A stretch of 64,000 nt of DNA from Brevinema andersonii (GTDB taxonomy: Bacteria > Spirochaetota > Brevinematia > Brevinematales > Brevinemataceae), in assembly GCF_900112165.1 (NCBI RefSeq), contig NZ_FOKY01000002.1, positions 1 to 64,000 on the forward strand, in the 5' to 3' direction. Below the pieces are notes generated by a model. That model saw only the letters and a program-made list of their open reading frames with translations, was not told where the DNA came from and ran no database searches. Shown piece after piece: positions 1 through 64,000 of this stretch. A program made the position numbers and the translations under genes. Within the stretch, counting starts at the first letter, position 1, and every line of letters starts with the position of its first letter.

Positions 1-2
1 TG

Positions 3-1250
3 ACAAATGCGGTTTCTGAGTTGGCGGTGCGCAATTTGGATCGAACGAACATTATCCCCGTCTACCACACAAACTTGGTGACAAATATCGTGAACGTTGA
101 AACAACAAATACACTGAATAGAATTGTTGTTGAAAGTGTCACTAATATAATGCCTTCATATATTACTAACTACAGAACCAATATCATTAACATTGAGATC
201 ACTAATGAATTCAATCAGCCAGTATTGCGGGATTTCACAAATTTAATACCCATTTATCAAACAAATTATCGTACAAATATTGTCAATAGAGAAATAACAA
301 ATGCCATACATAATATTGTAACGAAAGATCAAACAAATGTAGTACCAATTTTGATTACAAATTATACAACTAAATTAAAAAATATTCGTATTACAAATAC
401 ACTAAATGATATAATCCTCACAGAACGAACAAATTTTATACCTATTTATTATACAAATTATCGTACAAATATTATCAATGTTCCGGTTACCAATGCAATG
501 AATGAACTGACAATACGTAGTGTAACAAATTTGACACCAATATATATTACGAATTATCAAGCAAATATTGAAAATGCTATAATTTCAAACAGTATAAACA
601 CGGTACAAGTAGATTTTAAAGATACGATAATTACTAATATTATTAATCAAGTAATAACAAATATATTAGATCAAATGATCACAAACCTAGAATCAACAAC
701 TAATATTAGTGTGCAGACCAACTATACTGAAGTTTTTGATGAATTTGGAGTATATACAAATATTATTATTATCAGTAATAATACCACAGAAGTTGAGCCA
801 TCGCCCATTGCCCTAAGAGATATACCAATAAGAATAGATCCACCGCAAAATGATTTCATTCAAGAACCAGAATATATTACTCCTATTGAAGAACCTCAAA
901 TATTAAGTTTTAACCAAGACGTTGCAAAGCTTCAAACAAAGGCAGCATCGTTGGCAGAAAAGGCAGCATCGGTTGCTGGAGGATATAGTTATCCTGAAAC
1001 AAAAGGCTACGTTGTAAGAATTGCACAGGTAAAAGATGTCACTATAGCTAATATCATTACCAAAGAAATTGCTAAAATAGACCGAAGTATTCCTGTAGGT
1101 ATTTATTTCAGAGATGATATATATTATGTAGAAGTTCGTAACCTTAAGGATTACGACTCTGCAAAAGAATTATCTCAATTTTTGTATAGGATGGGATACA
1201 AAGATACACAAATTTTTGAACGCTTTGAAGTTACAGAATATCAGGAGTAA
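3..1250 (+). CDS. Thr-Asn tandem-repeat protein with C-terminal SPOR-like domain (5' end outside window)
   Basis: The reading frame is open from the first full codon at position 3, so the TTG at 21 is probably internal and the gene starts upstream of the window. Six tandem 32-residue (96-bp) repeats run from 45 to 620. Their pattern is TNxxPIYxTNYRTNIxNxxITN, followed by about ten variable residues. Looser TN-rich sequence continues to about 790. A Pro/Glu-rich linker and a short Ala/Ser stretch follow. The last 70 or so residues (about 1000-1240) look like a SPOR domain, which binds denuded peptidoglycan in known families. An envelope or septal location is inferred. The stop lies three bases before mutS, with an AGGAG ribosome-binding site inside this gene's end. 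I do not recognise the repeat family. Confidence 0.8.
   Translation, partial: TNAVSELAVRNLDRTNIIPVYHTNLVTNIVNVETTNTLNRIVVESVTNIMPSYITNYRTNIINIEITNEFNQPVLRDFTNLIPIYQTNYRTNIVNREITNAIHNIVTKDQTNVVPILITNYTTKLKNIRITNTLNDIILTERTNFIPIYYTNYRTNIINVPVTNAMNELTIRSVTNLTPIYITNYQANIENAIISNSINTVQVDFKDTIITNIINQVITNILDQMITNLESTTNISVQTNYTEVFDEFGVYTNIIIISNNTTEVEPSPIALRDIPIRIDPPQNDFIQEPEYITPIEEPQILSFNQDVAKLQTKAASLAEKAASVAGGYSYPETKGYVVRIAQVKDVTIANIITKEIAKIDRSIPVGIYFRDDIYYVEVRNLKDYDSAKELSQFLYRMGYKDTQIFERFEVTEYQE
45..620 (+). repeat. Six 96-bp tandem repeats encoding 32-residue Thr-Asn units
   Basis: Units start at 45, 141, 237, 333, 429 and 525. Each begins with a Thr-Asn pair and carries further TN pairs at unit positions 9, 13 and 21, with small variations in units 4 and 6. 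The period is strict, with no insertions. DNA identity between units is moderate, so the repeats are old rather than freshly amplified. Confidence 0.9.
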
Positions 1251-1253
1251 GCT

Positions 1254-3794
1254 ATGACTCCCATGGAGCAGCAATATTTTTCCATCAAGCAAAACCATCA
1301 AGATAAAATTTTGCTCTTTAGGCTTGGAGATTTTTATGAATTATTCCAAGAAGATGCAGAAATAGCATCTCAAATTCTCAATATCGCCATGACAAAACGC
1401 CATGGTCGACCTATGTGCGGATTTCCATTTCATGCTTTGGATCAATATGCTTACAAACTTGTAGAAGCCGGGCATAAAGTGGCTATTTGCGAACAAACAG
1501 AAGAATCCTCTCAAACAAAAGGTATTGTAAAACGAGAAGTAGTATCTATTTTAACACAAGGAACATGGTCTGAAAATCCCTTACTTGATCAATCTATTAA
1601 TTCTTTTTTATCTGTTATTGCTTTCGAGCAAGGAATATTAAGTCTAATTTTTGTAGACATTGCAACAGGAGAATTAATTCTACGCACTTTTGAAGGCGAA
1701 AATCCTATTTCCTTCTTAAAAGATGAAATCTCACGTTATATGCCTGTTGAAATTATTTGTCCACAAAAATTCCTTGAACTTTTCAGCATCGAAGAGGAGC
1801 TAAAAGCAAAACAAAAATCACTTAGGATTATGCCAGAATCATTCTATAGAACAAATACTCTCTTTAATAAATATAAAAGCAAGCATGAAAGTTTCTTTGA
1901 GAATTTACACTTAAGTATTGAAAAGGCATTTATAGGTTTATTTTCTTATCTCATAGAAAACCATTTTTCCGAAGAACAAGTGAATCATTTAAGAGTGCCC
2001 TTAAAATACTACCAAACAGACACATTATTTATGAATAAAGATACATTAATGCACTTAGAGCTAACCGTAAACAACAAAGATTTATCCCATAAAGGTACTT
2101 TATTTTCTATATTAAACAAATGTAAAACAACTGCTGGTTCAAGACGATTGAGAAGATTATTAGCAGCTCCTTCAGCAATACTTGATGTTATTAGAAAAAT
2201 GCAATCCAGAACAGCCTATTTTATACAATTTGAAAGCAGTAATAATGGTATTTCTGATTTGCTGAAAGGTACAAGTGATTTGGATCGATTGTCTGCCCGA
2301 CTGATTACTGGAAAAATTCTTCCGCGGGAACTTTTAGCATTGGCAGATACTGTACAGAGAGCTGAAAAATTAAAAGATATCTTGAGGACAGCAGAACCTT
2401 TTATTGATTATTTGGCTGGTATACAAAATTTAAAAGATCTGTACAACCAAATTAACGAAACAATTAATCCAGATTGTAGTAATTCTATTGATGGTCAAGT
2501 TTTCTTACCTGGAACTAACAGTGAATTAGATGAACTAAAAGAAGTGCTTCACAATGCGAAAAGATTTCTAATAACTCTTCAAACAGAAGAAAAACTAAAA
2601 ACAGGAATCAGCAGCCTAAAAATTGGATATAACAAAATTTATGGCTACTATATTGAAGTCGGGAAAGCTTCGTCAAAAAACGTTCCATCACACTACAAAA
2701 GAAAACAAAGTCTCATCAATACAGAACGTTATACTATTCCAGAACTCGAGAATTTTGAAAACAAAATATTTAACGCTGAAGAATCTGTCCTTAGATTAGA
2801 ACGCCATCTTTACCAAAATTTAGTAATTAAGTTACAAGATTTCTACTCTAAACTTCTACCTGTTGCAGAATTCATTGCAGAAACTGACCTGCGGTTAGCT
2901 CTTGCTACCGTAGCAAAACAAAAATATTATACAGCACCTCTATTAACGGAAGATTTTTCATGGAATATTATTGATGGACGACATCCTGTTATTGAATCGC
3001 TTCTGAAAACTGAGCAATTTGTTGCCAATAACACTTATTTAGAAAAAAATAATAGTCATATTCTTATTGTGACAGGTCCAAACATGGCTGGAAAATCGAC
3101 TTATCTTCGTCAAAACGCACTCTTTGCAGTAATGGCACAAATTGGATCATATATTCCAGCAAGCTCGGCACAGTTAGGAATTGTTGATAAAATTTTCACT
3201 CGTATTGGAGCCTCTGATGATTTAGGGTCAGGGCGTTCAACTTTTTTCATGGAAATGCAGGAAGCAGCAGAAATTGTCGTACAAACCACGCCAAAAAGCT
3301 TGATCATTATGGATGAATTAGGACGAGGTACTTCCACTTCTGATGGCTTGGCAATTGCATGGGCTGTTTTGGAATATTTCTTATCTAATCCCGATAAAAA
3401 AGCTAAAATATTTTTCTCTACACATTATCACGAACTTACAAAATTAGAAAAAAATAAAGGCATTAAAACACTTTGTATGGCTGTACAAGAATACAATAAT
3501 AAACCTATTTTTCTAAGAAAAGTCATCGAAGGACATGCATCAAAAAGTTATGGTATACACGTTGCAGAAATGGCAGGGCTTAACCAAACAATTGTCACAC
3601 GAGCTTATAACATCCTGAATTCCCTAGAAGAAGGAACTTTTTTCAATTCGGAAGAAAATGAACTTCCTAATTTATTTACAAGTCTAACTCCTAAAAATTC
3701 AAAATTATACGACTTTATACAAAATATCAATCCTAACAAACTTACTCCTTTAGAAGCATTACAATTAATTTTTGAAATTAAGGAATTGTTATGA
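1254..3794 (+). CDS. mutS: DNA mismatch repair protein MutS
   Basis: MutS recognises base mismatches and small loops and starts mismatch repair with MutL. The 846-residue length is typical of MutS1. The N-terminal mismatch-recognition motif is present (G25-D-F-Y-E29, with the Phe and Glu that contact the mismatch). The ATPase Walker A is near residue 608 (GPNMAGKST), followed by the Walker B DELGRGTST and the STHYHEL signature. The ATG at 1254 has an AGGAG site seven bases upstream, and the protein starts like other MutS proteins (TPMEQQY). The stop overlaps the next gene in an ATGA arrangement, suggesting translational coupling. No mutL is visible in the window. Confidence 0.97.
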   Translation: MTPMEQQYFSIKQNHQDKILLFRLGDFYELFQEDAEIASQILNIAMTKRHGRPMCGFPFHALDQYAYKLVEAGHKVAICEQTEESSQTKGIVKREVVSILTQGTWSENPLLDQSINSFLSVIAFEQGILSLIFVDIATGELILRTFEGENPISFLKDEISRYMPVEIICPQKFLELFSIEEELKAKQKSLRIMPESFYRTNTLFNKYKSKHESFFENLHLSIEKAFIGLFSYLIENHFSEEQVNHLRVPLKYYQTDTLFMNKDTLMHLELTVNNKDLSHKGTLFSILNKCKTTAGSRRLRRLLAAPSAILDVIRKMQSRTAYFIQFESSNNGISDLLKGTSDLDRLSARLITGKILPRELLALADTVQRAEKLKDILRTAEPFIDYLAGIQNLKDLYNQINETINPDCSNSIDGQVFLPGTNSELDELKEVLHNAKRFLITLQTEEKLKTGISSLKIGYNKIYGYYIEVGKASSKNVPSHYKRKQSLINTERYTIPELENFENKIFNAEESVLRLERHLYQNLVIKLQDFYSKLLPVAEFIAETDLRLALATVAKQKYYTAPLLTEDFSWNIIDGRHPVIESLLKTEQFVANNTYLEKNNSHILIVTGPNMAGKSTYLRQNALFAVMAQIGSYIPASSAQLGIVDKIFTRIGASDDLGSGRSTFFMEMQEAAEIVVQTTPKSLIIMDELGRGTSTSDGLAIAWAVLEYFLSNPDKKAKIFFSTHYHELTKLEKNKGIKTLCMAVQEYNNKPIFLRKVIEGHASKSYGIHVAEMAGLNQTIVTRAYNILNSLEEGTFFNSEENELPNLFTSLTPKNSKLYDFIQNINPNKLTPLEALQLIFEIKELL

Positions 3795-4492
3795 ATTCTA
3801 ATCATGCTTTACCTACTTTCCATGCGTTAGCTGTTGGTGTACAGCATATTTATCCCCAAATATTTATAGAAACAGCAAAATTTTATAATCATTATGTTTC
3901 CATGTCTTCTGTAACTGATCAAATTTTAACGGATCGATATTTTCATACTTTTCTTATTTCTTACAGTCACCCACGATCGTTACATTTATTGTACCAATAT
4001 CAAATACATTTCCCACAAATGCTATGTTTATTGATAACAGAAAGTCCTGAACAAATATCAGAATTATTGGACAGCTCTCATTTATTTTGGCAGATCGATA
4101 CTCATACCCCAAAAAGCACAGAATACAGTCTTCACCAAATGTGGAGATGGATCCGTTATACCGGATATAGAAAAATCGGCATTGATGATTCTACAATTTC
4201 TGTTGCTGGTGGAACTTTATCCTTAATTAATGAAACTTTTGAAAAAAATAGTATAAAATATTCTCTCACTAATAAGCAAGTTGCAATCTTAAAAATTTTA
4301 TTGGAATATCGAGGAGAAATTGTATCAAGAAATGTCCTTCTAGATCGTATTTGGTCTTCAGAAAAGTTTGTGACAGATCGCGTCATTGATACTAATATTG
4401 TAGCTCTGAGAAAAATGTTCATGGACAATGGTAGAAATCCACAATATTTACAGACTATTTTTGGTCAAGGTTATCGTTTGATATGTGAATGA
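3791..4492 (+). CDS. OmpR-type winged-helix regulator with degenerate receiver domain
   Basis: The C-terminal half (about residues 140-233) is a clear OmpR/PhoB winged-helix DNA-binding domain: LTNKQVAILKILLEYRGEIVSR, then RVIDTNIVALRKMF and the final QTIFGQGYRLI. The N-terminal 120 residues have receiver length and spacing but not the chemistry. The strand that normally ends in the phospho-accepting Asp reads FLISYSHP, placing Ser57 there, and the acidic pair of strand 1 is absent. It is therefore probably a phosphorylation-independent regulator. It overlaps mutS by four bases. No histidine kinase is adjacent. Its 3' end overlaps the convergent minus-strand gene by 38 bp. The target genes are unknown. 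Confidence 0.8.
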   Translation: MNSNHALPTFHALAVGVQHIYPQIFIETAKFYNHYVSMSSVTDQILTDRYFHTFLISYSHPRSLHLLYQYQIHFPQMLCLLITESPEQISELLDSSHLFWQIDTHTPKSTEYSLHQMWRWIRYTGYRKIGIDDSTISVAGGTLSLINETFEKNSIKYSLTNKQVAILKILLEYRGEIVSRNVLLDRIWSSEKFVTDRVIDTNIVALRKMFMDNGRNPQYLQTIFGQGYRLICE

Positions 4493-5435
4493 CATATTCA
4501 TCCAATGCTTTATACAATCTTCGCAAGTCATGCTCCGTATGGTATGGAGAAAAAAATAATATCAAATCATTTGCAATAATGCCTCGCTTACAAAAAAAAT
4601 TAAAATCTAATGGCTTTTTAGCGATTGCAAATCCATTAAATGAATTTAAGAAATGATGACATACTTTCAGATTTTTCCTTTTCATTTGCTTTTTTAAATA
4701 TTTAGCACCCTCCATAAATAGAATTGTCTCATAAATTGACAATCTATTCTTATCAACACAATTATTCTGATTTCCAATTAAAACCGTCAATGGTTTTCCA
4801 GCAAAAAAATAGCTTAATAAAATCGGATGCTTACAATTAAAATTTAACTGTTGCCTAAAAAAAAATCGATTATATACTACTAGTTTTTTATGAGCATAAA
4901 AACGATCTGCATCAAACAGAGAACCATCTTCAAAAATCGGTTCATAAATTAAAAGATCACTATAAGTGTTTTCATAACAATAAGTTACATCAATAAACTC
5001 TCTTAACGGCTCTAACATTCGATATATATAGTCACTAGAACAAGCAATACTTATTTTATTAGTATTTTTGATATCGTTTAAAAAACTAAGAACTGCATAT
5101 ATAGGATCACTAAAAAATGAAACTCCATTTTGAGTTAATTCTTCCCAATACCGATAAGCTTTTAATAAAAACTTATTATAACAACATGCATGTCCTATGC
5201 CGCTGGACAAAGCATTTTTATATATTTTAGTCAAAACTCTAGGAGTATAACTAAAAGAAATTTCTCCATTTTGTAAATTAAAATCTGTATACTTAAATCC
5301 ATCAATATCATATAAATAAACACCTTTAATTTTTTTTAATACTAAAGGAATTTGATCATTTGAAATACTCATTTTAGACAAATAAATATGTGTATTATGC
5401 TGACTAAATGTTATAGGATCAGGAAAATTAGACAT
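4455..5435 (-). CDS. Class III aminotransferase-like (GSAM-like) pseudoenzyme
   Basis: The 326-residue protein retains landmarks of the glutamate-1-semialdehyde aminotransferase/class III fold. These are GVYLYDIDGFKYTDF at residues 38-52, LLIYEPIFEDG at 161-171, and a C-terminal stretch (RGIIANDLILFFSPYHTEHD) matching the usual end of the family. The catalytic features are gone. The PLP-binding D-E-V segment reads VVYNRFFFRQQ (184-197), and the segment that should hold the Schiff-base lysine reads LLSYFFAGKPL, with Tyr at the Lys position. It is about 100 residues shorter than GSAM, having lost most of the GTEA to YHG region. The frame is intact. A non-catalytic function or early decay are both possible. 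It is transcribed convergently with the regulator at 3791. Confidence 0.6.
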   Translation of the reverse strand: MSNFPDPITFSQHNTHIYLSKMSISNDQIPLVLKKIKGVYLYDIDGFKYTDFNLQNGEISFSYTPRVLTKIYKNALSSGIGHACCYNKFLLKAYRYWEELTQNGVSFFSDPIYAVLSFLNDIKNTNKISIACSSDYIYRMLEPLREFIDVTYCYENTYSDLLIYEPIFEDGSLFDADRFYAHKKLVVYNRFFFRQQLNFNCKHPILLSYFFAGKPLTVLIGNQNNCVDKNRLSIYETILFMEGAKYLKKQMKRKNLKVCHHFLNSFNGFAIAKKPLDFNFFCKRGIIANDLILFFSPYHTEHDLRRLYKALDEYVIHISNDNLDQK

Positions 5436-5453
5436 ATATTATTCCATAAAAAC

Positions 5454-5476
5454 AACACCCCTTAAAAGGGGGTGTT
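5454..5476 (-). terminator. Rho-independent terminator after rny
   Basis: AACACCCC at 5454-5461 pairs with GGGGTGTT at 5469-5476. On the minus strand the hairpin lies just past the rny stop and is followed by a short T run (GTTTTTA). It also separates rny from the following minus-strand aminotransferase-like gene. Confidence 0.8.
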
Positions 5477-5492
5477 TTCATTTTTATTTATT

Positions 5493-7040
5493 CTAACGAG
5501 CATACTCTATAACTCTCATTTCACGAATTAGAGTTACTTTTATTTGTCCAGGATATTGCATATTATCTTCTATTTTTTTAGCTATTTCTCGAGCGATAAT
5601 ATATGCACGCTCATCAGGCACAGTTTCTGCTGTTACAAACACCCGTACTTCACGGCCAGCCTGTATTGCGTAGGCTTTTTCAACTCCTTCACAAGAAAGA
5701 GATAGCTCTTCTAACTGCTGTAATCGCTTAATATAGTCATCAAAAGATTCTCGTCTAGCTCCCGGTCGAGCAGCAGAAATTGCATCACATAGCATAACTA
5801 GAGAACCCTCAATAAAGCGACATTCTTCTTCTCCATGATGACAAGCAATTGCATTAACAATATTTTCAGGCAGACCAAATTTTCTAGCAATTTCCGCTCC
5901 TAATAAAGCATGACCACCCTCACCTGTAGATTTAATTGTTTTACCAATATCATGAAGTAGACATGCAATCTTTGCACTTTCAACATCGATCTTTAATTCT
6001 CCAGCAAGCATACCAGCAATATTCGCAACTTCTATCGAATGCTTATATACATTTTGACCATAACTGGTGCGATATTTTAATCTACCAATATAAGGATAAA
6101 TACCTCTAGGAAGATTCACTTTTAAATCTTGACAAGCTTGCTTTCCTGCTTCAACAATATCAATATTAATATCATTTTGAACTTTTGAAACAACTTCCTC
6201 GATCCTAGTAGGATGAATGCGACCATCTTGGACTAGCTTCTCCAATGCAATACGTGCAATCTCACGGCGATAAGGATCAAATGAAGAAATAACCACTACT
6301 TCAGGAGTATCATCGATAATCAGATCTACTCCTGAAATCGACTCAAATGACCTAATATTACGTCCTTCACGACCTATAATTCTACCTTTCATATCATCAC
6401 TAGGTAAATTCACAGTAGTAATAAATTTTTCTGTACTTACTTCTACAGCATTACGTTCCAAACTGGTGATAAGAATAGAACGTGCTCTTTGATCAGCTTC
6501 TTCACGCGCTTCTTCTTCAATTTTTTGTATTAAGGGCACAGCTTCCGCATGAGCTTCCGAAAGTATTTCATCAATAAGTGACTGCTTTGCATCTGACGCA
6601 GTCATACCAGCTACTTTTTCTAAGGATTTGATATGTTCTTGCTTTGCATCTAATAATTCTTTCTGCAATTTTTGAACTTCTTCCTCTTTTTGTAGTAAAT
6701 GGCGTTCTTTTTTTTCTATACTTTCTGTTTTTTTATCTAAGGTATCTTCTTTTTGAACTAACCGTCGTTGCATTTGCTGTAAATCATTTTGCCGATCTCT
6801 ATACTCTTTGTCAAACTGCTTACGTTCTTCAAAAATTTTATCTTTTGCTTCAAGTAAAATCTCTTTTTTACGGGATTCCGCTTGTTTTTCAGCATCTTCT
6901 AAGAGCTTCTGAACCTTTTGTTCTGCAGAACTGCTTGATCGTTGAGCAATAAAAACACGTACAATATATCCTATTACAATTCCAATTAATGCAACTAAAC
7001 TTATTGTTATAAAAGAGATACCTGTCACTACTTGTTCCAT
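5493..7040 (-). CDS. rny: Ribonuclease Y
   Basis: RNase Y is a membrane-anchored endoribonuclease that initiates mRNA decay. The 515-residue protein has the expected order: one N-terminal transmembrane helix (about 8-30), a long coiled coil rich in Lys and Glu (about 35-190), a KH domain with GRIIGREGRNIRSFE near residue 220, and an HD domain with LLHDIGK near residue 360. Family length is about 520. It has its own consensus promoter upstream (7121-7149) and a terminator downstream, so it is probably a single-gene unit. Confidence 0.97.
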   Translation of the reverse strand: MEQVVTGISFITISLVALIGIVIGYIVRVFIAQRSSSSAEQKVQKLLEDAEKQAESRKKEILLEAKDKIFEERKQFDKEYRDRQNDLQQMQRRLVQKEDTLDKKTESIEKKERHLLQKEEEVQKLQKELLDAKQEHIKSLEKVAGMTASDAKQSLIDEILSEAHAEAVPLIQKIEEEAREEADQRARSILITSLERNAVEVSTEKFITTVNLPSDDMKGRIIGREGRNIRSFESISGVDLIIDDTPEVVVISSFDPYRREIARIALEKLVQDGRIHPTRIEEVVSKVQNDINIDIVEAGKQACQDLKVNLPRGIYPYIGRLKYRTSYGQNVYKHSIEVANIAGMLAGELKIDVESAKIACLLHDIGKTIKSTGEGGHALLGAEIARKFGLPENIVNAIACHHGEEECRFIEGSLVMLCDAISAARPGARRESFDDYIKRLQQLEELSLSCEGVEKAYAIQAGREVRVFVTAETVPDERAYIIAREIAKKIEDNMQYPGQIKVTLIREMRVIEYAR

Positions 7041-7120
7041 AGTTTACTCCCATTAGACAGAGATATTCTCTAATTTTCAGTTATAACAGTTTTTTTCTAC
7101 ATTTAAAACTATATCTTATG

Positions 7121-7149
7121 ATTATAGAATAAACTGAGAATTTTGTCAA
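7121..7149 (-). promoter_or_regulatory. Sigma70-type promoter for rny
   Basis: On the minus strand TTGACA (7149-7144) and TATAAT (7126-7121) are separated by exactly 17 bp, a perfect match to consensus. The start of rny lies about 80 bases downstream, leaving a moderate 5' leader. Confidence 0.85.
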
Positions 7150-7270
7150 TAAATATTTCTTAAAAAGTCTTATATTTCATTAGACCTTTAAAAAAGTAAT
7201 TAGGTTCATATTTCTCTTGATTTTTTATGAATTATCGGTAATAATATAAGAACTCATTAAAGGAGAAATT

Positions 7271-8446
7271 ATGCGCTATATAGCTCTTGACGGCACTGGC
7301 CACTTTCGAACATTTAAAGGTATCCTAAGTGGCAAAACACCATATGTCCCAGAAAAAATACCTTTAATTGATCCTGACATCCTCTCTGAAAAAGATTTTT
7401 TTCTACGTTTTCAAGAACTACTCAATCCTTATTTCGACAATGATCCTCAATTAAAAAATATTCTGCCAAAAATTTCTCCCGATCTAGGTCACCTACAAAC
7501 AATTGACAATCAATTTGCCTTTTGGCAGCCAAAATATCATTTTTCTGATTTATCATTTTCCTTACTTGCTAATATCCTTGAAGAATATGCGCCCCAATAT
7601 CTAAAAGGGACGCTTAATCTCATCGGCACTACAACAAATACCGGCTTTTCTTTTTGCCACGCATTTCCCTTGGAACAGAAAAACATTTTTCTCCCCGAAA
7701 CTGTCCTATCCATACCAGAAAGCAACGAATTAACTAATATTTTTCAAGTTGACACCGACCCAAAAACATGGCATGTAACAAAAAATACTTTTCTGAAACA
7801 ACTCCCTATTCGATTAGACAGTTCCAACTTTATCATCATTCTAGGCTATATGGGTTTAATTATACATGCTCTTCATGAAACAGAAAAAAAAAGATTACGG
7901 TTTTATAACGATCCGGTTGATATTGCTATTCCTGCAGACAATTTAGAATATCTACTAGCGGCATATTATTTATCAATATCACCCTTACCTATTCGCAAAA
8001 TTATTGCATTATCTTCGGAACACAGAACAGTTCATACATTACTAAGCAGGGGAATATTTAATTTAGATACTATGCAAGATTCTGCATTTTTTCTTTCATT
8101 ATACCGCTTACTTTTTGAAATTTCACGCGGCTCCATAGAAAAAATCACCTTATGGGCCAAAGAATTAGCTCAAACAAAAACTTTCAAAATTGATGCTAAA
8201 AGTTTTGATAAAATGCAACAAGTTTTTCTTTCTAGTTTTATATCAAAAAGAAAATTAACAGATGTCCAAGAAATATTTACCAATTTAGGACTCAATAGTA
8301 GTATATTTAGTCAGGCAGCCTATGCTCACTCCAGAGAGACAAGCATTTTTACCTTGTCTTTTGAACCTTATAACAGTCAGATAGAATCCTCAAACAATGC
8401 TAAAATCATCAATACTCAAGATATGATTCAATATATCACTCAATGA
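7271..8446 (+). CDS. Threonine synthase-like pseudoenzyme lacking the PLP lysine
   Basis: The 391-residue protein aligns by eye with threonine synthase along its length. In the active-site segment, where the family has GPTLAFKDF with the Schiff-base Lys, this protein has QPKYHFSDL (residues 86-94), putting Ser92 at the lysine position. The phosphate-binding segment TATSGDTGAAVAHAF corresponds to GTTTNTGFSFCHAF (119-132). VPSGNFGDL corresponds to IPADNLEYL. The N-terminus (YIALDG..F..GILSG) also matches the family. PLP catalysis is therefore unlikely although the frame is intact. A good AGGAG site precedes the ATG. The 3' end overlaps the convergent M23 gene by 11 bp. Function unknown. Confidence 0.65.
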   Translation: MRYIALDGTGHFRTFKGILSGKTPYVPEKIPLIDPDILSEKDFFLRFQELLNPYFDNDPQLKNILPKISPDLGHLQTIDNQFAFWQPKYHFSDLSFSLLANILEEYAPQYLKGTLNLIGTTTNTGFSFCHAFPLEQKNIFLPETVLSIPESNELTNIFQVDTDPKTWHVTKNTFLKQLPIRLDSSNFIIILGYMGLIIHALHETEKKRLRFYNDPVDIAIPADNLEYLLAAYYLSISPLPIRKIIALSSEHRTVHTLLSRGIFNLDTMQDSAFFLSLYRLLFEISRGSIEKITLWAKELAQTKTFKIDAKSFDKMQQVFLSSFISKRKLTDVQEIFTNLGLNSSIFSQAAYAHSRETSIFTLSFEPYNSQIESSNNAKIINTQDMIQYITQ

Positions 8447-9746
8447 TTAAAGCAGCATCCCACATTGGCTGTAGAAACAATTTTCTAATAGAATCCTTAG
8501 AAAGCCATTCTTTAGGATCTACATACATTCCTTGGACAATTACACTCAAATGTAAATGATCACCAGTTGACTGCCCTGTGGTTCCACTAACTGCTATTTG
8601 CTGCCCAGCGTTAACTTTATCTCCAGGCTTAGTTGAAATTTTTTCATTGTGAGCATAAAAAGTATAAACACCGAGTCCATGATCAAGCACTATTGTTTTT
8701 CCGTTTCCTCGGTTCCAATCTGCATACACTACTGTACCATCTAACAAAGCATAAACTGGACTGTTCTTAGTAGAAGCCATATCCTTTCCTCGGTGTGTAG
8801 AACTGCGGACCTGTTTATTTCTGAAAAAATAATTTCTCTTATCTCCATATCCAGCTGTCACCACATAATTACGGAAAGGTAATGCATGATTCGAAAACAT
8901 ATCAATATCTGATATTTTATATTTTATATTTTCTTGAAATGTTTTTCTCGTACCATTCCAACGGTCAAAACTTTTTTGCTTTGCCAATACAGCATTGATT
9001 GCAACAATATTCCCTTCCAATTTTTTTGCTTCTTCTTCCGGCAAATTCAATTCTTTAGCCTTCTGCTGACCATAATTTTCTGGAAGTATAATCTTTTTTT
9101 GAACATAAGTACGCTTTTTTGCGCGAATATCAGGTATCAAAACATTGGTATTACCTGCTTTATCCATCACAAAAAGCGAATTATTACTCCAATCAGAGGA
9201 ATTATCTGAGTACCAGGGAAATAAAATAATATAATACCCATCTTTCTTGAAAATATTCGGATAAAATTCTGTATTATTTTCATCAATAAATGCAAGCATT
9301 GCTAAATTCGATACTGGTTCACTTTTAACAACCATCAAGCCCGATCCACCATGAGTAACTGTCTCTGATAAAGAAATAATTTCTAATTTTGGAATATTTG
9401 TCTGCCATATTACTTTAATTTGACGCACATTAAAAGGCCATTTTTTTTGTCGATTACTTACCTTTAAATAAGCTCGAGGTGAAAGATTTGTTAGTCCTAC
9501 AATAGGACTAAATGTAATGTTTTTTTGATCAGCATTCGTACCACTAGATTTTACAAAAGGAATTTCTTCTTCACCATTAACCAACACAAAAGTATAAAGA
9601 GACGCACTGTCATTGTCAAGTGATAAAGGTGTTTTACCATTCCAATCAAAAGTTTTAATTTTTGCCAACTTATCAAGAGTTATATTAACATTATAAGAAA
9701 AAATTAATTGTGGTATCATTAGCCACAACAAAAAATATTTTTTCAT
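8436..9746 (-). CDS. Exported M23 family metallopeptidase (LytM-type)
   Basis: A signal peptide (MKKYFLLWLMIPQLIFSY) is followed by about 280 residues of beta-rich sequence with no family I recognise. A C-terminal M23 domain contains HRGKD near residue 317 and HLHL near residue 395, the two zinc-binding motifs. Both are complete, so this is likely an active peptidoglycan endopeptidase rather than an EnvC-type activator. It acts in the periplasm or on the outer face of the wall. The ATG at 9746 has an AGGA site. It lies after a lipoprotein gene and its terminator on the same strand. Confidence 0.88.
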   Translation of the reverse strand: MKKYFLLWLMIPQLIFSYNVNITLDKLAKIKTFDWNGKTPLSLDNDSASLYTFVLVNGEEEIPFVKSSGTNADQKNITFSPIVGLTNLSPRAYLKVSNRQKKWPFNVRQIKVIWQTNIPKLEIISLSETVTHGGSGLMVVKSEPVSNLAMLAFIDENNTEFYPNIFKKDGYYIILFPWYSDNSSDWSNNSLFVMDKAGNTNVLIPDIRAKKRTYVQKKIILPENYGQQKAKELNLPEEEAKKLEGNIVAINAVLAKQKSFDRWNGTRKTFQENIKYKISDIDMFSNHALPFRNYVVTAGYGDKRNYFFRNKQVRSSTHRGKDMASTKNSPVYALLDGTVVYADWNRGNGKTIVLDHGLGVYTFYAHNEKISTKPGDKVNAGQQIAVSGTTGQSTGDHLHLSVIVQGMYVDPKEWLSKDSIRKLFLQPMWDAALIIE

Positions 9747-9772
9747 TTCTAGATCCTGTGTATATAAGCAAA

Positions 9773-9800
9773 AAGACTGTAATTATAAAATTACAGTCTT
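9773..9800 (-). terminator. Rho-independent terminator after the 9818-10321 lipoprotein gene
   Basis: AAGACTGTAATT (9773-9784) pairs perfectly with AATTACAGTCTT (9789-9800) around a four-base loop. On the minus strand it is followed by TTTTG. It lies between the lipoprotein stop and the M23 peptidase start. Confidence 0.8.
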
Positions 9801-9817
9801 GATTATTACTTTTATTT

Positions 9818-10321
9818 TTATTGACGAATGGCAAAAATTGCTGCTTTTTCAATATCCCAATCAATATTTTCAATACGATACATATTTAATTCCCATGAAT
9901 ATTTTGTTTCATCAGAGCTAAACTGTCGTACTTTTGAATAATCAGGATCTTTTAATCCTGCACTTAATAACTGATTCCCGGATAAAATCAGTCCATGATA
10001 TGTAACCATACTTCTATTATATTCAGGTAAAGGAGTTTCTGCTTTATAAATTGCTCTATAATCAGCAGTAGCACTATGTAATATATAAGAAATATCTCCC
10101 ACTTTAAAACTGCCATCCTCAGCAATAGAAATCATTTCATCCAGCACTTTTGACTTGTAAGTACCTTGAATATTAGTTAAAAAATTTTCCGTATAAGGAT
10201 TAACCTGAGGAGTCGGTAAACTTTTGAACATAACCGCTTCAGGAGAATCTGCTTTCTGTGTAGTACACGCAGCTATAGCTACACAAAAACATAAAAAAAC
10301 TATTTTCCGAATGTGTGCCAT
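9818..10321 (-). CDS. Small lipoprotein, function unknown
   Basis: The likely start is the ATG at 10321, because a GGAGG site lies eight bases upstream; the frame could be read from a TTG further up, but that codon overlaps the ribosome-binding site. The 167-residue product begins MAHIRKIVFLCFCVAIAAC, a signal peptide with a lipobox ending in the lipidated Cys. The remainder includes GTYKSKVLDEMISIAEDGSF, which suggests a small beta-barrel or lipocalin-like fold, but I cannot name a family. It has its own promoter and terminator. Confidence 0.8.
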   Translation of the reverse strand: MAHIRKIVFLCFCVAIAACTTQKADSPEAVMFKSLPTPQVNPYTENFLTNIQGTYKSKVLDEMISIAEDGSFKVGDISYILHSATADYRAIYKAETPLPEYNRSMVTYHGLILSGNQLLSAGLKDPDYSKVRQFSSDETKYSWELNMYRIENIDWDIEKAAIFAIRQ

Positions 10322-10374
10322 TATATAAACCTCCAAATTTTCTTATACTTTATTATAGAAAACATATTTAATAT

Positions 10375-10403
10375 ATCATAATATATTATCTTGCAAATGT
10401 CAA
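10375..10403 (-). promoter_or_regulatory. Sigma70-type promoter for the lipoprotein gene
   Basis: On the minus strand TTGACA (10403-10398) and TATGAT (10380-10375) are 17 bp apart, about 55 bases upstream of the ATG at 10321. Confidence 0.7.
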
Positions 10404-10475
10404 CTATTTAAAAACATTAATTTATAAGATACATTATTATCGAATTTTGTTTCAGAAAAATTAAATTATTTTTAC

Positions 10476-10504
10476 TTGATTTATCTTTCTACTCATGGTA
10501 TAAT
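10476..10504 (+). promoter_or_regulatory. Promoter for tRNA-Val
   Basis: TTGATT (10476-10481) and TATAAT (10499-10504) are 17 bp apart. The -10 box ends 16 bases before the mature tRNA 5' end. Confidence 0.75.
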
Positions 10505-10520
10505 AGATTTGATTATTTTA

Positions 10521-10594
10521 GGGTGATTAGCTCAGTTGGTTAGAGCACCTGCTCGACACGCAGGGGGTCAATGGTTCAAATCCGTTATCGCCCA
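10521..10594 (+). tRNA. tRNA-Val (anticodon GAC), with C33
   Basis: The 74-nt cloverleaf is complete: acceptor GGGTGAT/ATCGCCC (one T-G pair), D-arm GCTC/GAGC, anticodon stem CCTGC/GCAGG, T-arm AATGG/CCGTT, and discriminator A. CCA is not encoded. The seven-base anticodon loop is TCGACAC, which places GAC at 34-36 (valine) but C instead of the near-universal U at position 33. The rest of the sequence closely resembles ordinary bacterial tRNA-Val(GAC). Confidence 0.9.
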
Positions 10595-10675
10595 ATTTTT
10601 ATTATTTAAAATATAGTAATTTTTTCTGATATAAAATTCCATTTCAAGTATTTTAATATTAAAAACGGTAGCAAA

Positions 10676-11140
10676 ATGAAATCCAGACATCTCTATTTTA
10701 TGAATCATGCTCGAGTTACTGCTACAGCATCTTCCTGTACTTATTTTCAGGTAGGATCTGTAATTGTCAAAAATGATCGTATTATTTCACACGGCTACAA
10801 TGGCACACCTAAAGGATTTCCAGAAGATTGTCCTGATTATTTTTGCGGTGATCCTGCACAACGCGAAGAACATCATAAATTTTCCGAAAGAACCACCATT
10901 CACAGCGAAATGAATGCTCTACTTTGGGCAGCTCGTACTGGTATTTCCGTGGAAAACGCATCCCTATATGTTACATTAGAACCTTGCCATAATTGCGTTA
11001 AAGCCTGTGTTGCGGCGGGTATTATTCATATTATATATGATGAACCTTATGACAAATATCTGCCTTATTCACAGGAATTTTGCCAAAAATCCGGGGTGGA
11101 ATTAATTTCGCTCGAAGAATTACTAAAAAAAGAGGCCTAA
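10676..11140 (+). CDS. dCMP deaminase family protein
   Basis: A zinc-dependent deaminase of the dCMP deaminase/ComEB group, converting dCMP to dUMP for dTMP synthesis. The 154-residue protein has the catalytic HSE near residue 76 and the zinc-binding PCHNC..C near 103-110. It also has the GYNGTPKGFPEDC stretch characteristic of dCMP deaminases rather than cytidine deaminases. The ribosome-binding site is weak. It is followed two bases later by ispH and is probably co-transcribed with it. Confidence 0.9.
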   Translation: MKSRHLYFMNHARVTATASSCTYFQVGSVIVKNDRIISHGYNGTPKGFPEDCPDYFCGDPAQREEHHKFSERTTIHSEMNALLWAARTGISVENASLYVTLEPCHNCVKACVAAGIIHIIYDEPYDKYLPYSQEFCQKSGVELISLEELLKKEA

Positions 11141-11142
11141 TA

Positions 11143-12009
11143 ATGAAAGTGATTATTCCTAAAACATCTGGTTTTTGTCCTGGTGTCCGGCGCGCTGAAA
11201 AAGGGGTACTTAAACTTAAAGAAACACATACAGAAGTTCATCTCCATGGCCCACTTATTCATAATCAAAGCTATATAGAAAGGCTGGAATCATTAGATAT
11301 CAAAGCTGTTGATACAGAAACTTTACCGGAAAATTCAACTTTAGTCATTCGCACACATGGCATTCCTCGCGGCGAAGAAATGTTATTGATGAAAAAATTC
11401 CACTTGGAAGATATGACATGCCCTATTGTCAAACGCGTGCAGAAACATGTGGAAAAAGCAAGTCAGGAACAAGCTTTTGTTATTATCTCAGGAAAAGAAA
11501 ATCATGCAGAAGTCCAAGGTGTAAAGAGTTACGCGGATCATGCTGTTGTGATTCAAAATAAAGAAGAATTAGCAGCCTTTCTTGCTAATGGTGACCATGC
11601 TATTCCGCCGGACACGAAAAAAATTTTTATTTTATCACAAACTACACATTCGCGTTCTTTTTTTGAATATTTATACCAGCAAGTGACTGAATTTTTTAAG
11701 GATAGATTTCCTATTGAAATAAAAGATACTATTTGCCCAATTACAGAAGATAAAGAAAAAGAATCACTAATTTTGCAAAAGGATTCGGATTTTACTATTG
11801 TAATTGGCGACCCTCACAGCTCCAATTCAAAAAAACTATATACTATTCTCAAAGAAGCAGACAACAACACTATTTTTGTTAGAAATCTGGACGACTTAAA
11901 CAACCAAAAAACAGACTGGCAAAATATCAACACTGTATTAGTGGTATCTTCGACTTCAACACCTCAGTTTATCGAACAAGAAATTGTTCGATACCTGGAA
12001 GCATTATGA
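11143..12009 (+). CDS. ispH: 4-hydroxy-3-methylbut-2-enyl diphosphate reductase
   Basis: IspH is the last enzyme of the MEP isoprenoid pathway and reduces HMBPP to IPP and DMAPP with a [4Fe-4S] cluster. The three cluster cysteines are present (C12 in SGFCPG, C93 in DMTCPI, and near 199 in DTICPI), together with HGPLIHN and RTHGIP substrate motifs. I place the start at the ATG at 11143, two bases after the deaminase stop, because the protein then begins MKVIIPKTSGFCPG like the family; an upstream extension inside the previous gene is unlikely. The length of 288 is normal. The stop overlaps the next gene by four bases. Confidence 0.95.
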   Translation: MKVIIPKTSGFCPGVRRAEKGVLKLKETHTEVHLHGPLIHNQSYIERLESLDIKAVDTETLPENSTLVIRTHGIPRGEEMLLMKKFHLEDMTCPIVKRVQKHVEKASQEQAFVIISGKENHAEVQGVKSYADHAVVIQNKEELAAFLANGDHAIPPDTKKIFILSQTTHSRSFFEYLYQQVTEFFKDRFPIEIKDTICPITEDKEKESLILQKDSDFTIVIGDPHSSNSKKLYTILKEADNNTIFVRNLDDLNNQKTDWQNINTVLVVSSTSTPQFIEQEIVRYLEAL

Positions 12010-13004
12010 CTTGGCAACAATTTTCCGATAATGGACGCCCTTTAATCAAAAAAAACATCGAATATCAATGTAGTTCTCTAGAACAACTGCCCGTACCTAA
12101 TGCTCGGCTATTTGCAATGCGTTTACTAGATTATACCTGCAAAGGAAAATTACTTCGCGCTAATTTTTTACGCCTCAGCGCATTAACGTTTTGTGATTCA
12201 GCTTCTGAAGACACTTTAAATATGGTAGGAGGATGCCTTGAATTAGCACAGTCAGCCTTTTTAGTACACGATGATATTATTGATCAGGATGCAATCAGAC
12301 GAAATGCTCCCGCTATGCACAAACTTTTTGAAGAAGATATCAAGTCACAAACCCAAAATTATGGGGAAGCTCAAGCTATTTGCATGGGAGATATGGTCTT
12401 AACACATTTATTTTGTTTTTTATCAGAATATCCAGAATTAATCCGGCTTTTTTCAAAAACACTAACACTAACAGCATTAGGTCAAGCACAGGAAATACAA
12501 TGGGGGGCACAAAATCAAGAAATTTCGCTAGATCAAATTTACCAAATTATCAAATATAAAACTGCTCATTATACTTTCGTCTTGCCATTTTTATCAGGCC
12601 TGATTCTAAGTGGAACTGCTAGTGATCAAAAAAGCATTTTATTAACCAAATTAGGAATAATTATGGGTTATATTTTTCAAATCAGAGATGATGAACTAAA
12701 TTTGCTAGCTCCTTCAGAATTAAATAAAAGCGCTGGCAGTGATATCATTGAAAATAAAAAAACTTTATGCCGTTATGAGTTAATTAAGGAATTTCCAGAA
12801 GCTGTAGATTTATTCGGGTATCCAGAAAAAATTACAGAAGTGCAGAAACTATATAAAAACAGTAGAGCTAAAAAAATAATACAAAATTATATTTTACAAT
12901 TCGTTGCAGAAGCAAAAAATATATTTGAATATCTAGAAATAAAAAAAGAATGGCATCCTATATGGGAAGAATTATTAAATTCACTATATGAACGCCAATT
13001 ATAA
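12006..13004 (+). CDS. Polyprenyl (isoprenyl) diphosphate synthase
   Basis: A trans-isoprenyl diphosphate synthase of the IspA/IspB fold, 332 residues. The first Asp-rich motif is DDIID at 89-93, followed by RR. The second reads DDELN at 228-232, so the final Asp is replaced by Asn. GKLLR near the N-terminus and the GSDIIENKKTL stretch also fit. It overlaps ispH (ATGA), so the operon supplies IPP/DMAPP and then the prenyl chain, for example for undecaprenyl phosphate or quinone side chains. Chain length cannot be told from the sequence alone. Confidence 0.85.
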   Translation: MTWQQFSDNGRPLIKKNIEYQCSSLEQLPVPNARLFAMRLLDYTCKGKLLRANFLRLSALTFCDSASEDTLNMVGGCLELAQSAFLVHDDIIDQDAIRRNAPAMHKLFEEDIKSQTQNYGEAQAICMGDMVLTHLFCFLSEYPELIRLFSKTLTLTALGQAQEIQWGAQNQEISLDQIYQIIKYKTAHYTFVLPFLSGLILSGTASDQKSILLTKLGIIMGYIFQIRDDELNLLAPSELNKSAGSDIIENKKTLCRYELIKEFPEAVDLFGYPEKITEVQKLYKNSRAKKIIQNYILQFVAEAKNIFEYLEIKKEWHPIWEELLNSLYERQL

Positions 13005-13007
13005 ATA

Positions 13008-13172
13008 TTAATCGTCAAAATCTTCTAGATCGGAAAGATCATCATCGTCTTCATCTAAATCATCCCAATCTTCTTCAAGATCATTATCACCTAAGTCGTC
13101 CCATTCAGGATCGTCATCATCCTCAAGATGATCCCAACTTAATTCATCGTCATCAAAGCTATTCTTCAGCAT
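13008..13172 (-). CDS. Small highly acidic protein (54 residues)
   Basis: An ATG at 13172 preceded by a GGGGG ribosome-binding site opens a 54-codon frame ending in TAA at 13008. Of the residues, 24 are Asp and 7 Glu, with one Lys and one His. A WD-type unit recurs three times (SWDHLED, EWDDLGD, DWDDLDE). The composition is far from random for this AT-rich DNA, and the frame fills the gap between the polyprenyl synthase and the divergent HIT gene. I do not recognise the family. Acidic tails of this kind often bind basic proteins or metal ions, but that is inference. Confidence 0.75.
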   Translation of the reverse strand: MLKNSFDDDELSWDHLEDDDDPEWDDLGDNDLEEDWDDLDEDDDDLSDLEDFDD

Positions 13173-13364
13173 AAGAAATATGCCCCCTTATTAGAATTTA
13201 CAATATTATTAAAGAAATATCATATCTTGTCAAGCTTTTTAAAAAATAATTCGTTAAAAAGCCGCTTCTTAAAAATATACAAAAAAATAAAAGTTTTCAA
13301 CAAAATTATTGATTTTTTCATAAAAATAAATTATTATATAGATATTTGTTTCGTGGAGGAGGTG

Positions 13365-13697
13365 ATGAGTTGTATTTTTTGCCGTATTGTTAAGGGTGAA
13401 GTTCCTGCGGAAAAGATATTCGAAAATAAGAAAATACTTGCATTTAAAGATATCAATCCCATGGCAAAGACACATATTATTGTGATTCCAAAAGAATGTC
13501 ATTCAAATTTTCACGATATACAAGATGACCTTCTTACCCAAATATTTCAAGCAATTCGGATTATTGTTAAAGAACAAGATTTAATTCAAAATGGATATAG
13601 GCTTATAAACAATACAGGCAAGTATGCTGGTCAGAGTATATTTCATACTCATATTCACATTTTAGGTGGAGAGCAGCTCACTCACTCATTTAACTAA
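13365..13697 (+). CDS. HIT family protein (HinT-like nucleotide hydrolase)
   Basis: The histidine triad HTHIH is at residues 94-98 followed by ILGG, and the N-terminus is MSCIFCRIVKGEVPAEKI, as in HinT/PKCI-type proteins. These hydrolyse nucleoside phosphoramidates such as AMP-lysine. The ATG at 13365 is chosen over an upstream in-frame ATG at 13227 because of the strong GGAGGAGG site and the conserved family start; this gives 110 residues. It precedes rpsU by 15 bases and is probably co-transcribed with it. Confidence 0.93.
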   Translation: MSCIFCRIVKGEVPAEKIFENKKILAFKDINPMAKTHIIVIPKECHSNFHDIQDDLLTQIFQAIRIIVKEQDLIQNGYRLINNTGKYAGQSIFHTHIHILGGEQLTHSFN

Positions 13698-13712
13698 AAA
13701 TAAGGAGAAATT

Positions 13713-13925
13713 ATGTTATTTGTTGAAGTAAGGGATGGAGAATCTATCGAATCTGCTATTAAACGTTTTAAAAAAGAAGTAGAAAAAGATGGAATTTTAA
13801 CTGCAGAAAAAAAACATCGTTTTTATGAAAAACCATCTGAAACTCGAAAACGAAAAAAAGCTGTTGTACAAAGAAAAATCGAAAAAAAAGTACGTAAGAT
13901 GAAACAAATGGAACGTTATACTTAA
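13713..13925 (+). CDS. rpsU: 30S ribosomal protein S21
   Basis: The 70-residue basic protein has the bS21 signature: VRDGESIESAIKRFKKEVEKDGIL followed by KKHRFYEKPSETRKRKK and a Lys/Arg-rich tail. It is a small-subunit protein near the mRNA exit region. An AAGGAG site lies eight bases before the ATG. Confidence 0.96.
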   Translation: MLFVEVRDGESIESAIKRFKKEVEKDGILTAEKKHRFYEKPSETRKRKKAVVQRKIEKKVRKMKQMERYT

Positions 13926-14263
13926 TTAAAAATAACTATTTAAAATATTAAAGTTATTATTAGGTATATTAAAATTTTTGATATTGTGGTTAGTAATTTT
14001 TCTTTTTTTGAATTGAGAAATATGATTTTAGATTTTGTAATAACAAAAATCATTTTTCTACTAATCCTAAGTAGGAAATTTTAAACTGATAATATATTAT
14101 TAGAATCTTTTGCGATTCTTTATATTATAATATATTATCGGTTATTTTATTAAATTTACCATAATTCGCGAATTTTTTGTTAAATCTTTTCTATTTTTCC
14201 ATATATTTTTTCCAATCGCCATTAGGTATAAAATAAGTTGTGATTAATCGGCTTCAGAATTTT
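13926..14263. other. AT-rich intergenic region with a long inverted repeat
   Basis: There is no convincing frame here. The main structure is the inverted repeat at 14088-14139. The region separates rpsU from two decayed genes and may itself contain eroded coding sequence. Confidence 0.6.
14088..14139. repeat. Imperfect long inverted repeat
   Basis: GATAATATATTAT (14088-14100) pairs with ATAATATATTATC (14127-14139). The inner AGAATC (14102-14107) pairs with GATTCT (14114-14119) across a six-base loop, with an asymmetric bulge of unpaired A/T bases. There is no T run directly after it, so a simple terminator is not certain. Confidence 0.6.
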
Positions 14264-14610
14264 TTACATTAAAAAATATACAGATAATTGTTCTTTTTGA
14301 TCAGTATCGATATTCAAAACATCTACTTTCTTTCTATCATATTCGTTAGAAATTATCCCATCTCCATAAAAACACTCAAGATCATCAAGAATTTTCAAAA
14401 TTTCTTCATAATTTCCTTGAATAGCCATAATTTCACCATAAACATCATTTGTGCCTTCTAACAAGGCAGGATAACCCCTATCGGCTATATGAAATAATTT
14501 ACCTTGAACGATGCCAGGTGTTATGTGATATTTTTCCTTTCAAATATTTTTCATATTCTCAAAACCTTCTCTTAAAGAGCCATATGCAAAAAATACGACG
14601 CACTCTCCAT
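14264..14610 (-). pseudogene. Decayed AIG2/gamma-glutamylcyclotransferase-like gene
   Basis: Read on the minus strand the DNA encodes FFAYGSLREGFENMKN, then TPGIVQGKLFHIADRGYPALLEGTND, VYGEI and LDDLECF, the hallmarks of the AIG2/GGCT fold (YGSLR for substrate binding, the Glu after the LDDL). Two lesions break it. The T run at 14587-14592 is one base short of joining the ATG at 14610 to the frame, and TGA at 14540-14542 is in frame. An intact downstream part of 66 codons remains from 14464. It lies next to the frameshifted 5'-nucleotidase. Confidence 0.75.
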
Positions 14611-14693
14611 TGCTTCGCTGAAATTATCAATCTTAGACCTACTAAAAACACAATACATATTATACACTTAAGCCTCCTAATTAAATAATATTT

Positions 14694-16474
14694 TTATATT
14701 TGAGAATCATTTGGAAACCAAATTTTATATTCTCGTTTTGCGGCTTCTGAAGTCCAATCTTGAGGAATAAGGGCCCAATTATTGAACAATGGTACATTAA
14801 TTGTTTGATTTTCCTCAAAATATTTTTCCAAATATTGACGAATATTTGTTTTCGATGTAGCAAGTATACGTTTAGGAATTTCGGCTTTAGGAACCTCTGC
14901 CCCTATTGTCATTGCAGGACCTAATACTAAAAATGAATTTGCAATTATTTTATATTTTTTGTTATTATCAAAAGTTGTCCATTAGAAAGTTTTTCAATAG
15001 TTACTCTGTCGCCGGGATTATTGCGTAAATCTATCGTAAAATCTAATCCTGCAAGATTATCAAAATAAATAAATGGTTTTTTAAGAACATAGACACCACC
15101 CCGATGATCAGGAATCATTTGACCTTTTGAATTAAAGATATAGTCCAATAAATATGAATCAGGACCAGTCATTGTATTAAACCAACCATGAAAAAAATAT
15201 TCTAACATTTTTTTAATTTCTGATCCTTTTAGTTCGACAATAGCAGGCCAATTATCATAGTAATAGATGCCAAATAAATCTCTAAAAACAACATTAGTAG
15301 AAATATCAGAAAGCGAGAAGGGACCAGCAATAGAAAAATCAACAGGCATTCCTAATTCTTTTTGAACAATATTATATTGCAGTTGATGTATAAAATCGAC
15401 AAATTCAGAGGGTCCAAAAAGCGATTTTTTTGAAGAAATAGGTTGTGATAAAGTGCCAATAGGTTGCGCTAAAACATTTGTTGCTTCTGTAAATTCATTT
15501 TTAAAATGAGTCAAAAATTGTTGATCAGCAGGTTTATTTTTGTTTTCAAATGCAATAATTGACCCTTTTGCTTGACCCAAACTCCATTTTCCGTTCACTT
15601 TTTTTATCGGAATCTGGACTTGAGATGCCGTTTTTACAGCATTAGCACCACCAAGCACAACAACCGGTTTTCCAGAAGGAGATATCACATTAGTCAAATG
15701 AGTAAGATGGTCATGGCCTTTAAAAATAATATCAAAACCGTCGACATTTAAAGCTGTATACAAGGAAACATTTTCACCCATATATTCTCGTTTTTCGGTA
15801 CCTAACCCTGAATGAAACAAACCAACAATTAAGTCAGGATTTTCGTTTTCACGGATAATAGGAATCCATTTTTCCGAACTTTCGACAATATCTTCAAATT
15901 CAATACGATCCCATAGATATTCAGGAATAGAATGAGTCAACGAAGGAGTAACCATACCTAATACCGCTATTTTTACACCTCTACGGTTAATTATTGTATA
16001 GGGTGGGAAATAAGGGTTTTTTGTTGTCTTATCAATGGCATTGGCAGCCATAAAAGGAAATTCCATCTCTTTAACGACTTTATCATAAACAGGATGCCCT
16101 CTTTCAATATCATGATTTCCAACTGCCATGCTATCCAGCTTCAAATAGTTCAAGACAGCTGCTCCAACATTTGGACCTTCACGCATTTCAGTGAAGTAGT
16201 AAATAACAGAATCTCCTTGATAGAAATCTCCACCATCTAAGTAGATAACTTCATTTTTTTTATTCTTTCGAAGATCATTCAACAGATAGGAAACTTGTGC
16301 CAGTGAGTGATCAACCGGTTCATTCTTTATGCCATCATAAGGAAATAAAGATCCATGAATATCGGTTGTTGAAAATAAAACTAAATTAAATGAATCTTCT
16401 GATTTTTTATGTACGGCAAATATTGTAATTCCCAATACAGCCGCAGAAAGAATTAATATATTAACCTTTTTCAC
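14694..16474 (-). pseudogene. 5'-nucleotidase / 2',3'-cyclic phosphodiesterase family gene, frameshifted near its 3' end
   Basis: The first 509 codons encode a signal peptide or anchor, then a calcineurin-like phosphoesterase domain (TDIHGSL, DGGDFYQG, GNHD, HSGLG, KGHDH) and much of the 5'-nucleotidase C-terminal domain. This frame stops at 14945. The adjacent frame continues the family sequence, DNNKKYKIIANSFLVLGPAMTIG through TSKTNIRQYLEKYFEENQTI, to 14694. Restoring one T to the four-T run at 14970-14973 joins the two. The catalytic domain is complete, so the 509-residue product may still fold in part. The loss could be true decay, a phase-variable tract or a sequence error. The native role would be periplasmic nucleotide scavenging. 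Confidence 0.8.
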
Positions 16475-16915
16475 AATTTCCTTCTAAAAATAGTAAATCT
16501 AGATAGAGCATAAATTATATTTTAAAAAAATAAAAATTTTTGCAAGTTTAGTATTAGGTCATTAAAAATTTATTCTATATCAAAGCCTTTTCTTATTTAA
16601 TATCTTTTTATTATGCTTGAAATATTCAAGTCTACAAATATATAATTTCTATCAAATCTGTATTCTAAGTATCTGCTTCTATTAATTTACATATTTCCTA
16701 ATTAATATATTCATTGATATTTTTGTAATTGAATAGGTACTATAATTCTTTATTTTTTAATATATTAGTCATATCATATTATTTTCCAGCTTAACAGGGA
16801 ATTTTTTAAGTTTGAAATATATTGATTTTTATAGAAAACTATGTTAGAATATCTATATTTTATATAATATTTAAGTTAATAATAGAGTTAATAAAATTGA
16901 AGGACTAGGCAATTC
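16475..16915. other. Intergenic region between divergent 5'-nucleotidase and recJ genes
   Basis: About 440 bases of very AT-rich DNA with no credible frame. It contains the recJ promoter near its right end and presumably the promoter of the decayed nucleotidase near its left end. I see no RNA gene. Confidence 0.6.
16822..16850 (+). promoter_or_regulatory. Sigma70-type promoter for recJ
   Basis: TTGATT (16822-16827) and TAGAAT (16845-16850) are 17 bp apart, 65 bases before the recJ ATG. Confidence 0.6.
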
Positions 16916-19147
16916 ATGAGTTTTTTTGAATGGAACCTTCGTCGCTCTGACGTTCCTTTACGTCGAGAGGTGAGAAATTCTTTTAATCTTCCAGACTTCA
17001 TTTTGAACATCGTTAAGAATAGAGGTATTGCTTCATATCAGGCAATGATGGAATACGCTTATCCGCAAGCCATTTCGCTACCCAGTCCGTTTTTTATGGG
17101 AGACATGGATAAAGCTATATGCCGTATTAATGAAGCAATAGAAAAAAAAGAAAAAATTCTTATTTTTGGAGATAAAGACGCTGATGGTGTTACGTCTACG
17201 GCGATTATGCATAGAATTTTATCGCGATTTGGTGCTCAAGTAGAATTTCGAGTCCCAGAAGGTGTTGATCACTATGGATTATCACGAGAAGCAATAATTG
17301 ATGCATATAATGAAGGCGTTACGCTTATTATTACCGTCGACTGCGGAATTACCGCAGTCGACGAAGCAAAACTTGCTAAGGAACAGGGTTTAGATTTAAT
17401 TATCACTGATCATCATGAACCCCTTGAAGAGTTACCTGAAGCTGTTGCACTTATTAATCCCAAGCTTAATAACTATCCTTTTCCTTTTTTATCTGGAGCT
17501 GGTGTAGCGCTGAAAACCGCGCAAGCTCTAGCAGAATCACGTATTCTCCCTGATTGGTATGATCAAGAATATGTTTTTTTCGATATAGAAACAACAGGTT
17601 TAGATCCGGAAAACGATGAAATCACAGAAATTGCCGCAATTATTGTAAAAAATGGTGTAGAAATTGCCAGTTTTCAGACTTTGGTTAAAATTACTGGCAC
17701 GATCTCTAAGGAAATTTCGCAAATCACCAATATTACACAGGAAATGCTCGATCAGCAGGGATTAGAAAGAGATGTTGCATTACAAAAATTTTTAGATTTT
17801 ATCGGTGATAAAACATTAGCCGGACAAAATATTATTAATTTTGATATTAAATTTATTAATGCACAACTCAAAAAAGGGTTAAAAAAAACGATTTCTAATC
17901 ATGCTATTGATACACTAAATTTAGCACGATCTCTTTTTAAATCTCTCAAATCATATAAATTATCTGACATTGGAGAGCATTTAGGAATTTATACAGATCC
18001 TAACGCTTTACATAGAGCATTAGTAGACGTCCGCCTAAACGCTGAAGTTTTTCGACGCATGACTCTTAAACGTTCTGAACCATTGATGCAATTACTATGT
18101 GAGTTGTTTCCGTTAGCCGCAGTAGGTACGGTAGCAGACATTATGCCTTTACAGGATGAAAATCGCACTATCGTTCGAGTTGGCATCGAAAATATAAAAC
18201 AAGCATCAACCGGATTAATTGCACTAATACGAAGACTCAATATCTTAGAAAATCTAGATGCTCGGTCTATTGGCTGGACTTTAGGGCCTGTGCTTAATTC
18301 GCCCGGACGTCTTGGAGAAGCTAGTCTTGTTGTTTCATTGCTCATCACAAATAATATAAACAAAGCTAATGAACTTTCCGAACAGTTACTGTTGAAAGAT
18401 AACGAACGAAAAAATTTAGTATCTTCATTAGAAGAAGAAATAATTTCTTGTATTAATGTCAATGAAGTACAAAATGATAAACATATCCTTATTATTTCAA
18501 ATAATATTCCTAGAGGAATTACTGGATTAATTGCTACACGGTTAGCTAACCAATTCCAAGTGCCAGTTATTATTGTTGCACGTTCAGAAGACGGACAAGC
18601 AGCAGGTTCCATACGAGCAACAGGTACCTTTGATGTTGTTGCTTTTCTTCAATTTTTATCACCTATGCTCACCCAATTCGGTGGACATAAAGCAGCAGGA
18701 GGGTTTGTGCTTGGAGAAGAACATTTATCTTCTTTGAAGGACCAAATTATTCAATATATGAAAACATGGTCATCAGAAACTCTGAGGAATACTATTGAAA
18801 TTGATGTTGATTTAAATGATTTTTCGATGCTAAGCATCAAAAATATCAATTACATGCATTCACTACTTAATCCTATTGGTAGCAAAAATCCAGCACCAAA
18901 TTTCCTTGTGCGCGATGCCCAACTAATCGAAGCTAAGCCTATAGGTCGCAATAAAGAACATCTTATTTTTACTTTTCTTAAAGGTAAAACAGAATTCAAA
19001 ACCATAGCTTGGAGTTTTGCTGAACGCTGGAATCAAATACAACATCATCAAATATTTGATATCGTTGGTATTCCTGAAATAAACATATGGAACGATATCG
19101 AAGAGGTACGATTACAGCTTGTAGATATATCTCCTAAAGGAGAATAA
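16916..19147 (+). CDS. recJ: RecJ single-strand DNA exonuclease with inserted DnaQ-like exonuclease domain
   Basis: RecJ degrades single-stranded DNA 5'-3' in recombination and repair. The DHH motifs are present: GDKDADG at 85-91, VDCGI, TDHH at 164-167, and later the DHHA1 element GGHKAAGGF. Unusually, residues of about 219-385 form a complete DEDDh (DnaQ/RNase T) 3'-5' exonuclease domain: FDIETTGL at 222-229, NFD in the middle, and HRALVD at 366-371. It sits inside the RecJ core rather than at an end. All five catalytic exonuclease residues appear intact. Total length is 743, against about 570 for a plain RecJ. It abuts holB directly. Confidence 0.92.
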   Translation: MSFFEWNLRRSDVPLRREVRNSFNLPDFILNIVKNRGIASYQAMMEYAYPQAISLPSPFFMGDMDKAICRINEAIEKKEKILIFGDKDADGVTSTAIMHRILSRFGAQVEFRVPEGVDHYGLSREAIIDAYNEGVTLIITVDCGITAVDEAKLAKEQGLDLIITDHHEPLEELPEAVALINPKLNNYPFPFLSGAGVALKTAQALAESRILPDWYDQEYVFFDIETTGLDPENDEITEIAAIIVKNGVEIASFQTLVKITGTISKEISQITNITQEMLDQQGLERDVALQKFLDFIGDKTLAGQNIINFDIKFINAQLKKGLKKTISNHAIDTLNLARSLFKSLKSYKLSDIGEHLGIYTDPNALHRALVDVRLNAEVFRRMTLKRSEPLMQLLCELFPLAAVGTVADIMPLQDENRTIVRVGIENIKQASTGLIALIRRLNILENLDARSIGWTLGPVLNSPGRLGEASLVVSLLITNNINKANELSEQLLLKDNERKNLVSSLEEEIISCINVNEVQNDKHILIISNNIPRGITGLIATRLANQFQVPVIIVARSEDGQAAGSIRATGTFDVVAFLQFLSPMLTQFGGHKAAGGFVLGEEHLSSLKDQIIQYMKTWSSETLRNTIEIDVDLNDFSMLSIKNINYMHSLLNPIGSKNPAPNFLVRDAQLIEAKPIGRNKEHLIFTFLKGKTEFKTIAWSFAERWNQIQHHQIFDIVGIPEINIWNDIEEVRLQLVDISPKGE

Positions 19148-20305
19148 ATGTTTCATCAAAAAGGAAACACCAAAGCTATTTCGTTTTTAAAAAGTCTTGC
19201 ACAACATGATACTCAAAGCAGAACTATTCTTCTTTTAGGGGCTAATGGTTGGGGCAAATTCTCAGCAGCACTAGATTTTGCTGGGTTTGTGCTACAAGAA
19301 AATCCACTATATAGCAGTAATTTTTTTTATTTTCGAAACGACCAGTTTCAACTTAAAACTTCATTTTTCCTAAAAAAAATGCCTGATTCATCTCTTGCAT
19401 GGAACTGGCTCAATATACTGCAGCACCGGTTGATGATTGCCCATACTCTGAATGAAAATCTAACCCTACCCACAAATATTAAGCTAAACACTATTAAAGA
19501 AAACCTACAATATATATTAACAAAAAAAATCTTTCCGGATCCGCCGCTTATAGAAAAGCTCATCTTAACTGCTCAAGCGTTAGATAAAAAAAAAGGAATA
19601 CCGATTGATCTCATCAGAGAAGCATTACAATTTCATTCTATTCGAAGTTATGGACGTATCAGTCTTTTAGGAGATTTTCATACGGCTGATGAAACCACTC
19701 AAAATGCTGCATTAAAAATGTTAGAAGAACCTCCTGCTAAACATTGGATCATCCTGACTGCTGCTAATATAGGTAGTATTCTGCCGACGATTTTATCACG
19801 CTCTATCGTTATTTCATTCAAGAAACCACTACAGAATGATCTAGCAGATCTTCCAGATAATCATTTTTTTACTAACTCTACTCATGACATCATGAATGAG
19901 CATTTTTTTCAAACTTCTTCACTAAAAAAAGCATTAATTCAAGAATTTTTCGAAGCATGTGTAATAAATATTGACAAGAGCATTCAATTTTTACTTTTTG
20001 CTGAAAAACTGGAGAAACAAAAATACACGCAATTTTTGATAGAAGAATTGGAATTATGTATACGTGACAGCTTGATTTTAAGGCAAGGAAAACTACGCAA
20101 TAAAGTATTATTACTACTAAAACCTGAATATCAAAAACTCACAGAAAATCTGGCAAAAGGTTCAACTGCCGAACTAGAAGAATTGATGAGAAAAATTTCC
20201 GCCATTAAAAAACAAATCAGCCGTTCTGTTATTAAAAGTGATACCATTCTTCCTAACTTTTTCTTGGATATGGGACGATCTATCAGAATTTTTCAAACTA
20301 GGTAG
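19148..20305 (+). CDS. holB: DNA polymerase III delta'-type clamp-loader subunit
   Basis: The 385-residue protein has the AAA+ clamp-loader pattern of delta'. A P-loop (GANGWGKFSAA) carries Phe where active ATPases have Ser/Thr, then HTADETTQNAALKMLEEPP and ILSRS (sensor/SRC region). Delta' subunits often do not hydrolyse ATP, so the altered P-loop is compatible. The ATG immediately follows the recJ stop with an AAGGAG site inside recJ. Its 3' end overlaps convergent lptG by 8 bp. The symbol is assigned by family, not by sequence search. Confidence 0.85.
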   Translation: MFHQKGNTKAISFLKSLAQHDTQSRTILLLGANGWGKFSAALDFAGFVLQENPLYSSNFFYFRNDQFQLKTSFFLKKMPDSSLAWNWLNILQHRLMIAHTLNENLTLPTNIKLNTIKENLQYILTKKIFPDPPLIEKLILTAQALDKKKGIPIDLIREALQFHSIRSYGRISLLGDFHTADETTQNAALKMLEEPPAKHWIILTAANIGSILPTILSRSIVISFKKPLQNDLADLPDNHFFTNSTHDIMNEHFFQTSSLKKALIQEFFEACVINIDKSIQFLLFAEKLEKQKYTQFLIEELELCIRDSLILRQGKLRNKVLLLLKPEYQKLTENLAKGSTAELEELMRKISAIKKQISRSVIKSDTILPNFFLDMGRSIRIFQTR

Positions 20306-21716
20306 TAGTACGTGCATAAAGAATAAATGCTAAAATTCCAAAAATAATACTACCAGCAAAACCTCCAACCCAGGGGGTTACATTACCACGCCCCGCAAGC
20401 CCTAAAAAAGATGTATACATCAAATAATAAACAATAAAAATAGCCATACTAATTGCACTGTTAATGGGGACGGAAACAGTTTTAGAAGCCATATTAACAA
20501 TTCCAATGCCCACCATAACAACAAAAATCAACCCCAAAGGATAAGCATCTTTAGCATAATATTTTGTGAGATCAGCATGATAAGAACGTCCTGACTGTTT
20601 TAATTTGTAAATATGACGCGACCCTTCATCGATAGTCATAGCTTCGATGGGATACCAATTGCGTTCGAAAAACCAATAAGGATCAACTAAATTACTGAGC
20701 ACTTCATAATCAACTTTTCTAGTCTCAAAATGCTTACCTCCATCGGAAATGGTTCGTATTGTCCCATTAGAAACAGCCCAAGCATGATCCTTTTCGCTCC
20801 AATACAGTCGTTCGGCATCGACACGCATCACAAAACTCATACGGTCATCGACACGGAGTTCTTTTAGCGATTCCCATAACATTTTATTAGTAAAAATCCA
20901 TTCTGTATTTTCATCGACCGGAAGAAAAGGAGTAGTTTTCACCTGCTCAGGATCAGCATATTGTACAATAGTAGCTTTATCGATGAAACGCTGGGTAGCA
21001 TCATAAAACTCCCCCAGATAAAGTAAATTATCCGCGCCAAAAATAGTGAAATTAGAATTATTTTTCAACCAATCCAACTCCCCAAGCGACGCTTGGTTAA
21101 GCGCAACCCGTCTATAAATGAAAGATTTCTGATAGGTAGGCAAAATAAAATTGTTCATTAAAAACCCGACAATCGACAAATAATACAAAGTAGAAAACAG
21201 TATCATATAGAACGACAGTCGAAATACACTAGTACCTGAACTGACCATCGCAACCATTTCACGAGAGGCTGCCAGCTTGCTCAACACAAAAACAGTAGCA
21301 AATAAAAACCCAAATGGCTGTAAAATAAACGTCCAATAAGGCACCGTAGCCCAATAGTGAAGAGTAAGCATTTCTTTGTTAACATCATCAGGCAACCCGC
21401 GCATATCCTGAAAAATCTGAGCCATCTCATAAATTGATACGAACAAAACAACAGCACCAATAAGTGCTTGAAAGAACTGAGTCATAATATAGGAATCAAG
21501 CTTATTCCAACGCAAGGTACGAAGATTTTTAACAAAATTTTCTTTATTAAAAAAAGAAATAAATCCATCTTTAGTGTATTTCAGAAAATAAAAAACATCA
21601 CGTAAAATTTCTATAATTTTTTCTTTCAATGAAGTAAAACTACTTTCCTGAAATTTCCGTATGATCCATCCAAACAGGGAAGAAAAAAAATGAGCAATTT
21701 TACCAAAAATAAACAC
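20298..21716 (-). CDS. lptG: LptF/LptG family permease (LptG position)
   Basis: A YjgP/YjgQ family inner-membrane protein. In diderms LptF and LptG form, with the ATPase LptB, the transporter that extracts lipopolysaccharide from the inner membrane. Six transmembrane helices in the usual 3+3 arrangement flank a periplasmic domain. The N-terminus has an extra 75 or so cytoplasmic residues before the first helix. It starts with GTG at 21716, four bases after the lptF stop, with GGAG overlapping that stop. It is the last gene of a minus-strand operon. The F/G assignment is by order only. Confidence 0.85.
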   Translation of the reverse strand: MFIFGKIAHFFSSLFGWIIRKFQESSFTSLKEKIIEILRDVFYFLKYTKDGFISFFNKENFVKNLRTLRWNKLDSYIMTQFFQALIGAVVLFVSIYEMAQIFQDMRGLPDDVNKEMLTLHYWATVPYWTFILQPFGFLFATVFVLSKLAASREMVAMVSSGTSVFRLSFYMILFSTLYYLSIVGFLMNNFILPTYQKSFIYRRVALNQASLGELDWLKNNSNFTIFGADNLLYLGEFYDATQRFIDKATIVQYADPEQVKTTPFLPVDENTEWIFTNKMLWESLKELRVDDRMSFVMRVDAERLYWSEKDHAWAVSNGTIRTISDGGKHFETRKVDYEVLSNLVDPYWFFERNWYPIEAMTIDEGSRHIYKLKQSGRSYHADLTKYYAKDAYPLGLIFVVMVGIGIVNMASKTVSVPINSAISMAIFIVYYLMYTSFLGLAGRGNVTPWVGGFAGSIIFGILAFILYARTTT

Positions 21717-21719
21717 ACC

Positions 21720-23276
21720 TTACTCCAATATTTTCCTTGTATAAACAATTAAAGCAACAATTCCAAATAAAACAGTCGGCATCCAAATCGTGCCCGGAGT
21801 AAGAATATTTCGTGTTATCATATTTTCAGCTCCTGACTTGAGGCCATAAAAAATCAAAACAACAACCAAACTTAAGCTCAAACCTTCACCACGCCCACTG
21901 CGCGCTGAAAACATTCCTAAAGGCAAGCATAACACCGCAAAAACAAATGCCGAAACTGGGAACATAAATTTTTCATAAAGACGCATCTGATCAATATTAG
22001 GAAGCTTAGCACGTGCAGCAAGATAGCGACTATTCATATTCTGCTTTTCGGTGAAAATACGATTCTTCTGCATAGCAATAAAACGCTGTGTTTGAAGTTT
22101 ATCTTCTGGATCTTCAGCATAAAAATCAAATAAAAAAGGCAGCCAACGAACATAAAATGCTAATTTATCAATTACTATTTTATTAGTTTTAGCAGTTTCA
22201 AATTCTTTTTTATGCTGGATATTTTGCGGTAAAGTTTCAATACTATTTTTAAGCTCCCGATAGGAAAGAGTTTCCGGACCCCTAAAATATCCATCACCCG
22301 GCAACCAAACATAATTATTCATGCTCATCGCACCAAAAGATGATAAATAAAATTCTTCTTTTTTTTGTATTATAGTTTGCTGGGGTGCATTGGTTTCTAA
22401 AGTTTTTGCACTAAGGGGCTCTTGAATTACTCCATCGATGCGTTCTGGTAAAGGATCAGCCAGTTCTTTCCCTATATCGAGTGGAGCTTCGATAATAATT
22501 GGAGTATGTGGAATTTCCTCTTCCATCGAAGCTTCGGGAATGGTATTTGCATCAGGATTAACAAACGTTTCAACATTAGAAATTGTTAACTGATTCATAT
22601 CTCCTTCCAAAAACCGCATAATGTAATGCTCAGGATTGTCAGGATTAACATAAATGCGAGCTTGCTTTGCACGAATCGTCCGCCGATTTTTAACATCCAC
22701 AGCATATACGGTATGAAGAATATCATCACCGCCAACCACAGAAGAATTACTTTCAAAACTGATCTGAACATCTCCAATATTAAGAAAAACATTATCTAAC
22801 AGTTGTACTACTGGTTTCTGTGCAAGAATTTTTGCCTTAAGCTGAAGGAAATATGCATTTGACGGCGCTTCGACATAATTTTTGAAGTTGTAAGAAATCA
22901 GCATCGTCATTATCCCAAAAACTGTACCAGGCCACATAATACGAAAATGAGAAATGCCACAAGCCCTCATGGAAACAATTTCACTATCTTGGGACAGCTT
23001 ACCGAAAAGCAAAAGATAAGCAGGCAATACAGCAAAAGGTACAGAAAATGACACTAAAAACGGAATCAATGCACCCATCATACTCAAAACTTGTTGTAAC
23101 GGAACATTTTGTTCGAAATAATAGCGCATAATATAATAAAGTTCATTGATCATTGTGATCGAAGAAAAAAATGACAACCCAATCAAATAATTACTAAATA
23201 ACTGAGTATAAAAATATCGATCCAATACTGTATAAAAATTGGTATATAAAAAATGCTTAATAAAATTAATAATCAT
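21720..23276 (-). CDS. lptF: LptF/LptG family permease (LptF position)
   Basis: A second YjgP/YjgQ permease (518 residues), directly upstream of the first in the same operon. The N-terminal YFYTQLFSNYLIG..., the S-R-R-like coupling region (SQDSEIVSMRACGISHFRI) and the C-terminal helices fit the family. The periplasmic domain is enlarged by a Pro/Glu-rich insertion (about residues 235-300). The ATG directly follows the stop of the upstream gene (TAAATG), implying coupling. Two such genes together support an LPS- or glycolipid-bearing outer membrane. Confidence 0.87.
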   Translation of the reverse strand: MIINFIKHFLYTNFYTVLDRYFYTQLFSNYLIGLSFFSSITMINELYYIMRYYFEQNVPLQQVLSMMGALIPFLVSFSVPFAVLPAYLLLFGKLSQDSEIVSMRACGISHFRIMWPGTVFGIMTMLISYNFKNYVEAPSNAYFLQLKAKILAQKPVVQLLDNVFLNIGDVQISFESNSSVVGGDDILHTVYAVDVKNRRTIRAKQARIYVNPDNPEHYIMRFLEGDMNQLTISNVETFVNPDANTIPEASMEEEIPHTPIIIEAPLDIGKELADPLPERIDGVIQEPLSAKTLETNAPQQTIIQKKEEFYLSSFGAMSMNNYVWLPGDGYFRGPETLSYRELKNSIETLPQNIQHKKEFETAKTNKIVIDKLAFYVRWLPFLFDFYAEDPEDKLQTQRFIAMQKNRIFTEKQNMNSRYLAARAKLPNIDQMRLYEKFMFPVSAFVFAVLCLPLGMFSARSGRGEGLSLSLVVVLIFYGLKSGAENMITRNILTPGTIWMPTVLFGIVALIVYTRKILE

Positions 23277-23843
23277 TTATCCAAAATACACAGAAAGCTG
23301 GCTGAAAAAAGTAATAAGCGTAGCTATTCCCCAAGACAAAACTAATATAATAGGCAGAAAACTCAAAACAAGTGTTTTGGAAAAACCGATATTAAATGCC
23401 TTTTGTAGGACCAATAATTTAATCAAGCCGGACCATACTGCTACTATAGAATGGAAGATAACATCTAAAGAAAATTGAGGAAACAACATATCGATCATCA
23501 CAACAGGCAAAAATATCAGCAAAACGATATCAGATGCAAAATACAATCCCCAAAATTCTTTGAAATTGATTATTTTACCCTGTAGTGCTACAAATGATAA
23601 AATAATGCTAAAACAAATAAATGAAGCGATATAATAAGGAATCATCGCAATAAAAACAACATAAAGCTGAGCTCCTTGCTGCATCATTTTGGCTAAGATA
23701 AAAGAAAAACGTGAAAGCAAAGATGTAATAAATCCAAATAATAATAAATTATGCGAAAAGTGGTCGGTAAGAAGATTTAAAGTTTTTTTAGGTGCATAAA
23801 AAAAACCGACGCTTAACGAAAGAAATTGCCACCAATTTTTCAT
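23277..23843 (-). CDS. Yip1-like integral membrane protein
   Basis: A 188-residue, very hydrophobic protein with about five transmembrane helices. The N-terminus (WWQFLSLSVGFFYAPKKTLNLL) resembles the start of bacterial Yip1/YIP family proteins, where a phenylalanine-proline or similar motif precedes the first helix. The function of these proteins is unclear. It lies between sppA and lptF in the operon, with its stop codon abutting the lptF start. Confidence 0.6.
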   Translation of the reverse strand: MKNWWQFLSLSVGFFYAPKKTLNLLTDHFSHNLLLFGFITSLLSRFSFILAKMMQQGAQLYVVFIAMIPYYIASFICFSIILSFVALQGKIINFKEFWGLYFASDIVLLIFLPVVMIDMLFPQFSLDVIFHSIVAVWSGLIKLLVLQKAFNIGFSKTLVLSFLPIILVLSWGIATLITFFSQLSVYFG

Positions 23844-23852
23844 AAGGTTCTC

Positions 23853-24824
23853 CTAGGGTTGAAACATATATAAAACAGGCATATGATTAAACTCATTATA
23901 AGGAAGTTTAAGTTCTAATTTAGGAGCTGCAGGTAAAAATCCTGAAATCAAGCTGTGAAAATTAAAAGATGAAGCAGGATTAATTTCTTCCAACGACGCA
24001 GAGGATAAACTGTAAGTTTGACGAATATAATTTTCTGCTTTTACCATATCACCAAGCTCATCAGCAAGTCCTAATCGAACTGCTTGCTCACCGGTAAAAA
24101 TTCTGCCGTCTGCTAAAGAACGCATTTCCTCGATAGGTCTATTGCGTCCAGAAGCCACTGCATTTAGGAATTGCTCATAGGAATTCATAATGATGCTTTT
24201 CAAAAGTTCCCTTTGTTCGGGAGACATTTCTTTATAAGGGGTACCAGTATCTTTATTGGTACCGCTGGTAATCGCGTTGTACTTTATCCCAATCTTCTGC
24301 AAAAGTCCAGTTGCATCAAAACCATTCATAATCACACCAATGCTACCAGTAAGTGAGCCTGGATTAATAAAAATTCGTTCTGCAGCAACAGCCATATAGT
24401 ATCCACCGGACGCAGCCATATCCGCAACGCTGACAATAACAGGCTTTCCGGCTTCACGGACACGTTGTACAGCATTATGGAGTTCTTGAGACGCTCCAAC
24501 CGTACCTCCAGGACTGTTGATACGCAGTAATACTGCTTTAATATGGCTGTTTGTTTCTGCATAAGCCAACTGACTCAGCCAAAAAACTGATCCTGTCGGT
24601 GGTGTAAAAGGGCTGGCATTTCTGCCAGACGAAGTATAAATAGGACCATCAATATTTATAACTCCGATAATGTTATTTTTCTTAGCAATATTTGAAAATG
24701 CTACCAAATTAGCAGTTTTTTTTGTATCCGCTGCACCCTTTTTAGTCACCAGTACAGCAATACCGGCACTGATCCCCAGTATGTATAACAGACCCAATAA
24801 TCCTGCTGCAATTTTTCTGTTCAT
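23853..24824 (-). CDS. sppA: Signal peptide peptidase SppA
   Basis: A membrane-anchored serine protease that degrades cleaved signal peptides. There is one N-terminal transmembrane segment (about 7-27). The Ser/Lys dyad is visible as S139 in AASGGYY and K191 in SGTNKDTG. RINSPGG at 101-107 and NPGSLTGSIGV are typical of the family. The length of 323 matches the short, single-domain SppA of Gram-positives and spirochaetes. It follows a lipoprotein gene in the operon by ten bases. Confidence 0.94.
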   Translation of the reverse strand: MNRKIAAGLLGLLYILGISAGIAVLVTKKGAADTKKTANLVAFSNIAKKNNIIGVINIDGPIYTSSGRNASPFTPPTGSVFWLSQLAYAETNSHIKAVLLRINSPGGTVGASQELHNAVQRVREAGKPVIVSVADMAASGGYYMAVAAERIFINPGSLTGSIGVIMNGFDATGLLQKIGIKYNAITSGTNKDTGTPYKEMSPEQRELLKSIIMNSYEQFLNAVASGRNRPIEEMRSLADGRIFTGEQAVRLGLADELGDMVKAENYIRQTYSLSSASLEEINPASSFNFHSLISGFLPAAPKLELKLPYNEFNHMPVLYMFQP

Positions 24825-24834
24825 GAGCTACTCC

Positions 24835-25695
24835 TTACTCTCTCATCAAGGATTTTTTTGTCCCTGACATATATAATTCTAATAACTGTAAATACGATTC
24901 ATATAAATTTTCCGGGCTAGCCAGTGGATTTTTTGCAGCATTGGCTTGTACTTTTTTAACATAGCCAGCCTCAAGGTCAGATACAGATTCAGAAAAAAGA
25001 CTCTTAAATGCTTCAGAACTGTATGGCTTCTGAGCTGCCTTAAACAAAAATCTCCTGCCAAAATGTGATTCCATATACTGCCAATAACTCAATACTTCAG
25101 GATAAATTAATGCACGATATAATTCTTCGTTTGTTTTTGCCGGATAAAAATATCGTCCTTGACGCTCAAGAAGTTCCAAAATAGAAATAAAAAAAATTTC
25201 CTTGATCGCAAAATCCACAGCTGTATCAATCAATATATTATATTCGTTTCTATTGAGATTTTGACCAGCAAACAATGCATTAAAACTCTCTAGCGGTATC
25301 GGCGACATTTGATGTTTGTTGTATGAAAACTGACTGTATAAAAAATCCAAATATCCATAAATCAGCATCTTATTCTGATAAGTAATATTACGTTGAGAAA
25401 AAAATAATTCTTCGCCAGTTAAATGAAAGTTATAAAAAAGATCATCAATCAACCCTTCTATATAAAAATCCTGTTTCTCTTGGATTGGCACCTTTTCTAG
25501 TAGAAAGCGAAACATTTCAGCTGTTCGACGAAGATTTTGTTCATTTTCAAAACCCTCACTGAAAGTCACCAACAATCGCCTACCCTTATAGACATATTCA
25601 TATGAATCTTTAGATTTTACTAGTCCGCGATCTGACGATATGCATCCTAATATCAGGAATACAGAAGAAAAAATTAATATATTTGCTATTTTCAT
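24835..25695 (-). CDS. Lipoprotein, function unknown
   Basis: A 286-residue protein with a signal peptide ending in the lipobox LILGC. The body is mainly helical (many Leu, Phe, Tyr, Glu) with no motif I recognise. It is the first gene of the operon that continues with sppA, the Yip1-like gene, lptF and lptG, so an envelope role is likely. Confidence 0.75.
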   Translation of the reverse strand: MKIANILIFSSVFLILGCISSDRGLVKSKDSYEYVYKGRRLLVTFSEGFENEQNLRRTAEMFRFLLEKVPIQEKQDFYIEGLIDDLFYNFHLTGEELFFSQRNITYQNKMLIYGYLDFLYSQFSYNKHQMSPIPLESFNALFAGQNLNRNEYNILIDTAVDFAIKEIFFISILELLERQGRYFYPAKTNEELYRALIYPEVLSYWQYMESHFGRRFLFKAAQKPYSSEAFKSLFSESVSDLEAGYVKKVQANAAKNPLASPENLYESYLQLLELYMSGTKKSLMRE

Positions 25696-25712
25696 GCAAT
25701 CCTCTCAATAAT

Positions 25713-25741
25713 ATTATAAACAATTTTGAATAATTTTACAA
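25713..25741 (-). promoter_or_regulatory. Promoter of the lipoprotein-sppA-lptFG operon
   Basis: On the minus strand TTGTAA (25741-25736) and TATAAT (25718-25713) are 17 bp apart, just upstream of the GAGAGG ribosome-binding site and the ATG at 25695. The leader would be very short. Confidence 0.55.
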
Positions 25742-25750
25742 ATTATCAAT

Positions 25751-25779
25751 AAAAAGCCCTCAATGTATGAGGGCTTTTT
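25751..25779 (-). terminator. Rho-independent terminator after udk
   Basis: AAAAAGCCCTCA (25751-25762) pairs with TGAGGGCTTTTT (25768-25779) around a five-base loop. It lies two bases after the udk stop and has A/T runs on both sides, so it could work in both directions. Confidence 0.9.
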
Positions 25780-25780
25780 A

Positions 25781-26404
25781 TTATTTATTTTGAGAAATAA
25801 TATACCTGATTTTATCGATTAACATTTCTATCGCAACAGTATTATGATCTTTGTAGGGAATAATGATATCTGCTTTTTTTTTGGCTGGCTCGACAAAACG
25901 TTCATGACCAGGCCGTGCAGTTCTGAGATATTGTGCAATTGATTGTTCAATAGTACGACCACGTTCGGCTGTATCGCGCAAAAGCCTTCTAATAAAACGA
26001 AGATCCGCTTCTGTGTCAACAAAAACCCTGACATCCATAAGGCTAACAAGGCGAGAATCCTCAAATACTAAAATACCTTCCAGAACAATCACACGCGCAG
26101 GAGCTACAACTACTGTTTTTGCCGAACGCGTATGCGTTGTAAAGTCATATATAGGTTGCTCAATCAAATAGCCATTTCGAAGTTTTTCAATATGCTCGTA
26201 TAGTAAATCAAAATCGAAAGCATTAGGATGATCGAAATCCACCAATTTTCTTTCTTCCGGAGTCAAATGATCCTGAGATGTATAATAATTATCTTGCCTG
26301 ATGATTAGAACATCTTCTTTACAAAATGCTTTTTCAATGGCCTGCGCAATGGTTGTTTTTCCTGATGCCGTACCGCCCGCAATTCCGATGACAATATTAT
26401 GCAC
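25781..26404 (-). CDS. udk: Uridine kinase
   Basis: Uridine kinase phosphorylates uridine and cytidine with GTP or ATP (pyrimidine salvage). The P-loop GGTASGKTT is at residues 10-18, followed by RQDNYY, DFDHPNAFDFD and the lid-region RDTAERGR. I choose the GTG at 26404 because AGGAGG lies just upstream and the product of 207 residues has the family length. The frame stays open further upstream, but that part overlaps nupC in another frame and does not look like protein. It follows nupC by nine bases, so uptake and phosphorylation of nucleosides are coupled. Confidence 0.94.
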   Translation of the reverse strand: MHNIVIGIAGGTASGKTTIAQAIEKAFCKEDVLIIRQDNYYTSQDHLTPEERKLVDFDHPNAFDFDLLYEHIEKLRNGYLIEQPIYDFTTHTRSAKTVVVAPARVIVLEGILVFEDSRLVSLMDVRVFVDTEADLRFIRRLLRDTAERGRTIEQSIAQYLRTARPGHERFVEPAKKKADIIIPYKDHNTVAIEMLIDKIRYIISQNK

Positions 26405-26412
26405 AATGCCTC

Positions 26413-28005
26413 CTAACCTACAAATATTCCTGCAATAGCAGCAGTCATCCACGAAGCAAAAGCACCTGTCCACATAGCAGAAAAGCTGAGACGTGTAATA
26501 TCTGCACGGCGTCCGGGAGCCATCATTGAAATTCCTCCAATTTGAATGCCTATCGAACTTAAATTCGCAAACCCACATAATGCATATGTAGCAATTACTT
26601 GAGCTTTGGGAGAAAGTATCCCATTTTTGAGCATTTCGGACAAGGTCAAGTAGGCTACAAATTCGTTCAGAGCTATTTTATTACCCAGCAATGTTCCTAC
26701 ATTTTGCGCGTCCTGTATCGGAGTCCCTAAAATCAGGGCAAGATACCGGAATATATAACCGAAAATCATATTAAGACTGAGATCAGGATTAATAAAACGC
26801 AGTCCCATATTTGTAACTTCAATAAGTGCCACGAATGCCAATAACATCGCCCCTACGTTCAAAGCTAAATGTAAACCATCATTTGTACCCTGAGCTGCTG
26901 CCCCAATGACATTATCGGATATCTGCACTGCAGGCAGAGGTGTTTCGCCATCGGAGATAGAATGTTCCGTTTCAGGGTACCAGATTTTGGAAAGCAGTAA
27001 AGCTGCAGGCGCACTCATAATGCTGGCTCCAATAAGATAACTGGCATCGATGCCCATTGATACAAATCCTGCAAAAACACCACCAGATATGGTTGCGAAT
27101 CCTCCCGACATAATGGCATGCAGTTCTGAATTGGTCATTGTCGATACGAAAGGTTTGACCAAAATAGGAGCTTCTGTCTGACCGACAAAAATATTAGCAG
27201 CACAAGACAAAGTTTCAGTACCACTGGTTTTCATGGTCCAGCGCATAAAACGTGCCATTTCTTCGATCAGCACCTGGACAATACCAAAATAATAAAGCAC
27301 AGAGATAAATGCTGAAAAAAATATAATAGTAGGCAGTACTTTCACAAAAAATAAAAATCCCCAAGGCCCTGAAGGATCATACAAGCTACCAAAAACAAAA
27401 CTAGCACCCTCATCAGTAGGGATCATCAGAAACTTGCCAACTGATGCCGAAAGCTTCGCCATCGATGCAGACGGAGTACCAAATTGGCCGTTAGTAGCTG
27501 CAGATAGTGCTAAAGATCCTCCAAATGAAAGTGAAACAGCCACAAGAAAAAAAATAGAATTAAGAGGAAACAATCGAAATGTGTGATTTTGAATAAACTT
27601 TCTTAATATCCAGACAATAAAAATCAGCAGCCAAAAGATTTGAACAACTGGACTGATAGAAACAAAATAGGGTTCAGCTCCCGATGAAGGCTGAACCCCT
27701 ACAATATATCCGATAAAAATCAAAGCAGCAGACATTATCACGGCCAAAAGCGCTGTAAATAGCTGTTTACGGAAGAAACCAGCTCGATTAAATCGGGTCA
27801 CAGCCAAATAAACACATAATAAAAAGATAAAAATGCCTGCTGCAACAGAAGAAACGGTAGTTGTTCCTAGGATAATAAAGGAAAACAAAATTTGCAGCAT
27901 CAATCCCCAGAAAACAGTTTGGAGTTTGACGCTTTTTTTATTTTTGGAAAACAAAAAAGCTATTCCCATAAAAAACAGCACTCCGATAACTCCGATAAAT
28001 TTCAT
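26413..28005 (-). CDS. nupC: Concentrative nucleoside transporter (NupC/CNT family)
   Basis: A 530-residue polytopic protein. Family landmarks are VFGSLYDPSGPWGF, MRWTMKTSGTETLSCAANIFVGQTEAPILVKPF, LHAIMSGGFATISGGVFAGFVSMGID and a C-terminal CGFANLSSIGIQIGGIS. These match cation-coupled CNT transporters. It is longer than E. coli NupC because of extra N-terminal helices and a loop around residues 345-365. It forms an operon with udk. A promoter lies at 28034-28062, and the ATG has a GGGGG site. Confidence 0.93.
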   Translation of the reverse strand: MKFIGVIGVLFFMGIAFLFSKNKKSVKLQTVFWGLMLQILFSFIILGTTTVSSVAAGIFIFLLCVYLAVTRFNRAGFFRKQLFTALLAVIMSAALIFIGYIVGVQPSSGAEPYFVSISPVVQIFWLLIFIVWILRKFIQNHTFRLFPLNSIFFLVAVSLSFGGSLALSAATNGQFGTPSASMAKLSASVGKFLMIPTDEGASFVFGSLYDPSGPWGFLFFVKVLPTIIFFSAFISVLYYFGIVQVLIEEMARFMRWTMKTSGTETLSCAANIFVGQTEAPILVKPFVSTMTNSELHAIMSGGFATISGGVFAGFVSMGIDASYLIGASIMSAPAALLLSKIWYPETEHSISDGETPLPAVQISDNVIGAAAQGTNDGLHLALNVGAMLLAFVALIEVTNMGLRFINPDLSLNMIFGYIFRYLALILGTPIQDAQNVGTLLGNKIALNEFVAYLTLSEMLKNGILSPKAQVIATYALCGFANLSSIGIQIGGISMMAPGRRADITRLSFSAMWTGAFASWMTAAIAGIFVG

Positions 28006-28033
28006 AAAACCCCCTATTCATAAGAATATCCAT

Positions 28034-28062
28034 ATTCTATATGATATCGAAGTTTATGTCAA
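28034..28062 (-). promoter_or_regulatory. Sigma70-type promoter for nupC-udk
   Basis: On the minus strand TTGACA (28062-28057) and TAGAAT (28039-28034) are 17 bp apart, about 30 bases before the nupC ATG. Confidence 0.75.
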
Positions 28063-28077
28063 TACCAAAAATAAAAT

Positions 28078-29562
28078 TCAATATGAAATCCTGTCAAAGC
28101 GCGGAGAAAATACATTATCAAGATAAAAACCCTTAATTTTTTTATTTTGGCCGAGATAAAAAACCGGAGCATAAAGTGGTACTACTGCAACATCTTCAGC
28201 TACCTTATCCGCTATTTCCGTATAAAGTGCCCGGCGTTTTTCTGGTGATATTTCTCTGCGTACCTGCTCTATGAGAGGATCAAGATTTTCATTCTTATAA
28301 AAGCCGGCATTTCCAAGGCTAGGCGTCGAATGCGAATGATAAATATCATAAAAAAACTCGTATGGATTAAGCGTAACTGATGTTTTGCCATAAAGAAACA
28401 AATCAAAAGCACCTTCTGTCAGTGCTTCAAGGAAAGCTCCATATTCGAGCACTCGGATTTCTGTTTTAATTCCCAATTCCCCAAGGCTTGCTTGTATTGC
28501 TTCAGCTAGTTTTACTCGATAGCCCTCAGGTGTACCGAAAATTAATGTTCGCTTGGGTAGGGTAAAATCAGGCAGTGTATTGATTTGATGTTCTTGGATA
28601 AAAGCGGAATACTCATTCTGCGTCATGAAAGGCTGCGCAACCCTCCATGGCAGAGGAACTACTAATGGCTTGCCATTGCCGCTGAGGAGCGCATTAACCA
28701 GCCCTTTTCTATCGACAGCGTAGAGCAATGCACGCCGCAAAGAGATATCTTGAAATTCGGGCTTACGGAAATTCATTCCTAAATATTCCAGTCGCGACGA
28801 CTCAAACTCAACAAGATCCAAGTAAGGTAGCAAACGCATTGCTTCAACATCTGAATCATGAATATAAGAAATTTGTAATTCTTTCGTTTCGAGTGCCAGA
28901 GACCGCACAAAAGGATCTACAATATTCCTCAGCAGAATATAAGGCACCTGAGGAGCGCCATCAAAAAAGTCTTCATTTCGCTGAAGAAGTACCGAATCAC
29001 CAATCTTATGATCAGCCACCTTGTAAGCACCTGTACCCACAGCATACCGCGTAACTTCAGGACCTAAACTTTCGACCGTCTGCTTATGCATAATCCCTGC
29101 TGCATTATGTGCCAAAACATCTAAAAGCAAATCATCAAAATAACGCGTTTTAATTTGAAATTTACCTTCTCCAACAGGTCTAATTTCCTCAATTGAAGTC
29201 ATTAAATCGCGCAGCATACCAGGTGTTTTACGCATACGCTCCAACGAAAACACAACATCCTCAATGGTCAAAGGAGCACCATTATGAAACAAAACATTCG
29301 GACGCAACTTAAATTCCCAAAGTAGAGGGTCAATCATCTTCCATTCGATAACAAGCGAAGGAAGAAATTCACCTTGGCGATTCTTTTCAAGAAGCCGATT
29401 GAATACCTGCGCAACAATACGTGACGATCCCGCATCATTATGAGCATGAGGATCTAGAGTAATAATATCTGAAGGCACACCCATAACTACAGTATCAGGA
29501 CGCTCCGTAATTTTACTGCAAGAAACAAATATAAATATTAAGAGACTGATCCATATTTTCAT
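28078..29562 (-). CDS. Extracellular solute-binding lipoprotein, family 5 (peptide/oligopeptide type)
   Basis: A 494-residue SBP_bac_5 protein. The signal peptide ends in the lipobox FVSC. Family segments include PSDIITLDPHAHNDAGSSRIVAQVFNRLLE, WEFKLRPNVLFHNGAPLTIEDVVFSLERM and LRRALLYAVDRKGLV. Such proteins deliver peptides or related solutes to ABC permeases, but no permease or ATPase gene is adjacent, so the partner must be elsewhere. It has its own promoter upstream. Confidence 0.92.
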   Translation of the reverse strand: MKIWISLLIFIFVSCSKITERPDTVVMGVPSDIITLDPHAHNDAGSSRIVAQVFNRLLEKNRQGEFLPSLVIEWKMIDPLLWEFKLRPNVLFHNGAPLTIEDVVFSLERMRKTPGMLRDLMTSIEEIRPVGEGKFQIKTRYFDDLLLDVLAHNAAGIMHKQTVESLGPEVTRYAVGTGAYKVADHKIGDSVLLQRNEDFFDGAPQVPYILLRNIVDPFVRSLALETKELQISYIHDSDVEAMRLLPYLDLVEFESSRLEYLGMNFRKPEFQDISLRRALLYAVDRKGLVNALLSGNGKPLVVPLPWRVAQPFMTQNEYSAFIQEHQINTLPDFTLPKRTLIFGTPEGYRVKLAEAIQASLGELGIKTEIRVLEYGAFLEALTEGAFDLFLYGKTSVTLNPYEFFYDIYHSHSTPSLGNAGFYKNENLDPLIEQVRREISPEKRRALYTEIADKVAEDVAVVPLYAPVFYLGQNKKIKGFYLDNVFSPRFDRISY

Positions 29563-29604
29563 TGTTACCTCCTTAAAGATTACAAGGCAAAAATTCCTAT
29601 CACC

Positions 29605-29634
29605 ATTATAATATATGTTCGATTAATTAATCAA
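29605..29634 (-). promoter_or_regulatory. Promoter for the solute-binding lipoprotein gene
   Basis: On the minus strand TTGATT (29634-29629) and TATAAT (29610-29605) are 18 bp apart, about 40 bases before the ATG, which has an AAGGAGG site. Confidence 0.6.
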
Positions 29635-29710
29635 GAAAACCGTTCTCTTACTTCTAAGCTATTTAAGAAATACAAAAGATTAACACACTATTAATATTTT
29701 TAGGAGTTGC

Positions 29711-29793
29711 ATGATTTTAAAAAAATCTCTATCCTTCTTATTGTCCTAACTATGTTTTTATATTCATGTTCCAAGAAATTTCCACTCGAATAA
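29711..29793 (+). pseudogene. Remnant of a lipoprotein gene start
   Basis: AGGAG at 29702-29706 precedes ATG at 29711. If the seven-A run after it had one more base, the frame would read MILKKISILLIVLTMFLYSC then SKKFPLE and stop at 29791. That is a signal peptide with lipobox. As it stands the frame is broken after a few codons and no mature body remains. This is a short and therefore weak case. Confidence 0.4.
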
Positions 29794-29887
29794 CTCTAGC
29801 TATAACCTACAAAATGGGACATCTCATCACAAATAAAAAATAACAAACATTCTACCCTAAACAAGCGGAGTGCTTTTTCACGAAAAC

Positions 29888-29916
29888 TTGATTTTTACTA
29901 CAAAGGACTTTATAAT
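29888..29916 (+). promoter_or_regulatory. Sigma70-type promoter for secA
   Basis: TTGATT (29888-29893) and TATAAT (29911-29916) are 17 bp apart, 26 bases before the secA ATG. Confidence 0.7.
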
Positions 29917-29942
29917 TTTACTATTATAAATAGGAGCTCACA

Positions 29943-32420
29943 ATGGCTGTTTTTGATAAAATATTGGAACTATTCTTTGGAAGCAAGCAGAAACGCGATT
30001 TAAAAAAAATCCAAGGACGAGTTGACCAGATCAATGCCCTGGAACCTAAAATGCAAGCCTTAAGCAATGAAGAGCTTACAGAAATAACAGAAACGTTTAA
30101 GCACCGTTTGGATAGTGGCGAAACATTAGACGACATTCTACCGGAAGCTTTTGCAGTAGTACGCGAAACAGCATTTCGAACGCTCAATATGCGGCATTTT
30201 GATGTGCAATTGTTTGGAGGTATTGCCCTGCACGAAGGCAACATTGCCGAAATGAAAACAGGAGAAGGAAAAACACTTGTGGCAACTCTGCCTTTGTACC
30301 TAAACGCACTGACTGGAAAAGGTGTTCACCTCGTCACAGTTAACGACTACCTAGCCAAACGCGACGCCGAATGGATGGCTCCGATTTATTTGTTCTTAGG
30401 ACTAAGCGTAGGCATTATAAACCAAGATAGACAAAGCTTCGAAGTGAAATTTTCAGGACAGGGATTTGGCACGGAACTAACTTCTATTGACCGTAAAGAC
30501 GCTTATGCCTGCGATATCACTTATATTACCAATAATGAACTGGGCTTTGACTACCTGCGCAACAATATGGTGTTTGACCTGAGCGAAAAAACACAACGTC
30601 CACTAAATTATGCGATCGTCGATGAAGCCGATTCGATCCTCATTGACGAAGCGCGCACCCCTCTTATTATTTCCGGGCCGTCCGAGGAAAAAACCGATCT
30701 CTACTATAAAGTAGATCGTATTATTCCACAACTGAAGCAAGCAGAAATCAACGAAAAAGAAGAAGTTATCGAAGGTACAGGAGATTTTGGACTTTTCCTC
30801 AAAGAAAAAAGTGTAACTCTTACAGATCAAGGCGCTAAGCATATCGAACAACTTCTCGGCATTGATGATCTTTATTCTCCTGAACACAGCATCTATATTC
30901 ATTATGTTTTGTCAGGAATTAAAGCCCATTATTTATACTCCAAAGAAGTTGAATATATTGTAGAAAATGGAGAAATAGTCATTATCGATGAATTTACTGG
31001 ACGTAAAATGCCAGGACGCCGTTGGTCGGACGGAATTCATCAAGCTATCGAAGCCAAAGAAAAACTCAGAATTAAAGAAGAATATCAAACACTTGCATCT
31101 ATTACCTTTCAGAATCTTTTTAGGATGTATAGCAAACTTGCCGGCATGACAGGCACTGCTGAAACAGAAGCTGCCGAACTTTATTCCATTTACAAAACCG
31201 ATGTGATCGTTATCCCTACCAATCAACCTATAGCACGTATTGATTATCCGGACAAAATGTTTATTTCAAAAGAAGCCAAATACAAAGCTCTATTGAAAGA
31301 CATTGCCGAAGCTCACGCAAAAGGACAACCAGTACTTGTGGGTACGGGTTCGGTGGAATCATCAGAAGAGTTGTCGAAACTGCTTAAAAAAGCAAAAATT
31401 TCTCACAATGTGCTAAACGCCAAATATCATGCTCAAGAAGCCGAAATTATTAAAGATGCGGGTAAGAAAAACGCAGTAACAATCGCTACCAATATGGCCG
31501 GTCGAGGTACAGATATCAAGCTTGGAGAAGGAGTTGTCGAGTTGGGAGGTTTGTTAGTCCTAGGAGCAGAACGTCATGAAGCTCGCCGAATTGATAACCA
31601 ATTGCGTGGGCGTTCAGGACGTCAGGGAGACTCGGGAGCTTCTATTTTCTACGTTTCTTTTGACGATCAGCTGATGAAAGCAGTAGGCATGGCTCAACGC
31701 AAAGATTTTATGGCAAAAGCAGGTTTCTCAGAAAAAGACGAACTGCAGGATAAACTTTCCAGCCGCGTTATAGAAATCGCTCAAAAAAGATTGGAAAATT
31801 TTCATTTCGATATCCGCAAAAATATTTTAGAATACGACGAAGTCATGAATGAACAAAGAAACTACATTTACAAACTGCGCGATCGTATCCTGGATGTCGA
31901 ACATGAACATCTGATGCTAGAAGAACTTATTACAGAAGCATTGGATGATTATGCTGAGATACGCCGTGAACGCCCCCGGAAAATTGATACTTGGGACGAT
32001 GATCAATTAAAATCGTGGATTCATACCTATTTCAATACTGAAATTACTCTTGATAAGTATAATTCTTTCAATGATTTAGTCCTAGAATTAAGAAAACAAG
32101 TACTTGACCGTTTTACAGATGTTCCACCCGAAATTGTAAGACAAGCAGTCAAATTTATCTCCCTTCGTACACTGGACGGGGCATGGAAAGAGCATTTGCG
32201 GAACATCGATGCGCTTCGAAACGGTATTGGTCTGCAAGGATATGCACAAAAAAGTCCTGTTGTTGAGTACAAATTGCGCGCATCAGAGATGTTTCGTGAA
32301 ATGAAAGAAAAAATAAGACTAGAAACTTTAAGTTTGCTAAGCCGTCTAGATATCAGAGCCGAACAAGAAATGCCAGCACTTAACACGCGTCAAAAGAAAA
32401 ATGCACGGCGGAAAAAATGA
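29943..32420 (+). CDS. secA: Preprotein translocase ATPase SecA
   Basis: SecA drives protein export through SecYEG. The 825 residues contain Walker A (MKTGEGKT), the preprotein-binding region start (VTVNDYLAKRDAEWM), DEADSILIDEARTPL, NMAGRGTDIKLG and GRSGRQGDSG, then the helical scaffold and wing domains. The C-terminus ends in a short Lys/Arg-rich tail (KKNARRKK) and lacks the Cys-rich zinc-binding SecB-interaction motif of E. coli SecA. The ATG has an AGGAG site, and the stop overlaps the next gene by ATGA. Confidence 0.97.
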   Translation: MAVFDKILELFFGSKQKRDLKKIQGRVDQINALEPKMQALSNEELTEITETFKHRLDSGETLDDILPEAFAVVRETAFRTLNMRHFDVQLFGGIALHEGNIAEMKTGEGKTLVATLPLYLNALTGKGVHLVTVNDYLAKRDAEWMAPIYLFLGLSVGIINQDRQSFEVKFSGQGFGTELTSIDRKDAYACDITYITNNELGFDYLRNNMVFDLSEKTQRPLNYAIVDEADSILIDEARTPLIISGPSEEKTDLYYKVDRIIPQLKQAEINEKEEVIEGTGDFGLFLKEKSVTLTDQGAKHIEQLLGIDDLYSPEHSIYIHYVLSGIKAHYLYSKEVEYIVENGEIVIIDEFTGRKMPGRRWSDGIHQAIEAKEKLRIKEEYQTLASITFQNLFRMYSKLAGMTGTAETEAAELYSIYKTDVIVIPTNQPIARIDYPDKMFISKEAKYKALLKDIAEAHAKGQPVLVGTGSVESSEELSKLLKKAKISHNVLNAKYHAQEAEIIKDAGKKNAVTIATNMAGRGTDIKLGEGVVELGGLLVLGAERHEARRIDNQLRGRSGRQGDSGASIFYVSFDDQLMKAVGMAQRKDFMAKAGFSEKDELQDKLSSRVIEIAQKRLENFHFDIRKNILEYDEVMNEQRNYIYKLRDRILDVEHEHLMLEELITEALDDYAEIRRERPRKIDTWDDDQLKSWIHTYFNTEITLDKYNSFNDLVLELRKQVLDRFTDVPPEIVRQAVKFISLRTLDGAWKEHLRNIDALRNGIGLQGYAQKSPVVEYKLRASEMFREMKEKIRLETLSLLSRLDIRAEQEMPALNTRQKKNARRKK

Positions 32421-33538
32421 ATATTTTTTATGCTACTCTATTGTTTTTTGCAGCAATTCCTATATACCCTGCGACGCGTTCCAATGGCCTGCCCAAAGGA
32501 TTTATATGGCAGTATATAATTGATGAAAAAGAACCTTCACCCCGTAGTGGACAATTTTGGCGTTCTGGCATATTCATCGGTGATAAAATTTTCGTTTTGA
32601 ACCGTCATTATTTGATTGCACTCGAGAGAGATACTGCAAAAATGCTTTGGATCAAAGGTTTGGCATCTGAAAGTCCCATATCTGAAGCTAAAATTTTGCA
32701 TACAGATACAAATGAAATCATTGTAGTAATCAGTGATGCATTACTCAGAATCCGTACCACAGACGGAGAGTTGCTCGAGCAATACTCTTATGATACACAA
32801 AAGCATTCTGCTTTTCAGCATACTTTACTAATGCCTAGACATTCTATTTTCTTCAATAACAAAATTTATGTGTTTCTAGGTCCTGATCTTTTAGAATTCG
32901 ATAAACATAGCCTCAAACACAAAAAACTTTTTACATTCAACTCATCACCTAAAACTTTACCGCTGATCTTTGGAAATGAACTACTTTTAGGCTTCCAAAA
33001 TGGATTTTTAGAACTATTCTCACCCGACTCAAAAAAAAGGCGTATGCTGATTTGTGGATCACCATATTCAGCATTTTCATTGCGTCAGCCTATTATCCAA
33101 AGCCCATATATTTTCGTTCCCACCAGTGACGAATTATTAGTATACCGCGAAGATGAAATTTTTGCCCGTAATAATGTTTACAAGGATGGTATTTTTTCCT
33201 TAGCCGGAGGGCGTGTGTGGTTACTTGAACATTTTTCGGGAATCTTGACTGAAATAGATGAAACTCTTAGCCCTCTACGTAGTGTACGTTTTGAAGCTCC
33301 TTCCCGAGTACGAGCCATCAACACACCGGTCATTGGTAATAAACAGCGGATCGTGCTGGCCGATACTGCAGATGGTGACTTTAAAGTTATAAATATTCAA
33401 GATTTATCTATTATTTCATCAACAATAAGCGAAGATTTTTTTGATCATCCGCCACTTCAGATTTTAGATATGAAAGAAAATTACATTCTTATCGGAGCAT
33501 TTGACGGATTATACCTTATTGATCTGAACTTGTTCTGA
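32417..33538 (+). CDS. Exported beta-propeller (PQQ-like) protein
   Basis: A 373-residue protein with a signal peptide (MNIFYATLLFFAAIPIYPA). The body shows repeating beta-strand units typical of PQQ/BamB-like propellers, for example DKIFVLNRHYLIALERDTAKMLWIKGL and NKIYVFLGPDLLEFDKHSLK. It has no lipobox. Translation is coupled to secA by a four-base overlap, suggesting a role in export or outer-membrane assembly similar to BamB. This is inference from fold and position. The 3' end overlaps the methyltransferase gene on the other strand by 30 bp. Confidence 0.7.
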   Translation: MNIFYATLLFFAAIPIYPATRSNGLPKGFIWQYIIDEKEPSPRSGQFWRSGIFIGDKIFVLNRHYLIALERDTAKMLWIKGLASESPISEAKILHTDTNEIIVVISDALLRIRTTDGELLEQYSYDTQKHSAFQHTLLMPRHSIFFNNKIYVFLGPDLLEFDKHSLKHKKLFTFNSSPKTLPLIFGNELLLGFQNGFLELFSPDSKKRRMLICGSPYSAFSLRQPIIQSPYIFVPTSDELLVYREDEIFARNNVYKDGIFSLAGGRVWLLEHFSGILTEIDETLSPLRSVRFEAPSRVRAINTPVIGNKQRIVLADTADGDFKVINIQDLSIISSTISEDFFDHPPLQILDMKENYILIGAFDGLYLIDLNLF

Positions 33539-34933
33539 AAGATGATAAAAATCTGAGATACATGATTTATCCTGGCGAGCAATATAGTCAATCCCAAAAG
33601 GGTGCTTATCATCCCTCAATAGTTCGGCATACAAGAAATTACCTCCGCCTTTCCAACCGCAGAGCTCCGAAATACCACCAGCTTCACCTGTCAGCACCTT
33701 CTGCAAGCGAGATAGCGTTACAGTGTCGATATAATGCATTTGCTCTATGCCGATCCAGGATCTGCCCATTTTATGAGCTGCTGCAGCTGTGGTACCAGAA
33801 CCAAGAAAAAAATCCATAACCCTATCGGAAGGAAGTGTCGCAATTTCAATAATACGCGCAATCAACTGTTCTGGTTTAGGATAGTCAAAAGCACTGTAAG
33901 AAAACATTTCTTTAATATGGCGTGTTCCTTTGCTGGTTTGAAACTCTTTCTCTGTCCAAATGCTGCGGACTAGTTTTGTATCTTTTCTATACTTCTCAAA
34001 TATAAGAAAAGTGTCTTTCGAAGCACGTGCAGCTAAGTTTGTAGTCAGATTAGCTTTTGCTTTTGATTTACTCCAACGCCATACGGTCTTGGTACCTTGA
34101 GATTCCTTGGGAAAAATTTCGATTCTCCCTTTTTTTTTCGTTAAAAATACAGGATAAAGTCCGTTTTCGTCGCTTTTTGAAGGATCAACATAAAACGCAT
34201 ACCGTAAATTCGGACGATTGCCCTCATGAAACCGAATATTACCGTTTCTCAAGCTGCGCAGCTCAAACCCTCCCAAGCAATCATGAAAAGGAAACGGTTT
34301 GTCTATTTTTGGGAGAGGATAAAGCCGTGCTTGGCTGGTTTTTCCGTAAAACAAAATATACTCGTGTGTCCGTGCTATCGAACGATAATCTCTGCCTCCC
34401 GGATTCATCATAACAGCCACTACTCCCAAACTATTATCTTCACCAAAAAGTTCATCCATTAATACCTTAAGATATGCCTGCTCGTTTTCATCGCACTGCA
34501 CCGCTAAAATACCATCCGGACGCAGAAACTCCCATGCTGTTTCTAGTCTATTTTTCATAAACAGCAGCCACACCGCACGCGAAAATTTATCCTTATAAAT
34601 AAATGTATTTCCCGTATTGTAAGGAGGATCAATATAAATTAACTTCACCGTGCCGTGAAACACCGGCAGTATAGAATGAAGAACAATCAAATTATTCCCT
34701 TTAAAAAGGAAATTATCTTCCAAGGATATGGAATCAGCAGGTTGTATAGCATCAGCAAAATAGCGTCGAAATAAAAATTCTTTGCACGAAAACAGCTGTT
34801 CCTGAGCTTTAACATACTCAATGAAACACGATTCAGCCTTATCAGAAATATCATCGACAAAAACTTCGCGCTTATGCGGAAAATCCAGAATAATATCATT
34901 TTCGCTAATCAATAGTTTTGTTTTTTTCTCCAC
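33509..34933 (-). CDS. Type III Mod-like DNA adenine methyltransferase (orphan)
   Basis: A beta-class N6-adenine methyltransferase of 474 residues. The catalytic motif DPPYNTGN is at 102-109 and comes before the AdoMet-binding motif DFFLGSGTT at 374-382, the order seen in type III Mod subunits. Residues 200-340 between them would hold the target-recognition region. No restriction (Res) gene lies nearby; the neighbours are a propeller protein and purA. It may be an orphan epigenetic methylase or a relic of a restriction system. All catalytic residues appear intact. Confidence 0.85.
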   Translation of the reverse strand: MEKKTKLLISENDIILDFPHKREVFVDDISDKAESCFIEYVKAQEQLFSCKEFLFRRYFADAIQPADSISLEDNFLFKGNNLIVLHSILPVFHGTVKLIYIDPPYNTGNTFIYKDKFSRAVWLLFMKNRLETAWEFLRPDGILAVQCDENEQAYLKVLMDELFGEDNSLGVVAVMMNPGGRDYRSIARTHEYILFYGKTSQARLYPLPKIDKPFPFHDCLGGFELRSLRNGNIRFHEGNRPNLRYAFYVDPSKSDENGLYPVFLTKKKGRIEIFPKESQGTKTVWRWSKSKAKANLTTNLAARASKDTFLIFEKYRKDTKLVRSIWTEKEFQTSKGTRHIKEMFSYSAFDYPKPEQLIARIIEIATLPSDRVMDFFLGSGTTAAAAHKMGRSWIGIEQMHYIDTVTLSRLQKVLTGEAGGISELCGWKGGGNFLYAELLRDDKHPFGIDYIARQDKSCISDFYHLSEQVQINKV

Positions 34934-35066
34934 AGGTGCTCCTTAGACAGCTCGACTAAATTATAGAACAAAACCCCCTGTTTCGCAAAAATTTCTCCGA
35001 AAAACTTTAAGAAATCTTATATAAGTTCCGATATACACCGGGACACTTAAAAAAACAGGAGGACAC

Positions 35067-36335
35067 ATGCCGGTAGACATAATATTAGGTGCGCAATGGG
35101 GCGATGAAGGCAAAGGCAAAATTATCGATATGCTTGGAGCTAACACCGATTATGTGATCCGCTTTGGGGGTGGAAACAACGCCGGCCATACTATAGAAGT
35201 AGGCAATGAAAGTTTTATTTTGCATTTGCTGCCCTCAGGAGTCCTTCACAAACATAGTAAATGCTTACTAGGTGCCGGCATGGTTATTGATTTTAAGGTA
35301 TTTCTTCAAGAAATTGCCTCTCTTGAAGCACGCGGTTTCGATACAGGACATATTTTCATCAGCAGCAGAGCTCATTTAATTATGCCCTATCATATTATCT
35401 TGGACAGGCTTTGGGAAGGACAACGCAGTGATAAAATCGGTACGACAAAGCGCGGGATTGGTCCTTGCTACAGCGATAAATATGCAAGGCTGGGACTACG
35501 TACAGGAGATTTATTGGATGGCTCGTTTCCTGAAAAACTCAAAAATATTCTTAAAACAAAAAACGAAATTCTTATTAAAATATTTAATGAAAATCCCTTA
35601 GATTATGATTCTATTTTAAGTGAATATAAAGAAATAACTCAAAAAGTAGGCAAACGCATCATTAACACAGAAACAGAAATTCAAAAAGCGCTTGCCGAAA
35701 ACAAAAACATTCTTCTTGAAGGAGCTCAAGCGATGATGCTGGATATCGATTACGGCTCGTATCCCTACGTAACCTCGTCATCACCGACAGCGGCCGGTGG
35801 AACAGTTGGTTCAAGTATTTCGCCACGCCACATCCGCAAAATTATTGGAGTTTGCAAAGCTTACTCGACACGTGTAGGCGAAGGACCTTTCGTTACCGAG
35901 CTTGATAACCAGCAGGGAGAATGGCTCCGTTCCAAAGGTAGCGAATACGGTTCAACAACAGGACGGCCAAGGCGTTGTGGATGGCTTGATTTGGCTGTAC
36001 TGCGTTATGCCTGTAAAATTAATGGGTTCACCGAAATTGCATTAACGAAACTAGATGTGCTCAGTGGTCTCAAAGATATTCCCGTCTGTGTAGGATACGA
36101 GCTTGAAGGAAAAAAAATCTCTGAAATGCCCGCTTCAGCTGAGATGCTGGCACGCATCTCAGCTGTTTATGAAACAATGCCCGGCTGGAATGAAGATATT
36201 TCGAACTGTAAAACCTTTTCCGAGCTACCTAAAAACGCTCGACGCTATATAGAAAAAATTGAAAAATATACCGAATGCTCTATTGGATTTGTTTCAGTAG
36301 GAGCAGGCCGCGAACAATATATCGCAACGGAGTAA
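35067..36335 (+). CDS. purA: Adenylosuccinate synthetase
   Basis: PurA joins IMP and aspartate with GTP to form adenylosuccinate. The GTP-binding GAQWGDEGKGK is at residues 7-17, followed by NNAGHT, GTTKRGIGPCYSDK, and the signature around YSTRVGEGPFVTE and GRPRRCGWLD. The length of 422 is normal. An AGGAGG site precedes the ATG. With purB three bases downstream it forms the IMP-to-AMP salvage unit. Confidence 0.97.
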   Translation: MPVDIILGAQWGDEGKGKIIDMLGANTDYVIRFGGGNNAGHTIEVGNESFILHLLPSGVLHKHSKCLLGAGMVIDFKVFLQEIASLEARGFDTGHIFISSRAHLIMPYHIILDRLWEGQRSDKIGTTKRGIGPCYSDKYARLGLRTGDLLDGSFPEKLKNILKTKNEILIKIFNENPLDYDSILSEYKEITQKVGKRIINTETEIQKALAENKNILLEGAQAMMLDIDYGSYPYVTSSSPTAAGGTVGSSISPRHIRKIIGVCKAYSTRVGEGPFVTELDNQQGEWLRSKGSEYGSTTGRPRRCGWLDLAVLRYACKINGFTEIALTKLDVLSGLKDIPVCVGYELEGKKISEMPASAEMLARISAVYETMPGWNEDISNCKTFSELPKNARRYIEKIEKYTECSIGFVSVGAGREQYIATE

Positions 36336-36338
36336 ATT

Positions 36339-37754
36339 ATGAATGATGATTATTCCACACCCTGGGCTGAACGGTATAGTTCTGAAAATATGTTGCAAAA
36401 CTTTTCAAACAATACAAAATATCAAACATGGCGCAAGCTTTGGACAGCCCTTGCCGAAGCACAGATGGAATGTGGTCTCCCTATTTCTCCTGAGCAAATC
36501 AACGAACTACGCAATCATCAATACGACATTGATTACAAGCTTGTCAAACACTATGAAAATATTTTTCATCATGATGTCATGGCTCATATTCATGCTTACG
36601 GTGATGTTGCTCCCGCAGCAAAAGGCATTATTCATATGGGTGCTACATCAGCCTTTGTTACAGACAATACTGATATTATTCAAATGCGCGAAGGGCTTCA
36701 TATTATTCGTATTGGTCTGGTGCGTACGATTGAAGCACTTTCAGTATTTGCCTTGAGATATAAGGATCTACCGACGCTAGGCTTTACACATTTTCAGCCG
36801 GCTCAGTTAACAACTGTCGGCAAACGAGCAACACTCTGGATTCAAAGCCTATTAACAGATCTTCGCGAACTTGAATTTATTCTCGACGGACTGGCATTGC
36901 GTGGAATCAAAGGAGCTGTCGGTACTGGCAGTGGATTTGCGGATTTATTTGGTGGAGATTATACAAAATTCAAAAAACTTGATATGCTGGTCGTTCAAAA
37001 AATGGGCTTCTCCAAAACTATACCCGTTAGTGGACAGACTTATGACAGAAAAATAGATTCAAAAATTGTAAACCTGCTTGGGAATATCGCCGAATCTGCT
37101 CACAAATTCACCAATGACCTACGCTTATTACAGCACTTGAGAGAAGTGGAAGAGCCTTTTTCCGAAACACAAATAGGTTCCAGCGCTATGGCTTATAAGC
37201 GGAATCCCATTCTTAGTGAGCGCATATCATCACTAGCAAAATTTGTATTATCATTGGTTTCCTCTCCTGCAATGGTTGCTTCAACACAGTGGTTAGAACG
37301 TTCTCTTGACGATTCAGCAAATAAGCGATTAACGATTCCTCAAGCTTTTTTAGGAACAGATGCTATTTTGATGCTGTGGGAAAAAATTGCGACTGGCCTA
37401 ACAGTATATCCTCAAATGATCAAAAAACATATTGACAGTGAACTGTCATTCCTTGCTACAGAAGCATTATTAATGCATGCAGTCAAAAAAGGAAACGACA
37501 GACAAGCACTCCACGAAACACTTCGAAGACACTCGATGGAAGCTTCAGCTAGAGTTAAGGAAGCTGGATTGGAAAATAACTTATTAGAGCAGTTGGCAAA
37601 TGATCCTCATTTTCCGCTGTCCCATCAAGAAATTACTGAAATCGTTAATGCAAAAAATTTTACTGGCTATGCTTCAGAACAAACTGAAGATTTTCTTAAC
37701 AACGAAGTAGCACCATACTTGAAAAAATACGATTTTTTATTAAATAGAGACTAA
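36339..37754 (+). CDS. purB: Adenylosuccinate lyase
   Basis: PurB cleaves adenylosuccinate to AMP and fumarate, and also SAICAR. The fumarase/aspartase signature is present as GSSAMAYKRNP, with THFQPAQLTTVGKR and the N-terminal MGATSAFVTDN. The 471-residue length and C-terminal region resemble the longer PurB form. It follows purA by three bases in an operon. No de novo purine genes are seen in the window. Confidence 0.96.
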   Translation: MNDDYSTPWAERYSSENMLQNFSNNTKYQTWRKLWTALAEAQMECGLPISPEQINELRNHQYDIDYKLVKHYENIFHHDVMAHIHAYGDVAPAAKGIIHMGATSAFVTDNTDIIQMREGLHIIRIGLVRTIEALSVFALRYKDLPTLGFTHFQPAQLTTVGKRATLWIQSLLTDLRELEFILDGLALRGIKGAVGTGSGFADLFGGDYTKFKKLDMLVVQKMGFSKTIPVSGQTYDRKIDSKIVNLLGNIAESAHKFTNDLRLLQHLREVEEPFSETQIGSSAMAYKRNPILSERISSLAKFVLSLVSSPAMVASTQWLERSLDDSANKRLTIPQAFLGTDAILMLWEKIATGLTVYPQMIKKHIDSELSFLATEALLMHAVKKGNDRQALHETLRRHSMEASARVKEAGLENNLLEQLANDPHFPLSHQEITEIVNAKNFTGYASEQTEDFLNNEVAPYLKKYDFLLNRD

Positions 37755-37856
37755 ATAGCTTCAGAAGTGCTCTATTGGGTAATGGGAAAATTTGATTATT
37801 TTTTTGATATTGTTTAAGTTTAAAAAGAATAATCTCGATAAAATAAAGGATAATTG

Positions 37857-37885
37857 TTGACAAAATTTCATTACTATGTTACAAT
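37857..37885 (+). promoter_or_regulatory. Sigma70-type promoter for the Asp-box lipoprotein
   Basis: TTGACA (37857-37862) and TACAAT (37880-37885) are 17 bp apart, 43 bases before the ATG at 37929. Confidence 0.8.
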
Positions 37886-37928
37886 AATAAGCATTATATT
37901 TAATAATATTAATATAAGGAAGTTCGTG

Positions 37929-40241
37929 ATGAAAAAATTTCTCCTAATAACTATTACAGCAGCATTAACCGGATGTTCTTTACAATCAGCTAATGTACTA
38001 AATTTTCAATTTCTTGAACCAATCAACGGATTATTATTTGAACACAGCACCTACACTCATAGCAACAGATATTTGTTTGATGCTGACACTCAAACCGTAT
38101 TTATTGAATCAAAAGAAGGACAAAATTCTATCAATGGCACATATAAATTACAATTGGTAGCAAATCCAACCACTAATCAAGCAATATACTTGCTGAATGG
38201 ATCTCTTTCGTATGATGGTCTTTATTTAGGTATAGAAATTGAAAATACAACACTCAAAACCTATAAAGCAAAAATTACTATACAAAATACTGCTGCACGA
38301 GCACGTGATGCAATTACTATCTATAAAGGAACTGATTATACTAGTAAAATAATTGAAGATCCTGCATTATACCGACTTTATGTTGGTGGGGACTGGGTCA
38401 AAATGACAGTTGCAGGTGTTTATAATGCTGATTATACCGAAATTTTTAGAGCTACGTATGATAAAGAAAACGGTCAAGACCATACTTTAGAAATTATTAA
38501 AATTAACGGCATTATCACAAATAAAGCATTATATAATTTAAGAGGATTATCCAATATTTCTCAAAATATTGCAGTATATGCATTAGCAGTACCCACAGGA
38601 ACTATAGCAGGAGATAATGCTAACAATATGTTTGGATTTACGTTAAATTTCTCTGATGACACTCCTAAAGCTCAGTTCATTCTTCAAGTACCTATAAGTG
38701 GCAACCCAACCCAACAAGAGCTTAATAAATTATCTCAAAATCTAGAAGCTGTTGGAACTTGGTCCTATGTTCCTGTTGCTATTGCTGATCGTCCGGAACG
38801 AAGACTGTCTTCTCTGCAAAATTTAGGACCATGGACTTACATTGGCAACGGAAACCAATATGATCATAATAATTCTTACACTTGGGAAATTAATGCAAAA
38901 GATCAAATTGCGACTTATAGCTCTATAAATTCTTCTGGCAGCCACATTCGAATATACGCAATGAAAAAAACTAGCAGCCCTACAGTATTTCAATTAGAGC
39001 TCATTCAAGAAAAAGGAACAGCCCTAACTATTACTTCTATGACTCGCTCAGGTATTGCTTACGCTGGAGAAGTATTTCCCTATTTTACTTATCAAATTAA
39101 TGACGAAAATACTGCAGCAAAAATCGTTACTGCAAGTTCTGTCAATGAAGCCGAGCAGAAATTAAATTCCAGTAAATTTTTATTTAGTCCGCTCTATAGC
39201 GCACCATCAGTTAATTATACATTAAAAATACCTACTGATAGTAATGAAAAAGAGAATACTGTTAATGAATGGGGTCAGGGAAGATCAGGATTATCAACTT
39301 TTGTTGTTCAAAAAGAAGGAAAAGTTTTTATCTATGCCCTTTCAGGCGTAACACAAAAAATCGATCTTAATGAAACTTCTCATAATCCTACTACGACATG
39401 GCTTACTACAGTTCATCGCAGTTCGGATAAAGGAAAAACATGGACTCAAGTCGATGCTGGTGCAGTTACTCCTGCACGAGCTTTTCAAGGTCAGACTTTT
39501 ACTTATAAAGATGAAGTTTATGTTTACGACAATGTTATATTTAAGACACCTAATAATATTACAGATGGATACAATCGCTTACATAAATCTAAAACACTCA
39601 GTGGGGATTGGATTCCTCTTCCACTACCTAATGAACTCACTAATCGCGGGGGCGCTGCAATTTTTGTTGTCGGCGATTCCATCACTATAGCAGGTGGTGC
39701 AGATTATGATAGCACGTCTTCTTCATATACACTAAAAAATGACACATGGCAAAGCTTTGACGGCGGTACTACATGGAATCAAGTCAAAAGTTCCAATATA
39801 TGGAATGCTGCCAAAGATATGACAGCTATTGTAATGGGACAAGATGTATTTTTAATACATAGTTATACAGCCCATAATCAACCTGCACAACAATTTAGTC
39901 CGAAAATATACAAAAGCTCAGACCGTGGATTAACATGGGCAGAAGTACATACAACCTTCCCTTTTACCCTTACTGGTGATACAAACGGTCGCATTCCGGC
40001 TACAGTGATTGGTAAAAATATTATCATTCTTAATCCAGCAGATGGCAAATTTTATATGTCATCAGACGGTGCAAAAACATGGCAGAACCAATACGCTACA
40101 GACAGTGACTCTTCAGGAATTACAACTAGTGGAAGTTTTGCTGCAAGTATGCAATCTATTGATAATACATTAATACTCTTAGGTGGCCAGACAACTACGA
40201 CTCCATCAAACAAAGTATACAGACGAGAGTTAGAAAAATAA
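37929..40241 (+). CDS. Large surface lipoprotein with C-terminal Asp-box (BNR) repeats
   Basis: The ATG at 37929 has an AAGGAAG site and gives a signal peptide with lipobox LTGC (Cys16). An upstream in-frame start would put extra sequence over the promoter and is rejected. The N-terminal 450 or so residues are beta-rich and unknown. The C-terminal 300 contain four Asp-box motifs (S-x-D-x-G-x-T-W pattern: SSDKGKTW near 497, SFDGGTTW near 608, SSDRGLTW near 663, SSDGAKTW near 711). Such motifs are typical of sialidase-type and YCF48/sortilin-type beta-propellers. No catalytic sialidase residues are evident, so a binding role is more likely. It is monocistronic with a strong promoter and a terminator. 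Confidence 0.8.
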   Translation: MKKFLLITITAALTGCSLQSANVLNFQFLEPINGLLFEHSTYTHSNRYLFDADTQTVFIESKEGQNSINGTYKLQLVANPTTNQAIYLLNGSLSYDGLYLGIEIENTTLKTYKAKITIQNTAARARDAITIYKGTDYTSKIIEDPALYRLYVGGDWVKMTVAGVYNADYTEIFRATYDKENGQDHTLEIIKINGIITNKALYNLRGLSNISQNIAVYALAVPTGTIAGDNANNMFGFTLNFSDDTPKAQFILQVPISGNPTQQELNKLSQNLEAVGTWSYVPVAIADRPERRLSSLQNLGPWTYIGNGNQYDHNNSYTWEINAKDQIATYSSINSSGSHIRIYAMKKTSSPTVFQLELIQEKGTALTITSMTRSGIAYAGEVFPYFTYQINDENTAAKIVTASSVNEAEQKLNSSKFLFSPLYSAPSVNYTLKIPTDSNEKENTVNEWGQGRSGLSTFVVQKEGKVFIYALSGVTQKIDLNETSHNPTTTWLTTVHRSSDKGKTWTQVDAGAVTPARAFQGQTFTYKDEVYVYDNVIFKTPNNITDGYNRLHKSKTLSGDWIPLPLPNELTNRGGAAIFVVGDSITIAGGADYDSTSSSYTLKNDTWQSFDGGTTWNQVKSSNIWNAAKDMTAIVMGQDVFLIHSYTAHNQPAQQFSPKIYKSSDRGLTWAEVHTTFPFTLTGDTNGRIPATVIGKNIIILNPADGKFYMSSDGAKTWQNQYATDSDSSGITTSGSFAASMQSIDNTLILLGGQTTTTPSNKVYRRELEK

Positions 40242-40243
40242 AA

Positions 40244-40276
40244 AATAAACCGGATAGAATCTTTATCCGGTTTATT
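40244..40276 (+). terminator. Rho-independent terminator, probably bidirectional
   Basis: AATAAACCGGATA (40244-40256) pairs perfectly with TATCCGGTTTATT (40264-40276), followed by TTTT. It lies between the convergent Asp-box lipoprotein and FAD oxidoreductase genes. Confidence 0.9.
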
Positions 40277-40297
40277 TTTTATTATAAAAAGACTATT

Positions 40298-41290
40298 TCA
40301 AATTCGAGCAGGAGCTGGAAAACTGTAATTTATAGATAATCCCTCCATTATATCTCTTGCGCTATTAAATGCTAGCATCAATGACCCTCCCTTACGACCC
40401 ATAGATAAATCTCCAGCAATAAATATTCCATCAATAGAGCTTTCATGATGTGATCTTAATTGCACATTTGTATCATCATAATCAATACCACAATTATTCA
40501 TGAAAGCAACAGGAGATGCCCCTCCTAATGCAAATACAACATTATCAACAGTCAAATTATTACTGCCATCAAATTTAATTAAGATCTCATCATTTTGAGC
40601 TTCAAGTCCGACAATATCTGTAGAAAACATAATTTTAATTTTTTGATTTTGCTCTAACTGGGTCAAAAGGTCCTTATTTAATTGATTCATACGAAAAAAA
40701 TTATCTTGACGATAGGAAATATAAACAAAATTACCTAAAGCAGCTAAAGTTTGAGTGTATTCAGCAGCAGAGTCGCCGCCACCTACTACAATAACTTTGC
40801 GGCCGAAAATTTTTTCTTTTTGAAAACGTAAAACATCATAGGATACCTTATTTAAAATTTCTGCCGGTATTTTATAATCTGGGTTGCGAGGCTTCGCAAA
40901 AACACCACTTGCTAATACAACATAATTACTTTCAAAATTACCCTTGGATGTTTCTAAAATAAAATGGCCAGATTGTTTTTTTATTTTAAGAACTTCGGTA
41001 TTAAAATAAACCTTTACATTAGAGTCTTTTAATGCTTGATCGGAAAGTCTGAAATAATCATCCACTTGAATAATACCTTGAAATCCCACTAATCCTTTTT
41101 TCTCAGTTTTGATATTTTTATAAACAGAATTTATTGTTTTGCCAGCCGGATAAAACTGCCTTACAGATGCATTATCATGCTGCGATTTCTCAAGCATGAG
41201 AATTTCTTCAGAACTAACGCCAGCAGCTGTTAATTCACGTGCCATTGCAATACCTGCCGGCCCTGCTCCTACAACAGCTATTTTATACAT
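40298..41290 (-). CDS. FAD/NAD(P)-dependent oxidoreductase, thioredoxin reductase-like
   Basis: The ATG at 41290 is preceded by AAGGAG seven bases upstream; a TTG start further up would overlap that site. The 330-residue protein has an FAD-binding GAGPAGIA at residues 8-15 and a second dinucleotide motif VVGGGDSAAEY near residue 165, then a C-terminal GIFIAGDLS. It has no CxxC, so it is not an ordinary thioredoxin reductase. The closest familiar types are ferredoxin-NADP reductase-like or YpdA-like flavoproteins. The substrate is unknown. It has no co-transcribed partner. Confidence 0.75.
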   Translation of the reverse strand: MYKIAVVGAGPAGIAMARELTAAGVSSEEILMLEKSQHDNASVRQFYPAGKTINSVYKNIKTEKKGLVGFQGIIQVDDYFRLSDQALKDSNVKVYFNTEVLKIKKQSGHFILETSKGNFESNYVVLASGVFAKPRNPDYKIPAEILNKVSYDVLRFQKEKIFGRKVIVVGGGDSAAEYTQTLAALGNFVYISYRQDNFFRMNQLNKDLLTQLEQNQKIKIMFSTDIVGLEAQNDEILIKFDGSNNLTVDNVVFALGGASPVAFMNNCGIDYDDTNVQLRSHHESSIDGIFIAGDLSMGRKGGSLMLAFNSARDIMEGLSINYSFPAPARI

Positions 41291-41354
41291 ATATATCTCC
41301 TTCAAATTTATTCTTAAGTATAACTTCTTCTCTTTATAAATTCAAGAAATAGTC

Positions 41355-41382
41355 TTGACATTTTTTATATGTATGGTATAAT
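41355..41382 (+). promoter_or_regulatory. Sigma70-type promoter for galE
   Basis: TTGACA (41355-41360) and TATAAT (41377-41382) are 16 bp apart, 29 bases before the galE ATG. Confidence 0.8.
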
Positions 41383-41411
41383 CAGAGATATTTTCGAAAA
41401 AAGGTATAAAT

Positions 41412-42404
41412 ATGAAAGATACGATCCTTATAGTCGGTGGAGCCGGATATATTGGTTCCCACATCGTTAAAGAACTCCATCAACAAGGCTACCCCGTTGT
41501 AGTACTTGACAATCTTAGTAAAGGACATCGTGAAGCAATCTCGGCAATCGATAAAAATATTCCTTTGATAGAAGGTGATCTTGGTGATTCTACACTGCTT
41601 GAAAAGATCTTCAAAGAATATCCTATAAAAACAGTTATGCATTTTGCGGCATTCATTGAAGTTGGTACTTCCATGATGCAACCAGATGTTTATTATGAAA
41701 ACAATTTTTGTAAAGTTTTATCATTGCTCAAAGCAATGATAAAAGCAAATATTAATTATTTTGTTTTCAGCAGTACTGCAGCCACTTTTGGCAACCCTCA
41801 AGCAGAAAAAATCGACGAAAACCATCCGCAAATTCCTATTAACCCTTATGGTTCTTCAAAATTAATGGTAGAACGGCTTCTTAAAGACATGGCCTATGCA
41901 TATCCTGATTTTCATTATTGTATTTTCCGTTATTTTAATGCTTGCGGAGCTGATCATGAAGGAATTATCGGACAGTCTTACGAACCTCCGACACACCTAC
42001 TTTCTGTTATGCTTAAAACCGCAGCAGGACAACGAGATTCGCTATCTATTTTTGGAAATGACTATCCTACATCAGATGGTACATGTGTTCGCGATTATAT
42101 ACACGTTACGGATCTTGCTAAAGCCCATATTTTAGGAATGGAAAGAATGATTTCACAAAATGTGAATGATGATTTTAATCTTGGTAATGGTAGTGGATTT
42201 TCGGTTAAAGAAATGGTAGAAGTCGGAAAAAAAGTTACAGGTGTAGATTTTAAAGTATTATATACCGATAGAAGAGCTGGAGATCCGGCATTACTCATTG
42301 CTGATCCTCAAAAGACAAAAAAAATCCTTAATTGGAATCCTCAATTTACTTTGAAAGACATGGTAAAAACTGCTTGGTATTGGGAACAACATAAAACCTA
42401 TTAA
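41412..42404 (+). CDS. galE: UDP-glucose 4-epimerase
   Basis: An extended short-chain dehydrogenase of 330 residues. The NAD-binding GGAGYIGSH is at 9-17, the catalytic YGSSK follows SSTAATFG, and FRYFNACGAD and YIHVTDLAKAH are GalE-specific segments. It interconverts UDP-glucose and UDP-galactose for glycan or glycolipid synthesis. No other Leloir genes lie nearby. The 3' end overlaps pepT on the opposite strand by four bases. Confidence 0.94.
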   Translation: MKDTILIVGGAGYIGSHIVKELHQQGYPVVVLDNLSKGHREAISAIDKNIPLIEGDLGDSTLLEKIFKEYPIKTVMHFAAFIEVGTSMMQPDVYYENNFCKVLSLLKAMIKANINYFVFSSTAATFGNPQAEKIDENHPQIPINPYGSSKLMVERLLKDMAYAYPDFHYCIFRYFNACGADHEGIIGQSYEPPTHLLSVMLKTAAGQRDSLSIFGNDYPTSDGTCVRDYIHVTDLAKAHILGMERMISQNVNDDFNLGNGSGFSVKEMVEVGKKVTGVDFKVLYTDRRAGDPALLIADPQKTKKILNWNPQFTLKDMVKTAWYWEQHKTY

Positions 42405-43642
42405 TCGTTAGTAGTTGTTGCTAATATTTTGATAATTTCTAAAGTTGTCAGCCATGAATATTCGAAAGATTTGAGAGGTAGAAATTCATAAATAGAATGA
42501 AAATTATGAGCTCCCGTAAAATAATTAGGAGTAGGCAATCCTTTTGCTGAAAGTGCAGAACCATCTGTCCCTCCTCTCATGGATATTATATTAATAGGAA
42601 TATTGAGATTTTGACACGCTTGATATAGCAATTCTACAGGCATAGTATCTATTAAACTGTTTGCAATATTTGAATATATATTATTAATTTTATATTCAAT
42701 TTTTGCTTTAGGATATAGTTTTCTAACTTCATCTACAGCTTTTTGCACCATTAATTTTCTTGATTCAAGGATATTGTTATCAAAATCTCGAATTGATAAG
42801 ATTACTTCTGCTGCAGAAGAATCTGCTTTCACACTATATACCCAAATATATCCTTCCCGATTTTCCGTGCATTCAGGAGTATCCCTTTTATCAAACTGGG
42901 CAATAAAATCATGAGCTACTAAAACTGGATTTACCATTACATCTTTTGCTGACATTGGATGCGCAGAAATTCCTTGAATTTTAATCACAGCAGATGCGGC
43001 ATTGAAAGTTTCGAATACTACTTCGCCTAACTCGCAGCAGTCTATCGTATAAGCAAATTTAACAGGAAATTCCGATAAATCTAAAGCCCAAGCACCTCTT
43101 AATCCGATTTCTTCATCAGGCAAAAAAGCAACCCATATATCACCATGATCATGTTTTTCTTGAATGAAATACTCTAACATAGTCATAATTGTTGCAATAG
43201 CAGCTTTGTTATCAGCCCCAAGAACACTTGTACCATCTGTAAATATAATATAATCTTCTTTATAAGATAATATTTCGGGGTGCTCATCTACTTTAAAAAC
43301 TATATTTTTTTCTTTATTCAAAAGAACATCCTGACCATTAAAATATAGAACTTGAGGATTAATCACCGGACTTAACCCTACATCAACGGTATCTAAATGC
43401 GCTATAAATCCAACAGATGGAATATTTTTTTTTGTTGCGGGCAATTGTGCTGTTAAAATAGCATTTTCCCTTAATTTTATATGACATAATCCCATTTTTT
43501 GTAATTCTTGCTCAAGCAAAAGGGCAAGCTGCATCTGGCCTTCACTGGATGGCAATGTTTGATCATTGGTATTACTTTGACTAGGAATGCTTACGTAACT
43601 AAGAAATCGATCTAATAATTTTTGTTTATAACTCTGATACAT
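42401..43642 (-). CDS. pepT: Peptidase T (tripeptidase)
   Basis: An M20 family aminotripeptidase of 413 residues. Metal-binding segments are visible: AHLDTVD near residue 82, TDGTSVLGADNKAAIA, and DEEIGLRG with the catalytic Glu, then ISMRGGTDGSALSAKGLPTPNYFTGAHNFHS near the C-terminus. It releases the N-terminal residue from tripeptides. It sits downstream of the HU gene on the minus strand, separated by a terminator. Confidence 0.94.
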   Translation of the reverse strand: MYQSYKQKLLDRFLSYVSIPSQSNTNDQTLPSSEGQMQLALLLEQELQKMGLCHIKLRENAILTAQLPATKKNIPSVGFIAHLDTVDVGLSPVINPQVLYFNGQDVLLNKEKNIVFKVDEHPEILSYKEDYIIFTDGTSVLGADNKAAIATIMTMLEYFIQEKHDHGDIWVAFLPDEEIGLRGAWALDLSEFPVKFAYTIDCCELGEVVFETFNAASAVIKIQGISAHPMSAKDVMVNPVLVAHDFIAQFDKRDTPECTENREGYIWVYSVKADSSAAEVILSIRDFDNNILESRKLMVQKAVDEVRKLYPKAKIEYKINNIYSNIANSLIDTMPVELLYQACQNLNIPINIISMRGGTDGSALSAKGLPTPNYFTGAHNFHSIYEFLPLKSFEYSWLTTLEIIKILATTTND

Positions 43643-43658
43643 ATACTCACTGCTTAAA

Positions 43659-43684
43659 AAAATCCCCTAAGTTTAGGGGATTTT
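43659..43684 (-). terminator. Rho-independent terminator after the HU gene
   Basis: AAAATCCCCTA (43659-43669) pairs with TAGGGGATTTT (43674-43684). On the minus strand it is followed by a run of Ts. It lies ten bases after the HU stop and before pepT. Confidence 0.88.
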
Positions 43685-43693
43685 AAAATTTAA

Positions 43694-43978
43694 TTACAAG
43701 CTTTTTTTCAGTTTCTGAGAAACTGCAACTTTAACCCGCTTTTTTGCAGGAATTTTTAATTCAGCTCCTGTTTTAGGATTACGACCAATACGTGCTTTTG
43801 ACATTTCAACACTCATAGTAGCTAATCCAGTTAATTCAACGCCCGTACCTTTTTGTAAAAGTGATGCGACTTCTTCCACAAAAGTTCGCCCAAGTTCGGC
43901 ACCTTTACTTTTAGGCAAGCCCATTTTAGCGGCAACAGCTTCGCCGACAGCAACATAAGTCACTTTTTTATTAGTCAT
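43694..43978 (-). CDS. HU/IHF family DNA-binding protein
   Basis: A 94-residue nucleoid protein with the HU fold: an N-terminal helical part (YVAVGEAVAAKMGLPKSKGAELGRTFVEEV) and the DNA-binding arm ARIGRNPKTGAELKIPAKKRVKVAVS. It bends and compacts DNA. It has a perfect consensus promoter and a strong terminator, consistent with high, independent expression. Confidence 0.94.
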   Translation of the reverse strand: MTNKKVTYVAVGEAVAAKMGLPKSKGAELGRTFVEEVASLLQKGTGVELTGLATMSVEMSKARIGRNPKTGAELKIPAKKRVKVAVSQKLKKSL

Positions 43979-44029
43979 CGAAAACTCCTCTCATCGATAT
44001 ATAATATCGGATATTTATAATTCTGTACT

Positions 44030-44058
44030 ATTATACAATCTTTATAATGTATTGTCAA
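44030..44058 (-). promoter_or_regulatory. Sigma70-type promoter for the HU gene
   Basis: On the minus strand TTGACA (44058-44053) and TATAAT (44035-44030) are 17 bp apart, a perfect consensus match. Confidence 0.88.
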
Positions 44059-44092
44059 ATAATTTTTCTCTATTTGTTTATAAGCAATAAGA

Positions 44093-44121
44093 TTGACAAA
44101 AAAACAATTAACATATAAAAT
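44093..44121 (+). promoter_or_regulatory. Sigma70-type promoter for the PTS operon
   Basis: TTGACA (44093-44098) and TAAAAT (44116-44121) are 17 bp apart, 34 bases before the EIIA ATG. It is back-to-back with the HU promoter. No clear operator palindrome is seen. Confidence 0.6.
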
Positions 44122-44155
44122 ACAATATATATATTATAATATTGAGGAATTTATT

Positions 44156-44605
44156 ATGCCATCTCTAAGCGAGCAGCTAAAAACTTTAAATTCTGTAAAA
44201 ATTATTGATAACACAGAATCATGGAAGTCTGCTTTAGATATCTGTTTTACCCCTCTTCTTCAGAATAATTACATTCAATCTCAGTATGTAGATGCCGTAA
44301 AAAAAATCAGTAAAGACCTACATTTTCATTATCTAATTGCTCCAGGAGTAGGAATGCCTCATGCTCGACCGGAACACGGAGTCAACAAAACAGGTATCAG
44401 TATATTAATTATCAGAAATGGAATATTATTTGGTGATCACAACAATAATCCTATTTTTTGCTTGCTTGGTCTTGCAGGCAATGAAGATAACAGTCATACA
44501 GACCTTATTATGGATATAGCAGAACTTTTTAGTGATGAAATACTTTTAAATAAACTGAAAATTGCAGAGTCAGTAACAGATGTTATTCATGCAATTTCCA
44601 AATAA
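44156..44605 (+). CDS. PTS EIIA component, ascorbate (Ula/Sga) type
   Basis: A 149-residue PTS EIIA type 2 domain. The phosphorylated histidine is H69 in APGVGMPHARPE. Residues around it (IAPGVGMPHARPEHGVNKTG) match UlaC/SgaA and fructose-mannitol EIIAs. I choose the ATG at 44156 because of the GAGGAA site; the in-frame start at 44093 lies within the promoter. It is the first gene of a three-gene EIIA-EIIB-EIIC operon. Confidence 0.88.
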   Translation: MPSLSEQLKTLNSVKIIDNTESWKSALDICFTPLLQNNYIQSQYVDAVKKISKDLHFHYLIAPGVGMPHARPEHGVNKTGISILIIRNGILFGDHNNNPIFCLLGLAGNEDNSHTDLIMDIAELFSDEILLNKLKIAESVTDVIHAISK

Positions 44606-44622
44606 TAATTAAGGAGAAAAAA

Positions 44623-44901
44623 ATGACACTTAAATTTTTAACAGCATGCGGTTCAGGATTAGGATCATCGCTTATGATATCGATGAATATTTCAAAAGTT
44701 ATCAAAGAATTAGGGCTAGATGCTGAAGTAGAGCATTGTGATATTTCTTCACTATCAACGAAATCAGCGGATTACTATGTTTTTGGTAAAGATGTCGCGA
44801 CATCAGCAGCTGTTTCAGGCATAGACCCTGAAAAAATCATTGTATTAGAAAATTTGCTCAGCCTCCCAGAACTGAAACAAAAAATTAGTGAGAAATTATA
44901 G
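44623..44901 (+). CDS. PTS EIIB component, ascorbate (Ula/Sga) type
   Basis: The 92-residue EIIB has the phosphorylated Cys9 in TACGSGLGSSLM, typical of lactose/ascorbate-type EIIB. It passes phosphate from EIIA to the sugar carried by EIIC. It has an AAGGAG site and sits 17 bases after EIIA and nine before EIIC. Confidence 0.9.
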   Translation: MTLKFLTACGSGLGSSLMISMNISKVIKELGLDAEVEHCDISSLSTKSADYYVFGKDVATSAAVSGIDPEKIIVLENLLSLPELKQKISEKL

Positions 44902-44910
44902 GAGTTCCCT

Positions 44911-46173
44911 ATGTTAAAATTTATTGTCGATCTTTTAAGCCAAGCCTCAATTTTAGTAGCACTTTTTACTATGTTAGGATTGATTTTCTTAAAAAAAAGC
45001 ATAAACGAAATCATCTCCGGCTCTATGAAAGCACTAATCGGTTTTATTCTCCTTGGTTCCGGAGCTGGAGTTATTGTCAATTCGCTTCAGCCTTTCGGCC
45101 AAATGATCGAAAAAGCATTTCATGTTCAAGGCGTTATCCCTAATAACGAAGCTATTGTTGCGGTTGCATTAGGCACTTATGGGACTCAGGTTTCTATTGT
45201 TACTGTAGTCTCTATGATTTTTCATTTGATGATTGCCCGTTTTACTCCTATCAAATTTATTTTCCTAACAGGTCACCATATTTTTTATATGGCCGCAATG
45301 ATTACTGTGATTGTATCTGTTGGTGGTCTAAGTGGCGGCATCTTGCTTATTTTGGTATCGTCCCTAGCAAACGCATTAGCTATGAGTTTGTCTCCGTTGC
45401 TGACCTACTGGGCTATGCCTAAAATCGTTGGTCCAGAAAATCATATTGCATTAGGGCACTTTAGTAATATCACCTACTCTATTTCTGCTCTCATTGGCAA
45501 GTTGATTGGAAAAGGATCTCCATCAACAGAAGAACTAAAAATCCCTAAGGAATTAAGCTTTTTACGAGATAACATACTTACAATTGCACTAACCATGTCC
45601 ATTCTATACATTGGAGCAGCTTTAGCGGCAGGAGAGGATTTCGTTGAAACTTTATCAGAAGGCCAGCAGTATTTAGTATTTGCTTTAATTCAAGGAATCA
45701 CTTTTGCAGCAGGTGTTTCAATTGTGCTTTCCGGTGTGAGAATGGTTATTGGCGAAATTATCCCAGCATTCAAAGGCATATCCGAAAAATTCGTCCCTAA
45801 TGCCATTCCTGCATTGGATTGCCCTGTTGTTTTTCCTTATGCTCCTAATGCTGTTATTATAGGATTTTTATGCAGTTTTGTAGGCGGATTAGCCGGACTA
45901 GCCATTTTATATGCTATAGGTGGAGTATTAATTATTCCAGGAGTAGTACCTCATTTCTTTGTGGGAGCCACAGCAGGTGTATTTGGTAACGCTTTGGGAG
46001 GACGTAGAGGCTGTATTTTCGGCAGTTTCGTTAATGGTTTATTATTAGCATTCATGCCTGTGACATTATTACCTATATTAGGAGAATTAGGATTTGCAAA
46101 TACAACATTCAGTGATGGTGATTTTGTTGGTGTTGGTATTATTATTGGAACAATAGTGAACCTATTTAAATAG
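44911..46173 (+). CDS. PTS EIIC permease, ascorbate (UlaA/SgaT) family
   Basis: A 420-residue polytopic membrane protein of the PTS-AG superfamily. Segments such as LGSGAGVIVNSLQPFGQMIEKAF, TGHHIFYMAA and GAPs-like FGNALGGRRGCIFGSFVNG are typical of UlaA. It would import L-ascorbate or a related compound as the phosphate. The catabolic genes usually beside it (lactonase, decarboxylase, epimerases) are absent, so the true substrate is uncertain. Confidence 0.88.
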   Translation: MLKFIVDLLSQASILVALFTMLGLIFLKKSINEIISGSMKALIGFILLGSGAGVIVNSLQPFGQMIEKAFHVQGVIPNNEAIVAVALGTYGTQVSIVTVVSMIFHLMIARFTPIKFIFLTGHHIFYMAAMITVIVSVGGLSGGILLILVSSLANALAMSLSPLLTYWAMPKIVGPENHIALGHFSNITYSISALIGKLIGKGSPSTEELKIPKELSFLRDNILTIALTMSILYIGAALAAGEDFVETLSEGQQYLVFALIQGITFAAGVSIVLSGVRMVIGEIIPAFKGISEKFVPNAIPALDCPVVFPYAPNAVIIGFLCSFVGGLAGLAILYAIGGVLIIPGVVPHFFVGATAGVFGNALGGRRGCIFGSFVNGLLLAFMPVTLLPILGELGFANTTFSDGDFVGVGIIIGTIVNLFK

Positions 46174-46253
46174 TGATTTTTACATGGATCAATATAGTTG
46201 TATACTCTTTAATAAGAAAGATATTTTAGCAACTTTTATTTTTATATCAGCTT

Positions 46254-46292
46254 TATAGAAATAGTTTTTAAAGATTGAAAACTATTTCTATA
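46254..46292 (+). terminator. Hairpin terminator after the PTS operon
   Basis: TATAGAAATAGTTTT (46254-46268) pairs over 15 bp with AAAACTATTTCTATA (46278-46292). A modest run ATTTTAA follows. It lies about 80 bases after the EIIC stop. Confidence 0.65.
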
Positions 46293-46403
46293 ATTTTAAC
46301 AGTATTTGTATCGATATCTCATATGCTTAAATATAATACAAATAAATATTTACCTTAAATAAAAAATAATTTAATATATTATCTTCTCTAAAATGAGTAA
46401 TTT

Positions 46404-46805
46404 CTACCTAAAAAAATTATATATATATTGAAATAAATCTTTTAAATCAAGCATATTAAGTGCCGTAATAATCATTAAGAGCGCAAAAAAATTTTTCAAT
46501 ATTTTTTCGTCTATTTTTTGAGCAAATCCTGCACTAATATATGAGCCAATAACATAAAATAATGCTAAAATCAATGATATTTTAACATTTACATTTCCAG
46601 CCTGCCAATACTTAATAACAGCAGCCAATCCTATAGGTAATATAAACATAGTGATTGAAGTTCCTTGCGCCATTTTTTGTGGAAATCCAAATAACAAAAC
46701 TAATGCTGGAACAATAATTACTCCGCCACCGACACCAGCCATACCACTGACTAAACCTGTTATCAATCCAAGTATACTGTAAGATAAAAATTGAATTAAA
46801 GTCAT
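46404..46805 (-). CDS. Half-size TauE/SafE family membrane protein
   Basis: A 133-residue protein (start chosen at the ATG at 46805 after GAGAGG; another ATG is directly before it). It has four hydrophobic segments, with the family motif GLVSGMAGVGGGVIIVPAL. TauE/SafE (sulfite exporter-like) proteins are usually 240-270 residues and made of two such repeats, so this is one repeat. Some bacteria have split single-repeat forms that dimerise; no second half is adjacent here. The substrate is unknown. Confidence 0.8.
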   Translation of the reverse strand: MTLIQFLSYSILGLITGLVSGMAGVGGGVIIVPALVLLFGFPQKMAQGTSITMFILPIGLAAVIKYWQAGNVNVKISLILALFYVIGSYISAGFAQKIDEKILKNFFALLMIITALNMLDLKDLFQYIYNFFR

Positions 46806-46848
46806 CATTGCCTCTCTTTTGTGTAGCATTTTCACCAACTTATTGTAT

Positions 46849-46877
46849 AGTATAACTTACATTCAAAATTTATTCAA
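46849..46877 (-). promoter_or_regulatory. Promoter for the TauE-like gene
   Basis: On the minus strand TTGAAT (46877-46872) and TATACT (46854-46849) are 17 bp apart, about 45 bases before the start. Confidence 0.5.
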
Positions 46878-46884
46878 TGATCTA

Positions 46885-46913
46885 TTGACAAAAAGATATT
46901 TTAATCATAAAAT
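46885..46913 (+). promoter_or_regulatory. Sigma70-type promoter for the GT2 gene
   Basis: TTGACA (46885-46890) and TAAAAT (46908-46913) are 17 bp apart, 25 bases before the ATG at 46939. Confidence 0.75.
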
Positions 46914-46938
46914 AATAGATATTATTTGGAGAAATTCT

Positions 46939-47931
46939 ATGTTGCTACTATCTATTGTTATTCCTTGTTATAACGAGGAAGAAGGTATTGCAGTTTCTTT
47001 AGACATGCTGACTCACAAGTTAGAAGAATTTAGTATTAAAGATTACGAAATCATATGCGTTAATGATGGTTCCAAAGATCAAACTCTATCTATTCTGCAA
47101 AACTATGCACAAAAAGATCACAGAATAAAAATTGTATCGTTGGCAGCAAACAGAGGTCAACAAATAGCTTTTTATGCTGGTATGTGCTACAGTTCGGGAG
47201 AAGCTGTAATTCTTATGGATGCAGACCTTCAAGACCCTCCTGATTGCATCCCCGAAATGATGCGCTTGTGGAAAGAAGGTTATCAAGTAGTTTTTGGTAA
47301 GAGAATTGTCCGTCAGGGTGAAGGGATTTTCAAAAGATTAACAGCATTTTTATTTTACCGGCTGCTAAATAATTTATCATATACTGCCATTCCTCAGGAC
47401 GTCGGCGAATTCAGACTTATGGATCGTGTTGTCGTTGATGTTGTCATAAATATGGAAGAACATAACCGTTTTAATAGGGCTATGGTCAGCTGGTTAGGTT
47501 TTTCTCAAATAGAATTTCCGTTTGAACGGACAGAACGTACTATAGGAACAACAAAGTTCGGAATGAAAGATATGTTTCAACTTGCTAAGGATGGATTATT
47601 TTCTTTTAGTTACTTTCCTATTTTATTTTTGCAGTCTTTAGGATTAATAGCTATTGCTGTATCGATTATTTTAGCTATTTACACGTTATATTCACTTTTC
47701 TTCACAAGCAATTTTATTCCTGGATGGGGTTCATTGATGATGACTCTTTTATTTTTCTCAGGAGCTATTTTACTAGGATTAGGAATTATTGGTGAATATG
47801 TTGCGCGTATTCATACTGAAGTAATTAAACGACCTTTATTCATTGCAGCAGAAACAATGAATTTGAAAAATAAAGAATTACCAAAACATTTATCATATTT
47901 TCACAGCCGTTTCAGTAAAAATTTAAAATAA
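46939..47931 (+). CDS. GT2 glycosyltransferase, polyprenyl-phosphate hexose synthase type (GtrB/DPM1-like)
   Basis: The ATG at 46939 follows a GGAGA site and gives the standard start LLSIVIPCYNEEEG. The upstream in-frame ATG at 46819 is rejected because it overlaps the promoter. In the GT2 domain, NDGSKD and the DXD-type DADLQDPP are intact, and the GEFRLMDR segment fits. Two C-terminal transmembrane helices (about residues 232-295) fit GtrB/ArnC-like enzymes. These load a sugar onto undecaprenyl phosphate for flipping and glycan or lipid decoration. The sugar is unknown. Confidence 0.88.
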   Translation: MLLLSIVIPCYNEEEGIAVSLDMLTHKLEEFSIKDYEIICVNDGSKDQTLSILQNYAQKDHRIKIVSLAANRGQQIAFYAGMCYSSGEAVILMDADLQDPPDCIPEMMRLWKEGYQVVFGKRIVRQGEGIFKRLTAFLFYRLLNNLSYTAIPQDVGEFRLMDRVVVDVVINMEEHNRFNRAMVSWLGFSQIEFPFERTERTIGTTKFGMKDMFQLAKDGLFSFSYFPILFLQSLGLIAIAVSIILAIYTLYSLFFTSNFIPGWGSLMMTLLFFSGAILLGLGIIGEYVARIHTEVIKRPLFIAAETMNLKNKELPKHLSYFHSRFSKNLK

Positions 47932-47966
47932 GTTTAAAAAAACTCTTCCCAATCTATAATCTTTAT

Positions 47967-47974
47967 GCTATAAT
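47967..47974 (+). promoter_or_regulatory. Extended -10 promoter for the DEAD-box helicase
   Basis: TATAAT at 47969-47974 is preceded in the right place by a TG (TGCTATAAT), an extended -10. No good -35 hexamer is present. The leader to the GTG start is about 75 bases. Confidence 0.6.
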
Positions 47975-47992
47975 AATAAAGGAAATCTTATC

Positions 47993-48020
47993 AGAACAGT
48001 TAATTTTCGTCACCTGTTCT
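47993..48020 (+). promoter_or_regulatory. Leader hairpin upstream of the DEAD-box helicase
   Basis: AGAACAG (47993-47999) and CTGTTCT (48014-48020) can pair in the 5' leader, followed by a T-rich stretch at 48022-48032. This could act as an attenuator-like or cold-responsive structure. Confidence 0.4.
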
Positions 48021-48054
48021 ATCTAATTTTTTAGCAAAACAAAAGGAGCATCTT

Positions 48055-49656
48055 GTGAGCACAACATTTGATTTAAGCAAAACATTTACTGATCTCAATT
48101 TACCAGAAGATATATTTCATGCCATTAATGACATGGGATATATTAATCCAACCATGATTCAATCAAAAAGCCTTCCTATTATTATGGATGGCAGTGATAT
48201 TATAGGGCAAGCACATACTGGATCTGGGAAAACTATTGCTTTTGGTATTCCAGCATTAATAAATATTGACACAGACATAAAAGACACACAAATTCTAATT
48301 CTATGTCCTACAAGAGAATTAGCTAATCAAGTTGCAAAAGAAATCACACGTTTAGGAGCGCATAAACGTCGATTAAAAATCGCATCTATCTATGGAGGAA
48401 CTTCTATTGAACGTCAAATTAAAACACTTGCTCGTGGTGTACATATTGTAGTCGGAACTCCAGGAAGAGTTATTGATCATTTAAACAGAAGGACATTAAA
48501 TCTCAAAAATGTTAAAATGGTTATTCTTGATGAAGCAGATCGTATGTTAGATATGGGTTTTGTTGATGACATGAAAGAAATTCTTGCTTTAGCACCTACA
48601 GATAGACAAACTATTCTTTTTTCAGCGACCATGCCTAAACCTATTTTTGAAATTGCTTTGCAATTTCAAAAAAAACCTATCACAATAAAAATAGACAATC
48701 ATCAAGCAGCAGCACCAAAAGTTGAGCAGTTTGTATTAAACATTAACGAAAGTCAAAAATTCGAAGCTACTATACGTATATTAAAAATAGAAAATCCACG
48801 TTTAGCTCTAGTTTTTTGTAATACCAAACGAAAAACAGATGAAGTAGTTGCGGAACTTCAGGCTAAAGGAATTTTTGCTGATGGACTACACGGTGATATG
48901 AAACAAGCTCAACGTGATTCTGTAATGCAAAAATTCCGACAAGGAACTATTGAAGTTCTCGTTGCTACGGATGTGGCTGCACGAGGCTTAGATGTCGATA
49001 ATGTAGATTTAGTCATTAATTATGATTTTCCACAAGATATTGAGCAATATATCCATCGTATTGGTCGTACAGGTCGAGCAGGCCGAGAAGGTAAAAGCTA
49101 TGCATTTATTGGAAAACGAGAGCGTTATCAGGTTAATAGTTTGAAAAAAATGACAAAAAGTGACCTTATACCAGTAAAGATACCGACAATTAAAGATGTC
49201 GAGCGTATTCAGAATCAACGGACTATAGAAAAATTAATCCAAATTGCTGGCTCAGAAGATATTCACATATACAAAGATAAAGTTCAAGATTGGTCTGAAC
49301 AAGCACAATTAGATCTTTTAGATTTAGCAGCAGCTTTATTAAAAATGAACTCAGAAGAAAGGGCAAATGAACAAAAGAAAAAAGCAAATAAATATACAGA
49401 TACCGGAGCAGAAGCTGGTATGATTCGATTTTTTATGAACGTTGGTCGAAATAATCGCACAAGCCCAAAAGATATTATTCAAGCTTTAGTAAAAGAATGT
49501 AGTATTCAAGGTTCTGATATTGGGCGAATTAATATTTATGATAAATTTACCTTTTTTGAAGTAGTTGAAAATAAAGCAGATGATGTTTATACTAATATTC
49601 AAAAAGTTCGTGTTAGCGGAATTCTTGTAAACGTTGAACCTGCAAATAAAAAATAA
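48055..49656 (+). CDS. DEAD-box ATP-dependent RNA helicase with DbpA-type RNA-binding domain
   Basis: The start codon is GTG at 48055 after an AAGGAG site. Helicase motifs are present in order: Q motif region, AHTGSGKT, PTRELANQ, DEADRMLD, SATMP, ATDVAARGLD and HRIGRTGRAG. The last 75 or so residues (from AGMIRFFMNVGR) match the DbpA/CsdA C-terminal RNA-binding domain, which in DbpA recognises 23S rRNA. At 533 residues it fits DeaD/CshA/DbpA helicases acting in ribosome assembly or RNA decay, possibly with RNase Y. Confidence 0.93.
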   Translation: MSTTFDLSKTFTDLNLPEDIFHAINDMGYINPTMIQSKSLPIIMDGSDIIGQAHTGSGKTIAFGIPALINIDTDIKDTQILILCPTRELANQVAKEITRLGAHKRRLKIASIYGGTSIERQIKTLARGVHIVVGTPGRVIDHLNRRTLNLKNVKMVILDEADRMLDMGFVDDMKEILALAPTDRQTILFSATMPKPIFEIALQFQKKPITIKIDNHQAAAPKVEQFVLNINESQKFEATIRILKIENPRLALVFCNTKRKTDEVVAELQAKGIFADGLHGDMKQAQRDSVMQKFRQGTIEVLVATDVAARGLDVDNVDLVINYDFPQDIEQYIHRIGRTGRAGREGKSYAFIGKRERYQVNSLKKMTKSDLIPVKIPTIKDVERIQNQRTIEKLIQIAGSEDIHIYKDKVQDWSEQAQLDLLDLAAALLKMNSEERANEQKKKANKYTDTGAEAGMIRFFMNVGRNNRTSPKDIIQALVKECSIQGSDIGRINIYDKFTFFEVVENKADDVYTNIQKVRVSGILVNVEPANKK

Positions 49657-49681
49657 TAAACACCCTTAAAGGGTGTTTATT
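49655..49681. terminator. Bidirectional terminator between convergent genes
   Basis: AATAAACACCC (49655-49665) pairs with GGGTGTTTATT (49671-49681). It overlaps the stop codons of both the helicase gene and the gene at 49680 on the other strand. T-rich sequence follows on the minus strand. Confidence 0.85.
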
Positions 49682-50729
49682 ATTTGGGCTTCACAACTTT
49701 AGTAGTTTGAGGCCGTTTATTTGTAGTTACCTTTTTCACCTGCTGAGTCTTAGGAGCAGGTTTAGCTGCAGGCTTTTTAGGAGCAGCATTTGTTCGAGCA
49801 GGAGCTGCAGGCTTTTTAGGAGCAGCATTTGTTCGAGCAGGAGCTGCAGGCTTTTTAGGAGCAGCATTTGTTTGAGCAGGAGCTGCAGGCTTTTTAGGAG
49901 CAGCATTTGTTTGAGCAGGAGCTTGACGAGGAGTTCGATTTAATGGAGATCGTGGATCAACAAGACGTTCATATAAATCTATACTTTTTACAAATACATC
50001 TCCTAAAGTTACCAATTTCGGACCATCTAATGTGGTATCCAAATAACCTTTATCACTGTAAGCACGTAATTTAAATGACTTCAACGGACGTTTAAAAAAT
50101 GCTCGCAAATCATCTGCCTCTTTTTTATTAGGTCGTGATTTAAGCCAATAAGTATAATTAACTTCATAGTCACTTAAACTTAATTCTGTTTCTTGATTAG
50201 CAGTTTGAAGATTTAAAGTGGTAGAAAATCCTTCGGATACAAATTTTAAGCGCGTAAAATTCATTTTTTCTTTTTCAAGCTGCAAAATAGACGTAGGACT
50301 AAAACTAGGACGTGTTCTAACCCCTCGAACAGGTGAAACACGTGCAATATTATACAAAATAGCTAATGATAAAGTGCTTTCACCACCATCAACCGTAAAA
50401 ATATGAGGATAAAACGATAAAGTCCCTTCATTAATACGAACCTGAGACCATGAAAAGGAACCGTTCAATGAAGGAAAAGCTACAAAGGTTGTAGTGAATA
50501 ATACTCCTCTATTACCCGCTACAGCAGAAAAATTCTGAGCATCTTTATGATAAATTACCCTACCCTTATCAATCGTATCTGCTAGTGTCAAGAATGCTGG
50601 ATCTCCTGTATATACAGTCCATTTATGTTGTCCATTATTCTGAGCATAGATAATAAGCGGAATAATACATAACCCTAGAAATGCTAATCTGATTTTTTGA
50701 CTTTTTGATAACTTTTTTAATAAAGTCAT
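49680..50729 (-). CDS. Exported protein with Ala/Pro/Lys tandem-repeat tail
   Basis: A 349-residue protein with a hydrophobic N-terminus (about 14-30, ending IIYAQ) that looks like a signal peptide. Residues of about 32-265 are a beta-rich domain; the opening resembles a FecR-like fold but I cannot confirm this. From about residue 270 the tail repeats a 13-residue unit (APAQ/RTNAAPKKPA) four times and continues Lys/Pro/Thr-rich to the end. Such basic, extended tails often run along or through peptidoglycan. The function is not recognised. Confidence 0.75.
   Translation of the reverse strand: MTLLKKLSKSQKIRLAFLGLCIIPLIIYAQNNGQHKWTVYTGDPAFLTLADTIDKGRVIYHKDAQNFSAVAGNRGVLFTTTFVAFPSLNGSFSWSQVRINEGTLSFYPHIFTVDGGESTLSLAILYNIARVSPVRGVRTRPSFSPTSILQLEKEKMNFTRLKFVSEGFSTTLNLQTANQETELSLSDYEVNYTYWLKSRPNKKEADDLRAFFKRPLKSFKLRAYSDKGYLDTTLDGPKLVTLGDVFVKSIDLYERLVDPRSPLNRTPRQAPAQTNAAPKKPAAPAQTNAAPKKPAAPARTNAAPKKPAAPARTNAAPKKPAAKPAPKTQQVKKVTTNKRPQTTKVVKPK
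49765..49920 (-). repeat. Four 39-bp tandem repeats
   Basis: Near-identical copies start at 49765, 49804, 49843 and 49882; on the plus strand each begins GCTGCAGGC. They differ mainly by one C/T change (Arg or Gln in the protein). They encode the 13-residue units of the tail. The high identity implies recent expansion and possible copy-number variation. Confidence 0.92.
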
Positions 50730-50769
50730 ACACTGCTCCTTTAAAGCATAAGAAATACTAATATATTTT

Positions 50770-50798
50770 ATTATAACACTAATTCACTAAAATTTCAA
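50770..50798 (-). promoter_or_regulatory. Sigma70-type promoter for the repeat-tail protein
   Basis: On the minus strand TTGAAA (50798-50793) and TATAAT (50775-50770) are 17 bp apart, about 40 bases before the ATG. Confidence 0.7.
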
Positions 50799-50853
50799 GT
50801 TGCGTTGCTACTTTTTATGTTTATCGTTTTTTTCCTGTAAGAACTAAAATAGT

Positions 50854-50895
50854 TTGATAATTTTTCTTTTAATCCGATAATATTTTTATGATCGG
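50854..50895 (+). promoter_or_regulatory. Promoter with overlapping short palindrome upstream of the ankyrin gene
   Basis: TTGATA (50854-50859) and GATAAT (50876-50881) are 16 bp apart. CCGAT (50874-50878) and ATCGG (50891-50895) form a short inverted repeat over the -10 region, a possible operator. Confidence 0.4.
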
Positions 50896-50934
50896 AATTA
50901 AACATATTACTATTTAGCATATTGGGAGGCATTT

Positions 50935-51558
50935 ATGCTAATTTTTCTTTTATTTTTCGCAAATTTTTCATTTGCACAGGAAGCTTCTTTATATTTAGAG
51001 CCATCTACAAACAAACAGTCTATTATTTCGAATGATTTTTACCAATTTGATACTCGACACAGTAATGATACTAATATAAAATCAGAGGCATCAAACAATA
51101 TCTTCACCCCTATCGAAACTGTATCCGAGAAATCTGTTAATGCTTCTGATAAATTAGGGCGTACTTTGCTGCACTGGTCTATTATAAATAAAGATATTTT
51201 TTTATTTTTTAACACTTTAAAACTCGGAGCTAATGTCAATCTTGCTGATCATGAAGGTAAAACTCCGCTTCATATGGCCGTAGAAGCAGAATCTTTAGAA
51301 ATGATCGAAACGCTGATCAATCACGGTGCTATTGTGAACGCGCGCGACAAGCAAGGGCTAACACCTCTACATAATACAGCTTTACTTCCTCAAGGGATGC
51401 TTATAGCGGATTATTTAATTATTTACGGAGCAGCTCCCTTCACACAGGACAACAATGGACGTACCGCACTTGACTGGGCAAGAATCAACTCTAACAGGCC
51501 GATGATGGCTTATCTCAGTGGAGTTGAAAGAAATTTTTTTCGTCCTGAAGATTATTAG
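50935..51558 (+). CDS. Exported ankyrin-repeat protein
   Basis: A 207-residue protein with a signal peptide (LIFLLFFANFSFAQ), a Ser/Asn-rich linker, then three to four ankyrin repeats: DKLGRTLLHWSIINKD, DHEGKTPLHMAVEAES, DKQGLTPLHNTALLPQ and DNNGRTALDWARINSN. Periplasmic ankyrin proteins mediate protein-protein contacts; in some bacteria they accompany catalases. The partner is unknown. It lies 53 bases before glyS and has a GGGAGG site. Confidence 0.85.
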   Translation: MLIFLLFFANFSFAQEASLYLEPSTNKQSIISNDFYQFDTRHSNDTNIKSEASNNIFTPIETVSEKSVNASDKLGRTLLHWSIINKDIFLFFNTLKLGANVNLADHEGKTPLHMAVEAESLEMIETLINHGAIVNARDKQGLTPLHNTALLPQGMLIADYLIIYGAAPFTQDNNGRTALDWARINSNRPMMAYLSGVERNFFRPEDY

Positions 51559-51611
51559 TTGAAAAAAAATAAAAATATTTTTATAATTATAAAAATATTG
51601 GGAGGAAATCC

Positions 51612-53705
51612 TTGCCTAATTTTATCTTTGAACTCTTAGTTGAAGAAATTCCTCATGAAATCTTGCCTAAAACACTGCAGCATTTACAAAAATCAGTACC
51701 TTTAGCATTTCAGCAAGCGGATATTCATTATACAGATATAGAATATTTTGCAACCCCTAGACGGTTATCTTTTTATGTTTCGGGACTGCCAGCTCATGGA
51801 AATAATCAACTTCTTGAACAAAAAGGCCCTTCTGTCAAAGCTGCATATTTGGATGGAAAACCCACTAAAGCTTTAGAAGGATTTTTTAAAACCTATAATG
51901 TCAGTTCCGATGATATTATAATACGCAACATCAAAGGACAAGAGTATATTTTTATAGAAAAACAAAAAAAAGGACAACCTATCGAAACGTTGCTTGAAGA
52001 AATTACCACAGAAATAGTCACTGGGATTAAATTTAACGAGCCCATGCGCTGGAATCATCAAGGTCAAATTTATGAATTTATCAGGCCAGTGCGCAGTATT
52101 ATTGCTATGTTGGATGATAAAATATTGCCCCTGAAATTTTTTGGTTTGGAAGCAAGAAATATTTTATTGGGACACAGACAACTTTTTCCCAAGCCAGTTA
52201 TTTTAATTCATGCAGATAATTACGCCGAAACATTGACTTCATTGGGTGTGCTTCCTTCCTTTGAAGAAAGAGCTACAACAATTGAGAAAGCAGCTGATTT
52301 ACTGGCTCAAACTCAAAATGCCAATGCGCTTTTAGATTCAGAATTATCAAATACCCTAGCCTCGCTAACAGAGTTTCCGCATCCTATACTAGCAGAATTT
52401 GATCCTGAATTTTTACTGCTGCCCAAAGAAGTACTAATTTCCGAAATGAAAATTCACCAAAAATACATTCCCATTATTTCTCACGAAGGTGTACTTATGC
52501 CTTATTACATCATTACGGCTAATATTCCTTGTTCCGACGAAGAAACCTGCAAAAATGTTATAGCTGGTAATAGCCGTGTTTTGAAAGCACGTTTTGCAGA
52601 CGGTGCATTTTTCTATGAAGAAGATATTAAAAAAGGCCTTGAATTCTATCGACAGACTCTACATTCTATTGCTTTTGTGGACGGTGCCGGCAGCATGAAC
52701 GATAAAATTGAACGGATGCAGAAAATTGGTACGATTCTCAACAAACAACTCCATCTCAACCTTGACAGTCAACTTTTGTTGCAAGCTATTGCTTACTCTA
52801 AAGCAGATCTTGCATCGCTTATGGTCGGAGAATTTCCCGAATTGCAAGGCATTATTGGTAGCTATTATGCCCAAAAAGCAGGCTTGCCTAAACCTGTAGC
52901 ATCTGCCATTAAAGAACAATATTATCCACTGGCTCTCGATAAAAACTACACAATGCCATCCCAAGCATTATCTGGTATTTTAGCTCTTACAGACCGGTTA
53001 GACAATTTACTAACACTATATGCTGTAGGTAAAGAAGTAACAGGGTCTCGAGATCCTTATGCCCTGCGCCGGCAAGTTATTGCGATCATTCATATTTTAG
53101 AAGCATTCGGCTGGAATAATTTTTCAGTATCAGAATTTTTAACAGCCGTATTGGATATATATCAGCCGCTTTTGCAAGTCGAGCTCAAGCATTGGCAGGA
53201 TTCCATCACTAAATTTATACAAGTCAGAATAGAAAATATTCTGAAGCAGGCACCTTATCATTTTTCTGCTGACATTATAGCGATTATCTGTGATCAAGGG
53301 ACTGATAATATTTTAGAAAGCATCCAAAAAGCATCTGCACTACAGGATTTACGTACTCATCATAGCCAACAGCTGCAAATTCTAACAGGACTTTCAAAAC
53401 GTATTAGCAATATACTAGAAGACTATACGATCACTAACTTTGATCCTCAACTACTTCAAGCACCCGCAGAAAAAATGCTTTTTAAGAGCTATCAGGTAAT
53501 AGAAAATAAAATTTCGACACTTTCTTATGCAGAAAAATTAAAAGAACTGCTCTCTTTAGAACCGGTAATTACCGATTTTTTTGCCAACATTATGATCAAA
53601 ACAGGTGATATTCAAGAAAATAATCGATTAGCATTGCTTTCTTTTATCAACAGCCTGTTTAAAGAAATAGCAGATTTCAGTCGTCTGTCAAACGCAGAAA
53701 AATAG
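51612..53705 (+). CDS. glyS: Glycyl-tRNA synthetase beta subunit
   Basis: The start codon is TTG at 51612, seven bases after GGAGG, giving PNFIFELLVEEIPHEILP, the conserved GlyS N-terminus. The 697-residue length is normal for the beta subunit. Landmarks include WNHQGQIYEFIRPVRSI, VLKARFADGAFFYEED, and LTDRLDNLLTLYAVGKEVTGSRDPYALRR. The beta subunit needs the alpha subunit (glyQ), which normally lies directly upstream. Here an ankyrin gene is in that place, so glyQ must be elsewhere. plsY follows by nine bases. Confidence 0.95.
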   Translation: MPNFIFELLVEEIPHEILPKTLQHLQKSVPLAFQQADIHYTDIEYFATPRRLSFYVSGLPAHGNNQLLEQKGPSVKAAYLDGKPTKALEGFFKTYNVSSDDIIIRNIKGQEYIFIEKQKKGQPIETLLEEITTEIVTGIKFNEPMRWNHQGQIYEFIRPVRSIIAMLDDKILPLKFFGLEARNILLGHRQLFPKPVILIHADNYAETLTSLGVLPSFEERATTIEKAADLLAQTQNANALLDSELSNTLASLTEFPHPILAEFDPEFLLLPKEVLISEMKIHQKYIPIISHEGVLMPYYIITANIPCSDEETCKNVIAGNSRVLKARFADGAFFYEEDIKKGLEFYRQTLHSIAFVDGAGSMNDKIERMQKIGTILNKQLHLNLDSQLLLQAIAYSKADLASLMVGEFPELQGIIGSYYAQKAGLPKPVASAIKEQYYPLALDKNYTMPSQALSGILALTDRLDNLLTLYAVGKEVTGSRDPYALRRQVIAIIHILEAFGWNNFSVSEFLTAVLDIYQPLLQVELKHWQDSITKFIQVRIENILKQAPYHFSADIIAIICDQGTDNILESIQKASALQDLRTHHSQQLQILTGLSKRISNILEDYTITNFDPQLLQAPAEKMLFKSYQVIENKISTLSYAEKLKELLSLEPVITDFFANIMIKTGDIQENNRLALLSFINSLFKEIADFSRLSNAEK

Positions 53706-53714
53706 GAGGCACTT

Positions 53715-54317
53715 ATGTTTTCCCCCCATCATCTCATTGGCTTAACAATATTATTTATGATTATTGCATTTATCAGCGGAAGCATTCCATTTGGTTTAAT
53801 TTACGGACTGATCCGCGGGAGTGATATTAGAAAATTAGGATCAGGAAACATCGGTGCTACTAATGCTGGACGTATGTTTGGTTTCTGGCAAGGCTTTATA
53901 CCAGTTTTCGTGCTGGATTTTCTAAAAGGTGCAGTCCCCCTTTTGATTTTTAAAATATTAATCCACCAAAATAACGATATTTGCAATCTATTAGTAGGAT
54001 TTTCAGCTATTTTAGGACATGTTTTTTCACCCTGGCTGAAATTTAAAGGAGGAAAAGGTGTTGCAACATCAGCAGGAGTATTATTTACACTAGCCCCTAT
54101 TCCTTCATTGACTATATTAGCTGTATTTATCTCAAGCTTTTTTCTATTCGGCAAGACAGTAGGTAAAGCTTCAGTTACAGCAGCAATTGCCATGCCTTTC
54201 GTTATGTATTTAACTCCCGGAGTATCTATGCCATTGAGATTAGCATCTATTTTGCTGGCGGCATTAATTATTTACGCTCATAAAAAAAATATCAAAGAAT
54301 GGTTTTCAACACCATGA
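53715..54317 (+). CDS. plsY: Acyl-phosphate:glycerol-3-phosphate acyltransferase PlsY
   Basis: A 200-residue integral membrane enzyme that makes lysophosphatidic acid from acyl-phosphate and glycerol-3-phosphate. The three family motifs are present: GSIPFGLIYG, GSGNIGATNAGR and KFKGGKGVATSAG. Five or so transmembrane helices. An AGGAGG site precedes the ATG. It is probably co-transcribed with glyS. Confidence 0.95.
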   Translation: MFSPHHLIGLTILFMIIAFISGSIPFGLIYGLIRGSDIRKLGSGNIGATNAGRMFGFWQGFIPVFVLDFLKGAVPLLIFKILIHQNNDICNLLVGFSAILGHVFSPWLKFKGGKGVATSAGVLFTLAPIPSLTILAVFISSFFLFGKTVGKASVTAAIAMPFVMYLTPGVSMPLRLASILLAALIIYAHKKNIKEWFSTP

Positions 54318-54443
54318 AAAAATATTTTCGCATTACATGCAGACCATACTCATCCTTTGTTGCAAAATATGCTTGTTTCTGTTTATCATTTGTGGTTTAA
54401 ACGTTATTTATGTATGGAAAATGGCGACTGATTATTCCTAGCA
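54318..54443. other. Short spacer with an uncertain small hydrophobic frame
   Basis: ATG at 54337 opens a 34-codon frame (stop at 54439) with a hydrophobic stretch ILILCCKICLFLFIICG. An ATGA overlap with the plsY stop opens another frame of 28 codons. Neither has a ribosome-binding site, and I cannot decide between a tiny membrane peptide and non-coding DNA. Confidence 0.3.
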
Positions 54444-54752
54444 ATGGAACGTATTATGAAAAATCCTTTGCAAAAAGACAGCCAATTTGCTGATTTATTG
54501 ACTTTGGAGATAGTGAGTTTTCAAGAATTAACAGAATGGAAAGAATCCTATCCTGATCAATCCTTTGTTATACAAGAACCTTTTTACCTTTTTCACGAAC
54601 ACAACAATCATTTTACTTTAGGCACATTTGATCAATCATCATTATATTTCCAGCCTGAAGTGCAAGCCATTTTGATCCCGGAGAAAGATCAGTTTGTACT
54701 GGATCTAGAAGGAGATAAAAGCATTTGGAAACCAGAACTAATTAATCGCTAA
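54444..54752 (+). CDS. Small protein of unknown function
   Basis: A 102-codon frame (or 98 if the ATG at 54456 is used) rich in Phe, Glu, Gln and Leu, with no membrane segment and no motif I recognise. The ribosome-binding site is weak for either start. It follows plsY on the same strand by about 130 bases. The last 15 bases overlap the convergent gene at 54738. Confidence 0.55.
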   Translation: MERIMKNPLQKDSQFADLLTLEIVSFQELTEWKESYPDQSFVIQEPFYLFHEHNNHFTLGTFDQSSLYFQPEVQAILIPEKDQFVLDLEGDKSIWKPELINR

Positions 54753-55568
54753 GATATTATTATGCCAAATTCGGATCCTCTGCAGCAATTCTGTATGAGA
54801 ATCTTTATCATCAAGCATTTGATACAAAGAGAGAATACCATGCGGCGTGAGATAAAATTTAGATAAAATATCTTTTTGAGATTTTTTATCTAAGCTTAAA
54901 CTACAGTTACAAAAATCAAAAGCTATTTTCCACATTAACGAAACAGTTAAGGGTAAAGAAGGTTTAGCATCATTATACAGCTTCATCGCAGCTGTATAAT
55001 GACGGAATGCATCAATATACTGGTTTTGATGGAGACAAAGATTGCCGAGCAACCATAAAGATTGAGTTCGATAAAAAATTCCATCCTCTTTCATATCTTG
55101 AAAAAGTAATTGGCTTTTTTGGTTTAGCTCAGCAATAGAAGTCCATGTATCTTGAAATAATATATCACGGCTTTCTGCTAAATCTTTTTCTGTTTTACCT
55201 AATGTGTAGAGAAGAACAGAAAATTTATTATTCCAAATATCGCGTTCGGAAGAAAGATAATTTTGAATACTGCGGTTAAATTTAATTGAAAAATCATTCA
55301 TTAAATCCTGAACAGTTTTCAATAATTTTCTTTCACGCTCTTCGGGATTGAGGTTTACAGGCATACCTAAAGTAAGTCGAGATGTAACGTTTTCAAGGAT
55401 ATTATTTTTTTGATCGACGTTTCTTTCAAAACTGAATAAATGCTGCTCTAAATGCATTATCTTTTTCGACAAGCCCCTATTTTTAATGAAAAGGATAATA
55501 ATAAAAAACAACAGTACAAATAGAAAAATGTTATTCTTGATAAACGAAACAATAACTGTGAAATTCAT
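54738..55568 (-). CDS. Membrane-anchored coiled-coil/TPR-like protein
   Basis: I place the start at the ATG at 55568 with an AAGG site; the frame remains open upstream, but that part overlaps the divergent intergenic region. The 276-residue product has one transmembrane helix (about 8-30), a coiled-coil-like stretch with Glu/Lys/Asn (about 35-170), and helical repeats such as WLLGNLCLHQNQYIDAFRHYTAAMKLY, which resembles a TPR unit. Function unknown. Confidence 0.65.
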   Translation of the reverse strand: MNFTVIVSFIKNNIFLFVLLFFIIILFIKNRGLSKKIMHLEQHLFSFERNVDQKNNILENVTSRLTLGMPVNLNPEERERKLLKTVQDLMNDFSIKFNRSIQNYLSSERDIWNNKFSVLLYTLGKTEKDLAESRDILFQDTWTSIAELNQKSQLLFQDMKEDGIFYRTQSLWLLGNLCLHQNQYIDAFRHYTAAMKLYNDAKPSLPLTVSLMWKIAFDFCNCSLSLDKKSQKDILSKFYLTPHGILSLYQMLDDKDSHTELLQRIRIWHNNILAIN

Positions 55569-55643
55569 AGAAACCTTCAGTATTTTTGATAATATTATAA
55601 AACAAAATATAAAAATATTCAAATTTCGACTAATGGGATAATT

Positions 55644-56291
55644 ATGGAAATATTTGCAGGCATACAAGCACGGCTGGGATCAAAACGTTTCCCAGGAAAG
55701 ATTTTTGCGCCATTAATAGGAAAACCCATCTTAACTCATGTTATTCAAAGGGTTCAAGCCATGAAAAACATTAAAAATCATGCTCTTCTTGTGCCCGATA
55801 GAGAAATAGAAACTTTCCATGATTTTATCAAAAAAGAAAAATTAGACATTCAAGTTTTTGGAGGATCAGAGTTGGATGTACTCAAACGTTATGTAGATGC
55901 AGCTCGTTATTTTTGTGTCCAAAATCCGATTATGCGTGTGACTGCAGATAATCCTTTGCTATCGGTTTTTCTTGCCAATCAACTTATCGATTTGTTCGAC
56001 GAAACAATGGATTTAGCACATTTTTTAGGTAACCCTCTTGGTACTGGTGTGGAAATTGTCACACCAAAAGCATTATTATCAGCACACAAAAATGCCACAT
56101 CAAGTACTGATAAAGAGCACGTAACTCAATATATTTATAAAAATCGCCAAATATTTCGAGTGTTTGAGCCACAAATCCAGTTGTCAATCCCTTATGACTT
56201 TGTTAGCGTAGATACATCTCAAGATCTGGAACGGGTCGAGAAAATTCTTGCTATGAATCCTGAATGGGGAATTAAAGATTTTAAACTATGA
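55644..56291 (+). CDS. SpsF-like cytidylyltransferase (NTP-transferase family)
   Basis: A 215-residue nucleotidyltransferase. IQARLGSKRFPGKIFAPLIGKPILTHVIQRV is the CTP-binding N-terminus of the SpsF/acylneuraminate cytidylyltransferase group. MRVTADNPLLS and EHVTQYIYKNRQIF (H-V-T near a metal site) also fit. It would activate an acidic or unusual sugar as its CMP derivative for glycan or surface polymer synthesis. No sugar-synthesis partners (for example SpsE/NeuB) are in the window. Confidence 0.82.
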   Translation: MEIFAGIQARLGSKRFPGKIFAPLIGKPILTHVIQRVQAMKNIKNHALLVPDREIETFHDFIKKEKLDIQVFGGSELDVLKRYVDAARYFCVQNPIMRVTADNPLLSVFLANQLIDLFDETMDLAHFLGNPLGTGVEIVTPKALLSAHKNATSSTDKEHVTQYIYKNRQIFRVFEPQIQLSIPYDFVSVDTSQDLERVEKILAMNPEWGIKDFKL

Positions 56292-57221
56292 TTTTCGTAA
56301 AAACATAAGCAGTTGCGGGTCTTGAACAAGCATATTCAACCCTAAGCGTAGTGTATGAAATAAAATACTTGTATAGTGTGCCAATTGCTTTTTACAGAAT
56401 CCACCTTCACGTCCATGCAGCAAAGTAGAGCGCATACCGTATATCTTGTTGAAATGAAGTTGCATTTCAATAGGGGTATATAAGATATTTTCTTGTTTAT
56501 TTTTAATACTCAAATGGCGGATTAATGCCAGTTTTGAGGAAAACTGTCTACTGATTGCAACTCTATTATGGTTGTTACCGACTAACAATACTTCACAAGC
56601 AATTGTATATTGAAGAAAACGCTTTTCGACATCATGTGTATTGGCTTGACGAAGATGTTGGGCTAAGAGGCGCAGAGTTTTTAATAAGTCGTTCTGAACT
56701 AACAGGCTTTCCAAACAAGATGCATAATTTTCAAGATATTACAGATCAGTATTGGGCATATGAGGATTAACCAGCAAAACAGAAGCTTTTGGCAATTCAC
56801 GCTTGAGAGCACGGAATAATTCACGCCTTTCCATTGTTTTAATATCGCCAATAAAAGTGTTAGGACTCATTACGTAAGTCTGATCAGAAATGTAGCCGCA
56901 TAGATAGCCATAATCAATAAGATCCTGATTCAAAGGAATACGCTGATTCGTCTGAGCAATAACCCATATTTTCGCAAGCTCATGAATAAATTGTTCTGTA
57001 GTAATTGTGCCTTTGGCATTCGGTATGCCAAACGGATATAAAGTATATAAGATTCTTCGTTTTTCTTTGTCAGATAATATATCACTGAGAACTTTAATAC
57101 TTTGTTCAAAAAGAGGAATTTCTTCCGGAAGAGGATTCCTTAAGCTGATATTGTATGAATGCAACAAAACAATAGGGATAGAAAGTGGTCTAAAATAAAA
57201 AGTTGGAGCTAAGATCATCAT
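56286..57221 (-). pseudogene. HEPN-domain (Apea-like) gene interrupted by one in-frame stop
   Basis: The frame starts at ATG 57221 with an AGAGGA site, reads 160 codons, and stops with TAA at 56739-56741. The same frame then continues without a break for another 150 codons (YLENYASCLESLLVQND and so on) to 56286. The second part holds an Apea-like HEPN domain with GMRSTLLHGREG, i.e. the R-x4-H motif of HEPN ribonucleases. The first part is an unknown N-terminal domain. The downstream part could start only at a TTG without a ribosome-binding site. The simplest reading is one point mutation in a 311-residue gene; stop readthrough is an alternative. Confidence 0.7.
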
Positions 57222-57287
57222 GATCCTCTAAAAAATAAGCACATTATAAAATATTTTGAGTTTTTTTTCAAGACCTCTATTTAAAAC

Positions 57288-57316
57288 TTGCTGACAATCT
57301 TATTTCCTGCTATAAT
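57288..57316 (+). promoter_or_regulatory. Promoter for ychF
   Basis: TATAAT (57311-57316) has an extended -10 TG (TGCTATAAT). TTGCTG (57288-57293) lies 17 bp upstream as a partial -35. The GTG start of ychF follows 28 bases later. Confidence 0.6.
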
Positions 57317-57344
57317 ATGGTATTATTGTTTTGAGGAGTTTTTT

Positions 57345-58445
57345 GTGGGATTTTCTTGTGGAATAGTAGGGCTTCCGAATGTTGGTAAATCAACTCTTTT
57401 CAATGCACTAACCAAATCAGGAATAGCTAGCGAAAATTATCCATTTTGCACGATAGATCCAAATATTGGTGTTGTTGAAGTTCCGGATCACCGACTAAAG
57501 GTCTTATCGGAAATTTCCGGATCAAAAAAAATTATTCCTGCCGTTGTTGAGTTTGTTGATATTGCTGGACTTGTAGAAGGCGCATCAAAGGGCGATGGAT
57601 TAGGGAACCAATTTCTTTCCCATATCCGTGAAACTGATGCTATTATTCTAATGACCAGGCTTTTTGACGACCCGGATATCATTCATGTTTCTGGTACAGT
57701 CGATCCGGTACGGGATATTAATATTATTTTGGATGAACTGGCATTGAAAGACCTCGAAACTGTTCTTAATGTCAAATCAAAACAGGAACGTATGGCAAAA
57801 TCAGGTAATAAAAGCGCAAAAGAATTGTTTGATCTTATGTCATATTTGGAAGAATTCCTTACTCAAAGCAAGATGATCAGTCAAGCAACACTTACTCCCG
57901 TACAGAAGATTCTAACAAAAAATTACCGTTTTTTAACAGAGAAGCCTTTGCTTATTGCGGCAAATTTGTCAGAAGAAGAAGTTAATATGCCAGAAAACAA
58001 TCCTCATTGGCATGCTCTACTCGAAAAATCTCAGCTCTTAAACGCACAAGTATTACCTCTATCAGCACAGATAGAACAAGAACTTTCCGAGCTTGAAGAT
58101 CATGAAATGATGGAATATCTAAAAGAACTAGGATGGGAAAATAGCGGTCTTAATCGGTTGATCAAAGCAGGATATCAATTGCTTGGCTTAATGACCTATT
58201 TCACTACGGGTGTTCAGGAAACAAGAGCTTGGACAATACCCAACGGAACATCTGCACCAGAAGCTGCTGGTGTTATTCACACGGATATACAACGAGGATT
58301 TATACGCGCAGAAACGATATCGTTTAGCAATTTATCAGAAATAGGATCTTGGACAAAAGCAAAAGAAAAAGGTTTACTCCGCCAAGAAGGGAAAGAATAC
58401 ACCATGAAAGACGGAGATGTTGTCCATTTTCTTTTTAATATATAG
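57345..58445 (+). CDS. ychF: Redox-regulated ATPase/GTPase YchF (OLA1)
   Basis: The start is GTG at 57345 with a GAGGAG site six bases upstream; the in-frame ATG at 57288 lies inside the promoter. The 366-residue product has the Obg-like G domain: GLPNVGKSTLFNALT, NYPFCTIDPNIG, DIAGLVEGASKGDGLGNQFL, and NLSEEE in the position of the G4 motif (NKxD is replaced in YchF, which prefers ATP). The C-terminal TGS-like region TRAWTIPNGTSAPEAAGVIHTDIQRGFIRAE is typical. It binds ribosomes. Confidence 0.95.
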   Translation: MGFSCGIVGLPNVGKSTLFNALTKSGIASENYPFCTIDPNIGVVEVPDHRLKVLSEISGSKKIIPAVVEFVDIAGLVEGASKGDGLGNQFLSHIRETDAIILMTRLFDDPDIIHVSGTVDPVRDINIILDELALKDLETVLNVKSKQERMAKSGNKSAKELFDLMSYLEEFLTQSKMISQATLTPVQKILTKNYRFLTEKPLLIAANLSEEEVNMPENNPHWHALLEKSQLLNAQVLPLSAQIEQELSELEDHEMMEYLKELGWENSGLNRLIKAGYQLLGLMTYFTTGVQETRAWTIPNGTSAPEAAGVIHTDIQRGFIRAETISFSNLSEIGSWTKAKEKGLLRQEGKEYTMKDGDVVHFLFNI

Positions 58446-58453
58446 GACAAGTC

Positions 58454-59776
58454 ATGGATTTAATGATGTTTAGCGCCGGCTTACTGACGGTGATGGTAAG
58501 CATGGCAGGAGGAATTTTTTGTATCTATAAGTTCTGGCCCCACTACAACTTAGAACTCGATGTCTCCCGAGCTTTTGATCAAGCAGATTATCATACCGTT
58601 ATTCAGCTTACTCAAGGAAAAACCAATAAATTACTTCCTATTGATGTTTATCTGCATGCAGCACGTGCTCGCATGCGTCTTCTTCAATATTATGAAGCTT
58701 TGGAATGGTTTGAAAGCCTTCTCCGTCATCTGGATATTAAAAACAAAATTCGTATAACAGTGGAAACAGAAATTGCAGATATCCACTGTGCATTAAAAGA
58801 CTACACTAGAGCAGAAATGCATTATAGAACAGCATTATCACTTGCTGAGGAAGATCCGTTTGCTAATTATAAATTAGCTTCGTTATTGTTGAACACCGGC
58901 AAGCCTGAACCAGCACGTCAGATTCTACGTTCACTTCTCAAAAAAAATCCGCTATTAGCTGAAGCACGTTACCTTTACGCCGAAACCCTTGCTGTTTTAG
59001 GATTATATACCAAAGCAATCCGTCATTACGGCATTTTAAATCGCGCAGGCGAACCAATTCTCTCTTTTAACTATGGACGAACACTTAAAGCGCTAAAAAA
59101 TTTCGAACGCGCTGCTGAAGTTTACCGAGCCCTTTTAGATTCAGACAATATCGAATATAAAAACCAAATTATCCAAGAGTATGCCGAACTCTGTATTATT
59201 TTAAAAAATTATGAAGAGGGTGCGCATTTTATTGAAAATGCTCTTCAACATGCCTCCGATCCTCAAACTATTTTAGAACTGCGTTATATGCAAGCTTCAC
59301 TTTTTTCGAAACGGGGAGATGAATTTCAAGCTTTGATAGAATATCAGCATTTATACCATGAAAATCCTGATTTCAAAGATTTATCACCTATCAACGACAA
59401 ATGGGGATACATTCTTGCGCATAAATACTTGAAATACTATTTTACTTCACAAGTTGACATATTCGAAAAACTTATCATGCGTATGCTACCTCCTGGAACT
59501 ATTATTCTTCGACGTTCCCGACAATATTATTTTTGTTTGTATGAATCAAAAGCCTATCTGATGTATAGGCATATATTACCGGCACAAGCTCGATTGGTTT
59601 CAGAAATTGATTTACTAATTCTCCAAAAATGCCCTAATATTAATCTTCTTGAATTCTGGTCTCTGACAGGAATTTCGGAACCTTATTCTACCACAGGAGC
59701 CGAATATCGATTTTTATTGTATTCTAAAGAAGAATTTCTCACTCATGTCAAACAAATCGTTAACGAAATAGAATAA
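58454..59776 (+). CDS. Membrane-anchored TPR protein
   Basis: A 440-residue protein with one N-terminal transmembrane helix (about 5-26) followed by some six TPR-like helical pairs (for example ADIHCALKDYTRAEMHYRTALSLAEEDPFANYKLASLLL, PLLAEARYLYAETLAVLGLYTKAIRHYG). The C-terminal 120 residues are a different, unknown domain. It lies between ychF and murG with short gaps (8 and 9 bases), so it is probably part of that operon. Related TPR proteins often scaffold envelope assembly. Confidence 0.8.
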   Translation: MDLMMFSAGLLTVMVSMAGGIFCIYKFWPHYNLELDVSRAFDQADYHTVIQLTQGKTNKLLPIDVYLHAARARMRLLQYYEALEWFESLLRHLDIKNKIRITVETEIADIHCALKDYTRAEMHYRTALSLAEEDPFANYKLASLLLNTGKPEPARQILRSLLKKNPLLAEARYLYAETLAVLGLYTKAIRHYGILNRAGEPILSFNYGRTLKALKNFERAAEVYRALLDSDNIEYKNQIIQEYAELCIILKNYEEGAHFIENALQHASDPQTILELRYMQASLFSKRGDEFQALIEYQHLYHENPDFKDLSPINDKWGYILAHKYLKYYFTSQVDIFEKLIMRMLPPGTIILRRSRQYYFCLYESKAYLMYRHILPAQARLVSEIDLLILQKCPNINLLEFWSLTGISEPYSTTGAEYRFLLYSKEEFLTHVKQIVNEIE

Positions 59777-59785
59777 GGAAAATTT

Positions 59786-60880
59786 ATGCGTTTTATCATA
59801 GGCGGCGGCGGTACAGGAGGCCATTTAGCACCCGGGATTGCTGTTTACAAAACATTAAAATCTTTAGGCAATCAAACCATATATGTTCTTCGCAAGCAGG
59901 ATCTTATATATGATATGGTACAAAAAATTGATACAAACGATAGAATTATGGTAGATATTTCGGGTATCTCACGCCGATTATCATGGAATACTCCTCAGCA
60001 AATAGGAAAAATTTTTTCTGCATGGCTGCAAACTTTTTCTCAAATAAAAAATTTTAAGCCTGATGCTGTTATTATTACAGGCGGATATGTATCGAATATT
60101 CCTGCACTTGCTGCTGTTCTATTAAGAATCCCGCTTTTTATCCTGGAACAAAATAGTGTTGCTGGAATTACTAATCGATTTTGGGCAAAGTTTGCAATGA
60201 AAGTTTTTACAGCTTTTCCCAATGTCCAAAAAGTTCCCCAATCCAAAATTATATTCTCCGGTAACCCTGTGCTTTGTTCTGAAAAAATTGACAAGCTAAC
60301 AGCCTGCAACTTTTTTGACCTTGCAAGCACGAATAAAATTCTTGGTATTTCCGGAGGCTCTCAAGGAGCAAAAGTCATTAATGATGCGCTTTTTGACATA
60401 GTAGCACATATAATAAAAAATAATATTTCTCTTATTTGGAGCCTTGGTGCCAAAGAATTTGATCGTTTTCTTGAAGAAGGAAAAATAGATTTTCTACAAC
60501 AACATTTTTCAGAATACGTAAAAATATATCGTTTTATCAATCGTATGGATATGTTTTGGTCTGCCTGCGACGCTATAGTAGCACGCAGCGGTGCCGGTAC
60601 TGTCAGTGAATCGTTATTTTTCCGTGTACCTGCGCTTTTTATCCCTATTCATCAGTCGCCGGATAACCACCAAGCACTTAATGCTTATTTCTTAAGGGAT
60701 GCAGGAGCAGCACTCTGCTTAAACGAATCCACAATGACTGCTGAAGAACTACTTAACCAAATTTTGACACTTTTTTATGATATTAACAAATTTAAAGAAT
60801 TATTTCCTACTATTCCGGAAAATTCTACACATACGATAATCAATACAATTAAGCATCTGCTTGAGCCAACAAAACACTAG
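59786..60880 (+). CDS. murG: UDP-GlcNAc:undecaprenyl-PP-MurNAc-pentapeptide GlcNAc transferase
   Basis: MurG makes lipid II on the inner face of the membrane. The 364-residue GT28 protein has the N-terminal GGGGTGGHLAPGIAVYK, the VIITGGYVS segment, ISGGSQGAKVIN and the C-terminal VARSGAGTVSES and PSPDNHQ-like HQSPDNHQALNA. The length is typical. It is the last gene of the ychF-TPR-murG run; its last 32 bases overlap the convergent TPR gene. Confidence 0.96.
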   Translation: MRFIIGGGGTGGHLAPGIAVYKTLKSLGNQTIYVLRKQDLIYDMVQKIDTNDRIMVDISGISRRLSWNTPQQIGKIFSAWLQTFSQIKNFKPDAVIITGGYVSNIPALAAVLLRIPLFILEQNSVAGITNRFWAKFAMKVFTAFPNVQKVPQSKIIFSGNPVLCSEKIDKLTACNFFDLASTNKILGISGGSQGAKVINDALFDIVAHIIKNNISLIWSLGAKEFDRFLEEGKIDFLQQHFSEYVKIYRFINRMDMFWSACDAIVARSGAGTVSESLFFRVPALFIPIHQSPDNHQALNAYFLRDAGAALCLNESTMTAEELLNQILTLFYDINKFKELFPTIPENSTHTIINTIKHLLEPTKH

Positions 60881-63623
60881 CACGACGAGCTTGTTTGCTG
60901 TTTGGATACTGTTCAAAGATTCGGATAGCAATTTTTTGGGCACTTACAAAATCATTCATCAATAAATAACTTTCTATAATACCCAACAATGCATCAGGAA
61001 TATGCTTCTGATCATAATCCGTAACAATACTGACAAAAATAGGTAAAGCCTTTTTTCCATCGCCCATAATCATATACAATTTCCCAGCTTTTAATGCAGC
61101 ATCCGCACCTAAATCGGCATCTCTCAACTCATGAATTTCCATTAAAATGGATAGCATTTTAAGATCTTGTTTTTCTAATTCCAATTTATCAGCTAGCCTT
61201 TGAAGAATTTTTGCTTTAAGTTTTTTATCCGAATATTGAGATGCTGCTTTCTTATAAGTTTCTTCAGAATCATTTTTATCAAAGCGAGCTGCAAGAAAAA
61301 TACGGGCTTTTTCTGCCTCCAAAGACGAACCAAATCGATCAACTAATTCTTCTCGGAATCGCTGAGCAGCCAGATTATTTCCTTTTATATCCTGTAATTC
61401 TGCTATTTTAATCAACACTTCCGGAACAGCAGGATGATTAGGATATGCAGCCAAAAATTCCTGAAATAAAGATTCTGCTGAAAGCTCATCCGAAAAGCTT
61501 AAACTCCATGCCTCGCGAAGCAGTGCTTCACTATACAGATTTTTATCGTTTCCTGTTTCGCGGACAGATCGATACAAAAGTACAGCCTTTTTATAATCTT
61601 TTTGTGTAAATCGCTCATCTGCTAATTTAAAATAAATTTCACCAAGATATTGGCTTCCAGGAAAATTTGCAGAAAAATAATTCAAAGTTTCCTGAGCTTT
61701 ATTATATTCTTTTGCTTCTATATAACTTAGAATAATTTCAGACCAAAATAAATCTTGGAGTTGAGCAATATCTTTTTTTTCGTCAAGGCTGTTCAGATAT
61801 TTTTCATAAAGCTTCACTGCTTCTTTATGTCTGCCCAGATTTCGAAATGCAGACGCCTCTGCAAGCAGCAACGCTGTTAAACGTTGAGAATTTTTAGTTA
61901 ATTTTGCAGCATCTCGAAAATTCGTTAACGCATTTTCAAAATTTCCTAATCGAAATTCACTACGTGCCAATAATTCTTTTAGTTCAGAAAGCATTTCTTT
62001 ATCCTGAATGGATGTTAAACTTGCTATATCCTTGACTTGATCAAAATTTTCTGTTTTAAACTGCAGCTTGGCAAGAACTAAAAGAGCTTCATTTTTAAAT
62101 GCCGAATCAGGATATTGATTAGTCAAACGGGAAAGATTATTAATAGCTTCTTTATTCTGTCTCAAATTATAGCGCACAACTCCTGAAAGATATAAAGCTT
62201 GATCACCAATACCACTATCAGGCCATGTCTTCCAAATCCTATCAAAATATTCTAGAGCACGCCTTGGCTGATTATCCACACTATAACTACGCCCTAACCC
62301 TAACAAAGCATTCTGCTTTAAGATGCTGTTTGTTGAATTACGTACAATACTTTGAAAGTGACGGCGAGCTTCTGTTTGGTTATTGATATTTGCATAAGCA
62401 TGCCCTAAAAATATAGAAATCTCATCCTTTTGAGAACTCACAGGTTCACGAATTAGGTAAGAATTGAATATATCAATACTTTTTTGAAATTTCTTATCTT
62501 GCATATAAGCACGACCTATCCAATAAAGCGCCTCATTAGCATAACTGCTGTAAGGAAATTCCTTTTGAACGCGCTGAGCCGCACGCAAAGTCGAAGGTGT
62601 ATCCCCTTTAAGAAAATATAATTCTGTAATTTTAAGCAAGGCTTTAGCTTTTCTTTCTCCTTTGTAAGCACTCTCATAACGATAGTAATTTAAAGCCTCA
62701 TTATATTTCTTAAGCAAGGTATAAACGGACGCTAATTCGGCTTTTGCACGTTCCTGATATCCAGAATAAGGAAAATAATCAATCAGAATTTTCAAATTCT
62801 GCTCGGCAGAATCATAATCTTTCTGCAACTTGTAGATGAGTGCCAGTTTATAGTGGGCTTCATCCCGAAAACGGTTATTGTTTGTTGTTAGCAACTGAAA
62901 ATATTGGATTGCTTTAAGGTACTCTTTTTTTTGAAGCGCAATTTCAGCAAGAAGCCGCTGTACTAAAATATTTTCTTTTGTCTGCGTAATCGCAAGGCTA
63001 TATTCTTCAGCTTTTTTTACGTTACCATCCAGCAAATGACGAAAAGCCAATAAATAATAAAGTTCATTAATATAAGCCGAAGAAGAGTATAAACTATTAA
63101 AACGATTGATTTCTGTTTGAGCTTTAGAATAATTTTTTTGCTGCAGCAAAATAATAATCATTTGGACTAAAGCAGCTTCATGAATCGATGATGGGGGAGT
63201 ATTCTGAATAATCTGTAAATACTTCAATGCTTCTGGGATTTTATTTTCCCTAAAATGCATACCAGCTAAATCATATAATGCACGCTGTTGAATTTCTATA
63301 TTACTGCTATTTGTCAAGGATAATAATATATCTTTTGCTTCCTGTGTTCGATCCACCTGTAGCAAGGCATACCCTTCCAGCCAAGCAATTTCATTAGTAT
63401 AGCGATATGGATTTCTCGTTTTCCAAAGCTGCAGCTCATTAAGAAAAAATAAATATCGCCCATGTTCGAAATAAGTCAACAGTTGCTGGAAAGAACGGGA
63501 ACCGGTTTCTTGATGAAATATATTTTTGATGCTGATATCTGGAGTTAACATAAACAAATATTCATTATCTTGAGCGTACATACAAAACGGTAAAAAGAAC
63601 AAAATATTTTTATAAAATTTCAT
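60849..63623 (-). CDS. Large exported TPR-repeat protein
   Basis: A 924-residue protein with a signal peptide (MKFYKNILFFLPFCMYAQ) and TPR-like helical repeats along nearly the whole length. Many units read like YKLALIYKLQKDYDSAEQNLK, YWIGRAYMQDKKFQKSIDIFN and LLGLGRSYSVDNQPRRALEYFD. Spacing and composition resemble YbgF/BamD-type TPR modules. The protein is probably periplasmic, acting as a scaffold. It is divergent from ligA and convergent with murG. No catalytic domain is visible. Confidence 0.85.
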   Translation of the reverse strand: MKFYKNILFFLPFCMYAQDNEYLFMLTPDISIKNIFHQETGSRSFQQLLTYFEHGRYLFFLNELQLWKTRNPYRYTNEIAWLEGYALLQVDRTQEAKDILLSLTNSSNIEIQQRALYDLAGMHFRENKIPEALKYLQIIQNTPPSSIHEAALVQMIIILLQQKNYSKAQTEINRFNSLYSSSAYINELYYLLAFRHLLDGNVKKAEEYSLAITQTKENILVQRLLAEIALQKKEYLKAIQYFQLLTTNNNRFRDEAHYKLALIYKLQKDYDSAEQNLKILIDYFPYSGYQERAKAELASVYTLLKKYNEALNYYRYESAYKGERKAKALLKITELYFLKGDTPSTLRAAQRVQKEFPYSSYANEALYWIGRAYMQDKKFQKSIDIFNSYLIREPVSSQKDEISIFLGHAYANINNQTEARRHFQSIVRNSTNSILKQNALLGLGRSYSVDNQPRRALEYFDRIWKTWPDSGIGDQALYLSGVVRYNLRQNKEAINNLSRLTNQYPDSAFKNEALLVLAKLQFKTENFDQVKDIASLTSIQDKEMLSELKELLARSEFRLGNFENALTNFRDAAKLTKNSQRLTALLLAEASAFRNLGRHKEAVKLYEKYLNSLDEKKDIAQLQDLFWSEIILSYIEAKEYNKAQETLNYFSANFPGSQYLGEIYFKLADERFTQKDYKKAVLLYRSVRETGNDKNLYSEALLREAWSLSFSDELSAESLFQEFLAAYPNHPAVPEVLIKIAELQDIKGNNLAAQRFREELVDRFGSSLEAEKARIFLAARFDKNDSEETYKKAASQYSDKKLKAKILQRLADKLELEKQDLKMLSILMEIHELRDADLGADAALKAGKLYMIMGDGKKALPIFVSIVTDYDQKHIPDALLGIIESYLLMNDFVSAQKIAIRIFEQYPNSKQARRASVLLAQADA

Positions 63624-63677
63624 AGGTTTACTTTAGGGTACTCCCGGAATTTCCGATAAAGTTTAATAGTATTATAA

Positions 63678-64000
<323 letters not shown>

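Follow-up and report, generated by a model that had tools for sequence, protein, structure and literature searches.

The pseudoaminotransferase gene and its surroundings

The window, the whole 64,000-nucleotide stretch of Brevinema andersonii DNA analyzed in this study, contains an unbroken open reading frame of 326 codons that runs from 5435 to 4455 on the minus strand (4455–5435) and starts with ATG behind a GGA-containing site. We designated it a pseudo-class-III aminotransferase gene (326 aa) on the basis of its ORF and translation, homologues, fold, and position in a phylogenetic tree. The initial annotation had described the frame as intact without stating its strand; its extent was confirmed exactly, and the landmarks GVYLYDIDGFKYTDF, VVYNRFFF, and SPYHTEHD were each found in the translation.

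An RNase Y (rny)-like gene, named by sequence recognition, lies directly upstream on the same strand (5493–7040, minus), and the 57-bp gap that separates the two genes holds a terminator-like hairpin, read from the sequence (AACACCCCC-TTTTAA-GGGGTGTT followed by a T run; 5452–5480, minus). The same arrangement, with rny adjoining the gene on the same strand, is seen in order-level relatives from f3 and f4, and in genome G001 one ORF lies between them. An operon with rny was rejected because of the intervening hairpin and the additional ORF in G001.

At its 3' end the gene shares 38 bp with a convergent gene for a winged-helix regulator (3791–4492, plus strand). This neighbor is conserved in families f1 and f3, and not as a neighbor outside them; given this narrow conservation and the opposite orientation, we rejected a functional link, and the association is probably synteny only. 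The regulator is of the OmpR/PhoB type, and Pfam recognizes only its C-terminal DNA-binding domain (Trans_reg_C). Because the gene at the same position in f3 relatives opens with sequence resembling a complete receiver domain, the receiver of the Brevinemataceae protein looks degenerate. Elsewhere in the window, upstream of mutS, positions 3–1250 (plus strand) encode a protein of TN-rich repeats (...ITNYRTNIINVxVTNAMN...), and a related ORF occupies the matching place in Brevinemataceae relatives.

Homology and predicted fold

The initial annotation had proposed a class III aminotransferase fold, which family profile matches and structure comparison support. Taken singly, the window protein matched Pfam Aminotran_3 (PF00202) weakly and over residues 25–78 only (E 0.026), its 13.7 bits not reaching the gathering cut-off of 30.5 bits. 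Matches to GSAM-type NCBIfam models were at about 1e-3, and the score against the hemL equivalog was 12.4 bits, which did not reach the equivalog score of 527.3 bits. A profile of 18 family members searched against the PDB matched GSAM-type enzymes at 1e-18 to 1e-16; the best match was the aminotransferase domain of mycosubtilin synthase (2.7e-18), with GSAMs at 1e-17, and the N-terminal and C-terminal stretches were in register with the solved class III enzymes.

Two AF2 models were made, one from family rows (pTM 0.60) and one with canonical class III rows added (pTM 0.67), with low confidence over the N-terminal ~65 residues in both. Foldseek matched both to fold-type I aminotransferases (probability 1.0 for both). 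BioA-type class III enzymes were on top for the second model (E 2e-8), in which the canonical rows may bias the outcome toward class III; the first model, made without canonical rows, still matched the fold. The enzyme 2eo5 was matched at a TM of 0.60 by query length, and the GabR and PdxR domains as well as SPT were also among the matches.

Homologues were present in three genomes of the window's family at 38–39% identity (same-family search) and in seven same-order genomes at 28–31% identity over most of the length, three more matching locally. Their frames are intact and of similar length in nearly all cases. Full-length retention, as the gene was first described, is not quite accurate: at 326 aa the product is ~100 aa shorter than canonical enzymes, the middle of the PLP domain having been cut back.

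Loss of the PLP chemistry

We aligned the window protein and its dead relatives with nine canonical enzymes, leaving out the short Spirochaetia forms, whose large domain has shrunk too far to be aligned. The loss of the DEV motif (VVYNRFFF) noted at the outset was reproduced, with Val187-Tyr188 (4872–4877, minus strand) falling at the place of the cofactor-binding Asp-Glu. The Schiff-base lysine is also missing as proposed, but it is not replaced by Tyr: the column holds Ser208 (4812–4814, minus), and Tyr209 is the next codon (4809–4811). Not mentioned in the initial annotation were the change of the former PLP-phosphate loop, residues 106–114 (5094–5120, minus), where SFFSDPIYA replaces xxxNSGTEA (NSGTEA to FSDPIYA), and the deletion of the YHG stacking segment.

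No aligned sequence of the pseudo-family has Lys in the Schiff-base column. At the D-E position, relatives of the window protein have V/E, I/H, or F/E, and a few distant members retain D-E, still without the Lys. The least eroded sequence, L028 (G030), reads DEEQTGFR with Thr at the Lys position; f8 members retain DE with Ser for Lys; Brevinematales relatives read VENRTAFR or FEGRTAFR; and in the window protein and its family-level neighbors the motif is fully gone. As aligned, these sequences form a graded series of motif loss from L028 through f8 and the Brevinematales relatives to the window.

Conservation peaks at residues 36–80 and 281–307, and the former active-site segments are variable or deleted. 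The N-terminal block (residues 36–80, KKIKGVYLYDIDGFKYTDFNLQNGE...KNALSSG; 5196–5330, minus), where family conservation is highest, contains Y42, D43, D51, F52, G57, and K73, and the C-terminal small-domain block (residues 285–307, GIIANDLILFFSPYHTEHDLRRL; 4515–4583, minus) shows the conservation seen in canonical class III enzymes. Invariant polar residues include, in window numbering, D43, D51, K73, S296, and H299. The family thus resembles GSAM/HemL and other class III enzymes (PF00202), its best profile and sequence matches, in its fold, in the N-terminal GxYLYDxDGxxYxDF...GH hairpin, and in the C-terminal SxxHTxxD(I/L)xxL element. It differs from them in lacking the DEV Asp/Glu, the Schiff-base Lys (LGKxxGGG), the SGT phosphate loop, and the YHG segment (deleted), in its length (~260–340 aa versus ~430 aa), and in the sub-cut-off Pfam score of the window protein. 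The window gene is very likely a member of this dead-enzyme family.

Age and selection

Estimates of dN/dS by NG86 clearly indicate purifying selection: two pairs inside one Brevinematales genus gave 0.15 and 0.16, a pair from Brevinemataceae 0.20, and a Borreliaceae-like pair 0.21. YN00 values were below these, with dS saturated in some. The gene evolves faster than rny (0.02–0.04) and mutS. In a tree of 53 sequences, unrooted and built from divergent rows, one branch (99/97) divides 34 dead from 19 canonical sequences, and L028 is the dead sequence closest to the canonical side. Because a single branch makes this division, the dead sequences may, as far as the tree indicates, share one origin.

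Very recent decay, one of the two explanations first offered for the gene, is refuted by the syntenic dead orthologues in the family and order, the dN/dS of ~0.15–0.2, and the dead relatives across the phylum. A gene inactivated not long ago and on its way to being lost would fit the low GC observed here (26.7% against 34.8% for the window) and the fast change relative to rny and mutS, but the frame is intact, dN/dS is far below 1, and dead orthologues of like design occur throughout the order and phylum, so that this explanation is barely conceivable. The family is ancient and under purifying selection, and very likely comprises pseudoenzymes that derive from a GSAM/BioA-like class III aminotransferase. 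The data support the other explanation, in which a dead class-III-like fold has been retained to do a non-catalytic job.

Distribution and gene neighborhoods

Searches of the phylum detected dead members in many Spirochaetota families. In Brevinematales, the orthologues keep the synteny and none has the Schiff-base Lys. Single-copy members of 260–310 aa occur in f36 (genomes of 0.9–1.8 Mb) and f22, which are apparently Borreliaceae and Treponemataceae, and the family persists in genomes of 0.9 Mb (Borreliaceae-like) and 1.1 Mb (Treponema-like). When the long forms of Brevinematia were compared with the short ones of Spirochaetia by hhalign, the profiles matched at E 1.4e-18 over ~90 N-terminal columns, the link between the two forms being drawn mainly from these columns, synteny, and, within other lineages, pairing with the small membrane protein SmTM (see below). 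In f14 genomes (probably Brachyspira), the matches listed were only of 450–490 aa, the size of a canonical enzyme. Searching outside the spirochaetes with the Brevinematales alignment, we found no dead members, only local matches to ordinary-looking class III enzymes.

The genes around the family differ among lineages. In the f36 and f22 genomes, uvrD-gatC-gatA-gatB is followed by the dead gene and then by rplM-rpsI-eno at L072, and gatB directly precedes the dead gene at L088, L089, and L201; uvrD does so, often overlapping, in other families (L079, L083, L193, and L222). RNase Y-like genes lie ~1–1.5 kb from the dead gene in three Treponema-like genomes. Since these neighbors (uvrD, gatCAB, rplM/rpsI, and rny) are housekeeping genes, the neighborhoods suggest a core cell function rather than one in amino-acid metabolism. 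At L024 (G027), a family member is located between an ftsW-like gene and recognizable murG-ddl-ftsQ-ftsA-ftsZ genes, and in class-level relatives of f5 (L038–L041 and L027) a GspE/PilB-like ATPase gene directly precedes it.

FlhA was present in all 149 of the first-drawn phylum genomes, so presence or absence in that set says nothing on a flagellar role. FlhA was not matched in five near-complete f49 genomes. One of these, G223, retains the dead aminotransferase beside a uvrD-like gene (it was not recognized in the other four), which indicates that flagella are not required there and makes a strictly flagellar role unlikely.

A small membrane protein encoded next to the dead aminotransferase

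In many lineages, including most of those outside the window's class, the gene directly downstream, on the same strand, encodes an undescribed protein of ~100 aa with about three hydrophobic helices, which we call SmTM. A Pfam search with one member gave nothing above the cut-off, and other members gave scattered weak matches. A profile seeded from pseudoaminotransferase neighborhoods was later searched genome-wide in 198 genomes and gave one match each in 43, of which 42 are credible; the match in G004 (E 1.7e-4) was rejected because it lies inside an 850-aa frame.

Placement of the 42 matches was counted from coordinates, with G164 left out. SmTM lies directly downstream of a recognized dead aminotransferase in 32 cases, covering 10 families (f6, f8, f11, f19, f22, f27, f31, f38, f41, and f42). 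One ORF separates the two genes in G072, and in G083 SmTM follows a fragment at a contig end. In four genomes (G022, G034, G045, and G055) it lies downstream of a very divergent candidate of 410–555 aa; these candidates matched the family in a profile comparison only, at no better than E 1.4e-4 with a probability of 52%. The three remaining matches lie elsewhere, beside an acyl-CoA ligase in G074 and G168 and unlinked in G176. A further search added four adjacent pairs (G199, G202, G205, and G214), f48 being new and raising the count to at least 11 families, and one unlinked SmTM (G211).

The divergent f21/f10 candidates upstream of SmTM (L186 6398–7660, L187 2800–4314, L188 4273–5505, and L189 6171–7838) carry a motif, ILDGSYSDF...LFGDN, that looks like the wreck of a DEV...LGK site. 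In f33 (L183 and L195), SmTM follows an acyl-CoA ligase-like gene in place of the dead aminotransferase.

The profile search did not find SmTM in the window's genome, in the other Brevinematia tested, or in Borreliaceae-like genomes. A hidden copy in the window's genome (G000) was also rejected, the best match having E 0.027 and an internal stop. The conserved adjacency suggests that, where SmTM is present, it and the dead aminotransferase form one membrane-associated complex. Given that SmTM went undetected in the window's genome and class, the membrane part may not apply to the window copy.

Discussion

The protein keeps its N-terminal beta-hairpin/helix and its C-terminal small domain; the large domain, where PLP would bind, has been eroded or shortened. 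In class III structures, the regions corresponding to residues 36–80 and 281–307 are N-terminal and small-domain parts that contribute to the dimer interface. With these interface parts conserved and the active-site region variable or missing, the protein is more probably a binding platform than a sensing pocket or an enzyme of a new type. We give about an even chance to the idea that the dead spirochaete pseudoenzyme is a protein-binding scaffold, membrane-docked where SmTM exists. It would be a cytosolic aminotransferase-like platform, probably dimeric, that binds other proteins instead of doing chemistry, and SmTM would dock it at the inner membrane in the lineages that have this partner. 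In Brevinematia and Borreliaceae-like genomes, the platform would operate without a recognizable SmTM, perhaps with another membrane partner; for the window's Brevinematia copy, we would argue for the scaffold part alone. A broader proposal, that the dead aminotransferase and SmTM constitute an undescribed ancestral core membrane complex of spirochaetes, of which the Brevinematia and Borreliaceae copies are membrane-partner-less derivatives, is possible but somewhat doubtful.

Among the non-catalytic roles suggested by the initial annotation (sensor, scaffold, and ligand binding), the scaffold fits better and a ligand-binding sensor less well because conservation resides in the small-domain/interface part and not in the former active site. 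In a sensor, the old cleft would bind a small metabolite (other than covalently bound PLP) and relay a conformational change to SmTM or another partner in the manner of MocR/GabR. The retained fold, the GabR and PdxR domains among the Foldseek matches, and the pairing with a membrane protein, which would suit signaling, are in keeping with such a role. However, conservation is lowest in the segments of the old active site, some of which are deleted, the short members (~260 aa) miss much of the large domain, and the likeness to MocR, GabR, and PdxR ends at an aminotransferase fold put to non-metabolic use: these regulators retain the PLP lysine and are fused to a DNA-binding domain, and the dead family has neither. 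We thus consider a sensor unlikely. A new PLP-independent catalytic activity on the old scaffold would account for the purifying selection and for some invariant polar residues (D43, D51, K73, S296, and H299), but these residues lie in small-domain/interface segments and are conserved in canonical enzymes too, and no new conserved cluster appears elsewhere, which leaves this activity decidedly improbable.

The gene neighborhoods raise the further idea of an accessory factor of a neighboring housekeeping machine, namely RNase Y in Brevinematia or GatCAB/UvrD in Spirochaetia. The immediate same-strand contact with rny in the window, f3, and f4, the RNase Y-like genes near the three Treponema-like loci, and the uvrD or gatB gene that abuts it on the upstream side, often with an overlap, in families of the Borreliaceae-like and Treponema-like genomes and in others would agree with it. 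The neighbor changes with the lineage, however, and may reflect ancestral synteny only; the terminator-like hairpin parts rny from the gene in the window, and other lineages have pilB-like or division-cluster-like neighbors. This role is improbable. A heterodimer in which the protein is the inactive subunit beside an active class III aminotransferase has a model in eukaryotic serine palmitoyltransferase, whose Lys-less subunit SPTLC1 (LCB1) is a dead fold-type I homologue associated with the small membrane subunits ssSPT. SPT is among the Foldseek matches, and the dimer-interface part is conserved here. SPTLC1, however, belongs to the alpha-oxoamine synthase subfamily and has an active paralogue as its partner, and a class III partner was not found in several genomes studied here. 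The PF00202 search matched in 14 of 14 control genomes. For the window's genome, the Brevinemataceae genomes G001 and G002, and four Borreliaceae-like genomes (G236, G228, G133, and G233) it gave only the dead gene, below the cut-off, and no canonical Aminotran_3; G003 (Brevinemataceae) and G068 gave no match at all. These genomes are 79–99% complete, the window's being 95% complete. With no canonical class III enzyme found in the window's genome, within that completeness, the pseudoaminotransferase is unlikely to be the dead partner in a heterodimer of this kind there, and the explanation as a whole is very improbable; a partner may come from another fold-type I class.

A literature search found no paper on a spirochaete pseudo-class-III enzyme. 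From gene order, the dead aminotransferase of Borrelia would presumably be bb0340. That number is at variance with two papers in which bb0340 is the name of a methionine sulfoxide reductase, and in one paper Tp0679 is the name used for TmpB. The papers that use bb0340 or Tp0679 (both tentative as locus numbers here) give no function for the dead aminotransferase family. Pseudoenzymes as such are already known; the novelty here lies in how old and widespread the family is, in its design with the interface kept and the PLP domain eroded, and in its pairing with SmTM.

Automatic annotation of these genes as aminotransferases would be wrong, also where metabolic models are built for organisms lacking any other class III enzyme. 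Uncharacterized conserved proteins that spirochaetes share, and that persist even where the genome is reduced, as in the Borreliaceae and Treponema type, are candidates for core functions peculiar to the phylum, and the dead class III family together with one small membrane protein provides a concrete, testable gene pair.
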